This document shows, piece after piece, positions 1-64,000 of a DNA stretch of 64,000 nucleotides (position 1 is its first letter; the number at the start of each line of letters is the position of its first letter). Where the stretch lies: NCBI GenBank assembly GCA_963969395.1, contig OZ017795.1, positions 1,984,001 to 2,048,000 of the forward strand, in the 5' to 3' direction. The notes under the pieces were generated by a model, which did not search any database, was not told the origin of the DNA, and saw only the letters and a program-made list of their open reading frames with translations. This DNA comes from Pseudoscleropodium purum. Taxonomy: Eukaryota > Streptophyta > Bryopsida > Hypnales > Brachytheciaceae. The translations under genes and the position numbers were made by a program.

Positions 1-470
1 GCAATTTTTTCAAGTTTCCATTTATACGGTCTTCCTCAATAACTTCTACAGGGCTATTGTATCATCTAAGTAGGCCCTTGGGGAGTCCTTGAAGTGAGTA
101 CTAGACTACTAAGTAGTGTCTAGAATTTTTGTGGCGACGGCGACAGTATGACTGAGCTGGTCCCAATTACATTGATTTCCGTCTTTTTGCAAACTTCTAC
201 ATAAGCATATGATTTACATTCATTGAACAATATTAAAAATTCATGTTTATTTTAGGATGTTTAGTCTTTGAAGGACCAAAGTCTAGAAATAGGTTCTTTA
301 GAATTTCGGGTAGGTTCATAATCTTTTGGGGATGAATGTACACACTTTAGAATGGATAATTTAAATTACAACTATATATTTGCATGTTTCATAAGTGTGT
401 ACACATGCAAACAACTTCATCTTTCTAGCGAAAACAATGGGAAAAAGAAACAGGGAAAAGAAAACCAACC

Positions 471-800
471 CCCTTCTTGAGAATGCAGCCTTAGTAGAAA
501 GTTGAAAGACGAGGAAATTTGATGCCAGCTTACTGCCGAGGCTTATGTATTACCCCATCGGGCCTTCAGATTGACATAAATTAAGTCTTTATTTGTATAA
601 AAGTGTCACACGTCATCTTGTGAATGGTGTGACGTGACAAGGACCCGTGACAATGTGACGTGAAAACTCGATTTCGCACGTGAGTGCCAAATCAGACCTA
701 CCCCCTTGCTGTGAATGTACCCTCAGTTCTAAACCGAGGAAATTCCATGCTAGCTTACCACCGAGGCTCATATGTTAATTCGGCCTCATTTGGGCTAAGT
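471..800 (+). repeat. Direct duplication in promoter of RING-CH gene A
   Basis: Two related segments, about 471-570 and 701-800, share the order CCCCCTT, GAGGAAATT, ATGC(T/C)AGCTTAC and CCGAGGCT. They are separated by about 230 bp. Arm B has only one copy, so the doubling is specific to gene A and could change its expression. Confidence 0.6.
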
Positions 801-865
801 TAGATGCCTATCGAGGCTCTCTTCTGCTTCTCGGCAGAGAGTCTCGGGCTTCTCTCCGCGCGCGC

Positions 866-872
866 TATAAAA
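866..872 (+). promoter_or_regulatory. TATA box of RING-CH gene A
   Basis: TATAAAA sits in the context GCGCGCTATAAAAGCATCCT. The same block occurs upstream of genes B and C, with a weaker GATAAAAG upstream of gene D, at similar positions relative to the genes. GAGGCT/CTCGG motifs lie 20-100 bp upstream of it. Confidence 0.7.
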
Positions 873-1457
873 GCATCCTCAGAAGGCATTGTGATTCACT
901 TCTCTTGTGTTGATTCAAAGTGGAGTTGTACGTTCCTGGTCGACCTACTGTGGGATCCGGAGAGAATTGAATCTGACAATGGTAAGCTAGCCTTACGTAG
1001 CTGTCGATCCCAGACGGTGCTTTAGCTACTTCTGGTATGGAGAGAAAGAGATTAGTTGCGTACCTTTCTCTTTGTTATGTAAGCTAGTTCTATGTACGTG
1101 AACTAGTTCAGTACAACACTGCCAGGAGTAGCGTTACAACCTGCTCTGAGTCTAAACTTTGATAGATAATTAACTTCCCGAATTTATTCAAATTAGACGG
1201 TAGAAGCATTAGAACATGTGCATAATATTGCAAGCTTTTTGCAGTGATACATAAATTCATGCTAGTAGGGTATGTACCTAACCGCAATTGTATACACTTG
1301 AAGTAGACCTAACAAATCCATAGACTGCACTCCTAATTCCTGTTCGGCCACAATTTTGTTTTCCATTGCAGCAGACAAGTGTCCCATTCTTCTGAAACAG
1401 CGCTGGCTGGGGTTGAATTGGCTGCCGGTCCTTCGACAAAATTGTGACGTTGAAGAG

Positions 1458-3611
1458 ATGGAGATGAATCTGCAAATGAAAAACATCATCGCTGCTTCCA
1501 CCGGTACCCGTGCCGAAGACGATGTGCTCATGGTTTCGATCCCACATCAAGCAGGGTATATTCAGTAAAATCCTCGTTGATTCGATCTCCCACGGAACCT
1601 CCTAATACATAATTATAATGAGCATGGATATTCGTTAATTAAAATAGCATGTTCCAGAGCGCCAAAAACTAGGACTATATACATCTGAAGTTCCAAGTGA
1701 TGGGCATCCGGAAAAGTGCCGATGCCCTGAAGTTTCACCATTTTAATGAGTAAGAGTTTGCGAAGTGATATGCAGGCCTCAGGCGACCATCTGCAATGGA
1801 AAAGGACCCAAATTTTTCCCTCCTATGCCGCTTCTTTGGGCTCCTATCGGGTACCGCCCAACCTAAGTGAAATTTATTAGGTCTAACTCCATTCGTATCC
1901 ATCGACTGTCATAGTCGATAAAATGGCATGCTTCAAAGCACATGCTTTCAAGTGCGTAGAACTCTGTATACTAGCTGGGATCTGTATAAGTCTTTGAGGT
2001 TCCTGGAAAAGTGCCCATTTCTAGAAACCGATTCTACCAGTTTAACGAAGAGTTAGGATGAATCTGCAAATTCAAAACGAAATCCAGCTGAGTAAGAGCG
2101 AGCTAGGAGGATAGAGGGATAGTATGATGAAATATACCAGTTGACTTTCGGCTAGGTGGATTGGTGAATCCATCGAAAAGAATACAAATGTTTCATAATG
2201 TTGTATCACTCCACAATGAATGATTTTAACTTGGATACGCATCTACGGAATTCACTTACAAGTGGACACGTTGAGCATGTTAGCAGTTATGTCAAGCGGA
2301 TCGAGGCTATGGAGAACTCGGATCACAACACTATAACCATTCCGGAGCCTCACATCTGCAGGTATGAAACCACTAGTACATATTCTTGTCCTCCAAAGTC
2401 GCAATTTTGGTGCAGCTCCAAAACATGGACAATAATTGAAAGATTGAGCTAAATTCTTTAGATGTGAACAAGGAATTCCGAAGTGTAAAATTGAACCAGT
2501 CCTCTATTCTTACAGTCAAAGATCTTTTCAATATCTATCTAATCACAGCTTCTGCACGTTCAGCCTTGTCATATGAAGGACTCGACTTACAATTCATTTG
2601 CATAACGTACAGGATCTGCGATTTTGATGAAAAAGAACATGACGACGACGTCCTGGTGGAGTTGGGTTGCAGCTGCAAAGGTCAGATGAGCAGCATGCAC
2701 AGAAAATGCATCCTCAAGTGGTACGGAGTGAGAATGCTACTGGAGAAACTCTACAAGTGCGAATTATGCAAGTGAGCCCCTCGATCAATTAATGGCTATC
2801 CAATTTTTCACTTTGCACAGGCAGCACAGCTAATGTACATCGTGGTTCAATTAATCATGAGTTCATCGAAACTGATTAATCAAGACTTCGTTGATACGCA
2901 GAACTTATGTTCTTAGCTGATACAAAATTCAAATTTCACTAAATAACGTCAATTCAAGTGCGTCAAATTCGTTAATAAGCGGAAATTCACGGCATTAGTT
3001 ACTGTAGCAACTTCAGGGTCGGGGCACTGTCACCCTGAAACCTGCTTAAATCCGAATTCTTGCGCACTTGACAGCTAGACATGCGTATCATGTGTAAAGA
3101 AACGCATCATTTACCCAGATTACTTGATGAAAGGTGGTCCTCACATCGCATTAGATCGATTTTGTGCGGCTAGCTGGTACTGACATCTATGGATTTAATA
3201 TATTCGGAGACAGTCTAGCTAATCAATTCACCTTTATATGTTTCTTTCGATCCGCCTTGCAGCACTGTTCTGCATCCCAAGGCCCAGCTGATAGTGGCGC
3301 GAGGAGTGGCCGATCACGAAAACGGCGGCCGAGCCACTCTCATGCAAGCTCTTAAATCGTCGTTGGCCTCGTACGCCCCTCACATCGAAGTGGATCGTGC
3401 GTCTACTTACAAAGAGCTGGTGCAACTCTTGCTTGATGAGAGAGCCGAGTGGTACAAACAGCAGCGACAGCTCGTCGCGAGTTCCCGAGAGCCGTTTCCG
3501 CCTCGTTGCAGCCGAGGAGCTTTGGCTTTGCTTGTGGGAGCCACTCTTTCGAGTGTGGGGTTGTATCTGTTTCTCATTCATCACTTCTACGGGAATGCTG
3601 CATTCCATTGA
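1458..3611 (+). CDS. RING-CH (MARCH-like) membrane E3 ubiquitin ligase A
   Basis: Four exons (1458-1555, 2287-2361, 2613-2771, 3263-3611) splice with GT-AG borders into a 226-aa protein. The start is the first ATG of an exon whose frame runs MEMNLQMKN. A C4HC3 RING-CH domain spans roughly residues 55-110: ICRIC, then GCSC, MHRKC with a following W, and KCELC, so all eight zinc ligands are present. A conserved region follows (ATLMQALKSSLASYAPHIEV), then one C-terminal hydrophobic segment (ALALLVGATLSSVGLYLFLI) suited to a tail-anchored membrane protein. Family knowledge: RING-CH proteins are E2-dependent ubiquitin ligases of endomembranes. The substrate is unknown. Upstream transcribed sequence with a GT donor near 982 suggests a 5' UTR intron. 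It is one of four paralogues in the window. Confidence 0.88.
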
Positions 3612-3660
3612 CGTCAAATGAATGCGACTAATCGATCGAGGTGGAAGCTATAGTAGATAG

Positions 3661-6600
3661 AGCTCTAAATAATTTGAGGCTTGCTGTTGAATTTGTTCCG
3701 AGATATAATTCATCAACTTGCTAGAAAGTAATTCAGTGTGACTTCACTGGGATAAAGTTTTATAATGGATTTATTTTGTGGGCAGTTAAGGAAGAAAAAA
3801 CACATGAAGACTCTTAGACTTCCTATAATGTATTAATGTCAAAACTTTCATTAAGACATTTCCAAACTCTTTGTTGTTAAGGGTGTGGCTATATACCTCT
3901 ACAGAAATGTAAATTTTTATTTCAAATTTTCTTGGGGAAAAAAATATCACAAAATATCATAATTTATCATAATTGCTTGCAAACTAAAACTCCTTATAAT
4001 TATCATTTCATTAATCAAAATAGAATGATTCAAAGCTTTTCAAATACACATAAATCTAAAAAAATATTTTCAAATTTTTTTTTAAAAAAAAATGATTTTT
4101 CTAGCTCTTTGGCTACTTGTATTGACAAGAAAACTATATATCATATAATAAAATTTTAACCATGTAGCTTACATAGATTGGTAAGGCACTCCATTTTAGA
4201 AAATGTGATGACTTACAATAACGTCCTATTTTATGGGAGGCTACTTACTTGGTAGAATGGATTAAAATACATGGTATTTTTGAAAATAATATTAAATGTT
4301 AGTATTTTGGAGTGATTGCAAGAAATACTAGGCATTTTTCATAGTATTTTTGCTGCAAAGTACTATGAATGCTATGTAGTAGAACATCTCAACCATTGAT
4401 TGAAAAAATTGACGGCTAAAAGTACTATTGGACTACTTGCAAGTACTGAAATAGTACTATGGGAAAAAAAGACAAATTGTCACAGAGAATAGAAACAATG
4501 AAATGTAAATTAATAATAAATAGAAAACCATGAAAAAAAAAAAATTTTAATTTAACCATTTGAGAGGACTTAATGGTGATCAAATTTCACCAAAATAAAT
4601 AAAGTTGACACCATTTTTAATGTTCAAAAGTGCTTGTGCAAGGAAGCCCTATTTGCATGGGCTTAGAGTACATAAAATAATATAATTTTTAGATGCTCTT
4701 TGGTAGGCATACACCTACCAATGTGGAAATACACCACCAAAATTTCAATCCTAAATCATTCAACTTGGATACTCTGAACGTAGTGAAAATCCTTGAATCT
4801 CAAAGTGTCACAAATTAACAAAATTGACTTTTAAATATAAAATGATTTTTTTAATTTCTATAAAATAAGGGATCTAATAACCATCAAGTTAGATATCTTC
4901 TATAAAAATTTCAAGTTATTAGGACTTGGGATTTAAAATTTATACTAAAAGACAACAACATTGCTCAAATTATAACACAAAATAAGACCGGTGTTTCTTG
5001 CAATGACCCTTTGGGGCACCCTATTGGTATTTATAATTTCTCATCTTGAATCTTTAAATTTACCCTATCATTAGAGAAAATTTGAACTCTTAAGAAGGCC
5101 CTCGTAAGAACCCTCCTTTTACATTTGAATACGTATTTTGTAAAGAATGAGGACATATTAATCCCCTATTTTTGTCCATATACCTTGTGCAAGTAATGAT
5201 CATTATTAAGTTTAATAGTATTTGATTTAATAGTATTCTAGTACATGATGAAAGCCTTGATACAATGTATAGGACAACTTTTGAATGTGCATAGTATTTC
5301 AATGGTGTACATTTTACTAAGTTTTTGGTCTATTTGTTATTGTTTATTAATAAAATTAGTGATTAAAATGTTGAGTACTATGAAGTATGATATGTGACTA
5401 TGCACTTTTTCTTAATATGTGATATATCATGATTGATGTCCTCACCATATTTAATAAAATTAGAATACTATGATCAAAACAATATTTATTATAAGTTGTA
5501 TAAGTTGGCACATGAGGTGTACATTACACAAGGTAGTGACATTTTTGTAGTACCTTTAATAGGCTCCCCTATGAGTCATTTAATAGCTTTGCTTGTCAAA
5601 GTGAAGGGGCCTTCTCAAGAATCCAATTATCCTCTAATATACTATGTATAAGTAATTTTTTTACGACTATTTTAAAATTGTCAAAGTGCATAGCAAGTCT
5701 ATTAGCATTGCTAATAATATTATATATATATACAAAAGCAAAAAACAAAGAAAGAAAGGAAAATATGACAAATAATAATCAACTAATCATGTACTACGTA
5801 AAAACTAGGTCTATGTTTAATAACACATTTAAAAAGTCACAATTTCACATAAAGTCACTATATTCTTCCTCCTACACCTTCTCAATAGCAATTCAATTTA
5901 GTAATTGGACCTTAAACTTTGGATACAACACACTAGATACAAAGTACTTTATTGTTGAATATGTACACCAAAGTGAAGTTGAGGCTGTTTGTAAAGAATA
6001 GCTAGAAAAGTAGATTTCTCATCCCCATTTATAATTTTAGAGCCTCTTTAACCTATATTCTTTTTTTTTCTAGTGTCATTTTTTCTGTATGCTATTTTAT
6101 ATGTATTGTTCACATAATTCTATGGTATTATACATAACCCTATATTATATATTATGATGTTTCACACTTTTAAAACATCCTATAATATAAAGAATTTATT
6201 TACAAATTTTATATAGAATCAATATATTAAATCCTATATTTTATCACACATAGTTTTTATGTTTTTTAATAATGTTATCTCTCCAAGCCATGTAGACAAA
6301 AGTTACAAAATTGTTTTGCCTTAGGATCATTGCAAGAAACACCTATTGTTTTGGCTCAAAAAATTCAAAAAACCATACTCAATTTTTCCTAACTTAAAGG
6401 TGCTTCTTCCCAATAATTTTCATCTTTAAGAAAAAAGAAATTGTGTTTTTAGTGAATACATGTAGAAAGTGAACAATTTATTATTTTTAGAAATCTCTTT
6501 GTAGACTAGTGAAAATTTACTAGAAGTCCTTGCTTTCCAATTTTGAACTTCAAATTCACATTTTTAGGCCAAAAATATTACTAAATCCCCCCAAATTAAC

Positions 6601-9600
6601 AAAGGTGGACATCCAATTGGGGAATGTTTAAAAATAGTAAAATAATTTTTAAATAATTTTTAAAATTACTCGATGTCTAGAACTTCTACATGTACCTTCT
6701 TTTCAAATTTTATATATAATTGACATACTCCACAAAAGTTATGAAATAAAAACCACCTATCTAAGGCCAAGGGGACAAAAAATAAGGAAGGTTGCTATTA
6801 TGTGAGCATAGGAGTGTGAGCCTATGAGTTTATAATACTACACACCTATGATATAGGTGTATATACTATTAAAACCATCTGTAATTATAGGGTACATATA
6901 TTACAAATATCCATATTATAGGTGTTTTTAATACATACACCTTCTATAGAGTGTGGTATCTATATTATAGGTACCTATATCGTACGCTCAATGCTCGCAA
7001 GCTCACATTATGAAGCTCACATAGTAGCACCGTTGAAAAATAAAACAAGTGTTTCTTACAATCACCCCTTAAAGCTATTCCTCAACCACATGTATAAAAC
7101 TTTTGAAAAAGTAAATGAGCTTTCCATTCTTAATAAGCTCTCCAAATTTTTTATGTTGCCAAAAAATAATGTTTAGTCCCTTAGAGGTTGATTTGGACTT
7201 GTGAGGTGAAACTTACAAAGATTTTTGTTTTGAGGATAATCACAATATCTTTATGAAAACATAAAGAATACAATTCATGTTTTAATTCAATTTTCACAAT
7301 TTTCCCTTCAAAGGGGCCAAAGTGTGTCTACAAATTTGCTTCATTTATTTGCTACATCAATCTCATTGTTAGGATCAATTGATCAAGACTTTTCCTTCTT
7401 ATTTCAACTTGTTTCAACTTTGATTGTATTTTTAAGGATTGTAAATCAATCATGTTTTTTTTAGTTTTTCCCCTAGAGATATCCAATGAAATTCGTCACT
7501 TCAATGTAAAAATTTTCATTTCCAAACTCAAAAACCTAATGTGGCAAGCTATAAAAAAAAAATTCACTTTGAACATTATTTTTTTAATATCTACTTCATC
7601 AAAGTATTAAAATGTTTATTACACATTCAAATAACTCATATCAAGTACAAGAATTTGGATGTATTGAAAAGATTTTTTTGCTTGACCTTCTAAATACTAT
7701 TTAGAGGTCCAAGTTGCTCAAAATACTCATAAACATAGTAACTTTAGCTATAATATTCATCTACATTTTTTCCTAAATCCAACTATAGGATTCTTTAGTC
7801 AACTTGTCAAATTATAGACTAGGAGTTCCAACAAATTGTAAATTCAATGAGCCTAAACTTTAAAAAATAGTTTATTTTTGCATTTCCCAAAGGTGAAATC
7901 TTGTCTTCAACATGTTTAGAAAAAAAATGTATATATCTTATATAACTTGTGCACTTTAGCAATATGTTGGAAAATGGCTAACCAAAAAAAATTTTGTATT
8001 CATTTAAATAAATTTAATGTAGAAGATATTAGATGAAAGAAAAAATTAAATATCTAATAAATTTGACAAGAATTTGAGAATTGTCAATCTCAACATTGCA
8101 AATATTTTAATAAACAAAATATATCCTTTTTTTTAATTTTTTTTATTTGGAGATTTTGAAAATTGACTCCAAAAACAACTTGTATGCAAGTTTATATGTT
8201 TTTTCTACCTTCATTGTCTACAAAATATAACTTCCTCATAACTTAAGTTTCATCTAATTATATGGATTTGAGTAGCTCAAATGTTTCTAGGTAGGTATTG
8301 ATCATTCTAAACACTTGAATAAAATTAATTTATCTTTTTTAATATATTTTTAGATTGAAATCGATATAAACCTTTTAGATTTTGCAATATTTATCAAAAT
8401 GACATAAGATAAAGATTCACATGTAGATTAGAAGGATGACCATCCACTTTAAAAAATGTATTTGCAAAAATTCTAAATTCTAAAGTCAATAGACATTGCC
8501 TAAGTTCTTAAGAAACCATAATTGAATCTTTAGTCATTTAGGTCTTAATCTTAGATGTTTACATTAAAAATGGCAATTTTGGAGTAGTCTATAGTGAAAT
8601 ATAGTTTTATAATTTTAGAATATGTTAAAAGTAAGAAATGAAATGCAATTAGGAAACAATTTTTTTAAAGACTTATATTCATTTTGTGTAGTAAAACCTC
8701 AAGCTTTGGACTCAACAAACCTTTAAAAACTTTGCAAATTACAAAAAATTGATAAAGGTAGTATCACCTTAAAAAAATTAATTTCTATGACAATTATTAT
8801 TTTTTACTTATTCTTTAGGAGCTTTCATATTTTAATCACAAGATGAAAAATTGTAGCTAAAGTTGTATGAAGTTAAAGAATAATGTAAAGATATAATATG
8901 AAAAAAAATTGGATTGGTTGAAATAAACCAAGCTTGACTTATATATAATTTATAAGCTTCTTCATCTAGCATCTGTTAGAATATTATTTTTATAGCAAAA
9001 TTTATATATAAAATTAGTAGTTTTTTAAAATAAAATTTGCAAAAAAATTGATAATAGTATATTTACTTGTTTAAAGTACAATAAAATATGAACTTCAATG
9101 TTGATAAAATGGTATCAAAGTACAATAGGAATAGTGACATTATACTAGTGACTTTATAGGTAAAAAAAATAATTGTAATTTGCATAGATTAAATCTTATA
9201 TTATTTTTATATGATTTGCACAAAATTAAATAAATGATATAGGAGCAATTACTAAGAATTTATAAATTGAAGTAAATAATTGTTGAAGACAGTAATTGAA
9301 GATTGATATAAAGTTTTAAAGTATACAAATCTTTCTAAATGTCAAAAGGATAACTAATAAAGTACAACTAGAAGTAATTAAATAAGAAAGCACAATTATT
9401 CTCATTGGAGTTAAATCTCAAGATAGAGCTAGTGACCAATTTTCTTTGCTTGAACATAGATAAATGTCCATGCACCAACATAAATTTAGATAGAGTGCTT
9501 TGCGTCCTTATTTCAATATGTAGAATATAAAGATTTAGTGATTGAGTTTCTTTTTGATGGGATAGTCCAAAACTAGTTAAAACTTTAAGCCAAATGTCAC

Positions 9601-10019
9601 AATAATAAAACTACATTATGTAAATATAAAAATTACAAAACGTATCATTACAACAACTACAAGGCTATAAAGGATCTTTAGTTTGTTTCTTAAAATAGCT
9701 TCACTATGGTCTTATTTTTATTTCACTCCAAATAATTAACTAGATTTAGTTTTCAAATAGCAACAATCATTATCAGTTTCATAGAACCAAAAAGAAGACT
9801 GCGTTAATTCTACGTGCCCATGAATTCCATATGCTTCCAAATTCATATTCATTAAAAATAAAGGTTGAAATGGTAATGGAATTAAATAAACAAATCCAAA
9901 AACTCTGTATTACAGAATAGAATGTCAATTCCACTTACAGAGATCAAATCACAAATCTGAAGCATAAAGCTGAAGCATTACACAAGCCAACAATATGGCC
10001 AAGCTCAAGCCCAGCGCGT
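3661..10019. other. AT-rich intergenic spacer
   Basis: I see no convincing gene here; the open frames are short and of low complexity. The spacer holds a short copy of the dispersed AT-rich repeat (about 3975-4170) and a MITE (6790-7031). The rest is unclassified AT-rich sequence. Confidence 0.6.
6790..7031. mobile_element. MITE-like element, copy 1
   Basis: The ends form an imperfect inverted repeat: GGTTGCTATTATGTGAGC on the left, and on the right the reverse complement of GGTGCTACTATGTGAGC. The interior is rich in TATAGGTGT-type short palindromes. A second, diverged copy lies at about 51412-51632. It has no coding capacity. Confidence 0.6.
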
Positions 10020-13000
10020 TTAGGCAGTCTTCTTCTTTGCGCTAGCGAACACTGCGTTGATTGCACTCCAGGACCGGCAAGCAATGAGAAAGGGCACCAC
10101 TAACCAAATACCGTTCATGATAATGAAATAGAACCAGAAGTACAAGGGCTGAGGCAAACAGATCTCAATTCCTGCCAAAATCACGGTTAAAAAATACAGA
10201 AGGTCTCCATACAACTGCGCAGTTGAAACCAGCAACTGGGTCGAGTGTTCATATGCTGATTTTGCTGCAATAGCATACCTGCAATCAAAGACCACCCACG
10301 CCAATAGTTATGTGTCCTGAGAGAAAGCAGCCGCTTGAAAAATTAAACTCTCAAGGATCAACTGGGCTTCATCTTTTTGTTTCCAGCATCAAACAATTCA
10401 GTAGGTCATTAATGAGACTTCCTTTTGTTTAAATGTAGTAATGTTTTAACTAACACACGCAATGTTCTTCAATGATTCTTGTGATATAAAAGTTGGCCCA
10501 TGTAAATTATATTATTCACCATGTGATCAGCAGAATTGGGTCCTTCCCCCATTAAAAATAAGTAACATTTGTCATTCTGCACTCAACCATCTTTCATGAC
10601 ATTGCCTCGGGAAGACAAATGGCTTCTCAATGTACTCACATGTGAGAGTCTTCCAGTCAGATGAGTACACAACATGACAGATTCTATAGACATAGACGGA
10701 ATTGCAATTGCAGAGTGTGCTATTAGAGAGGACTAAATGTCCTTGCAAGGTGGTAGGCTAAAATCACCATACTCAAATCGTCACAGGATTGGCAAGAGAG
10801 AGCATACACTGCAAGAAGACAGCCAGGACCAACAAGAACAGCCGTGATGCCCTCTATCACCACAACAGTGGGGTCACGTCCAACATAGCGGGAATCCGCC
10901 TTGCTGTACTCCTTCCCTGCCACAATCAACCATACCAGTGACATATGTGGATTAAAATACCACTACTAATTAGTTGAGCGTCACGACATTGTTCACCAAT
11001 TCTAGCAGGGTCCCTTTGCCTGCCAAAACTAGAACCCAAGCCCAAGCATTAAGCAAGAGAGCAAGGGATGAATGGCTAACTTAATTGAAATCCGTCCTCA
11101 AGAATCACAGGGAGGGATATTCCATCCTCTCGTGAAGCATCGCGAAAAAACTATGGGAGAGGAGGGAGGTGTTCTCTACGTTATGGAATGTTACGAACAA
11201 AAAATGATAATTTCTGCATCAAAAAGCATAACAGAGCGTCAGAGATGAGGAACTCACAGACTTCCGCCAAGAGGTGGGGTTCTGAGAATGTGAAGAAGTC
11301 CGGGGTGAAAACGAAGAAGCCCTCAAGGATGATGTGTGTTAGCCCCGAAAAAGCAAACCAGCACATCAGGATCCTGTCTACTGTTCTCAGCTTTGCCACC
11401 CGCCCTGCACACATGAACAAGGTGGGTACAACAGAGTAAATCAGGTCATGACTAGTTATCCTTTGTGATCACATCCTCCAGTTTCTCAACAAACCCTAGG
11501 AAACAGGCGGATCCAGTTCCAACTCACTATGTACTCGAAGTATCACACTCTGTTATGATGTCACAAGAAGTTGCATACAAACATGATAAAAAAAAAAGTG
11601 TTTGGTAAGTGCTAAAGGGTTCTAGATCACTTTCAAGCAACCCCAAGGCCTTCTCTAGTGTCACTTTTACACTTACATCCAAAGCTATCGATCATCACAA
11701 TGTAACCAAATGTCATATAATCACGGGACGAGTATTTGGGGCACCTAGACTGTGTGACATTATAGAATTAAAGAAATATGGATGCATCAGGAAAACAACT
11801 CAAAACCAAAACGTCGCCTTCTTAAGTACTCGTACTTCCAGCACATTATGATCATAAATACTCGCATTGCACTGTGTAATTCTACTTCTGATCACACTTT
11901 CAGCTTCCTTGCAAATTAGAGCAGCTTTAAGGAATTCTCGAAAAAGATAAGACGTTCAGAGCATAGAGATGAACTCACTTATGCTACTCTGAGGAAATGG
12001 AACTCTGCAATCCACTACACACTCATTACTTTGGAGACTCCCTAACCCTCAACTCTATCAAATCACTAAAAAAACTCAGAGATTGATTCACCCCCGTCTA
12101 TTTTACAATCAAGGAGACAAATCAAGATCAGTACAAGACGAATTTTTATAACAAATGAAACAACCTCCCTGTAAAAGAATGTCGCATTTTTTATAATCTT
12201 AACACAGGTCTGAACAGAAACCTCTGCAGACCATGCATTTCTATCTTGGCACCGAAAGACAAATCACTGCAAATTGTTCCAAAAGCCCCAGCACCCGCAA
12301 TTTCTAGACCACAACACCAATGTCGTGAAACGCATAGCTAGATTGCGCTACAGAGGTCCCGGACGAGGAAACCCAGCAAACTCTAGAAAGTCTTCCTCCA
12401 GGCCGCATGCTCTCAAGATCCCGCATATAAAGAAACCCCGTCCCAGTTTCCCAGTGTTCCTCAACGATTTTTATTAATCACAAATCCTATGGAAGAGAGC
12501 GAGTAGGGTTTGTGACGAGGCCAGAACGGCCACTAAGCCATCCATCCAGCTTAGAGTCTAATAATTTTTGCATAAAAGGGGTCCCTAAAGATTGATTTTA
12601 TTGACTGCATATACATACACTAGGGGTACTTGGACTTTGGATAGGGCTTCGTTGCCTTAAATACCGTATATAAGGCTGGGTCTGCACAGCGCATCCTCAA
12701 TACTACTATCCCAAATGCATCACTGGATCCCCCATGACCTAAAATCAATCCAACGCAGGGCTTTCGCAAGTGCAGATTCCCAACCCGTCCCCGTCCCCCC
12801 CACCCCACCCCACCCCCCGGATCAACAAACGCCGACAACAACAACAACATCACGATCCATCAACCGAAACCCAGAAAAACAAATCGAACCCCTCCTCCCC
12901 CAAGGGAAAAAAAACCCCACATTGGGAGCTCAGCCCCGATTTTAAAAGCGTTAACTCATTTACGGACCTGAGGCAAGCCAGACGACGAGCACCACCAGCG

Positions 13001-13124
13001 CCGACGCGCCCCCGTAGCACCCCAAAATAAACTCCACGCTCATCAACGCCGGGTGGAAACCCGAAAGCTCCAGAGAAATGGGCAAGTAAGGATGCACGAC
13101 GGCAGCGGACTCCATGACACCCAT
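10020..13124 (-). CDS. HYD1: Sterol delta8-delta7 isomerase (EBP/HYDRA1)
   Basis: Four exons on the minus strand (13124 or 13115-12968, 11404-11258, 10916-10808, 10278-10020) join in frame. They give 223 aa, or 220 aa from the second ATG (MESAAV), close to the usual plant length. The enzyme moves the sterol B-ring double bond from C8 to C7 in the endoplasmic reticulum. The residues expected of the emopamil-binding family are all visible: His and Glu in GLTHIILEGFF, KEYSKADSRYVGRD, Glu and Thr in VVVIEGITAVLVGP, and Asn and Trp in MNGIWLVVPFL. Several hydrophobic helices fit a multi-pass protein, and the tail is AKKKTA, a possible ER-retrieval lysine motif. The first intron (12967-11405) is long. 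The exon 1 donor is a non-consensus GTCCGT; it was chosen because it keeps VWLASGRVAKL continuous with the family. No breaks are seen, so it is probably functional. Confidence 0.93.
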
Positions 13125-14629
13125 GATGTGAAGGCCCGACGAGCACAGCGAGATCCCTGTAAGTACCAAAACAAAAGCACGCAATGCAATGCAAGGCAAG
13201 GCAAGGCGTGCACACAACACTTATTAAGAGTTAGGACTGCTATCTTAACGTTTACCTCGAGAAGCCAAGCTTGAGGCTCGCAAAACAGAGTGTCGGAACC
13301 GGACACTGCAAACCGTCAGGAATTTCTGATACGAACTGGGTTAGGATGAATGCTCCCTTTTGTCTTACCGAGTGGAAAACTCCCGAAATTTCTACTATAT
13401 AGGAACCGACCCATTTCTGATTAAGGTAGGAGGTCCAGAAACTGACCATTCCAGAGCTGGAACTGATTTCTTTGTGAGGTGAAGCTTATTGAAATATTTT
13501 TCAGTAAATTTTACTCGAAAGACAAGTAGAATTGACATCTAACCTAAGTTATTTCATATTTTTTGGAGCTTTGTGGAATTAGTTATGAATTTTTGAAGCT
13601 GAAGTGGCATAGGGCTCTAATAGCGTCTACCTCCTAAAATGTACATTGTTTGTACATGGCCAAAGGCTACAAAAAAGAAGCATGTACATGCATTGTACAT
13701 TTAAGAAAGTGGACGCTTTTAGAACCTCTACACTTTTAGAACCTCCTACTTTACCTCCTCCCATTTCCAACCTATAGATTGATTTCTTTATGTGAAATTG
13801 TGGTGCAGTTCTGAAGTATTTGTGGCACATTATCATTGGTTGTCAAGCTCTCAATATTACAACCAACCCATAGTTGGAAACAAAAAAGTCTATATAACCA
13901 GTAGATCGTGCAATACAATTAAGCTAAAAACTTTATGATAATTATATTTTGAGTTAAAAAATTCTGAAAATTTTTATTATCCTTCCAAACACTATTTCTA
14001 CATCAGGAAAAATTTCTGCACTCAAGAAATCCGCACTCCACATACCCCGTAATTGCTTAAGTGGTTGGAAATGGGTTCGCTCCCGTAAACAGACTTTCAG
14101 TTAAGCTTATCATGGCCTCACCGTTTGAGCTTTGTAGTCGATAAGCTTGGTTTGTGTCTTCAATGCTCCACGTAACTTACCTTACATTACCCGGCGAATT
14201 TGTGGCAGGCTATGGTTTCTGACTTTCTGCATCGCTTGCAGGTTTCTGAAATGATCTTAAGTGAGTCCTTTGAGGCTCATCACTCATGAATGCAGGACGT
14301 TAATCCTGCATTTGAAGTGAGGCCAGCAGGCTGGATTTATCCCTGGGAAAACACAGGAATTTTTTCATATTTCAAATAAATATGTTTTTGCAAATTCTGA
14401 ATTCATGTTTGCAATCCAAGACCCCAAGTTAATCAGAGGAGGTCTTAGATGTCCCCTAGACATGGCTCAAAATAGGGGGCTTTTTTTTACTTTTGTCCCC
14501 AGAGAACCCAAAATTACTATGTTGGCCATACTTCAAATCAGGATTTAATGTCTGCCTCATGAATAAAGGCCAGTAGCTAACCCATTTCCAACCACTTCAG
14601 CAATTATGTTGATTTATGAAGTAAAGGTT

Positions 14630-15560
14630 TCTTAACCCCTAAAGTTCCTTGACTATGTTTTCACCAAAAACACTCCAAAACTGCCATTTTTAGGACAAGT
14701 ACCAAAAAAAAACTTAAAAACAATAATAGACACATCCAACCATAAGATCTTGTAGTATGATAATTTGAGAAGTTGTAGAAAAAATTTCAGAAATTTTCAC
14801 TATGTAGATTGCAAGATATTAGCATTTGAATCAACAAAAAGCCTTTTTTTGGCCCTACAAAAATCCAGGCAGCTGCACTTCACAAGGTCACATTTGTATA
14901 AAAAAATGTTCAAAATGGTTGCAACTCTTTGGATTCATTCTTAGAGGTAAGTTGGCTACATGCTTAAAAAATTTCAAATCATTTGGAATTTTACAACATA
15001 TAAGAAAAAAATAGTAAATAGAAAGAATTAGAGAATGGATCAAAATACTAAATTAATAATAATTTTGTTATAAAATTGAAAAATGCCAATCCAAATGGTT
15101 GTAATGTTGTTATAGACAATCTTCACCTAATGTTTTTATTTTTTTTCAAAAATATTGAAAATTGAGTTCAATAAAGAACTTCAAAATTTATTTTGGAGTA
15201 AAGAATCCATAACCATCTACAAACTAAAACACCTCGTAACTTTTGACTCATTGATCAAAATGGAATGGTTCAAAGCTTTCTATGTATTATAAATCTAAAA
15301 AATTTATTTCAAATTTTTGTTTTTGAAAAATGTGATTTTTTTGGATCTGCTTGGACTACCCAAATTGAGAAACAAACTACATAGTAGACCATAACTTTTG
15401 ACTCATATTTTCAAACGTCCTAAAATTTAGTGCACATGAAAGATATCCTCATCCACACCAACTATTAAAATTTGGGCCAAAATTATCAAAATCTCCGCTC
15501 AGATGCACTTGCTCAAAAAAGTTATGTTGCCAAGAAACGCACCTTGGTCCTTTAGGGTTT
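14630..15560. repeat. Dispersed AT-rich repeat family, copy 1
   Basis: This roughly 0.9-kb non-coding sequence recurs at about 61990-62930, and in part at 59610-60310, 19310-19720 and 3975-4170. Landmarks include GACTATGTTTTCACCAAAA, AGGTCACATTTGTAT and ACTTTTGACTCATTGATCAA. The copies diverge by many substitutions, have no recognisable ends, and encode nothing I can identify. Confidence 0.7.
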
Positions 15561-16685
15561 AATGGAGTGGGGAAATTTTTTCATTTATAAAGATAGAGTT
15601 TGGAAGGATTTGATAATTATTCAGAATTTTATTTTTAAAAACATAATTAATATGAATTTTTTAGTTGAAGATTCTATTTGATCTATTAATATTAGTCATA
15701 TGGATTTTTATATTTCCAAATGCGAGTTGGTTGCAAAATCAACTAAAGATTGGTTGGAATATTGAGTCCTGTAGCCAATCCTTAGTGCCACAATTGTGCT
15801 GAAAATTGTACTATAATTATTTGCTACTCATCTCTACTTGAATAGAAAGAAAGCACTTTGTAAAACAAAATGGGTGGTGATTAGAAATGAATCAGCTACT
15901 ACATTGTAAGCTTAATACCTATTGATGGCTCAAGCAACCATTTTCTAGTGTTGCCCCTCTTTCTTTAGTTGTCTATTCTCAAATTTTGAATTTTCTTAGA
16001 ATAAGAATTATGTTTAAGAAATAGATTGTGCTATGAATCCAATGGCGGTAGCCGTTTCATCAAATTCCAAGCTAAGCTCGACCTTGTGGAATTTTTTCAA
16101 GTTTAGTGGTGAATTGTAGTTTACAGCTCATTTTTGGGGCTTAGTCTTGGACATAGACTGGAAAGTCAACCAACCAATGGGATTGTTGTCCACTTCAAAG
16201 AGGTTAGATCCACCTTTGAAAAGGTAGATCCAAGGAGCTCAAAGAGGAGACAAGTGTCCTATTCTTGTTTTTCCTACATCTATTCTCTTATATTAGTGGA
16301 CCCCATGCATAGCAAGCTCTACCGTGAATTTTTTTAAATGCTTGAAATATTGTCAAATGTAAGACGAGCATTCTCAGCTCTCTTGTCTTTCATTGAGCAG
16401 AAAAAGATCATCATTTCAAAATATTCTCACTAAGATATGCTCTTTCAAAAGGCGTTGTCCTTTTTTTTCATTGACCCAAATAAGACTTCCAACTTAAATA
16501 TCTACTAAATTGTGCAGTCAAATAAACTAAACTTTTTTGAGGTGCTCAATCTTAGTGTAAACTATAAGTTTAAAATCCTATGGTTACATTCTATCAAATG
16601 TCAAGAAAAATGAGCAAACAAATTGTTTAAGTTCTTGATAGTTTAGGTCCATTTTCAAAATCCCCCTTGGATCATTAGAGGTTAA

Positions 16686-17019
16686 GGATATAGCTAGACC
16701 TTTTTAACCTCAATGCTCAAAATCTAATTGATGAATATAGAGGTTCTAATTGAAGGTCTTTTTTTACCACAAAACTTCTCATCCATCCAAACCAATGCTG
16801 ATTTTTTGAAAACTAGACTTCTTTTTTTGAAACATATGGTTTGCAACACCAAGGATATAGCCAGATTTTTTTAACCTCAATGCCCAAAAGCTAATTGATG
16901 AATATAGAGGTTCTAATTGAAGGGCTTTTTTACTACAAAACTTTTCATCCATCCAAACCAATGCTTGACTTTTTGAAAACTAGACTTCTTTTTTTGAAAC
17001 ACATGGTCTACGGTGGCGA
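16686..17019. repeat. Tandem duplication, 167-bp unit x2
   Basis: Two adjacent units (16686-16852 and 16853-17019) share GGATATAG, GATGAATATAGAGGTTCTAA and CATCCATCCAAACCAATGCT with scattered substitutions. No gene lies here. Confidence 0.8.
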
Positions 17020-20000
17020 CAATTGGGACCAACTTGACATTACCATGGCAATCTATGAACTTAATCAACATCAAGAACAAGTGGAGGGACAACCCCCCTC
17101 CTCTTGCACTAAGACAAAGAGACTCAACATGAGCAACATCAGCATGAGGAGTTGAACTAGGGACCTCATAGATTCCATCGGAAGTCCCTACTACAATACC
17201 ACCCACCCATCACCTAGAGGAAACTAGGCTCACTTTGTATTTGATGAATTTGATGAAATCAAGGTAAATTATATATAGAAAAATATAAGAAAAAATATGC
17301 AAAAATTCAAGACTAGACTTGGGCCTTATGGAGTTAATCCTAGAAGGACAAAGCCTCTAACCATATAATCTTTATTAGTAATTATTGTTTTATGTACTTT
17401 ACATTGCAACTAAATTTAAATGATAATTTATCTTTTCAGAGATGAATCACATGTAAAGGGAGAAGCTTGATGAGGAGGACCTCTCCTGGCATAAAGCCCG
17501 GTCAAGTCCTGTGATAAGGCGAGGAATTGTCTTGCGTGGTTTTCTCACAAGGCTAACCTTGTGAGGTTAGCCTCTGAGATCTCATAGTGGTGATTTCACA
17601 TATGTGAGGGTCCCTAAAAACATATAGCACTTCCATTGAGTGGGGTTTACATCTTCTATAAGTTATAAAATTTTCAAATTTATTGGTCATAATTTTGAAT
17701 TACCATGATTTTAAAGAAATAGTGAAGAAAATTCACATCTAATTCACGATTAATCCCCCCAATTTGAAAATTTCTCGACATTTGTAAATTATGATTGCAA
17801 ATGTTATAGCACAAATAAAAAATTTATAGTTTTCTATAAATAATAAACCAAATGAATAGACCATGGTAACATACTGAATGTTCAAATTGCAATAAGATTT
17901 TCAATTTTAGGAATTTTTGTATATTTTTAATTGAAGTAAGAACTAGATTCAATAAACTTTATAATTCTAGTAGTTAGAATTAAATCCCTATAAGATAATT
18001 TTTATGGCTCAAATTCATATCAAGAGCAAGGAGAAAGTAGTTGCCAAATCTACAAAAAAGCATCTTTTGTAATCCATGGCAAACACATTTGATTTAATAA
18101 TAAAAAACACAAGTCACCTATAAATATATTTATCTTTATTTCTAACTATAAAAGAATAAGGGTACCACAGTAAAAAAGATTGGATGAACAAATATTGTTT
18201 TAGTTTATATAACATGTTTCAATTGTCATTCAAAAACCCGTTTTGGGCTTCATACAATTCATAGGTGTTCTAGAATTAATATCACATCCTCTCTCATCAA
18301 ACTTTGTGTTATCTATGGATGAAATAGAAGCAAGAATCAAATCAATTATGCATTCATTTTTGGATACCAACCATTTTCATTTGTTTATTTGTACTTTATT
18401 CATTCAATTTTGATGATTTATTTTATTTTTGTAATGATTATCATTCATCGTTTGGCAACATTAAAAAATTGACTTTAAAGAAACTGAATTTTTTCTTTCT
18501 AGAAATCTTTTGCCCCCAAAATTAATTCTAGTCTCTTTAAAGAAAAGAAAATGAAAACTAAAACTCAATAATGTCAAGTTTTGTTCAATAGGCTTGCAAG
18601 CTTCACAATTGTTCCTTCTTTGCAATGAAACAAACCTTTTGCTTGTATCCCCCCAAAATATACATTCTCAATTAGTGATTTTTATTTTTATAATCTTCTT
18701 TTCAATTTTCACAAGTACATCAATTTATCCTCTTAGTGAGGGTATAAAAATATTGTCTCATAAAAATAAAAATTAAAACAAAGAACATTTTAGCCTATAC
18801 TAATATAAAATAGAGCAATTTTGAAAAAATAGTATCTTATATAATGAGTCCATCATCAATGCACATGCTAGACTAGCTTGGGAAACTAATCCCCAAAGGA
18901 CTGTAATGATTTGAGTTCCAAAATTGTTTCAAAATACTTGTGCATAAAGCAAGCCAAAATCTTCATTTACTAATATTTATTCTTTAACAAATCTAACTAT
19001 AGGTTTCTTTAGTAAACTTGTCAATCAAATACATCTTCTAAAAAAATTCAAACTAAAAAAAAATTAACAATTCATTTGCAAGATTATGATGCTTGAATTT
19101 TAGAAAGAAGTATTTTCAACTCTTCCCACATGGTTAATGTTCATTTTTCAAACTTTTTACAAAAAAATGTGTAAGTTCTACTATTTGCAACTTTCCATAA
19201 TACTTTAAAAAAAAAATTTGGAAGTGCACTTAAAAAAATCATGAAAAAATACTTCATAATCATACTTGAAAAGAACAACAAATAGAAAAAGGTAAAATTC
19301 AATTTAAAGTACTAAAGTTTTAAGAAATAAGTTATAGAATTGAAAATTCCAATTTCAAAGTTTATAATGTTGTAGTAAAGAACTTACATCTATGATATTT
19401 TTTCAAGAACATTGAAAATTGATCATTAAAAAGGACTTTTTAAGTTTATTTTTGAGTGGAGATTCTAGAATTGCATACAAACTAAAACTCCTCATAACTT
19501 TTAAGTAGTAAAGCCTTTCACTTATACATAAATCTAGAAAACCAAGAATAATTTTTCATTCTTGAAAAAGATTTTTTTTCTAAGTGTCTAAGCTACCTAC
19601 ATCAAGAAAAAAACTACATATCATATAATAAATTCTTAACCATGAGTACTCAAAACGGTTATGAAAATTGTTGCTCTTTGAAACTACTCCTCAACTATGT
19701 GTGCAAAAATTTCAAAGAAAAAAATAATCATAGGTTTGTGGCTTCAATCTCACTTTGTGATTTGGACCTAATGTTTGTCAATACATAAACCTTAAAGGCC
19801 ACTCTAAAAATTGGCTAAACAGTAATTTTGACCTCAAAGTTACTAAATTTTTTATTAGGATTGAAACATATATTGCAATTTTGGTGAAACATGTTCTTTA
19901 CATGAAAAATTGCTTTTCAATTCTAAAAATATATTTAAAAATATATAGATTTCTTTAGTATCTTCTATGAACCTTGGAAATCTTTGAGAAGAAAAATCCT

Positions 20001-20562
20001 TTGGATATTTTTAGAGAAAGCTCAAGGATGAGAAATAAAAATTTTCTACTCAATTTGGGGGGGGGGGGGGGGGACTTACTTGAACTCGATTTTAAAAGAA
20101 TAGTATTCAACATTCTTTACTAGTAATTTTTCACATAAGTTACTACTTAAAAAATAACAAATTCATTTAGTAAATTTTGAAAAATTATACTCATTTTTCT
20201 TGATTTAGTTTATCAAGTTTAATTGTTATTCCAATTTAAAATTTGAAAAATTCCTAAAATTTAATATTTTCTAGCAATTTGGACTTTGGACCTATAACCA
20301 TGAAGTAATGATTTTTATTTTAGAATGGCATGAACAATACTATGATGTTCTACACTTTATTTTGAATCTATGGAAAAAATTCAGATTTTTGCCATATATT
20401 GCATCATTTGATATGAATTAATTTCTTTTGAAAAATAAATACAACAAATTACATTCATTAATAGTTGGAATATGAAGTTTAGAAAAATGGCTATAAGCTT
20501 ATCTTTTGAGAATTAAAGGTATGCAAACCTCATTTGACATGGATATCTTAGCAATTGTTTAG

Positions 20563-20568
20563 TCTACA
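20563..20568. repeat. Target-site duplication, left copy
   Basis: TCTACA directly precedes the left terminal inverted repeat. The identical hexamer is at 33871-33876, directly after the right terminus. Confidence 0.75.
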
Positions 20569-20594
20569 ACTGATATTTAACTAATTATGGACAA
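20569..20594 (+). repeat. Left terminal inverted repeat
   Basis: It begins ACTG and continues ATATTTAACTAATTATGGAC. The right end read inward begins ACCT and continues identically. Similarity extends a further dozen bases (CATAGTCCA) if a 19-bp insertion at the right end is allowed. Confidence 0.85.
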
Positions 20595-21199
20595 ATCCAT
20601 AGTCCAGAAATATATCGGCCGTCAGTCGATATAGTCGAATGCATAGATTTGTGTGTCATAAGCAATGAACAAAAATGGATGCAACCACTAAACAAACCAA
20701 AGTACCACAACACACGGCAAGTTATTGAGTTCAAAGCCTACAATTAGTAGTTAAATGAATAATTTCATAAGCTCCTATGCTGTGTCCAAATTTGGAACAA
20801 AGTATCGGCTGACGCCTGATACTGCTAACCGATTCCTAACATCATTCTCTAAAGCACCTAGATCTATGAAAGTGTTTGCACTACGTAAACTATGAAAATC
20901 GACTATGGCAGCCATCTGTAAGATGAAGAGCAACGAATGCTCCTCCTTAAACCCTAAACCTTGAGTCCATCCGATCCAACTGAATTGCTCGTATCAGCTG
21001 GTAGTCAATATCCCCCCCAGAAAACTCCAGAGAACAGGTCTTGAAGTGAAGAGGCAGTCGATTCGATAATACTGGCGTTGACAATAAAGCAGTTCAAATT
21101 TGTGAATAAGGTAAAGGAGACGAGATTGGAAGGTATTCAAGCCCCCACGATTCCACTCTGTAAGGGTATCGGCTGGCGGCCGACACCATGTAGGGCAAA

Positions 21200-22020
21200 T
21201 CACCAGAATATCCCATTCCAGTTTGGCTTCCCGTACTTGATTGACTGTGCAACCTCATAGTGTAATTGTCCCGGTCTGATTGCGCCTTTCATGTATTCCG
21301 AGACTGACTCATGCTCGTGCATGGGATAAATGAATGGAATAATATCCGTTGAAATGTTCGGAATAACTCTACTAATATTCGGAAAATTGAGATCCCCCGT
21401 AAATGGTAGCGGAATATAGCACGCCGGATCCGGCGTCCTCCTGAGCGAAAGCGGGCACACATCGACCATGAGCACTTGGTTCGTGAAGCATGTCATCCTG
21501 GATGGTCTCTTAGTATATGAAGTATTGAGAGCATTTTGTAGCACCACGGGAAATTCTGGCTATCTACACAGTACTCTTTGCCATAAATGAACGCTAGGTT
21601 GTCTCTGACATGTTTTGGAAGCAAGTGCGCAAGCAGAGGCCTAAGATCCACTATTGGCATCCTGGACCAAATTCCTACGTGGAACTTTTCAAACAATGTC
21701 ATGAACATTGCAACTAGCCCTAGCCTTTTAATGACATTTCTGTGCGGGTCCGACTTGTCCACCGTGATATTCGGGTCGAGATAACAAAGTAGTCCCGTGA
21801 CGTATAGAACCACACATTTCTTGAACGACTGTGAATGGCCCACGTTGGACTCTTGAACAGAACATGAGTTAGTAGCTACAAGATTATACAACATCAACAT
21901 CCACTGAAAGAAGGCAAGCCAGTTGATATCGGCTGGCAGCCGATACTGCGGCCTGACACACGACAGCATCCAATAATTCATATTGAGAAACAAACAAAAG
22001 GTGCCAGATAGATTGTGCAC
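21200..22020 (-). pseudogene. FCP1-like HAD domain gene (HAD-1), catalytic Asp absent, frame broken
   Basis: The upstream frame (to 21493) carries the first half of an FCP1/NIF-type HAD fold: VVLYVTGLLCYLD where DxDxT is expected, then FEKFHVGIWSRM (motif II Ser present), and LLPKHVRDNLAFIYGKEYC. The second half, NQVLMVDVCPL followed by a proline-rich stretch, is in another frame (21547-21200), so a frame change lies between about 21493 and 21547. Both motif I Asp residues and the second Asp of the usual VDD are missing. It resembles the HAD at the end of the adjacent ParB-like gene, so the two probably arose by duplication. A palindrome at 21927 may lie in an unrecognised intron. The true start is unclear. 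Confidence 0.6.
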
Positions 22021-22303
22021 AGATGAGTGAATGCCTGCACCTACATTATTGCGATCACTTGATTAGAATGACCAAGACCTAATGCTGAAACTCTCAAAGG
22101 AAACATTTGAATGCTTTGAGAGTGAGTGTCCCATGTGCAAGCTTTAGGAAAGATCGGACTGAAATGCCTTCATTACAAGAAAATTGATTAATCAATACAA
22201 AAGAAAATAATGTACACAAAAGATGTAGTCTCTAGACGTCCTCCTTTATCTACAGAGAATATATACAATCTACAGAAATATGTGTCGGCTGGTAGCCGAT
22301 ACA

Positions 22304-25300
22304 CTACGCCTCCTCCATTAGGACCCGTGGGCTAGGAATTCCCATGGCCTGCAGCTCCTCCAGTGAATATGGCACCTCGAATCCCTTTTGATATGGCGGT
22401 GTCACATTCACGAACTGATTATGAAGAGGAGAGCTCGGCATATAGCGTGCACTCCCAACTGAAGAGTTCTTTTGACAGAACTCTGGGACCGTGAGTCTCG
22501 AAGACAAAAACCGTTCAATGAACGGGATGAGCTTCGCTTGGAGATAAGGCAGTTTTCCACCCTTCAGCAAACCCTCCGAATACATAGTAACCGGGGGTGG
22601 ATGAATCGCACTATATGGCTGATTCAAAATGTTCCGATAGGGCTTGTGATCCACGATCAATGAGTTGCTGATCGTGGCCCCATTATCGTACAAGGAGGAT
22701 GACTCGAGAATCCTTGCGAGACGCTTCAGAAAAATTGGTCGTGTGGGATTCTGAGGGTCTCGATAAGCACTCTCATCACAATAATCCTGTCCAAAAGCCA
22801 GGTAATTGTCTCCGATATCCGGCGCCATCCATTTCAGGTTATGAAGACGCTGCTCAAGAGTCTTCTTGGATAAATGCGACCAATAAACGATCTGAATGTC
22901 CTGACCCTTACAGAACCTGATGAACTCTTGAAGACCTGGTCGAGGTCTTACTTGCGACCTCTGATGCATACTTTTCCCTTTAAAAATAAAGGGCTCATAG
23001 AAGAGCAGAGTTCCCTGAACCTCAAGGAAAAGAAACAACTTCGAAGTCGCTACCTGAGACGGGCCAACACTAGACGTGTTCCCTGCCCTTTCTTCTAGAG
23101 CTGGTTTGTTACACTCCTGTCCACCTTCAAACGCGGTGGCGGGGAATTTCTCAAAAGTTTTGGAGTCATCATCTGCATTGCAAAACGAAATACATAGAGT
23201 ATGAGAAGCAATGAACTTAGGTACATGACAAAACATTCGTGCACTGTATCGGCTGGCAGCCGACACAGTCCATAAGTACTCTAGTCTGCCGAGATGAAGG
23301 CTCCTACTGAAAAGTCTATGCACAAGTCTGAGTCGTATGCTACGTATATATGAGCTATTTTAGATACTCCACAAACATCGCGGAGCATGTCTATCGCCTA
23401 CGAACCTCCAGTCTGAGCCCGCCTCTGAGATCGAGCGGGAGACATCGCTTCATTTGGGAAGTCCTGTTTCCGCGCCACCGCGCCACCGTCTTCCTCGTCA
23501 CCTGGTTGTTTCCGCTTTTGCTGAACCCGAGTTGACCTCCGCGAGTCCGCCGACTCCGACTCCTTTTCGACCGTGGCCCCCTTGCTTCTTCCCCGTCGTG
23601 GTTCAGGCGGGGAAACCACCATGGGTGTCGGCTGGCAGCCGATACTAATGTCAGCTGCAGTAGCCGGGCGGCCCATTGCAGTGACTCCCACTTGAGGCTC
23701 TGTCGTAGGACTGACCACTGGAGCCTGTGGAATCCTGCGAATCTCCTCTGACGGTGGCTGAACGTGCAAGTCCACGACCATTGCGACCGATGAATTTTCC
23801 GGTCGGAGCATCCCGAGCGGCTCCGAATTTGGAGCCGGGGGGAGATTGAGAGAACGCCGCGGAGATGAAGGACTTCGTTTCCGCTGCCTTCGAATGAGTG
23901 TCTCTTCCGGGGTGCCATCACTGTTTGAGTCAATCAGAAACGTCTTAATTGCTGGTCGCTCTTGAGACTGACCCTGCGGCGGTCTCCGCGCTGCCGCGCC
24001 ACCGGAAGTCTCCATCAGATTGAGGGTTGAGATCGGCCGCGGTTGCTGATGTAATGCCGCAGGCGACACTTGCACCGATCCGCTTGCGCCCCCCCGGTCT
24101 GTCAGCGCAGGCGTCCCCGAAGAAGGTCTCAAGGAAGCCGAGGAGCCGAGGTTCATTCCCCTCACACGTTCCGTGGCCTTCTGCAATCCGTCCTCCTCCC
24201 GAACGAACTCCATGACGGCCCGCCCATTCCTCTGCGAACCCATGGAGTACAAGTGAGTAACATGTTGTATCGACTGCCAGCCGACAGGATTTCACTTCCT
24301 CTGAACAATGCAAATGTGAGGAAGGGATAGGAAAACTTACCAGAGCGATCTCCGTGATGTTCCCACCCCCCCAGATGTTGATGACGGTGGCATCCTTGGA
24401 TTTTAGGGTCGGCATCATCAGTTTCTCTAGAAGTCCATGACCAACCCCGCACATCCCGCCATTCCAGTCGACCTCGCCCTCAACGTCGACAACTCGACAT
24501 TGAACCAGTCGGGCGCCTTGTTGATCCCAGTGAAGCGCTTGAAGACCGGGAAAATACTGGACCTGTCCTCGGGCTTCGGGAAGGTCAATGACAGAGTGAC
24601 CAAAGGCATGGATTCAGTCTCCGCCTTCTGAAAGCCTCCACGAGGAGATGGTTGATAGTACACCGAATGGTAGTACCAGGAGGACGAGGACGAGTACGAG
24701 GCCGTCGCGACAGAATCTCGGAAACGCGAGTTCCCGATAAGGAGCATTGGCATGGGGATGTACGCTTCGGTCTCTTCGATATTCGGACCATCCACCTCAG
24801 GGATTTCAGCGGCCAATGCTAGATTGAGCAGATCGTTCTTGTTCACTAGAACCGGTTCCCCCATATCTGTATACCCAAAGAGGACAATGAATTTTTTGTC
24901 CTCGGGTTCCAGCGCCATATTCCCCTTCGATTGACGGACGAAGTCGACCACCTTAGGAATACTCTCTCCGACATAGCATTCGTATTTCAGGTCGGCGGAT
25001 TTCCCACGCGTCGGAGGCATTTCGACTTTGGCGTAGTTCGCCAACGTCGTGAAGAAGACCCCCGGTGCCTTGCCATCCTTCGACTTGTCCGTCGTTGGAT
25101 TCATAGGGTTCACTCGCCCCTTCAACCAGTTGTTGGCGTCCGTGAACTTCATCATGTCCTTCCAGACGTTTTGGACTACGGCCGCTGAGTACCCCTCCTT
25201 TTCAGCGAGCTCCATCCAATACTTGTCAGTATATGGGGTCCAATTCTGACCCTTGCAGGGAAGGGGATGCTTCTTCCTGGTCCACATGATCTCGTTCATG

Positions 25301-27220
25301 ACGATTCTGTCCAGCTTTTTGTCCTTGCACCAGTCGAAGAGAGTGATCTTCCTCGAGGACTTGGCCTTCGCGGTGTTCTTGATGCTCATGCAAAGTGCAA
25401 CGATCTCCCGCCCTAGCTCGCACAGATCCGAATCCCGAAGCCCCAGCATTGGCGTGAGATCCGTTTTGGTGATGTGAGTGAGCGGCTTCCGATTGACGAG
25501 GAGATTCGGCACAGTCCCATCATCTCCAATAAGCTCCCCGTTCTCCCACGCATCGAAGACCTCCATCCATAGCACCCAGGTGGTCTCCTTGATAAAGATG
25601 AGGGGCAACTTGGAGGACACCTTCTCATCCACGAAGTGCGCCATCACCTTCAGCTTCGCAGCCTGGAGGAGTTCCACTGCAATGTTTAGAACATGCGAGA
25701 ATGGTATCGGCTGCTAGCCGATACATAATATATTAATCAAAAGGGAGAAAAAAATAAAGGTGCGTGGGAATTACCTCAAATTCTGTTGACGGCTTTCCAC
25801 CTCCACGATGCGGCTCTGGGCACCCCGCTTGCACCCACGCCGCTCTTCCCATCTCTACGTAGGATCTGAAGGTCTCCTTTGCCACTTTCTCCGTGATGTT
25901 GAGATTGAGGGCATTGGAGACTCTGACGAGTGTGTCCGGGTCTCTACTGAATACCGGAATGACCTCGAACTCCAGGAGGTCGGTTTTGGCTTCAGAGCCG
26001 TCCGGATATTGCTCGGCCAATTCTCGACAGGCCGTCACTATGTGTTGCCCACCAATGATATACCAGTGGACATTTGGCGCCTTCCACCACGGCATTGAGA
26101 TGCCGTCGACAACAACAGTCTGTTCCTTCCCGGGACACTCATCCATCACGGCATCTAGCCCTTTGTCTGTTGGCAGTGGAACCCGCTTCAGAGGAATCCC
26201 ATGGATTTCCGGCTTCTTCCTGATGGACCCGTATCCCTTGTACATGGTCTTCACCTGAATTGAGAGAAGGCCAAAATATTAAGGACCAGCTACAGATGTT
26301 GGCTGCCAGCCGATACATTATATGGGAAGATAAAAACCAATAAAGGATGGAAGTAATCGTCGAATTACCTGGCCAAGTCGGTCCTTTGCAATCTTCCGAT
26401 ACTTCAACTCGTCCGGTGCAATGTGGAATTTGTCCGAGTGAATGACCCCCGGAAGACGCTGCTTTTTGTAAGGAAACGCATGTAGGAGCCCCGTTTCCAA
26501 CACGTGGTAAATAGCGTTCACCTCGTTCTCCTTCGTCTTGGTTGTGAGATGATTTCCACGCCGGAGTGCCTCGTCGAGTGTCAGCTTCAGCGGCTTGTTG
26601 GGGTTGTCCCTGGCCTTCGCTTTTCTCTTCGGTTTGCTGGGCGACCTGGTCTCTTGCAGATCAGTAGCAGCGACTTCAGTCACTCTCGCCGCCACTTTCT
26701 TCCTCGCCGAGGGTACCTTTTTCTTCCCCTTTTCCAACTCACGAGTGATGAACGCATTGTGTTCATCGCGCTCTATCTTCAAGCACTCCCAGCCCTGGAT
26801 GAGCTCCTCTGCACTAGACGGCGTGTTTCCCTCGAACGTCATGCCCATCGACATTGACTTCTCTCCACAGACCTCCTCCGTGCACTTGTTCACTAGCAAC
26901 TCCACCGTGAAATAATCGGCAACTCCATCCGTGTTTTACAGTGGCATCAAGCATATCATGACGTGCACGGAATCGCCAACAACCATGACGGACAGTACAC
27001 TTCCTTTGCCAGGGGTCATGTTCCCTTTCAGCTTGAAGGAGCATACGATCTCCACTATCGTGTCGGGTAACTGCCTCCAACACAGACCCCATTCTTGGAT
27101 GGCCTCGATCGCTCGCCATGTTGCCCTCGGTGGATACCCGTCTCCCAATATCCGAGAGTTTGGGATTTGCTCACCCAGAAGGCGGGCCAAGAGAGTCGGT
27201 TTCCTACAGAACAATACAAT
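22304..27220 (-). pseudogene. ParB/Srx-like domain plus FCP1-like HAD protein gene, interrupted
   Basis: Minus-strand exons are about 27220-26369, 26254-25775, 25662-24341, 24231-23406 and 23172-22304, giving roughly 1,440 aa if continuous. The first exon has an in-frame TAA at 26936-26938. The second holds a ParB/sulfiredoxin-like motif (WYIIGGQHIVTACREL, then FEVIPVF and a helical tail). The third is an unrecognised domain rich in charged residues; its length is not a multiple of three and its frame changes near 24480-24500. The fourth is Pro/Ser/Arg-rich and looks disordered, with basic clusters such as RRQRKRSPSSPRR that suit a nuclear protein. The last exon is FCP1-like: KLFLFLEVQGTLL (DxD replaced by ExQ), RPRPGLQEFIRFC, IVYWSHLSKK, LIVDHKPYRNIL. 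Each of the four introns contains one 19-bp palindrome. The upstream start is not resolved. Function is unknown; binding the palindromes is a hypothesis. Confidence 0.75.
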
Positions 27221-27495
27221 TGAATTCTCACTACACTCACACTATGCACCTTCACTTTGTGCATCCACTGTATCGACTGCCAGCCGATACAACCTCTCAG
27301 TCCCTAAACCCTACCGTCGGAAGACATTTCTAGAAATTCCTAAGTCGGTTTCCTACAGAACAATACAATTGAGTTCTCAGTACACTCACACTATGCACCT
27401 TCACTTTGTGCATCCACTGTATCGGCTGCCAGCCGATACAACCTCTTAGTCCCTAAACCCTACCGTCGGAAGACATTTCTAGAAATTCCTAAGTC
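27194..27495. repeat. Tandem duplication, 149-bp unit x2, each with one palindrome
   Basis: The units begin at 27194 and 27343 and are nearly identical. Each includes AGTCGGTTTCCTACAGAAC, a palindrome copy and a GGAAGACATTTCTAGAAATT end. On the minus strand each unit carries the CTGTAG splice acceptor that opens the first visible exon of the ParB-like gene, so the duplication also doubled the acceptor. Confidence 0.9.
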
Positions 27496-28985
27496 AACCG
27501 TCCCGGGATCATATCGGCTGCCAGCCGACATAGCTTAAGCTCAGGCTCCTAGTGAGTGCTGCAATGTATGTCGGCTGCCAGCCGATATAGCAAGTAATAG
27601 GGGCCTCAGAATCTCAATGGCTATCCTATATGATATAGCAAATGACAGTGTATCGGTTAGCAGCCGATACATATAGTGAAAAGTACCTCTCAGTCGCCAA
27701 ATCGGAGAACACCATCGCCAATGGACTCTGTCGCTTATCGGCTGCTGAAGATGACTTGTCGGCTGTTGAAAAAACACGCTTGCCTCGCTCTCCTTCACTG
27801 CCGGCTGGCCAGAAATGCGTATCGGCTGCTCTAGGATGTATCGGCTGCTGCTTTGCTTTGCGAGGGGATGTCAGCTGCAAGCCGGACTGAAGGAGGGAGA
27901 ATAGCAGAGTGAGAGTGAGTGAGGCTGAGAGTGAGTGAGAGTGAGTGAGAGTGAGAGTGAGTGAGAGTGAGTGAGAGTGAGTGAGAGTGAGAGTGAGTGA
28001 CAGAAAGAGAGCAGGAGACGCAAATGGAAAATGAGAGAAAATGAAAGTGGCCAGGGGTGTATACCTCCTAAACCCTCGGCTGCCAGCCGGTAGGCACAAT
28101 TATGACAAACCGAATCCGTTCTTCCATAAATTTCATCCATCGCAGGTTTTCATCCGTTAGCATGTACTCCACATCCAGCAAAATACATGGAAGTTACGAA
28201 CACTCATTGCAGAGATGCGTACGTTTCCCAACATGATCTCCCGATGCACGGACTTGTCTCTCTTGCAATCACCACAACTTCATCCTCTTCCAGATTCAAA
28301 TTTCAGGCGCCAAATTCAGTTTCAGGCTTGCTCACCTAGGATCAGATCTTGGAGGACTTCCATTTTCATTTTCATTTGCCCCACACACGCACTCAGAGCG
28401 TCCAAGAACCGTCAGGGAATTGCAGTGGCTTGTTGTGGAATGTTTATGAGGGATGCAACGTGACAGGGAATTCAGTAGACCTCAGTTCAGTGCAGCATTG
28501 AGTAGTCTCCGGGTTCAGGAAGCGCTCTTCGACAGTTGTTATTTGGCGTTTAGGCTTACGTAGGATTTGCAGTGGGATTTGAATTGCTCCAAGCTACATT
28601 TGAATTGCAGTAGGATTCTAATTGCAGTAGTAGTCAGGAGCATTCTCGGAAATTAGTTGCCTGACAGAGGTTTAGGATTTCCTATTCGGTTGCACATGTG
28701 TTTCCATTTCATTATTTTTACTGGTCAGAGCATTTGTGGACAGTGCCTAGATCATAGGAAGCGCAAAATCTAGCTTCGTGCATGATCTCCAAAGTTCTAG
28801 CTGTACAGTCCTGCCTCTGTGCTTTGCCGTACGGACAGTGGTATCGGCTGCCAGTCGATACCAATTTCTGTACCAGGAAGGTCGTGAAGCACCAGGTACA
28901 CAAACATATCGGCTGCCAGCCAATAAGGTCATCACGGGTCTGACAGAGATTCCGACATTGTGGGTTCTGACTCCGATTTCAAATC
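27221..28985. promoter_or_regulatory. Central divergent intergenic region of the transposon
   Basis: This region lies between the minus-strand ParB-like gene and the plus-strand transposase. It holds eight palindromes (27271, 27420, 27512, 27569, 27651, 28074, 28842, 28907), a cluster of half-sites at 27736-27850 and a GAGT microsatellite. Both genes must be promoted from here, so the palindromes are placed where they could act as operators. No clear TATA box was found. Short open frames here read only palindromes and low-complexity sequence. Confidence 0.6.
27907..28010. repeat. GAGTGAGTGA microsatellite
   Basis: Irregular iterations of GAGT and GAGA make a purine-rich tract on the plus strand. 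It lies in the divergent promoter region of the transposon. Confidence 0.9.
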
Positions 28986-31900
28986 ATGAGTGGATTTGAT
29001 GACTGGACATCGGGTACGAATCCTATTGAGGCATTCACGAAAAATGGAGGCTCGGGAAGACTGAAAATGCAGAAGGGAGTTGTTGTGGCTCTTACACTAG
29101 AAGGATTATACTACTCCGGAAGGGCGGTCGTAGAAAGGGTGGTGAGCCGCGATCCCTACCTCGTATGCGTTCATGTCCTAGACGTTCCAAATAACCTCGA
29201 TATGCCTCTTCCGTTTCCTGAGGGAGACATGGTGTTCCTGCGACACTACCCGGGAAGGTCAATCGTGTGGGAGGCAGAGAACATCTATCCCCATGCAGAG
29301 TCTGAAGGGTCTTCTTCTGCTAGTGTCGGCCGGCAGCCGATACAAGTGGTCACAGATGAAAAACCCATCCAACAATTCCTGTCACTCACTGTCAATATGG
29401 ATGTCTCACTACTGCAGACTGTGGGCACGGATCTGTTGTATGCTGGTGTAGGTACAATTGTACAATGCTCTCCGAAGGTTTACTGGGAAGGCTTTCGCGT
29501 TCCACACAGCTTCTTCCTCGTTGTGAAGCTATTGAACGTCGTCGATGATTTCCAGGATCAGATTGCTTATTGCGAGATTCCTGAATTCATGACACTCAAA
29601 CGCTGTGTTGGATTCAAAATACTCTAGAGTGGTTATAAGGTCAGACCAATTGAGACCTCCGTCCCAATAACCAAGGTTGTCGGCTGCCAGCCGACAGGAG
29701 AACCTACGACCCATTTCATGCAGGCTCAAGTCGATGGTAACTACGAGAGTGGTGGGAGTTCGAACGATGTACAAGTAGAATTATGTGATCTGGGAACACA
29801 GCGAGTACTTCCTACTGCATCAGATGAAGACGAGCGAGATGATAGGCTCTATTCGTCCGACGATGACAGCTGCGGGTCTGCAGAGGATCACCGTGATGTT
29901 CATGGTTGCAGTACCTCTGGCACTGTCGTGTCCGACACAAGTGTTGCTGACAGCATGGATCATTCGGACGCGTTTAGAGCTGATACTCAAAGTGGAGATA
30001 ATGGCCATCCGAATGGAATGCAAGCTGGGCTTCCAATCCCAAATAGACCGCTCTAGAGAAATCAATATTGTGAACTTCTCAATGACGACTTCTCGGTTCT
30101 CGGAAGAGCCATGATCCAAGTCTGCCTACCAGATGAGGCCTGCAATGATGGCGTCCTGAACGACACGGATGTCGGGGTCATGTTCGTATCGGACAATGAC
30201 GAACTGCAAATGACAACCATGCGCTGGAGGCTCACACACACAAGGTTGGAGGGTGGAAGGCTACTATCTAAAATTGTCACGCTCTGCTCAGAGGCTGCTC
30301 TATTGAATGAGTCGGACGATAACGGAATGCAGGGGGTACTGAGGAATCCATACCGCTCTGTGCGCAGAAGGGTGATTCCTAAGGATCACGAAAGCCAATC
30401 CAGGCTGCAAGTGAAGACCTCGGAGACAGAGGTACGTAAGGTCAGCTCACAGAAGTGCTGTAAGCTCAGATGTTGCTAGACGTTTCCCTGGGAGGACACG
30501 AGGTCTATACGACGAAAGTTCTTCGCTTGCACATTCGAGAGTAGGAGGGAGGTAGCGTATGCGGTGCAGAGTCAGCTTCATGCAGGGGTTATTCCAGGAA
30601 AAAAATTCATTACTCTTGCAAATACAGACGTCTGCGAGAACGCATGGTATATCATTCACGCGGTATCGAGGTCGGCCTATCATGTTTACAAGGCTGTGGC
30701 CGTGGGAGGATCCGTTAACGGCTCGCATGGAAATGCGGGGGCCCGACGGCCACGGCCACAAACAATCCAAGCTCAAGCAACCCTCAAAACGATCATCGAC
30801 GACAATGCTGACAAAATGCCAAACGAGTTCAGAATGGTTGGAAATAAACGCGTCGACAATCTCAAGGTCCTCCCCTTTGCAATGAATTGGGATCACATGC
30901 GCGAACAAGTCAATTATGTAAGTCCATCATCTGCCTCTTCATCTACAGTAGAAAAGTCCTTTTATCGGCTGCCAGCCGATACAATCATGTCTGGACTTTG
31001 AATGGAGAAGCCATTGATCTTTCCTTTCTATAGGCTGTCATTTGCAGTTCTGTCGGTTGCCAGCCGATACAACTCTATAGTCTTCCATGGAAACTCATCC
31101 ATGAAGTCATGTTCTTCAGGTCAATGGAATATGCAATATGAAGCCGGTCTCGTAGTCTGCTATCAGCCGCCTTTGGAATGTTCATTTCAAAAACGTAGAG
31201 GTCAAGGCCGTAGGGAGCAATTTCTCAAAATGTACAGAACGTGACTTCCTGGTAGAGTTCATTGCAAAGTATCCAAGAGGTTGTGATGAGTGGCAAGCCT
31301 TGGTCGATGACAGAGAGAGACATCTCAATTACCAATGCGCTTGTAGAAATGTATACAGTGGATGGACCGTGCAGTCGGTGCAAAATCCATCAGAGTTCCT
31401 TTGCATTATTCATGACAAAATGGACACCACAAAGACTGCCATTCCGAGGATGCAGCGCATCACCAAGGCCACCGCAGGGCTAGGGCAAATACCAATCTCG
31501 TGTACTGGAATGCTCACACATGGACATGGAGATGGCGCGTATGCACATTTCTCCACATCACTCTGGCCTGGGGATTCAAATTTCACAATTTCGTCCATCT
31601 GTAGGGTCCTCAGGGCCCTAGAACTACCACCTGTTCGGGAGTCCAAGATCCTCTTCTCGACTCCACCGCTAAACGCCTTCTTCGAGGCTCTGCTTCATGG
31701 GAAATCGAGATGTAACTCGTCAATCCCGCAGGCCTCGGACATGGTGATCGACGCAGCGAGACCAGGACGACTTCAGGTCCCACTTCCGAGGAAACTGTTC
31801 TTGCAACTCGACAATTCAGCAAAGGACAACAAAAATTGATTCCTCATGGCTTTCTGCTCACTGCTCACTGCTCACTGCCAGGCGCATATTCAAGGAAGTT

Positions 31901-33145
31901 TCAGTGGGGTTCCTTATTGTCGGGCATACGCACGAGGACATTGATGCGCACTTTAGTTATCTCTCGAAACTGATCAAAAGGAAGAACACATACGTACTTG
32001 CGGATCTCATGAAGGCGTTCATGGATCCACAGAAGACTGTAGCCTTCATTCTGGAGTTCGTGCAAGAAGTGGTGGACTTCAAATCATACTTCAAGGGCTT
32101 CCCTCATGATGGGGTGAACAAAATCATCGGGCTCGGAGATAAACACCTCTTCAAGTTCTACGTCGTGGAGGATGGTGTGGATCGTGGATGGCCGGTCATG
32201 AGGTACAAGCTCAGGGCCACAGATTCTTCGTGGCTGCCTCCTGGCGCACCTGTCAAAATGTGGACAGCGGACGAAAATGGACAACCCAATATTCCACAGG
32301 GGGACCCTCGACCTGTGCCTTTCAAGGCACTCTGGGGGAATGTGGACATTAATACCAGAAGGCGAAATGCAGAAAAAGAAGTCGCAAGGGCTACAGAGTG
32401 CAATGAGAAACAGACATTCATCAAAAACGGAATAGCAAAGTTCATTCAGTTCTGGAAATCGGGAATGGCTAGAGATAGACGGTACGCACAGGAAATGGCA
32501 GGCTGTGTGGCTTACTGGGAAAGAATTCAATCGAAGATCAATTCGGCGTTGCCTCAAACTCCTGCATTGCTTCAAGAAGGATTATGGCCGCTCTCTGACT
32601 GGACAAAAGATCACACGTCGACTTTTGTAGACAAGGGGGCAGAGGAGAATTATTTAGTAGACACCACTCCGGAGGACGAAGGGGATCCCACTCCATACTG
32701 CGGACCTGCGAAGGACAGGCCGCGCTTGAGATTCAATCCATTCAGGGATGTTCTGCTCGGAGACTTTGTTCTTTGTCGACCATGTCACAACAATCATCTG
32801 CCTGTCTGGCTGGGACGGGTACTCCAATGTGTGGACATGTCTCCGGGGCCCACGTATGGTAATTTTAAAATTGAGTGGTGGACTCTGATGAAAGCCAAGA
32901 GGGAGTCAAAAGCGCTCATTGCGAGGGAGTGCTGGACCCGAAGATGGCACAAGGAACTCTGTCTTCCGCAGATGGTCCATGTCAACAGTGTCTTGTACTC
33001 GCACAGAATGCCCTCGCACGCAAAGAAAGGACCTCCCACATCTCATGTCATCCCGAAGGCATCCGTTGCTGCTGCTATTGCGAATCTGGAGGCCGCGGGG
33101 ACAACTTTGGACAGAGATGCAGACGAGGGCGGAGAGGATTACTGA
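28986..33145 (+). pseudogene. DUF7869-type transposase (RNase H-like), decayed
   Basis: One frame runs from ATG 28986 to a GT donor at 30918, interrupted only by TAG at 29625, 30054 and 30477. An intron (30918-31119) carries two palindromes. The next exon (from 31120) has TAG at 31153 and TGA at 31837. A third copy of CTCACTG (31857-31877) then shifts the frame into the last open stretch, which ends at 33145. Landmarks: an acidic segment (DEDERDDRLYSSDDD), a Cys cluster (KCCKLRCC), VCENAWYIIHAVSRSAYHVYKA, DDRERHLNYQCACRNVYS, IHDKMDTTKTAIPRM, HGHGDGAYAH, LFLQLDNSAKDNKN and FLIVGHTHEDIDAHFSYLSK. The last blocks match the DUF7869 family, and the Asp residues in HDKMD, QLDN and HEDID are candidate catalytic acids. 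Total length is about 1,300 aa. Near the C terminus, LLGDFVLCRPC...VWLGRVL resembles a small SH3-like or chromatin-reader barrel. The in-frame stops make this copy inactive. Confidence 0.83.
30918..31119 (+). other. Transposase intron with two palindromes
   Basis: GTAAGT donor and TTCTTCAG acceptor. The flanking codons join in phase 0 to read VNY then VNGICNMK, as expected in this family. Palindromes start at 30963 and 31051. Confidence 0.8.
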
Positions 33146-33844
33146 CATATCGCCTCGAACCTATCGGTTGCCAGCCGATACAATAGTTTAGCTCTGGAGT
33201 TGTGTCACCATCACATTGCTAGACGAATCCGAGTCCTCGCTGCAGGTGTCGGCTGCCAGCCGATACTAAGGGCTCGCTGCATGTCGATTGCATGGTTCTT
33301 GAACAGGATGTTTTCACTTCAGGATGATTATATGCATATCCACAATATTTACTCATTTGTGGATGTGCCTTCATATCTTTTAGGGTGTGCCTTCATATCT
33401 TATAGGTTGTGACTATAAGTCTTATGACTAGTCAGTTTTGACATTTTTAATATGTATCCGTTGGCTGCTGACAAATCACATTTATTTGAATCTCCTATGG
33501 GGACCATGTTACAACTGTTTTATCTTCAGTGCACAGGCGATTTGCTCATTTCTCTATCTTTCATGTTCATTGTCTTGCTTTTTGGTTTTACGCACTTTAC
33601 TGTGCTGTCTTATCGGCTGCCAGCCTATATGTCAATGGGCACGGGATGGGTGCACGGTCATAGGCTCCGGTTCTGCTATTGCATAGAAACCGGTCCAAAA
33701 TACAACAATCCACTTTTTTTTTGTACCCTCGGTTCTTCTGAACAAGGTGTGGGTGGGCTGCCAACACTTTTTAATCATTTGAAGCATGTTCTCTACCTTT
33801 TTTAATGTAGCTATGGACTATGAATTTGTCCATAATTTGTGCAA

Positions 33845-33870
33845 TTGTCCATAATTAGTTAAATATAGGT
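33845..33870 (-). repeat. Right terminal inverted repeat
   Basis: Read inward it is ACCT then ATATTTAACTAATTATGGAC, matching the left end. A partial second TTGTCCATAAT at 33826-33836 shows a 19-bp internal duplication just inside the terminus. Confidence 0.85.
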
Positions 33871-33876
33871 TCTACA
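33871..33876. repeat. Target-site duplication, right copy
   Basis: TCTACA is identical to 20563-20568 and abuts the right terminus. Confidence 0.75.
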
Positions 33877-33921
33877 CTTTGAAAGTATATGCTAATAAAT
33901 AGCCAACTTTAGACCCTATAT

Positions 33922-34940
33922 CACTAGTAGAAAAACAATGCCCAAATTAACAAAATATCAACAATTTCTTGTTAATTTGGATATTGTAATGTTTGTTTTC
34001 ACAAATTTTTGCTAACTATGCCCAAATTAACAAAACGGTCGTATTTTTTTTTAGTGATTTGGATAGTACAATTATCACATCAATAAATTTTTTTTAATTT
34101 TTTAGGAATCTTTTAGAATCTTTTGAAAAATTAAAATCTTTAAGAATCTTTGAAATCTTTGGGAATCTTCAATATACAATGTAAATTTAAGAATAAAATA
34201 ACTACACAATTTGGTGTTCATTAAAGTCAGCATACTTTTGGGGTGATTTTGGTCTTGTAAATGAACTTTTTTCAAGAAATTTTGAACTAAAAAAAGTTGA
34301 AAAATTAATCTATCTTTCACCTCCAACAATTTGTTTGAGATTTAGATTTTCCAATCAAAAGTTATGGATAAAATTCAGAGAGGGGTGGAAATGGACATTC
34401 TTTTTTACATTTTAAAACACCTTTTCTGAATTTTGTCCATAACTTTTGATTGAAAGATCTAATTCTCAAACGGATTGTTGGGAGTGAAAGATAGCTCAAT
34501 TTCCCAACTTTCGCTAGTCAAAGTTTAAAAAAAAAAAGTTTTTTTGCAAAGTGAATATTGCCCTCAAAATTTGTTGACTTGAAGTGACCATAGGAAAAAA
34601 TTCAAAAAAGTATATAAATAAATTTTCGCACCACTTGTAATCATGTGGAATTGCAAATGGTGCAATGGTTTGAACTTTGAATCTCATCTATGAGGTTTAA
34701 GGTTCAAATCTTGGTGGTGGCACCCGCCACATAGCATGTGGAGCCATCCATATGGTGGGTGTCATGTGGATGTTTTAAATTTGTCTATGTGGCATTGCCA
34801 TGTGGCATCTTAAGATTGGTTACTTAATTATAGAAAAAAAATTTAATTTATTAAAAAAAAATGTGACTGAACCACCAAAAAGATTAAAAAATATTTTGTT
34901 AAAAAATCAACACTTTTATCACTATATTTTTCTACTAGTA
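33922..34940. mobile_element. Non-autonomous CACTA-like element
   Basis: The left end is CACTAGTAGAAAAA. The right end read inward is TACTAGTAGAAAAA, one base off. TAT flanks both sides as a 3-bp target duplication. Ends of this form and a 3-bp duplication are typical of plant CACTA (En/Spm) elements. Subterminal GCCCAAATTAACAAAA occurs twice near the left end. There is no coding capacity. It lies 46 bp beyond the right target-site duplication of the large transposon. Confidence 0.7.
34263..34540. repeat. Long imperfect hairpin inside the CACTA-like element
   Basis: Arms of about 75-120 bp (roughly 34263-34380 and 34425-34540) are inverted complements. The core ATCAAAAGTTATGGA pairs with TCCATAACTTTTGAT across a loop of about 45 bp. 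A transcript would fold into a long stem, a possible small-RNA source. Confidence 0.75.
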
Positions 34941-37900
34941 TATTAGTCAAGATAACCTTCTACAAATTGGGACCTGTTTGTTGCCTCAAAAACCTTTCAA
35001 CTTTCTCATTTTTTTTAAATTCCAAATTTTACGAGCCTTTGTTTTGGAAATTAATTGAACTCCAAAGGTTTACATTGATTCTCTAGAAAAAATTTCAACA
35101 CCCTCTTGGAAAGACATTTTTAACTTCAATTTTAGTCATGTGGCTTCAAAATTCCATTATTTTCTTCTTGGCTTCATTCCACAATTTTGACTTGGCTTCA
35201 TTCCATCATTCCGATCATAGCTTCAATTTTACTTGTAGCTTCAAAGGCCCCTATAATTGCAAAGTGAACCTTGTATGTATCAATATAGAAATCCAATAGT
35301 CACTCTAATAATCAACAAAATCAATTCCAACATATAGGTTGTCATTACAAAAAGTTTGGAATTTGTAGAAGGTTGTTTAATTTTTTCTGAAAATGTGCAT
35401 ATACAACAATTTATTTGAAAATTCAAAGAAGCACAAATTTGACTTTCAGTGACGATATTTACACATTTTCATATAGTCAAACAGTCTAGACAAGTCTTGA
35501 AATTTTTGATAATGTCTCATAAAAAAGTTAATGGAGCATGTCGTTGACTAGCCATGTAAAAGAATGTGCCATTGATTCTATACTTTTGAGAGAGGGGTGC
35601 CTAGTTGGAACCATATTTGTATTTATACATCTTCATGCAATCAAATGACCCAGCTAAGGCCTAACTTTCTTAATAATGTCATTAGAATATAAAGGGTGTT
35701 AGTGGAATTTTCAAACAACCTAGCCAAGGCCTAAATTTTTTTGTAAAGTCATTAGAATATAAAGGATTTTAGTGGAATATTCAAATAATCTTATTAATAA
35801 AGTTTCAGGAGCATGTCTTTGATTAGCCATGTGAAAGAATATGCCATTGTATACTTTTGAGGGGTATCCAATTGAAACAATATCCTCTATAACATTGTAT
35901 AACCAAGAAATGGTCCTTCTCATAAGATATATGGAAAAGAATTACCAATTAATTCAAAAATTGGGTTGTTTAAAGAATCATATGAGACAATTTTGTTCAC
36001 TAAAAGAGGTCTTTTTTCAAGGAATGATGAAAAAAGGACCCCTACTTCATTGGTAAACAGTATTATGCATAGCATTTTATAATCAATCAATGGTCTCTCA
36101 ATACTAAAAAAGTATTATGCCTCTTTAGATGCCTAAGAAGAATTTATAAGTTAATGCAAAGATTGGGGCTCGCAAAAGAGTCATATTTAAGACAATTTTG
36201 TTTACTATAGATTCTCTTTTTCAAGAATGCGAAAGGGCCTTTTGCCTCACTAATAAACAACATTATGTGTTGATTCACCTAAAAATCACACAAACAAGGA
36301 ATTCAACATGGTTCCCATTATTATATTGAAATTTTTGTAAGGTCTTATTGGTAGTTAAAATGGGATTCTAAATTCTATTAGAATGCATTTTTTTGATACC
36401 ATATGAATAAAATATGAATTTTCAAAGTGCTAAACATAGATATTTTGAAAATTGACCATAGCCATTTTTATAAATAATGGGAGTACTTACATTTTTAGGA
36501 AAAGATTGATAGTACTCAATTTTAGAAAAGAAGTCAAAATTAGGCATAGTTAGCTTAGAATTTCACTTATTTAGCCCCTTATGTGTAGTCACTTTGAAAG
36601 TAGAGTGCAATGATGAGGTACTAATACAAATCAAAACTTACATAAGATAGTTCTATGCCATTTGTAAATTTTCCAAATTCTTCAAGAATAGTTGACAACT
36701 TATAATCAACCCTTAATCAAATGTTTACTTTTTGCATTATTGTCTAAGAATTTCAAAACTTATTTTGAACTCAAATTAGGAAAGTTGATGTTTTTTTATT
36801 GGGCTTATAAGTCTCTATGAAAATTGTAGAGAATTCTAGCTATGGTATTTTTATTTTTTTACTTGTCTACTTTTGCACAACCATTCTACTAACTGTAAAA
36901 GTTGTAATAGTAGTAAGCAATGAGAGTTCTTTTAATTTGAGATATATTTCTATAAATTTCTAAAATGCAAGCATCTTGGTATGTATTTTCTTAGCCCCTA
37001 AAGTTCTTTTTTATTTAGAGGTTCATAAGAGTTCTTTTAATTTGAGATATATTTCTATAATTTCTAAAAATGCAAGCACCTTAGTATGCATTTTCTTAAT
37101 CCCTAAAGGTCTTTTATGTTTAGAGGCTCCAAATTGCCTTTAAATACTCATTCTCAAAGCAAGCTAAAATCTTCAGTTATATTTATTTTTTAACAAATAA
37201 AACAATAAGATCCTTTCGTTATCTAGTTCAAAAATATCCTTTCCAAATTTTAAAGTGAATATTTCCATCAATTGTAAGTTTAATGCGCCTAAACTTCAAA
37301 ATATAGGCTTTTCTAGCCCTTCCCAAAGACAAAGTTTTATTTCTATTTTTCATTCCTTGTCCATGTTATTCCATATGTTGAAAAATGGTCTGACAATTGT
37401 GTATAAAAAAAATTTGCCAAAAGAACTTCTATATTCATTTTTAAAAAACTTATAAAAGTACAAGTTTTCAAGGTAGTCTTGAATGAAATAAAAACTGAAA
37501 TCAAAATAATAATTTTTTATGAAAAATTAAAAAAATTTCATTTTAGTAGTGAAAATGTTCTTGTTTATTATAATTCATATCCTATAATTTTTTTATTTGA
37601 AAATTTTCAAAATAGAGTTCAAAAAGTGACTTCATATAATTTTCTTCCTTCCTTGCTTACAAAATAAATTTCCTTACAACTTTCACCTCAATATTCAAAT
37701 TTGAATGGTTCAAATGTTTTTGAATAGGTATCAATAAATCAATGCAATCAAATAAAATCAATTGGTTTTTTAAGTATCTATTTCTAGCTACTTGTTTTGA
37801 CCTTGAAACCAAAAAATCCTCTTATATTTTGCAAAATTTATCAAAATGATGTGAAACAAAGCTTCACACCTAGGTCAAGATGATTGGCATCAATTCCAAA

Positions 37901-38150
37901 AAATTCATGCAAATGTTCCAAATTATGAAGTTAGTAGAACTTGCCTAAGTTTTCAAAAATTCTAAAGTAGTCTCTTTACTCTTGTGGTGGTTAAAAAATT
38001 CCATGGACCCATTTTTGTACAAAACATTTGACTTTACATTTTCCTAGACCTAAACTTTTTGAAACACATATTTTAAGTAAGTTTTCATTTTTCCATTTTT
38101 TTCTAGAAAGTTTCATAGTAGTCCCCAATTATTTAGTACTTGAATCTACA
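34941..38150. other. AT-rich intergenic spacer with tandem duplications
   Basis: No gene is seen. Segments repeat in tandem: roughly 35650-35790 (two units of about 67 bp), 35886-36265 (two diverged units of about 190 bp) and 36924-37134 (two units of 105 bp). A stretch at 34970-35200 resembles 51870-52090. Confidence 0.6.
36924..37134. repeat. Tandem duplication, 105-bp unit x2
   Basis: GAGTTCTTTTAATTTGAGAT recurs at 36924 and 37029, followed by matching sequence ending near CCTAAAG and a TTTAGAGG motif. Confidence 0.8.
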
Positions 38151-38196
38151 GTAGCTCCCATGCCACCTCCATCGATCAGCTAGTCGCATTGATCAG

Positions 38197-40351
38197 TTAT
38201 TGGAATGAAGCATTCCCGTAGAAGTGATGGATGAGAAACAGATACAACCCCACACCCGAAAGAGTGGCTCCCACGAGCAAAGCCAAAGCTCCTCGGCTGC
38301 AACGAGGCGGAAACGGCTCTCGGGAACTCGCGACGAGCTGTCGCTGCTGTTTGTACCACTCGGCTCTCTCATCAAGCAAGAGTTGCACCAGCTCTTTGTA
38401 AGTAGACGCACGATCCACTTCGATGTGAGGGGCGTACGAGGCCAACGACGATTTAAGAGCTTGCATGAGAGTGGCTCGGCCGCCGTTTTCGTGATCGGCC
38501 ACTCCTCGCGCCACTATCAGCTGGGCCTTGGGATGCAGAACAGTGCTGCAAGGCGGATCGAAAGAAACATATAAAGGTGAATTGATTAGCTAGACTGTCT
38601 CCGAATATATTAAATCCATAGATGTCAGTACCAGCTAGCCGCACAAAATCGATCTAATGCGATGTGAGGACCACCTTTCATCAAGTAATCTGGGTAAATG
38701 ATGCGTTTCTTTACACATGATACGCATGTCTAGCTGTCAAGTGCGCAAGAATTCGGATTTAAGCAGGTTTCAGGGTGACAGTGCCCCGACCCTGAAGTTG
38801 CTACAGTAACTAATGCCGTGAATTTCCGCTTATTAACGAATTTGACGCACTTGAATTGACGTTATTTAGTGAAATTTGAATTTTGTATCAGCTAAGAACA
38901 TAAGTTCTGCGTATCAACGAAGTCTTGATTAATCAGTTTCGATGAACTCATGATTAATTGAACCACGATGTACATTAGGCTGTGCTGCCTGTGCAAAGTG
39001 AAAAATTTGATAGCACTTGATCGATTAAGGGGCTCACTTGCATAATTCGCACTTGTAGAGTTTCTCCAGTAGCATTCTCACTCCGTACCACTTGAGGATG
39101 CATTTTCTGTGCATGCTGCTCATCTGACCTTTGCAGCTGCAACCCAACTCCACCAGGACGTCGTCGTCATGTTCTTTTTCATCAAAATCGCAGATCCTGT
39201 ACGTTGTGCAAATGAATTGTAAGTCGAGTCCTTCATATGACAAGGCTGAACGTGCAGAAGCTGTGATTAGATAGATATTGAAAAGATCTTAGAATGTAAG
39301 AATAGAGGACTAGTTCAATTTTACACTTCGGAATTCCCTGTTCACATATAAAGAATTTAGCTCAATCTTTCAATTATTGTCCATGTTTTGGAGCTGCACC
39401 AAAATTGCGACTTTGGAGGACAAGAATATGTACTAGTGGTTTCATACCTGCAGATGTGAGGCTCCGGAATGGTTATAGTGTTGTGATCCGAGTTCTCCAT
39501 AGCCTCGATCCGCTTGACATAACTGCTAACATGCTCAACGTGTCCACTTGTAAGTGAATTCCGTAGATGCGTATCCAAGTTAAAATCATTCATTGTGGAG
39601 TGATACAACATTATGAAACATTTGTATTCTTTTCGATGGATTCACCAATCCACCTAGCCGAAAGTCAACTGGTATATTTCATCATACTATCCCTCTATCC
39701 TCCTAGCTCGCTCTTACTCAGCTGGATTTCGTTTTGAATTTGCAGATTCATCCTAACTCTTCGTTAAACTGGTAGAATCGGTTTCTAGAAATGGGCACTT
39801 TTCCAGGAACCTCAAAGACTTATACAGATCCCAGCTAGTATACAGAGTTCTACGCACTTGAAAGCATGTGCTTTGAAGCATGCCATTTTATCGACTATGA
39901 CAGTCGATGGATACGAATGGAGTTAGACCTAATAAATTTCACTTAGGTTGGGCGGTACCCGATAGGAGCCCAAAGAAGCGGCATAGGAGGGAAAAATTTG
40001 GGTCCTTTTCCATTGCAGATGGTCGCCTGAGGCCTGCATATCACTTCGCAAACTCTTACTCATTAAAATGGTGAAACTTCAGGGCATCGGCACTTTTCCG
40101 GATGCCCATCACTTGGAACTTCAGATGTATATAGTCCTAGTTTTTGGCGCTCTGGAACATGCTATTTTAATTAACGAATATCCATGCTCATTATAATTAT
40201 GTATTAGGAGGTTCCGTGGGAGATCGAATCAACGAGGATTTTACTGAATATACCCTGCTTGATGTGGGATCGAAACCATGAGCACATCGTCTTCGGCACG
40301 GGTACCGGTGGAAGCAGCGATGATGTTTTTCATTTGCAGATTCATCTCCAT
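38197..40351 (-). CDS. RING-CH (MARCH-like) membrane E3 ubiquitin ligase B
   Basis: Exons 40351-40254, 39522-39448, 39196-39038 and 38545-38197 have the same lengths (98, 75, 159, 349 nt) and phases as gene A and encode 226 aa. The RING-CH Cys/His ligands are identical to A. The C-terminal membrane segment differs slightly (SGVGLYLFLI) and the protein ends NASFQ instead of NAAFH. No disruption is visible, so both copies can be functional. A 5' UTR ATG present in A just before a GT donor is CTG here, which argues against that ATG being the true start. Role as for gene A. Confidence 0.88.
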
Positions 40352-40966
40352 CTCTTCAACGTCACAATTTTGTCGAAGGACCGGCAGCCAATTCAACCCC
40401 AGCCAGCGCTGTTTCAGAAGAATGGGACACTTGTCTGCTGCAATGGAAAACAAAATTGTGGCCGAACAGGAATTAGGAGTGCAGTCTATGGATTTGTTAG
40501 GTCTACTTCAAGTGTATACAATTGCGGTTAGGTACGTACCCTACTAGCATGAATTTATGTATCACTGCAAAAATTTTGCTTGCTAAAAGCTTGCAATATT
40601 ATGCACATGTTCTAATGCTTCTACCGTCTAATTTGAATAAATTCGGGAAGTTAAGTATCAATCAAAGTTTAGACTCAGAGCAGGTTGTAACGCTAGTTCT
40701 AACAATGTTGTACTGAACTAGTTCACGTACGTAGAACTAGCTTACATAACGAAGTTATAGGTCTCGCTTCGAGAGTACCCAACTAATCTCTCTCTCCACA
40801 CCAGAAGTAGCTAGCTAGAGCACCTTATAGAATCGACAGCTCCGTAAGCCTAGCTTACCAGTGTCAGATTCAAGTGTCTCCCACAGTATGTCGACGAGGA
40901 ACGTACCGTACAACTCCACTTTGAATCAACACAAGAGAAGTGAATCACAATGCCTTCTGAGGATGC

Positions 40967-40973
40967 TTTTATA
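40967..40973 (-). promoter_or_regulatory. TATA box of RING-CH gene B
   Basis: TATAAAA on the minus strand, within the same GCGCGCTATAAAAGCATCCT context as in gene A. Confidence 0.7.
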
Positions 40974-41300
40974 GCGCGCGGAGAAAGCCCGAGACTCTCT
41001 GCACAGAAGCAGAAGAGAGAGCCTCGGTAGGCATCTACCGTAGCCCGGATGAGGTCGAATTAATGTATGAGCCTCGGCAGTAAGCTAGCTAGCATGGAAT
41101 TTCCTCGGTTTAATTTGTAACTGAGGGTACATTCACAGCACTGGAGGGGCCAGGTTTTCTTTTGGACAATGCAGAAAACGATCTTCGCTAGAGTGATGAA
41201 GCTGTTTAAGTATATCTATATACACGGATGACATGTGCAAATTTAGGGATGAAATTTAAATTATTCATCCCAATGTGTGTAAATTCATCTCAAAAGGAGT

Positions 41301-43809
41301 GATATTGTCCTTTGAATATATAACAATTTAGCAATTTCATTCAAATTTCACTTGAACAAAATTTGTTTTACTTATTTAAATTTGTTTGATAGAAATTGTT
41401 GAATTGATACATATGCTTAGGATGAATATTTCTATCAAATAGGATTTTCAAAATGACATCACTAAATATGATTTCACTCAAACAAAATTTACATCGCTTT
41501 TAAGCAAAATTTTGTCTAAAAAAAATCCTTGCAAGGGCCAAGGGCTAAGGGGGGACTAACTTTACTTTGACTCCTTGATGGTTCATGCACACCAAGGGTA
41601 CATAATAGTGGCAAAGTTTAAATCTCAACTTCATAGAATAAGTTGTTGAAAAGAGTTTAAAATATAATTCGTTTGAAGATAAATAATTATGTTTTATAAG
41701 ATTGAGAGTTTGTTCATACAAAAGGGGGAAATATAATTTTCAAGGGAAGAGTTTGGAACAAAGGGATTCCACCTTTCCTACCTAGGTATGTAAAGTTGTA
41801 AACACTTGTAATATACATAAGGGACATCATCATTAAAACAACTTGGACGACATTTTTTGTGAAAGTTATAGCAAAGTAAAAGGACCCCAAAATTTAGGTG
41901 ATGACCAAGTGAAATGAAATGAGATGTAAAAAATAATGGATTGCATATTTATTAAAAAAGTTCTTCGCAATATATAAGAAAAATTGAAATTCCTACACAT
42001 AGTTTCAGAAAATCTATACAACTATACAAAAAGTTCCTTCTAATTAAAATTAAAACATATTTTTGATGTTTTATTATAATAAAAAAATCTTCAATTTTTA
42101 TTACAATGCTCCTAAAGTTGGGTAGCTTGACCTATGCTACATTTATTAAAAATACTCATAAAATTAGGTTTTTTTAATGTTCCTATTGTCTTCAAAAAAT
42201 ACTCATTTCATATATAACAAATATTTTTTTAAATGGTGGCATTCCTTCAGCATTTTTCTATGAATTTTCTAAAGCTGGTATAGATTTTAGACCCTCAAAT
42301 CCTAAAATCTAGAAGAGATATGCAGTTTAGAACGCATGTCCAAACCAAAAAGTGAAAAAGTACCAAGTTTGTGGAATACCACCATTTTAATTAAATATCT
42401 GTCATATGTAGTTTTATTTTTTAATTCTTTATTGAAAACGCTACAAGAATTTTCTACATTAAAGCAAATTAAATGATTAATATCTCCAGGAAATGAAAGA
42501 AAAGGGAATATCACACAACAGCTTGCCAAAGATATATTCAGACGATTGTATATGTAAGTGGTACGGTTTCAAAAGAGGTAGTACCGTAGTATAGTAAGAA
42601 TAGAAAGAATCTATTCTGTTGAGGCTTACTATAGAGTAGTAATATAAAAAAAGATAAAGATATTGATCATATACTGGAACATTCCAGTATTATTTTTTTG
42701 TGGATTATAGATTACAATTACACAAAGAAGATATGGACTGCTTCAAAGTAAGAGAGGTTACTCTAACATGGCCAATCATTGGAGTAGATGGAAACACTCT
42801 CTTTGACAATATATGCGTATCACAGGATGTGCCTATTGTCAAATATCCCTTGAGATTGGACTATTTAAATGCATTACAAGTGATTGTAATCAAGGTCATA
42901 AAATGCAAGAATTGTATACTTGGGCTTCCTTATGGGATTTAATTGCTAATATTATTTTCTTCCAATATTAATCTATTTATTTTGAAAATTATGATGCTAT
43001 GGATTTAAATTATCCAAAGTCAATTTCATTAAATTGGTGTTATTTGAACACTTTGGTTCGATTATAGGATTTTTTTTGATAACTTCTCGAAATCCATTTA
43101 TAATATCAAATTTGCCAAATTCGCAATATTCCATTACTTTAATGGAGTTCAAGTTGTGTAGCTTCAAACCAAAATCTATACATGTCCTAATTTTTAGCCT
43201 AAAATTAAACCTTTGAGAAGATACCAAAATCTATGCATGTCCTAATTGTTGGCCTCAAATTAGACCTTTTGAAAGATATATGTTAGAACTTTTGGTTTAT
43301 GGAATTGTATTGTTTCATGAAATTGATTGACATTCCATCCTTCCAAACCATTTTAGACATGAGATTTGATCTATAAACATTGGATTCAAAAATATGTATT
43401 GTAGTTACTTGAAATCTAACGAAAAACAATCTTGCTTGAGACTTAAGCTACCGATATGGACACATGAAGTACGTCATCAATTCCACATGTCTCTACTCCA
43501 TATGATCTCTTTGCAGCATTTTGACGTTTGAGGATTTGGGATCATTCATCTACGACCACTCTAAGTGCATACTGTCACAATCTCTCCATTTTGAGCGTGC
43601 ATTTCCATCCACAATGGGGAAGCACTCTTAACTTCAGGTTATGATCCAGTTCTCGCAATCGCCGGCCAAAGTAAACACTATGTTTGTTTCTTGTAGAAGG
43701 CGGGTGTTGTTGCAAATGTTCCAACAGTTGCACTACGAAGTTTGTATGTTCGAATTGCACTAGAATTCCATGCAACTCCGATCCGTCGAAGTCGATAGAT
43801 CGATCAACT
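41301..43809. other. Intergenic spacer
   Basis: No supported gene. The open frame at 42700-42942 has no recognisable domain and no sign of splicing partners. A MITE lies at 42209-42410. The rest is AT-rich. Confidence 0.55.
42209..42410. mobile_element. MITE with AAAATGGC-type inverted ends, copy 1
   Basis: Inverted ends of about 37 bp run from CATATATAACAAATATTTTT through AAATGGTGGCATTCC, matched on the right by GGAATACCACCATTTTAATT and beyond. The same element in the other orientation occupies an intron of RING-CH gene D. Confidence 0.65.
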
Positions 43810-46204
43810 TTATCCACCATGATTCCCGGACAGTTGAACAAGGAGATAAATATAGAACCCCAGTGCACCAATGCTCATGATCAAAGCACGTAGGCCGCAA
43901 GTGGGTGGAACCGTTATGGGCTCGGCTTCCTCCTCTTGAGAATTGGAATTGGCATTGGCAGCTCGAGCTTCAACGAGGGCAACCATCTGTCTCCGATATC
44001 TGAACCAATGAGCCTTCTCATCGAGTAACAGTTGCACGAGCTCTTTGTAATTAGCCGCACGCTCCACTTCGATGTGAGGGGCGTACGAGGCCAGCGACAA
44101 TTTCAGAGCTTGCATGAGAATGGCTCGGCCCCCCTTGACGTGATCGGTCACTCCTCGTGCTACTATCAGCTGGGCGTTGATGTGCAGAACAGTACTTCAA
44201 GGCCGACAAAAACATTGATGGTTTAATAAATTAGCATACACGCCGAATTAAATACAAATCTATCTGATTACGTAAGTTAAGGTACCCACTTTGACTCCTA
44301 AAGTGATCGATGATGTACGAGATTCTCTAGACGGTTGTGGCATTCAACTAGATAAGAATTACTTGGACTGGTATGGATTCATGTTTAAGGGCGGCCAGGT
44401 AGCTAGCCCTCAATGTCATGAAGTTCTGAACAGGTCAACTGTAAAATGAATTTGACGTTGATTGAGAATATATGGTGTCATTTTGAATTGTCGATCATTA
44501 GGTTTGGATTTGTGTTAAGTTTGGTGTATTCAAGACTCAAGCATTGAATCCGAGTTCATGGGCCGTGTACTAGGTTAGGATGTGCAATTTAGTGGAAAAA
44601 AATAGGCAGTGAGGGTCTCACTTGCATATTTCGCAATTGTAGAGTTTCTCCAGAAGCATTCTCACTCCGTACCACTTGAGGATGCATTTTCTGTGCATCC
44701 TGCTCATCTGACCTTTGCAGCTGCAACCCAACTCCACCAGGACGTCGTCGTCCTCCTCTTCTTCATCAGAAGCACAGATCCTGTCATGCAATTGAATTGT
44801 AAATCAAGTCCATCGCAAGCAAAATTAAGTAAAGCCCAGGTAACGTGCAGAAGTAGTGATTAGATCTATAATGAAACATTGAAAAGATCTTTGTCACGGG
44901 TTCTCAGCTTTTCTCAGATCCCAATTTCACCAAGTGTACATATAATATATCAATTCATTTAATCAAAGAAAATTGTGAAGTTGGAGGACTAAAATTTAAA
45001 AAATAGTTTCATATTTACCTGCAGATTTGAGACTCAGGAACGGTTGATGCGGTAAGTTCCATTTGAGGCTCTGGTCCAACGGTTATTGTGGTATGATCCA
45101 TTCGAGGCTCTGGTCCAACGGTTATTGTGGTATGATCCATTCGAGGCTCTGGTACGGTTAATGTGGTATGTTCCATTTGAGGCTCTGGTACGGTTACTGC
45201 GATATGATCCAAGTTCTCCACAGCGCCGATCCGCTGATCATTACTTCTAAGTAACATGTTCAACATGTGCACTTACAGTAATTAAATTAAGCAGTTGCAC
45301 TTCCAAAGAAAATCATCAGTACTTGTCAGTCGTCACACCATCCGGCCTCTGGCCTACTAGCTCGCTCTTATTTACAATTATTCAGATGTTCAATTTAGTT
45401 TCGAAATTCAGTAGTGTACTATCCTGCATGCTCACTTGGCTTTGCAACTAGCCTCGACGTCATATATCTTTGCTAAAACGACAGATTTAATTCAAGAAAT
45501 TGACAATTTTCTAGAAAAGTCATCTAAGGTCACAGTTTTCAGAGCTCTGGACACTCAAGTAAAATCTGAAGCTTGCCAATTTAACGAGTATGGTGTCTAC
45601 CTGATTGGGGGGCTGACAGGAACCCAAAGCAGCGGTGAAGGAGAGTTTGATTTGGGATCATTCTTATTGCAGCGGCCCTCCCGAATCCTGCATACCAAAC
45701 GCAAACTCGTACTCAATTATGTTGCACCCAATGTAGATTACAAAGACTCAAGGCTACACAACATTATTTCACTATCTCGTACCAAGAATTCTGCCACACT
45801 AATTTTTACTCCTCAATTTGAAGACTGAATATCAATTTGTACTCTTCGTTTCTAAGACTTAAAACCAAGTTTTGCTCTTCAATTCCAAGCCTGAAATGTG
45901 AGCTGAAATGGCGACACAGACTTCAGGAAATTGGCACTGGCCCAAATGCCCATCACTTGGAACTTGAACAGATCTATACCAGTCCTAATTTTCGTCGCTC
46001 ATGGAACATGCCATTTCCGAACTAATAATGCATGTGACCATAATAAGAATACTTGAGAGCGAGCTAGCGTGCACAGTCTGAGGATTTTACTGGATGTCCA
46101 TACGTGGGCTGATGTGGAATCGGAATCATGAACGCGTCGACTTCGGCGCTGGTACCGGAGGAAGCAGCGACGGTGATGTTGGTGTGTAGATTCATCTGAG
46201 CCAT
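43810..46204 (-). CDS. RING-CH (MARCH-like) membrane E3 ubiquitin ligase C
   Basis: Exons 46204-46104, 45246-45019, 44780-44622 and 44194-43810 join in frame to give 290 aa, starting MAQMNLHTN. The RING-CH exon matches A and B almost residue for residue (ICRICASDEEEEDDD, GCSCKGQMSRMHRKC, NCEIC). The second exon is enlarged from 75 to 228 nt by repeats of a 12-13 residue unit (PEPRMDHTTITVG). The last exon conserves LMQALKLSLASYAPHIEVE, adds an Asn/Ser/Glu-rich linker, and ends in one hydrophobic segment (LRALIMSIGALGFYIYLLV). The final acceptor is TTGAAG, weaker than TTGCAG in A. The frame is intact throughout. Confidence 0.85.
45053..45215 (-). repeat. In-frame coding minisatellite of gene C
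   Basis: Repeat units of 39, 39 and 36 bp start at 45065, 45104 and 45143, with flanking degenerate units. They encode variants of EPRMDHTTITVGP. Genes A and B have a single related segment (NSDHNTITIPEPHICR), so the array expanded only in this copy. Confidence 0.85.
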
Positions 46205-46417
46205 CACCACAACTTCACAATCTATCTAAGGATATATCGACTGGCCGGCAGCCAACGTAACTCCTGCCACAATCTAGCTACCGAATGACTCACGGTACCA
46301 AACTCCTCACTGTTAGAATCAATATATTCTCTCAGACAGGCCGGCAACCGTTAACTAACTTACTCTGTCAACATTGAAACAACAAAGGACAAGCGACCTG
46401 GGAGGAACTGAGGATGC

Positions 46418-46424
46418 TTTTATA
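46418..46424 (-). promoter_or_regulatory. TATA box of RING-CH gene C
   Basis: TATAAAA on the minus strand within a GCTATAAAAGCATCCTCAG context shared with A and B, about 215 bp upstream of the chosen ATG. Confidence 0.65.
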
Positions 46425-47119
46425 GCACAATTAAAGAGTGACGCGAGACTGAGCATTCATGCAGAGAACGAAGCGTCTTGGAGCCTCAGTAACCAGCTAG
46501 GAGTCGAAGTAATGAGCCTCGTTGGCACGTGAGTTAGCATGGACTCGTCAAGGGGGAAATGATCTCACACACGTGGGGTTCATTGACTTTGTTCTTCTTT
46601 TCCATCATCTAATTAATGTGAAGGTTATTAGAGCATCTTCCCTGAAAAATTGGCATGGAGAAGTATTTATAGTGGGCTCCAAAAATGTAAAAGTGTCTCA
46701 TAGTGTTCAACTCCTCTAGTCATACCCGCCCTCAAGCCTCCACTCAAACTGTCAATTGTCTTTTACATGTTCTCGATTTCCGATAATGCAATTAATTTTC
46801 TGACAATGCTGATTGTTGAATATTGTTGGCATTGTTGATTGCCTTGTCGTGGCCTATATGAAAATATTACAAAGGGATTAAAAATAAAAGCTTTATTTTT
46901 TACATTATATATAACTATTATATATACATATACTTATTAATATTTATAGGGTTTTTATTTTTTAATTTTCTATAAATATCTAATAAATTACACACATCTA
47001 CTATATATACATATACTTATTAATATTTATAAGGTCTTTATTTTTACTTTTATATACATATTTATGTAATCTTATATTTTTATGTATAAATTATTTTATT
47101 ATCTTTTATTTAGGACTTA

Positions 47120-47540
47120 TAAATTTTAAAGGTTGTAGAGTCATTTAAATTTTAAAGGTTATTTTACAAGTCAAGGTTGTATTTGAGAATTTTAATTTAA
47201 TTTTGACTTTTACGTCTTTAAGACTTTCACTCTAAAATCTTGAAGAATATAAGGTTTGAATTGTTGAACCATTGGTTCCAAAACATGCCTTTATATTTTA
47301 AAAGTTATAGATTTAAACAAGTCAAGGTAGTAATTGAGAATTTTAATTTTATTCTTATTCTTATTTGTTTAGGACTTTCACTCTAAAACCTTAAAAAATA
47401 TTGAGGTTTGAATTGTTAAACCATTGGTTCCAAAACATGCCTTCATACCTAAAGGTTTTGCGATTTAAACAAGCCTTGTAATTGAATTTCTTATTTTTAT
47501 TTTCATTCTTATTTTTTTAGGAGTTTCATCCTAAATCCTA
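47120..47540. repeat. Tandem repeat, about 150-bp unit x3
   Basis: Units begin near 47171, 47322 and 47471. They share AAGGT(T/A)GTA-TTGA, a run of T-rich sequence, GGACTTTCACTCTAAA and ATTGGTTCCAAAACATGCCT. The third unit is eroded. Confidence 0.75.
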
Positions 47541-47981
47541 AACATCCTTCATATTATTTTAAAGGTTGTTAACTGAAGAAGAAATCATAATTTTTGTTTG
47601 TTGGTTTTAGGTTTTAGGTTTTTTCAACCTAAATTGAAAACAAAACTTATTATTGACAATAAAATTTTATTTCATTTGATTAAGAAATAAACTTCCAAAA
47701 GAATTTCTAGCCACAACCAAGGTTCAACAAAGTGCAATTGTGCTAAGCAATCATTAGTGCTAATAGTGCCAAATAGTGAATAGTGTCAAACAATTAATAG
47801 TGTCTAGGCAATCAATTGAAAAAATGGAAATTAAGAAAAAGCAAGAATCTTTTGATAAGAATAGTTGTGGCAAACTAGTGAGCGGGCCCTTGAGGATGGT
47901 GGCCAAACTACATTTTTTTCGTGATCGGGGTGGTAAGGAATGACAGAGAGCTCGCGGTAGGGGAACAGAAGTTGCCTAGGC

Positions 47982-48211
47982 CAGGGTTGACAAGACGGTC
48001 GGACGTCTAGGACGTCCAGACGCGGACGTTGTGTCCGCAGCATCCGCTGACATTCACGAACGCCATCCGCCCCATCCGCTTGTCCCCCCGTCCGCCCCAC
48101 TCGTCCGCCTTCCGACGGCGGGAGGGACGCTGCATCCGCTGGCATCCGTGAAAACAGACGTTCGGGTTACGAACGCTATTTTGGGGCGGACGTACTGATT
48201 TGTCAACCCTG
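47982..48211. mobile_element. hAT-type MITE, 230 bp
   Basis: Perfect 12-bp inverted ends CAGGGTTGACAA / TTGTCAACCCTG are flanked by 8-bp duplications that differ at one base (GCCTAGGC and GTCTAGGC). The GC-rich interior, full of GTCCGC/GGACG words, contrasts sharply with its AT-rich surroundings. End sequence and duplication length fit the hAT superfamily. There is no coding capacity. Confidence 0.8.
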
Positions 48212-51200
48212 GTCTAGGCTCATCAAAGACTGGCCCACAACCAAGTCCAAGGCAAGGGTGGAGACACTCTTATCCCATACGACAATTCAAAATAGTCAAA
48301 GAGTTTAACCCCAGATTCCAAAATTGAAGATTTGAGAATTCAAATCATCATAAAGTACTATTTGGTTTGGAAGAATATATTGGAATTGATACACAAATAA
48401 ATGTTGTAAATTTTGATTTTTTCTTTTTTAAACAATGAAACAAATTTTCATTGTAAACTTTGAGTTTAAAATTCCGTCCATTAGGTGAGATTTATTAATG
48501 CTAGAACATGTGTATTTTTTATAAATTTTAAAATGAAAATTTTTGAATTCCTTTTAAATTTGATTATAAGTAAAATATTTCCATTTTTTTTAATAAAATT
48601 TGTTGGAATGGATTTGAAATAAGGTTATCTTGACATTGTGATTTTCTGAAATTTTTGTGTTCTTTAAATCTATGACCTCATTTTGCAAATCCAATTTTGA
48701 ATAAGAGTCAATCAATCAATATGGTCTTGGCTTGGTCAACCACTTGATATACTTCCAAACTTGCATTATTTTAGAAAAATATGTTCTTTAGTAAGTAACA
48801 CCAAATCCAAATAATCATTCGATAGGACAACAATTTGATTAAGTATCTCCACAAATGAGGATGAATTTCATCCAAGTATTAATGACAAAGAAAGAAGAAT
48901 ATGAATTTGTTCATTGTCTAAAAATTAGAAATTAGAGGATTTAGAGCCTTAAGGGTTAAGATATAATCCACCCAAGCCACATTATATGCAATATTGGATT
49001 GGGGTGAAAATTTAATTACCTTTAGGGTACAAAAATATTATACTTTGAAGTTGGAAATATCAACCTCTTGAATTTTTTATGTACCTTTTGGGCACAAAGA
49101 TTTTATACTTTGAGTTTGGAAATTTCAACCTCTTAAGGTTTTTATTTTCTATTTTCAACTTGGTGTGAATGTACCATGGGAAGTATGAAATAATCCCTAC
49201 AATGATGAACAATTGAAACTAGAGAGGAGAATAGTGAGGTTATTTTGATCTTTATAAGATGTAAAATTAATATCAGTGGAGAATATTTTGCACTTTGCAA
49301 GGAATAAAATAATTTCATTTAGATCAAGTGATCAAAATAATCCTACTAGATATTTTCTTCCACTCTAAAGGGCAGTATGTAGTCCTTCCACAAGGTTAAG
49401 ATATTTTGGACTCTTTGTTATGAATGTACTAGCCTCCAAAGAGGAAATCTCTTTAATGCCTATGAGTCCTATATATCTAGACTAAATATTTATTTATAGC
49501 CCCTTGTGACCCATGTAGAAATAATTTTGGAATTTCTTTGAAGATGACAAAAATATTTTTAGAAAGTGGATAACTATCTCTATATAATTGTTGAATGTGA
49601 TGGCTTCAACAAGAAAGAAATTTTATACAAAAGAATTTGGCTAACAAAATTCATGAATCTTACCAATTCTTATAGTCCTATTTTTAATCTTCAAACTACA
49701 TCGGTTTGTACTTCTTCTTGAGTAATATGAAGATAGTATCTTCTATATTACAAATCCATTGGATTTCCAATTAATTAATTAATTTTTTAATTTAAAAAAT
49801 ATGTATTAAGAAAATTGTTGTATATCCACATCCTTAAATTTCAAATGGCCTTCTACAGGGCCCAAACTTTTTGTAATGATTTGTTGAGTTTGTATTTGAG
49901 CTCTCAAGACTATGCTTTCATCATTTCTTGGAAAAATTTAAAGTTCAACAAGTTCTTAAGAATGATAAATTTCTGCTAGATTCGAAAATTGATAAATTTT
50001 CTAAATATTTTCACTAATATTTTCCTTGAAATAAAACTATCAAGGTATCAGTTTTGTAGAAAGGTTTCATTAACCTATTTTTTCCATACTTTTTTGGAGA
50101 ATTTTTACATGAAATTTTCTCTTACAACAGTAATTATTGTAGTATTCTATTAATTTTGTTTAATCTTAAATTATTAACAGATTTTATTTTAGAAGAAAAA
50201 AAAGTTTAATTGTTGCATTTTGAATGCACCAAAATCAATAGCTGCTCGGATGCATTTTGCAATTGCTTTGAAATAAACAATATTAGAGAAAGGACAACAT
50301 GCAAATGATACTAGAATCTATTATAGAGTCAAGGACAAAATGATCCATTCCTCACTAAGATCATTTTTGCAAAGTCAATTCTTCACCAAATTAAAAATTG
50401 ACTACATTTTATAAAAGTTAAGAAAAGGTGATAAAATATAATAAAATTTGACATATCTATAGACAATTGCTCCATTGTACCTTCAATTTAACCATTGCCA
50501 AGTATAAATTTGCTCCTACAACTCTTAACAAATATGCCATCCTTATCAATACCCACCAACATCATTCTAGATTTAGACCAATTTTCAAAATCTGAAAGCA
50601 ATGCAATTAAAGTGAAAGTTTTGTAAATTAAGGATAGATTAGTGATAAATTAGTTGTGGCTGCACTTGTCGTGACTTCTAGAGTCTTTTATCAAAGACTG
50701 TTTTTGTAATTTTTTCACATTATATACAATTACTTTTTCTTGTTTGATATACTTTAAAAGTTAATGCATTCTCTTTTTTTTCAACTTTCAAAATATGTAG
50801 TTAGTTTTAATTTTAGTAAAGAATTAATTATATATGAAAGTGCATAAATGAAGAATGGATCTTTTTGTCTGCAGCTCCATATCAAAAATTTTAGTGCATA
50901 GTTCAGTGGACTCTTGCATGGTTTTTCTTGGAATACCCTTTACATGTTCAATAGAAAAAAATAATAAAACACATGCCAAAAAATTTTAAAATGGAGAAAA
51001 AAATGACCATAATTTGCAATTAATGTCTCTTCTTGCTATAGCGTTGTTGTTTTGCAATATCTTTAGCTTCAATTGTTTCTTTTTCTTTTTCTTTAGAACA
51101 ATCTTAAATTTAGTGATTCTAAGTATTAAAGTAAATATAAGACACATCTAAATATGAACTTGTAGATCTAAGTATACTCTATTTTCTCTATAGAATTTGC

Positions 51201-51411
51201 TTCAAATGTCATTTTGTTAAACTAGCTAATTATTTTTTTCACCAACTAGATTCTTTAGACCAATGATACATTGGTCTTAACATGAGCTATGCTACAAGAG
51301 GTCAAGAGTGGTTGGAATTATTTATTTTTAATTAGTCAATCTTAGTGTTTGGACTTTAAAAGAATGTTGACAAATAGCTCACATTAGACACTTCGTTATT
51401 ATGGAAATAAG

Positions 51412-51632
51412 GGTTGCTATTATGTAAGGCTAGAAGCATGACCACATGAGCCTATAAGATTGTACATCTATGATACAAGTGTCTATATTATAGAAACCTT
51501 CCATAATTATAGTGTAATTATAATATAGGTACCTATATTATAAGTGTACATTTTATAAGCACCTTCAATGGTTGTAGTATATCTACTTGTATATATGCTC
51601 TAAGCTCACAATCATGCTCACATAATAGCTTT
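51412..51632. mobile_element. MITE-like element, copy 2
   Basis: Diverged relative of 6790-7031. It begins GGTTGCTATTATGTAAGGC and ends GCTCACATAATAGCTTTG, with the same TATA-rich interior around CTATATTATAGG. Confidence 0.5.
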
Positions 51633-53145
51633 GTTGGTTTACTTCCAATCCAAGACCTTTCATCCCTCTCATTTAAATAATTTCCAATCCAATGTTTTTG
51701 AGCATTTATTTCAAAAAATTATTGAACTCCAGAGGTTCCTATTGGTTATTCTAAAGAAAATTTCTAATTGCCTAAATAAAAAAAGACTAAATTCCTTTGT
51801 ACATCCAAACCTATGGTTGCATAATAGATCCTAAATTCTACTCATTTTTGTAAACTTCATTCAGTTCATTGGTTGCTACAAAAACCTTTTAATTTTTCCA
51901 TTTTTTTTTTTAATTCCAAATTTTTTCTACCTTTGCTTCAAGAAATTAATTGAGCCCCAAAGGTCCCTATTAATCTCTAAATAAATAAACTCACTCAATT
52001 GAAAAGTTAGACCCTAAATTCTTTATAGGCTTCACTTTTAGCTATGAGGCTTTGAAATTCTACCATTTTGTTCTTGGCTTCAATTTTAGTTGTAACTTAT
52101 TTAAGTTATTTTGGATGCACTACCTACAATCAATACTTTGAAAATCTTATGACTCCTCCAAAATATACATTAAAAGGATCTCGCATAAATTTTCAAATTT
52201 TGACAACATTCAACAAATTCTATCAACACTGAACAAAAACAAAGATATTCAACTAAATGATAGAAACCATGTTCAAATGCTTATTTGAATGCCTAGCAAA
52301 CCTTACTTTTTTATGTGTGTTATATTTAATGAAGCTATGAACAAATTAAATGTAGGTTGTATAAAGTCTAAAACATTGCACCAAATAGAAAATTATTACC
52401 AAGAATAGTAGGTTAACATTTTTATAGCTTATGGTAGCAAGTAGCTTATTGTTTTAAATAATTTCCACTTTTGTTAGAATATGAATGTGATTACATGTCC
52501 CCACTCTCCACTAAGCCATTACTACTATATCATGTTAGCTAGGACACATTAATTAGTATCATTACAAATTATTCTTTTGAAGAAATTATTACAATGGAAT
52601 AATATTTCAACATGCACTACTAACTTAATATTGAGTGACTTTGATAAATTAGTTTCACATGCACTAATAGAATAAACCAATACATTTAGTTTATTCATGT
52701 GCCTGATATTGTCACATAATAGGTAAAACTACTCTTGTGCATAAAACTTAAAACATAAAATAAAACTAAAAATAGAAACCAATCATATGTACTTTTGTAT
52801 CCTATAATTGAATCAAATTGCTTATAATTATATCTTATTATATTTATATTCATACTTTTACTTTTTTGTCTTGTGTATGAAAATACTTCTAGCTAGTACA
52901 ATGTACACAAGTTTGGTGCAAATTCAAGTTGTGATAATTTAACCTAATAACAAGGGGAAATACAAGTATTACTTACAAAATTTGCATCCCTTCAAAATAT
53001 TATTTTTGTGTAATTTGATATACTATAATAACATTTCAACCTACGCTAATTCAAAATAGTGTGACTTTGGTACGTTAGCTTCGTGTTTGAATGTGAGAGG
53101 ACATTCCCTTCTCGACTACCGAGCCTTTCACTCTCTGCCACGCAA

Positions 53146-53191
53146 ACCTCGGCAGAGCCTCGGCAGTGAGATCCTCTGGACTGTGATAAAA
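53146..53191 (+). promoter_or_regulatory. Promoter of RING-CH gene D: CTCGGCAG repeats and TATA-like box
   Basis: CCTCGGCAG occurs twice (around 53147-53167), followed by GATAAAAG at 53185-53192. Related GCCTCGG/CCGAGGC words precede the TATA boxes of A, B and C, suggesting a shared regulatory site across the family. Confidence 0.5.
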
Positions 53192-53844
53192 GCAGCATCT
53201 GAGTGCGCCTGAGATTCATTTGGTTTTTTCTGTTGGAGCGTTCCTGCTGAAGGATTGCCTCCGGAGAGAAGCTCAGACACACGTAGAGGAATACCCGCCC
53301 TAAAAAGGCTTACGTACACCTGCTTTTCGATACTCCTGAACTTGCAATTTACGATACTCATCTGATGCTTTTCGATATTCTTGAACTTGCGATTTACGTA
53401 CTCATCTAAAGCTGCAACAATCCTACAAACTCGATCGGCCAAGCACAGCGATTCGATTCCCCGGGGCGCTGCTGCTTCGATCTTCAATTCTTTTGCGCAC
53501 GTGAACTTGCGGAAGGTGATCATTCGTTGATGCAAAACAGCAACTTGGCATTGAAGGGATGGATTGAATTACGCTACGTGTATTTCTCTTCAGTTTTCCT
53601 GTTTTGTCGAGAGTCTTGCTATCTTGGATCGATGTCTAGCTAGCGCAGCTGGCTCCCTCAAAAGTAATTAATTAATATAGTACTTTTATGCATGTAATTG
53701 CTTGCAATTGGAGTTCTGTTTAATCTATGGGTGCTTTGCAAAGTCTGATAATTAGCTGATGAAAGGTCTTTTTCATTTCTGTAATGCCCCAACTTCAGCG
53801 CCGCAGCTGAAGTTCACTTGACAGAAAAAGAAGCCGCCTCGACG

Positions 53845-56800
53845 ATGGCGTTAAACGAGCTTGAAATGAAGAAATTCAGCCAGAGTGCGACCGGTACCGG
53901 TGGTCGAGTCGACGAGCTCACGCTTCCAGTGGATACCTCACCTCGGTCTAGGTAAACTGCGTAAATTAAAGCATTGCTCTACTTCCTAGCTATGCAAGCA
54001 CTATGTTGCTGAGTTTTATATGTTAGCTTTATTATTGTAGGAGCTAGTATTGTCGTCCGGATTATAATTGACGTACCCTTGAATAATTTCACGATGTGTA
54101 GGTCTCAGCAGACCCACGCGAATGAAAAAGATTTGGATTTGGAAATGAATCTCCAAAACAAAAACATCGGCGCTGGCCCCTCTGGTGGCAGTAGTGAAGA
54201 CGATGAGCTCGTGCACCCGGTCTCAGAGTCCAGGTACGAGTCATCCTAGCTGTGGAAAGCTGACTCTAGCCCACAACTGTCAATTGCTGAATGAATTTGT
54301 TCGTTTTGGAATTGTAGTTAGAGTCCGAACAAATTAATCGACAGATTAGGTTTACTCTTTTCATGTATATAAATTGGAGTCTTATTAATCAAGTACGAGT
54401 TCACCTTCTGATATGCAGGTCTGAGGCCGAAGTCCAGAGACAAGGTCATGTTACTTTTTTGGAACCTATCAGGTACTAACAAGAAATGTTGCGCATTCAA
54501 CATCTATTAATTTGCCAAAGAAATGAGCTCTAACTTTCTACTTTTGGAATCATACCGCTGCACTTTCCACCCGTTGAGTGTCATTATCAAGTGTCGGTGC
54601 CGATCGATCCATCTAAGAAGTATGTACTTGTTTGGTATTGTGATACATCTACAAGCTAAAGCAGTGAAAAACTTACTGTAAGTCGACGTGCTTGTTGTGT
54701 TTGTGAGCAGGGAAGAAGATGAAGATGAAGACGACGACGGCGGTAGGACTCATCAACCGGTCGGGGATCCAGAGAATACGGATCACACCATAACAGTGGA
54801 AGAGTCTGATCGTATCTGCAGGTTCGACTCTGGTCCTCGTGATCCTTGCTGAATTTAAATGACATCCTTGTTTATTAGAAGTACGTACTGTGGAATTCAA
54901 AAGTGCTGGTAATGATCGAAATGGAGTCTGTCTACATTGCAAAGTGGGCGCCTTTGAATTGAATGCTGTGTCAGGTTTTGACGGATTTGGGTTCATGATG
55001 AACTCTATCTCACAGGACCTGCGGCCCGGATGATGAGATTACAGAACCAGACAACCTCTTGGTAAACCTGGGATGCGATTGCAGAGGATCTCTCTGTAGG
55101 ATGCACAGAAAGTGTATTATCGAATGGTACGGGCCCCGGATGTATCAGCAAAATAACTACAAGTGTGAGTTGTGCAAGTGAGTGTTCTTACTGACAGTTA
55201 ATTAATTCCCTCAGTCACCTTCCTTCTGGGCCTTCCAAATGCACAAGTACTGAGTACGTGTGTCTGGGATCGATTCAAGTACGTACCTGCACGAACTTAG
55301 ATGGAATCCCAATGTTAAAATATCTCATACAACTCTCTAAACACGCATTACGAAAGGGATTAGTTCTACGCTGCAACTCTGTCTGAATTTTTGTTTCAAC
55401 GTAATTGTTTGTTAAAATGGAAAACGATTGATCAAGACATTGGTATTTTAACAGATGCCCATCTTGAACTGCATTTCTAGCCCATCCTACTAAATAGAAA
55501 TTATATGTGCACCTTGAATTCATAATAGAAGGGTCCTTTTTCTTTAACTTGAAGAGCTCTAACCCAAGTATCTAGGAAAGAATGTTCTCCCCCAAAAATG
55601 AGGTGGCTTAACTTCCTTGCTCACACGAAAGTATCACTCTTTGAATATTCTTGGATCTCCAAAAATCTTTTAGGAGCCATACTACAAGGCAATGTACTTA
55701 TCACAATTTTGGACACACTCAGTCACATCGATCTTCTTAACACTTACTCCAAATAAGGAGAAATCAAAGTCCTACTTTCTTTTTTATGATATGTTTTGAA
55801 AGTATCATAATGAACTATCTTACTAGCTTAGTTTGAAATTACGTGAACACAGAGCCTAGATTATTAAATTATCATTTTTCAGCACATCTATAGACTAACA
55901 CATAAGCTTCGAGCAATTGCTGGTTGCAGTGCTCTCCTCCACGGAAGGATCGAGAGCATCGTGTATCGTGCATTCCTGGGTCATGACTCAGGGAGTGACA
56001 TCCTCTTCAAAGCATTGGCAAGCAGGGCCCCTCGCCGTTCCCGCCGTCCGCGTCGTCACCGCAATCGCAATGCAATTGCAAATGTGGAAGCGGCACCAAC
56101 TACTGGAAATGCTCCTCCCGATTCTCACCAGGTACTTAAGAAAGCTCCCAACTTCGTTGTTTTCATTTCCCTGAATTCTTTGCCTGAAAATTAATTCATT
56201 GTTTCAAAAGTCCGAAGCGTTTGGAAGAATGATAATTTATACTAGATAATTGCACATAACGAATATTTCATTAAAATGGCGGTATTCCACAAACTTGGCA
56301 CTTTTCGGTTCAGGACGTGGGTTCTAAATTGTATACCTGTCCTAGATTTCAGGGTTTCAGGGTCTGAAATCTATATCAATCTTAGAAAATTCATGGAAAA
56401 ATGCCAAAGGAATGTTGCCATTTTAACGAAAATATCTGTTACATGCTAACATTACAGTACTAAGTAATGCCATTTTCAAGCTGTTTGTAAAAATTGATTA
56501 CTCTCTCTTTCATTTGTAGATAGATTTATAGAGTAATGTCTTCATCAATACTTCATGTACTTAAGAATATCATTCAAAAAGTCAATTTTTTCCATGTCTA
56601 AAGGACATGTGGAATGTAAATTCAGCCAATGAGAGATAACATTCAGTAGCCTTCTTGCCCACTGCCTTTCCTTCATGCACCTTGTTTGATCATCACATTG
56701 AGCCTCCACCTGCCCACTTAGCTTAGCTACTAATGAAGCATAATTGGGTGAAGAATATTCTACATCATCTATTGTAGAGCCAAGGCAATGAAAGTGCATG

Positions 56801-57110
56801 CTATTGATTGTTATGAAACAACATATTTATTAGTAGCCACCAAATGTGTGATTGAATTATTTTACATTAGCAACTAAAACTAGAATTACCATTGTTCTAT
56901 ACTAATTAAAGATGTGTTCATTGACAATATTTGCAACAGATCCACATTGTAGAGATTATGCGTCCAAGCTCTCAACGGGCTCTGAATCAAGAAAATAACA
57001 TATCTTATTATGGGTCTACTCGTGGGGGTTTTCCCATGTGTGTAATGGTTCTTATAATTGTGGTGCTCATTGGATTTGGGGTTGCAGGTGTTGGTAAGTT
57101 GCACTACTAA
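53845..57110 (+). CDS. RING-CH (MARCH-like) membrane E3 ubiquitin ligase D
   Basis: Seven exons (53845-53951, 54102-54233, 54419-54472, 54711-54821, 55016-55177, 55930-56131, 56940-57110) splice with GT-AG borders into 312 aa starting MALNELEMKK. An acidic stretch (REEDEDEDDDGG) precedes the RING-CH domain: ICRTC, GCDC, MHRKC with following W, KCELC, all ligands present. The region after it (ALLHGRIESIVYRAFLGH) replaces the LMQALKSSLASYAPH block of A-C. It is followed by an Arg-rich run (RRSRRPRRHRNRN) and one C-terminal membrane helix (FPMCVMVLIIVVLIGFGVAG). It has more exons than A-C, so it is the most diverged member. Intron 6 contains a MITE. No disruption seen. Substrate unknown. Confidence 0.85.
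56252..56446. mobile_element. MITE with AAAATGGC-type inverted ends, copy 2, in intron 6 of gene D
   Basis: Ends GCACATAACGAATATTTCAT... and the reverse complement of GCATGTAACAGATATTTTCG... form a roughly 37-bp imperfect inverted repeat ending in GGAAT. The interior is shared with 42209-42410. Weaker fragments occur in the first intron of gene A near 1640-2070. Confidence 0.7.
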
Positions 57111-57120
57111 ATTAAGTAAG

Positions 57121-57335
57121 AATTTTGCATACATGACGGTAGGAATTGAAGAGGCATTTTAGTAAGGATTCATGAAGGGATTGTTATAGAGCATTTAGCT
57201 TACATGATGGTAGGAATTGAGGATGTATTTTAGTAAGGATTCATGAGGATATTGTTATAGAGCATTTTGCTTACATGATGGTGGGGATTGAGGAGGCATT
57301 TAAGTAAGGATTCATAAAGGGAATTTTATAGAGTA
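57121..57335 (+). repeat. 71-bp minisatellite x3 downstream of gene D
   Basis: Units share ACATGATGGTAGGAATTGAG, TTTTAGTAAGGATTCATGA and TTATAGAGCATTT. They are spaced 71 bp apart (57131, 57202, 57273). The array starts about 10 bp after the stop codon and is probably in the 3' UTR. Confidence 0.85.
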
Positions 57336-60300
57336 GGCATATTTTGGGAAGATTGTTTTAGTACTCATGTCCAAAGTGGTCACCATAAATCCAATATAAT
57401 TGTGGTAGTGAAGAGACTTATTTTTCATCATGCCCAAACAATAAAACTAATTTACATTTGATAGATTCAAATTTAAAACACATCACTTTAACCTTCTAAA
57501 AACCTTGAATAATTTTGAGAATTATGCAAGTTTTTATAGTGATTTCAAAACAGCATCTTTACTACCTTCACTTTTAGCATCTATTTAAAATAAATTTACA
57601 TATGTATTATTTATATTTTAATCCTTAAGTACTTAGATCTTGTAATCCCAAAAGAGGATTTTAGTTGAATATTGAAGATAATCATTAAACTCATTTAATA
57701 TTTAAAATACTATTTTTACAAAAAATTTATAACTAGTCAAGTGTATAACTAAATATGCATGTAGATTCCAATTATCTTGATATTTATAGGTCATCTCTTG
57801 GAAACTCATATAGATTTTGTGCCTTATGGGATATTGTTGCTATATTTAGATTCTAAAAATAGAATATTATGAGCGTCTAGAAAATATTCATTAAAATACA
57901 AAAAAACTAGTAGAATGTTAATTCAAATAATTAGTTTCTAAAAATGTAGGTCTATAAAAATTTCTTCAAAAGTTGAGAAAATATATGTTTGTTGTTAGTA
58001 CTTTATGAGATGAAAATCATTTTGTTTTGGGCCTTCTTCCATCAAAATGCCTTATTTTTTTTTAAATTATAAAAATTCTTGTCACACTTATAGCAATGTT
58101 TTGGATTATTTACTTTGTACATGTCTTATTAAAGAATGATTTTTCAGAATGTTTTTTTCTATATAATTTAATATTCAAATAAATAAAATTGACCTTACTT
58201 GGAATTTGAGGAACTCCAAAGGAATTAAATGTTACATCCACTAGTATACACCCAACCTTTTTTTTGAAGTTTTTCAATATTTTAAGGAATTTTTTAAAAA
58301 AAATTGATAATATTTGAGGCTCTAATAATTACTTAATATCATCTCTAAGGTTCTGTAGGTGTTAAAATATACAAAACCTTGTACTTAGAAGACTTAAAAT
58401 TGTACAAGTCCTACCAAAATACAAAAGGGCCATTTAAGGAAGGATAAACTATTTTGATATTTGAACTCTTGCTTTATTTCCCTCAAAGGTAGACATTTTG
58501 TTTGTTTGAAGTCAAAGAGAACTTTCTTCAATTTTTTTGATAAAATCAACCTTTCAAATTACATGATGAAAATGCTCTTCTCTACCAATCAACACACATC
58601 CATCTACTACCATCCATGCAATCAACATACATCGATAATTTATGCATTAGAAGATTTTCAACCCCCTTGGAGGGCTGTGAGTTCCCTGGGCTACCAACAT
58701 TCAGAGAATAACCTTGCAACAGCTTGCAATTGTTGCATTACGTGGCATAGCGACTGCCACATTAGCAAAAAAATTTCAAAAAATAAAATAATTTTTTTTC
58801 CCTATTTATTTTACATTCTAAATTTTTGTTCATTTAAAAAAAATTCTTTTCAAAATAATAAAATCTAACAGTGGTTGTTCCCAATCTACCAAGGGAATAG
58901 TATGAGGGAAACAAGTCTGAAACAACCCTCTAGCCCCCCCCCCCCCCCCCCCCCCCCCCAAATCTCTTCTAATGGAACTTCTTCCACAATACACTCAAAA
59001 TTCTACATTCAATACTACTCCACCAAATACAACTACACTACTACCAAACTCACAGTCAATAACAAATAAACCTCCCCTTAAATATTCTTATTCTAATCTC
59101 AAAGATCATCCTATTTATGCTATTTTGGAAATTAAACAAAGCCACTTCTATGGATAATACAACATCCCTAAAACAATTTACATTTACAAATGTTAATGAA
59201 CTTGCACATCTATCCAAAATACTACAAATCAATTCCATCCATCTCACCTTTTCTATGCATGACCCCCCACCCTAAAAGAAACTTGCACTTACTACCTATG
59301 TATTACAAAAACAAACAAATCCAACTCATTCCTCCTAGGCAATTAAGACTACCCCTTTTCTAAACTAATATGACTGAAACCAATCTGCATATGGATATTA
59401 TTACTAAATTTTCAATTATTAAATCATATAATACTTCTACTAAACTACCAATACAATTGTTTCACAAAGGATATAAATCACACAACCAATCAATACTTCA
59501 CATTTCCTAACCCTCTTCTGTCCCTATTCATAACCATTTTCAACATCACATATTCATGTTTCTCTTTGAATGCTTATAATTTTATTTAAAGAAAGAAACA
59601 ATACCTAATAACACACCTACAAGGTCACATTTGTATGAAAAAATGTCTAAAATGGTGGTTATTTTTTGGATTCATTCTCCAAGTTAAGTTGGATATATGC
59701 TTGAAAAATTTCAATTTATTTGGAACTATGCAACTTACAGGAAAAAATAGTAAATAGTAAGAAGTAGAGAATGATTCAAAATACTAAATTGTTAACAATT
59801 TATTTATGGAATTGAAAAATGCCAAGCCCAATGGTTGGAATGTTGTAAAAACAATCTACACCTAATTTTTTTATTTACTTTTCAAAAATATTAAAAATTG
59901 AGTTAAATAAAGGACTTCGAAGTTTGTTTTAGAGTAGATATTCAATAGTAACCTACAAACTCTTGCAAACTAAAACTCTTCATAACTTTTGACTCATTGA
60001 TCAAAATGGAATGATTCAAAGCTTTCCAAATATGCATAATTCTAGAGAACCAATTCCAATTTTTAATTTTTTTTAAATGATTTTTAAGGAAATTTTTTTT
60101 GCAGCTTAGATTGCCTATTGAGCAATGAAAAGTATATATCATATAATAACTTTTTAACTGTGGAGTCAAAACTTATAAAAATTATTGGGCCTTAGAGCTA
60201 TTCTTTACGCACATGTTGTGTTAAAATTTTAAATAAAAAAAATAAAAAAAACTCCATTCATGGCGAGTTGCCTCAAATTGCTTTGTTGCCTAGAAAAGTA

Positions 60301-63090
60301 GTTTAGGCATTTAGGGGTTAAATGCAAATATCTTTCAATCTACGTAGTCAAAGTTTGTGAAATTTTGTCCATACATTTTTGCAATAGTCTAATGCAAGAT
60401 CCTATAGTTAGCTATGCAAAAATCCCACCAATTTTTAAAGTTTACTATTCTTTTGCAATAGAAATGTTTGTTTTGAATGAAAAAAAGGCCTTGGAATTTT
60501 AGGGGTAAAATCATTTTGCATTTAATGACATAATAAAGCAATCTAAGAAATAATAAAAATCATCTCTTATATGTACAATCCAAGTGCTACATGCGTATGA
60601 GTGTTGGACATTTTTAGGATAGTCCCCTATGGTACATAGTTTCCCTATACATTTATTCTTGCACTTGTCTACATTTGTATATTGAATTGTACGTGTGATG
60701 CTAAACTCTGTCCACACATTTTCTACAACAAAATCTTGCCGCTCAAACATGCACACCCATTCCATTTATCAAACGACCACACAATTCAATTAATAGAATT
60801 GAACATCTATTGCAATGACTTACTTCCCTCAATGTCACTAATCTAAAAATAATAATACAATTTCCTCATACTTAACACAAAAACTCAAGGTTGGAATATA
60901 ACCGCACTCTTCATACTAACCACAAGCACTAGAAATACCACATACTAATCTCCTTTTTGCATTGTTCAACACTTTCCAAATTCCAAAAACATGTATTCAA
61001 ACATCCTCTTTAATATACAAACAACCTTCTTTCAACATTATTGCCATTCAATATGCCATTTACATCTTCTTTAATAAATGACAATTAGAATCTTTTAGTC
61101 GCAATCTTCATTAGTGACCTACCTTAGTACACACCACATTCAAACACTACCCCAACAAATCTTCACAATTACATTCAAATATGCCACCCAACAATTATAG
61201 TATACACTTATAACAAACAAAATTTTGTTAGAAATAATCCTACTTTTTTTTAAAGGCATATCCCAAAACAACATGATAACATGTCACCCAATACTAAATA
61301 CTACTAACATTCAAATCTTTAATATTGTAAGCAATATAAAGCCTTCCTCTTAACCAAAATATGTGATATTCAAATCATTCATATAATTACTTGTTATTAT
61401 ATGAGAAATCCAATATAAATAGGCTCTTAATTTATGCTAGCCTATGTTGGATTAAACTTATTTTTCTCTCTTAGAGAATCTTTACAAATATCATTTGAAA
61501 CAATATTGTTCTCTTGTAAGAAGGTAGAAAACCATATATAACTTTATTTTGTAGTTCACAATCATAGGATAAATTAGAGTATTGTACATTGGGGTTATAC
61601 ATTGTAGTCAAATTTGTTTGGTCCTATATGAAATAAATTTTTTCAATTGAATGTTCATTTGCTTACTTAATTAATTTAGAATTTTTGGAAGTCCGTTTAA
61701 CAGGGAACAAAATATTCCGTGACCTTTAACCCATTAGAAGATTTTTGGGGCCTTCGAATACCTGCGAACGTAGGAAACAGGTTTGGCACAGCGATTTGAT
61801 GTGGCTGAGACCTTGCCACATCATTGACCCAATTTTTTTTTCTTTTTGCATTTGGAGACAAATTTTTTTTTTAAATTTTTAAATTTTTATGAATTTTTTT
61901 TTTGACAATGGGCCATTCCCCTCATTGCGGGGAACAGCTATAGGAGAATAGGCCCAAAACAGGCTTCTGGACCCTCCAAAACTCTCCTAATGCCTAAATG
62001 AATTTGACTATGTTTTCACCAAAACCGCTTACAAACTACCATTTCTAGTACATGTACCAAATTTTAGAAGAAAACAACATTTTTGGACAGATGTAACCAT
62101 AGGATCATGTAGTAAGCTTGTTTGAGAACATGTGAAAAATATTTCAAAAATTTTCACTATGTAAATTGCAAGATATTAGCATTTGAAGTGACAAATTTTC
62201 TTTTTTTGGCCCTACGAAAATCCGGGCAACTGCACTTCAGAAGGTCACATTTGTATGAAAAAATGTCCAAAATAGTTGCAAATCTTTGGATTCATTTTTC
62301 AAGTCAAGTTGGCTATATGCTTGAAAAATTTGAGATCATTTGGAATCATACAACATATAGGAAAAAAATAGTATGTAGAAAGGAGTAGAGAATGATTCAA
62401 AATACTAAATTGTTAACAATTTATTTATGGAATTGAAAAATATCAATTCCAATGGTTGTAATGTTGTAATAAGTAATCTACACCTAATGTTTTTATTTTT
62501 TTCCAAAAATATGAAAAATTGAGTTAGATAAAGGACTTCAAAGTTTGTCTTAAACTAGAGATTCAATAACTTGCAAACTCCCACAAACTAAAATTTCTTA
62601 TAACTTTTGACTCATTGATTTGAATGGAATGATTCAAAGCTTTCCTAGTATATATAAATCTAGAGAACCAATTTCAAATTTTAATTTTTGAAAAAAATGA
62701 TTTAAAAAAGTTTTTTTTGCTGCCCAGGCTTCCTATCAAGTAATGAAAAGTACATATCATACAATAACTTTTTAACCATGTAGTCAAAAGTTATGAAATT
62801 TGTTGAGCCTTAAATCTACTTCTCAGACACATGTTGTGTTAAAATTTCAGCAAAAAAAAAATAAAAACTCCATTCGTAGTGAGCTGCCTAAAATTTCTAT
62901 GTTATCAAAAAATGTAGTTTGGGCGTTTAGAGGTTAATAGTACTAAGAATTTTATGGTACTCAAGACTTTATTGGTGCTCATGGCTTTGACTTCCTTTTT
63001 CTTAAGGAATCATATTCTTTTCATTCATATTTTCTATATGGCTATTCAATAATGCCATGTTATAATTTCTGAAAATTTCATTAGATACTA
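57336..63090. other. AT-rich intergenic spacer with repeat copies
   Basis: No gene is seen. It holds a run of 26 C (58934-58959), an A/C-rich stretch (about 58900-61450) with no domain in any frame, and copies of the dispersed AT-rich repeat (59610-60310, 61990-62930). Confidence 0.55.
61990..62930. repeat. Dispersed AT-rich repeat family, copy 2
   Basis: Collinear with 14630-15560 over its length, including the GACTATGTTTTCACCAAAA start and the TTTAGAGGTTAA end. A partial third copy is at 59610-60310, only about 1.7 kb away in the same orientation. Confidence 0.7.
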
Positions 63091-63096
63091 TATTTT

Positions 63097-64000
63097 TTGA
63101 ACGAATTCGACCTTAGGGCAGTTAGGGTGGTGATTTACCCGCTGAAATTAATGGATGAAAATCATCCACCCACCGTCCCCCTGGCCAGGAAAACGACGGA
63201 CGGAACCGCGGCAACATCCATCGACCCGTCATTTAAATTCTCTATAGGGCCAAGTCAGACCGTCCGATTACGCGTGCGGAACGGTCGTCGCCTAGTGCAG
63301 CTGCCAAGACCTCCCCTCCTGTCCTGCGACGAAAGAAGAGGAAGAAGAAGAAAGAGGAGGAAGAAGGTTGAGCTAGCTTGCTCCAGGTTGCCGCAACGGC
63401 GGACTTGGGCCCGCCATAGCCAGCCATCCAGCACTCAGTCCTCCCGGCCTCCATCCGCACTACCTTAACCGCATCCGTTCTTGCGCCCTTTCCTATCCGT
63501 AGACTCCTTCGAATTGCTCTGTTTTTTCCCCGTTCCATGTCCCGCTCCCTTTGGCTTTTCGCCTTCAACTGGGCAGGTACCGGAGATACCGCAAATACGC
63601 ACTCTCCACGGCTTTCTTTCTTGGTTTCCGTTCTCTCGTGCCTCTGACGTGATCCGAGGCTGCAGGAGCTTCGGCGTGGGGAGATTGACGTCTCGGAGGC
63701 TTCTTGCGTTAGTGTGATTGTTTTGAATAATGGGCGTTTGGTGGTATTGTTGAAGACCTATATATTATTTTGGAAGAAGATGATCGGGCGGTGATGGCGA
63801 GTCTTGGGAGTGATTGGCTCGTGTGTAGCATTTAAGCGAGGTTTTATTGTGTAGATTCGTTTGGTTTGTTGTTGCTGCGGGTTTGGGTGTGATTTGGAGT
63901 TTTAAGGCGGTTTCTTTGGTTTTGTGTTCAGGTTGTGGTGATCTGTGGCGATCTACTACAGTGTAGGCTGGTTGCAGCTTGGTTGCTTAGGTTCTTGAAG
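63097..64000 (+). promoter_or_regulatory. GC-richer stretch, possible promoter and 5' region of a gene to the right
   Basis: Base composition rises sharply here after long AT-rich spacer. There is a pyrimidine/purine-rich leader (GAAGAAGAAGAAAGAGGAGG near 63340) and T/G-rich sequence with GT-rich tracts to the window edge, as in long 5' UTR introns of plants. The open frame at 63097-63468 is low complexity and not convincing. No start codon can be assigned. Confidence 0.4.

Follow-up and report, generated by a model that had tools for sequence, protein, structure and literature searches.

The TnpA protein of CACTA elements uses repeated subterminal motifs, and Sola1 elements make 4-bp duplications. 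In the VANDAL elements of Arabidopsis, as described in extracts of the original report, VANC21 occupies introns as well as intergenic and terminal non-coding DNA and binds only weakly to coding DNA, and the motifs are family-specific and lie in tandem repeats; the VANDAL21 motif is the 9-bp non-palindrome YAGTATTAY, and the VANC readers carry DUF1985 (PMC5735166). The Ectocarpus element Sola1-1_Ec32 encodes a ParB-like/DNA-methyltransferase accessory protein, for which its authors suggest binding and modification of the element itself; the main text of that paper does not contain the string 'palindrom', and the portion describing the accessory protein names no target site (PMC12477816).

The moss element studied here lies in the window (the whole 64-kb stretch of DNA that was analysed). 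It resembles the VANC/VANDAL system, to the extent that excerpts of the two reports describe it, in having many short, family-specific motif copies spread over introns and over the intergenic and terminal non-coding DNA, in the gain and loss of motifs through tandem arrays, in the differing motifs of related families and in the presence of an extra gene beside the transposase (PMC5735166, PMC10398659). By contrast with VANDAL, the moss elements combine palindromes of 19-25 bp with DUF7869 and ParB-like proteins, and the presumed transposase is PF25273 (DUF7869) rather than the Mutator-type VANA. Short repeated motifs are also shared with the CACTA TnpA system, where they are bound by an element protein as is putatively the case here, but the TnpA motifs lie near the ends, whereas the moss palindromes fill introns and promoters. 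A ParB-like gene beside candidate palindromic sites recalls bacterial ParB-parS, from which the moss case differs as an integrated eukaryotic element with many sites each, family-specific motifs and an unconfirmed fold. Compared with Sola1-1_Ec32, the moss element has no Pfam methyltransferase domain, and a degenerate HAD domain stands in its place.

The whole element spans 20568..33871 (13,304 bp, no strand assigned; ends AACTGATATTTAACTAATTATGGACAA ... TTGTCCATAATTAGTTAAATATAGGTT), its termini having been determined from eight copies with both ends. The original prediction, at 20613..33629, had captured the same element with slightly too narrow limits. Terminal inverted repeats at 20568..20594 (plus strand) and 33845..33871 (minus strand) agree in 25 of 27 letters and are flanked by the target-site duplication CTAC at 20564..20567 and 33872..33875. 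The duplications are 4 bp long, a likeness to the Sola superfamily, and form an identical pair in seven of eight copies, with three of four letters agreeing by eye in copy D. Scanning the window for Rfam families and tRNAs gave none, a PHROGs search with five pieces gave nothing below 0.06, and viral contigs searched with P0004 held no relative.

The element carries two divergent genes. On the plus strand, the presumed transposase gene at 28986..33145 (exons 28986-30917 and 31120-33145) matches PF25273 in two pieces (E = 3.8e-19 and 4e-11; 69.5 and 43.3 bits, cut-off 26). Its window copy contains stops at 29625, 30054, 30477, 31153 and 31837, of a kind that mostly differ from copy to copy, and a 7-bp insertion at 31854 that is also present in copy G. 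On the minus strand, the ParB-like/HAD gene at 22304..27715 encodes ~1,450 aa in exons 27715-27687, 27203-26369, 26254-25775, 25662-24341, 24231-23406 and 23172-22304; its frame and splice sites were compared over eight copies, with the first exon drawn by eye, and the window copy carries a stop at 26936 and, at 24486, an insertion of 8 bp. The gene models give six introns in place of the five predicted, the extra one being the 5' intron of the minus-strand gene (27204..27686), whose acceptor is conserved in eight of eight copies and whose donor was placed by eye in the window copy only.

The 19-bp palindrome TRTCGGCTGSCAGCCGAYA has 23 near copies in the element. At up to three mismatches it gives 47 strand matches at 24 places, all within 20613-33629 (0.01 expected from shuffles), and is absent from the rest of the 64-kb window; both strands match at 23 of the 24 places, the place at 28074 being only partial. 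The predicted repetition is real, and the predicted count of about 26 copies is a little too large if half-sites near 27733-27880 are left out. Exons make up ~8.3 of 13.3 kb and carry only three of the 23 palindromes, as foretold (binomial P = 1.4e-6, with copies treated as independent), one in the ParB-like gene (23626..23644, encoding IGCQPT) and two in the DUF7869 gene (29324..29342, encoding VGRQPI, and 29678..29696, encoding VGCQPT), all three read in one common frame. At least one palindrome is found in each of the six introns, also as predicted, an observation that adds little because the palindromes are already kept out of exons. Five lie in intron 1 of the ParB-like gene (27271, 27420, 27512, 27569 and 27651), one each in its minus-strand introns 2 (26255..26368; palindrome 26297-26315), 3 (25663..25774; 25705-25723), 4 (24232..24340; 24268-24286) and 5 (23173..23405; 23247-23265), and two in the plus-strand intron of the DUF7869 gene (30918..31119; 30963-30981 and 31051-31069). 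The divergent promoter/5' UTR contains copies at 28842..28860, whose unit is present as a tandem duplication in copies D and J, and at 28907..28925, and the subterminal copies at 20613..20631 and 33611..33629 are set in from the left and right ends by 45 bp and 242 bp, respectively; these locations too had been anticipated. Further copies occur in left non-coding DNA (21167..21185), inside an unassigned minus-strand ORF at 21493-22062 (21927..21945), 2 bp past the ParB-like stop codon (22283..22301), 16 bp past the DUF7869 stop codon (33162..33180) and in right non-coding DNA (33247..33265). Spacing in the window is irregular and does not bear out the 'regular presence' first described, and some copies originated by tandem duplication.

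Genome-wide, the palindrome core occurs 1,700 times, against 1-4 for a reversed control, and its sites are concentrated in element copies, with four of 100 among the places listed looking isolated by eye; the motif search envisaged in the original prediction thus came out in its favour. Only the 19 bp is common among sites, and flank information falls to ~0 beyond 2 bp. The window element's family (W) was compared with four loci of a related family (family 2), whose transposase is 54-72% identical in amino acids to that of W over pieces of at least 100 aa. These loci hold 4, 11, 9 and 12 palindrome matches (0.4-0.85 in shuffles), located in the 3' region in all four and in the same intron in three of four, two of them as new 50-bp arrays, and the exonic palindrome at 29678 recurs at identical codons in both family-2 loci that were read further. 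In this diverged family the palindrome outlasts the surrounding intron sequence. Two family-2 loci with palindromes had no ParB-like gene recognisable as theirs in ~9 kb upstream, in a search that is weak because the same W queries missed an X-family gene lying beside one locus, L044. A search for terminal inverted repeats of family 2 gave one weak candidate in locus L042 and none in L044. The family-2 centre ATCGGCTANTAGCCGAT at up to one mismatch occurs 80 times genome-wide versus 0, a count that tells little about family 2 because most places listed are W-type variants.

More distant families (3a, 3b, X and Y) bear different palindromes, with genome-wide counts versus control of 117 vs 0, 80 vs 2, 104 vs 0 and 523 vs 0, respectively. 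Among the sites listed, 37 of 50 for 3a and 21 of 50 for 3b have a ParB-like or DUF7869 locus no more than 25 kb away (0.67 expected in each case), the other 13 and 29 having no family locus near; 45 of 50 Y sites lie within 25 kb of a family locus (0.37 expected), and 48 of 50 X sites are at most 5 kb from a ParB-like exon of that family. The X and Y palindromes are placed in and 5' of the ParB-like gene, and the Y gene, which was read as a test of the idea, carries a palindrome of its own, 21 bp long, in each of the two introns seen. At 44 3a-type loci, ParB-like and DUF7869 genes are paired divergently 15 times, convergently 0 times and on the same strand once (~1.9 expected in all). X-type genes lie near DUF7869 at nine of 147 loci (five divergent, one convergent, three same strand; 4.2 expected), giving no clear pairing, and the stretches read for X (14.6 kb, ending in a family-2 gene) and Y (4.5 kb) showed no DUF7869 gene belonging to these families. 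A first guess at the 3a motif, CTCAYRATGNCATYRTGAG, was superseded by TCATCGTGAGATCTCACGATGA. A universal ATC...GAT syntax for all palindromes, derived from W, X, 3a and 3b, was rejected, since Y does not obey it and a strict scan of decayed loci came up nearly empty.

Because the sites are concentrated in elements, share only 19 bp, persist in a diverged family and are matched by other palindromes in other families, the proposal of a recognition array for an element-encoded protein, kept out of exons, is well supported, with the comparison between families as the decisive evidence; the within-family test suggested along with it lends no support, and the ParB label is a matter of motif resemblance. 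The palindromes would be binding sites for a dimeric DNA-binding protein encoded by the element itself, which, with sites scattered over non-coding DNA, could pick out the element in its entirety and hardly anything besides. This protein would most likely be the large ParB-like accessory protein, whose gene points away from that of the DUF7869 transposase. By analogy with VANC, its likeliest role would be sequence-specific self-recognition countering host silencing and/or regulating the element's own genes. Families have their own palindromes, and turnover of short tandem arrays would rearrange them and so separate families. We give about an even chance to this reading of family-specific recognition arrays, with putative binding by the ParB-like protein and a presumed VANC-like function in anti-silencing and/or gene regulation. 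It is a tentative and somewhat doubtful extension that these are the first identified DNA targets of ParB-like accessory proteins in transposons of eukaryotes and that they serve a parS-like self-marking system: every family within a single moss superfamily would have evolved a private palindrome and matching reader, and would thereby shield its own copies from silencing. Several candidate protein-DNA pairs in one genome would bear on the means by which a selfish element distinguishes its copies from host DNA and from those of sister families, and the palindromes would make the self-binding proposed for algal ParB-like accessory proteins (PMC12477816) testable in one binding assay. If true, VANC-like self-recognition would have arisen independently here, and the families would provide a set of long, non-overlapping DNA-binding specificities.

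The reader could instead be the DUF7869 transposase, or one of its cofactors, with the palindromes serving assembly of a transposition complex as with CACTA TnpA, consistent with the W sites close to both ends and with the family-2 palindromes surrounding a DUF7869 gene near which no ParB-like partner was recognised. However, the interior is full of sites, chiefly in introns and the divergent promoter, and the X and Y sites accompany a ParB-like gene in stretches of 14.6 and 4.5 kb that showed no DUF7869 gene belonging to X or Y, so that this reading appears rather improbable. Sites or arrays 5' of genes in W, family 2, X and 3a would also suit operators for a self-made repressor or activator, acting at promoters and introns to control copy number or expression and leaving silencing unaffected; roughly two dozen sites in 13 kb, some of them subterminal or far into the 3' DNA, would seem to exceed the needs of simple control, and we regard this as unlikely.

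Conservation of the palindromes among W copies had been put forward as a sign of selection, and is ruled out as proof of it: changes are commoner within palindromes (131/3344) than outside (2245/100429), because of their CG/CHG context. C-to-T type changes inside versus outside palindromes number 34/752 and 650/10549 at CG, 69/696 and 550/7583 at CHG other than CCG, 18/380 and 132/2796 at CCG, and 1/260 and 415/29872 at CHH, with changes at A/T sites of 6/1332 and 291/50227. Decay of palindromes after insertion is thus close to that of context-matched DNA, with no protection from C-to-T decay. Since W copies show C-to-T decay at CG and CHG, they are probably methylated by the host, in keeping with palindromes targeted by a host protein such as a silencing or methylation factor; the concentration of sites in elements speaks against such a target, which if harmful to the element should vanish rather than persist and re-arise in each family, making this explanation very unlikely. 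Equally hard to sustain, and in our view highly improbable, is a by-product of a mutational process, of tiny mobile palindromes inserting repeatedly or of RNA hairpins in splicing: tandem duplication does multiply some copies, but flanks of the 19 bp are not shared, promoter and terminal DNA also hold sites, the exonic sites keep a single frame, and a centre of 1 bp or 0 bp makes a poor RNA hairpin.

DxDx(T/V) is the catalytic motif of NIF/HAD phosphatases. It is absent from the last exon of the ParB-like gene, which matches NIF phosphatase PF03031 (E = 2.3e-4; 21.3 bits, below the cut-off of 21.8) and has LEVQGTL at that place. The name 'ParB' in the original prediction reflects motif resemblance: Pfam and PDB sequence searches gave no match of note, AlphaFold models were of low confidence (pLDDT 45 and 41), and Foldseek and VIA-align returned no structural match. 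Protein-database searches with W residues 200-700 and X residues 120-700 matched nothing, and DUF1985 was unmatched in the exon pieces scanned, which in the minus-strand gene cover exon 2 only after its first 88 aa and exon 5 only for a minor part. A degenerate methyltransferase motif, picked out by eye at the exon 4/5 junction of the ParB-like gene, was unsupported by Pfam or PDB sequence. A partition or tethering system resembling ParB-parS, suggested by the co-occurrence of palindromes and a ParB-like gene, is scarcely credible given the unconfirmed fold, the fact that no ParA-like gene was noticed in passing and the fact that integrated elements do not need partition. The motif IIxxQHxxxA is conserved among the ParB-like proteins of four families.

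The element family under study, here called W, is represented in the window by a 13,304-bp copy at 20568-33871, delimited by comparison of copies, which also identified 27-bp terminal inverted repeats (25 letters matching) and a 4-bp target-site duplication, exact in seven of the eight two-ended copies and matching at three of four letters in the eighth. Its two genes are divergently oriented. The plus-strand gene (28986..33145) encodes a DUF7869 protein (PF25273), presumably the transposase, for which the three database matches named out of 11 are all from mosses (Physcomitrium patens and Ceratodon purpureus), which makes a moss the probable host. The minus-strand gene (22304..27715) is modelled with six exons encoding about 1,450 aa, and its product contains a degenerate NIF/HAD domain and an IIGGQH motif, for which it is termed ParB-like by resemblance only. 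The frame of this gene is maintained across eight aligned copies, bar scattered stops and an 8-bp insertion private to the window copy, in which both genes are broken, most of the stops being absent from other copies. By identity (69-77%), approximately 119 of 150 scored rows belong to the W family, a figure obtained by subtraction rather than row by row, and ten of these contain a 677-aa open frame with a stop-free match. Towards the left end, beyond the ParB-like gene, a 189-aa open frame (21493-22062, minus strand) includes an in-frame palindrome. Where exons 4 and 5 of the ParB-like gene meet (24100-24400, minus strand), ATVINIWGGGNITEIALRNGRAVMEFVREEDGLQKATERV is similar to a degenerate N4/N6 methyltransferase motif I; Pfam gave no support for a methyltransferase reading of this region.

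The 19-bp palindrome TATCGGCTGCCAGCCGATA was found at 24 places in the 64-kb window by a scan allowing up to three mismatches, every one within 20613-33629 (0.01 expected). The original prediction placed it in all of five introns; the occupancy holds, with one or more copies in each of the modelled introns, and the intron count is corrected to six. Its scarcity in coding sequence was confirmed, with three of 23 palindromes in about 8.3 kb of exon (P = 1.4e-6), and the remainder lie in the divergent promoter, directly beyond both stop codons and close to both ends. When the majority base over eight copies is taken, nine of the 23 have perfect 9-bp arms, nine more deviate solely by A/G at arm position 2, and five deviate otherwise. 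Information content outside the 19 bp is near zero past 2 bp, and the palindrome is therefore not part of a larger repeat. A cluster of half-sites (TATCGGCTGCT and similar) is present at 27733-27900, upstream of the ParB-like start codon and adjoining a GAGTGA-type simple repeat.

The palindromes keep their positions across the eight aligned copies, with the exception of that at 27271 (in a tandem unit), which is missing from four. Conservation of their sequence, as anticipated under selection for a recognition site, was not borne out: change is commoner inside the palindromes (131/3344) than outside (2245/100429). The changes are mainly C-to-T/G-to-A (122 by context counts), and their rates are close to those of context-matched outside sites (equal at CCG, marginally below them at CG, P = 0.07, and marginally above them at CHG, P = 0.013), thus giving no sign of selection after insertion. 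The pattern suggests CG and CHG methylation of W copies. Two of the units that contain palindromes are repeated a different number of times from copy to copy.

A plus-strand search of the 313-Mb genome (52 contigs) for the 15-bp core, one mismatch being tolerated, gave 1,700 matches, versus one for the reversed core (four on the other strand). The sites are concentrated in such elements: inspection by eye of 100 listed matches left four that seem isolated, and the one of these that was read, C1:277793, is a DUF7869 exon fragment within a copia-looking element. Fragments of the W DUF7869 exon in this element (C1:276293-279307; L001:1395-1595) include an exonic palindrome in two copies. A degenerate VGHTHEDID pattern, designed to skip the W family, matched 27 places, three of them W copies with an altered codon. 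Four of the loci (L037, L042, L044 and L052), designated family 2, show 54-72% aa identity in pieces of at least 100 aa (46-54% in some shorter pieces), and contain 4, 11, 9 and 12 W palindrome matches with up to four mismatches (0.4-0.85 in shuffles); the other 20 non-W loci contain 0-2 (shuffles 0.45-1.05). In family 2, all four loci have sites in the 3' region and all except L037 have them in the intron. The L044 and L052 introns are arrays of 50-bp period, and L042 has one of 35-bp period upstream of its gene instead, both unlike the W intron.

W, L042 and L044 have one exonic palindrome in common, 54 nt beyond a shared codon, encoding VGCQPT in W, and SIG*WPT and SIGH*PT in family 2; the corresponding peptides are IGGPPT in P. 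patens, and VGCPPT and VSSKPM in two Ceratodon proteins. The first exonic position encodes VGRQPI in W and VGQQPI in copy B, is lost in family 2, and corresponds to VGGPPI in P. patens and VGCPPT in both Ceratodon proteins. The perfect palindrome TGTCGGCGGNCCGCCGACA would encode VGGPPT (P. patens and Ceratodon are known here from proteins alone). P0004, a database protein 80% identical to W, holds CRLPAD and AGCQPI, near two reading frames of the palindrome, in a segment that looks like a translated intron.

Other families have palindromes of their own. Family 3 lacks the W palindrome and carries related ones, TCATCGTGAGATCTCACGATGA in 3a (L036, L051 and L053) and CATCNGGAGATCTCCNGATG in 3b (L035, L049 and L054), located by eye in the intron in five of six loci (L051 excepted) and in the 3' region in five of six (L054 excepted), the 3a 3' sites being half-sites in a direct array of 28-29-bp period. 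The half-site has 1-6 matches per locus versus 0-0.2 in shuffles, with one also in each of the unrelated L046 and L052. Genome-wide, 3a gave 117 matches versus 0 (up to two mismatches) and 3b 80 versus 2 (up to one), with partly overlapping search patterns; among matches listed, a family locus is no more than 25 kb away for 37/50 and 21/50, respectively, where 0.67 would be expected in either case. A 3a cluster on contig C44 encodes a ParB-like protein matching that of W (E 2.5e-8), with 3a palindromes in apparent introns and a 74-bp-period array on the 5' side of the gene. Introns of a further ParB-like gene, X, adjoining L044, contain a 25-bp palindrome that also occurs in an array on the 5' side; it was found at 104 places versus 0, with 48/50 of the matches listed within 5 kb of an X ParB-like exon.

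Private palindromes, if they go with ParB-like genes, should extend to another family, Y (36-40% identity to X in one exon). In 3.5 kb read from a Y copy, the two introns covered both contain TTCAGCGCGANTCGCGCTGAA (1-3 mismatches in the three copies). Genome-wide it occurs 523 times versus 0, and 45/50 of the matches listed have a Y ParB-like exon at 25 kb or less (0.37 expected), 44 of them being on the 5' side of the exon.

Palindromes of such length, with centres of 0 or 1 bp, fit a dimeric DNA-binding protein. ParB-like genes accompany four palindrome types (W, 3a, X and Y); each type occupies introns of these genes, some of them apparent introns only, and the 5' side has sites or arrays as well. 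DUF7869 genes accompany those of W, family 2, 3a and 3b. Because four palindrome types occur with ParB-like genes, and no DUF7869 gene belonging to X or Y was detected in the stretches read, we favour the ParB-like protein as the probable reader. That the DUF7869 transposase reads the sites seems unlikely. Family 2 counts against the favoured reader, as two loci read further have sites and no ParB-like gene recognisable as theirs, though this test is weak. Among 44 3a-type ParB-like loci, pairing with a DUF7869 gene outside the W family at 35 kb or less was divergent at 15, convergent at 0 and same-strand at 1 (about 1.9 expected in any orientation), thus older family 3 elements share W's plan of two divergent genes. 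Pairing was not clear at the 147 X-type ParB-like loci, where 5 divergent, 1 convergent and 3 same-strand cases compare with 4.2 expected.

The closest precedent for function is VANC, the anti-silencing protein of Arabidopsis VANDAL elements, and the palindromes may likewise serve anti-silencing of their own element. Two reports describe the VANC motif as family-specific, present in terminal and intergenic non-coding DNA as well as in introns, and evolving through tandem repeats (PMC5735166; PMC10398659). A 21.5-kb Sola1 element of Ectocarpus has a ParB-like/methyltransferase gene opposite its transposase, according to a report (PMC12477816) which cites similar algal proteins (Iyer 2011, Petroll). 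The literature searched (titles and abstract openings listed, few subscription journals) contained no report of a DUF7869/ParB-like private-palindrome system. The perfect palindrome CATCGGGAGATCTCCCGATG is scattered in the genome (C1:1438758, C1:33330912, C40:37409405 and others), with no listed ParB-like or DUF7869 match nearby, and may mark another family. A large share of the old, stop-ridden DUF7869 and ParB-like copies lies on contig C49 (12.7 Mb), which may be a sex chromosome or another contig with little recombination.
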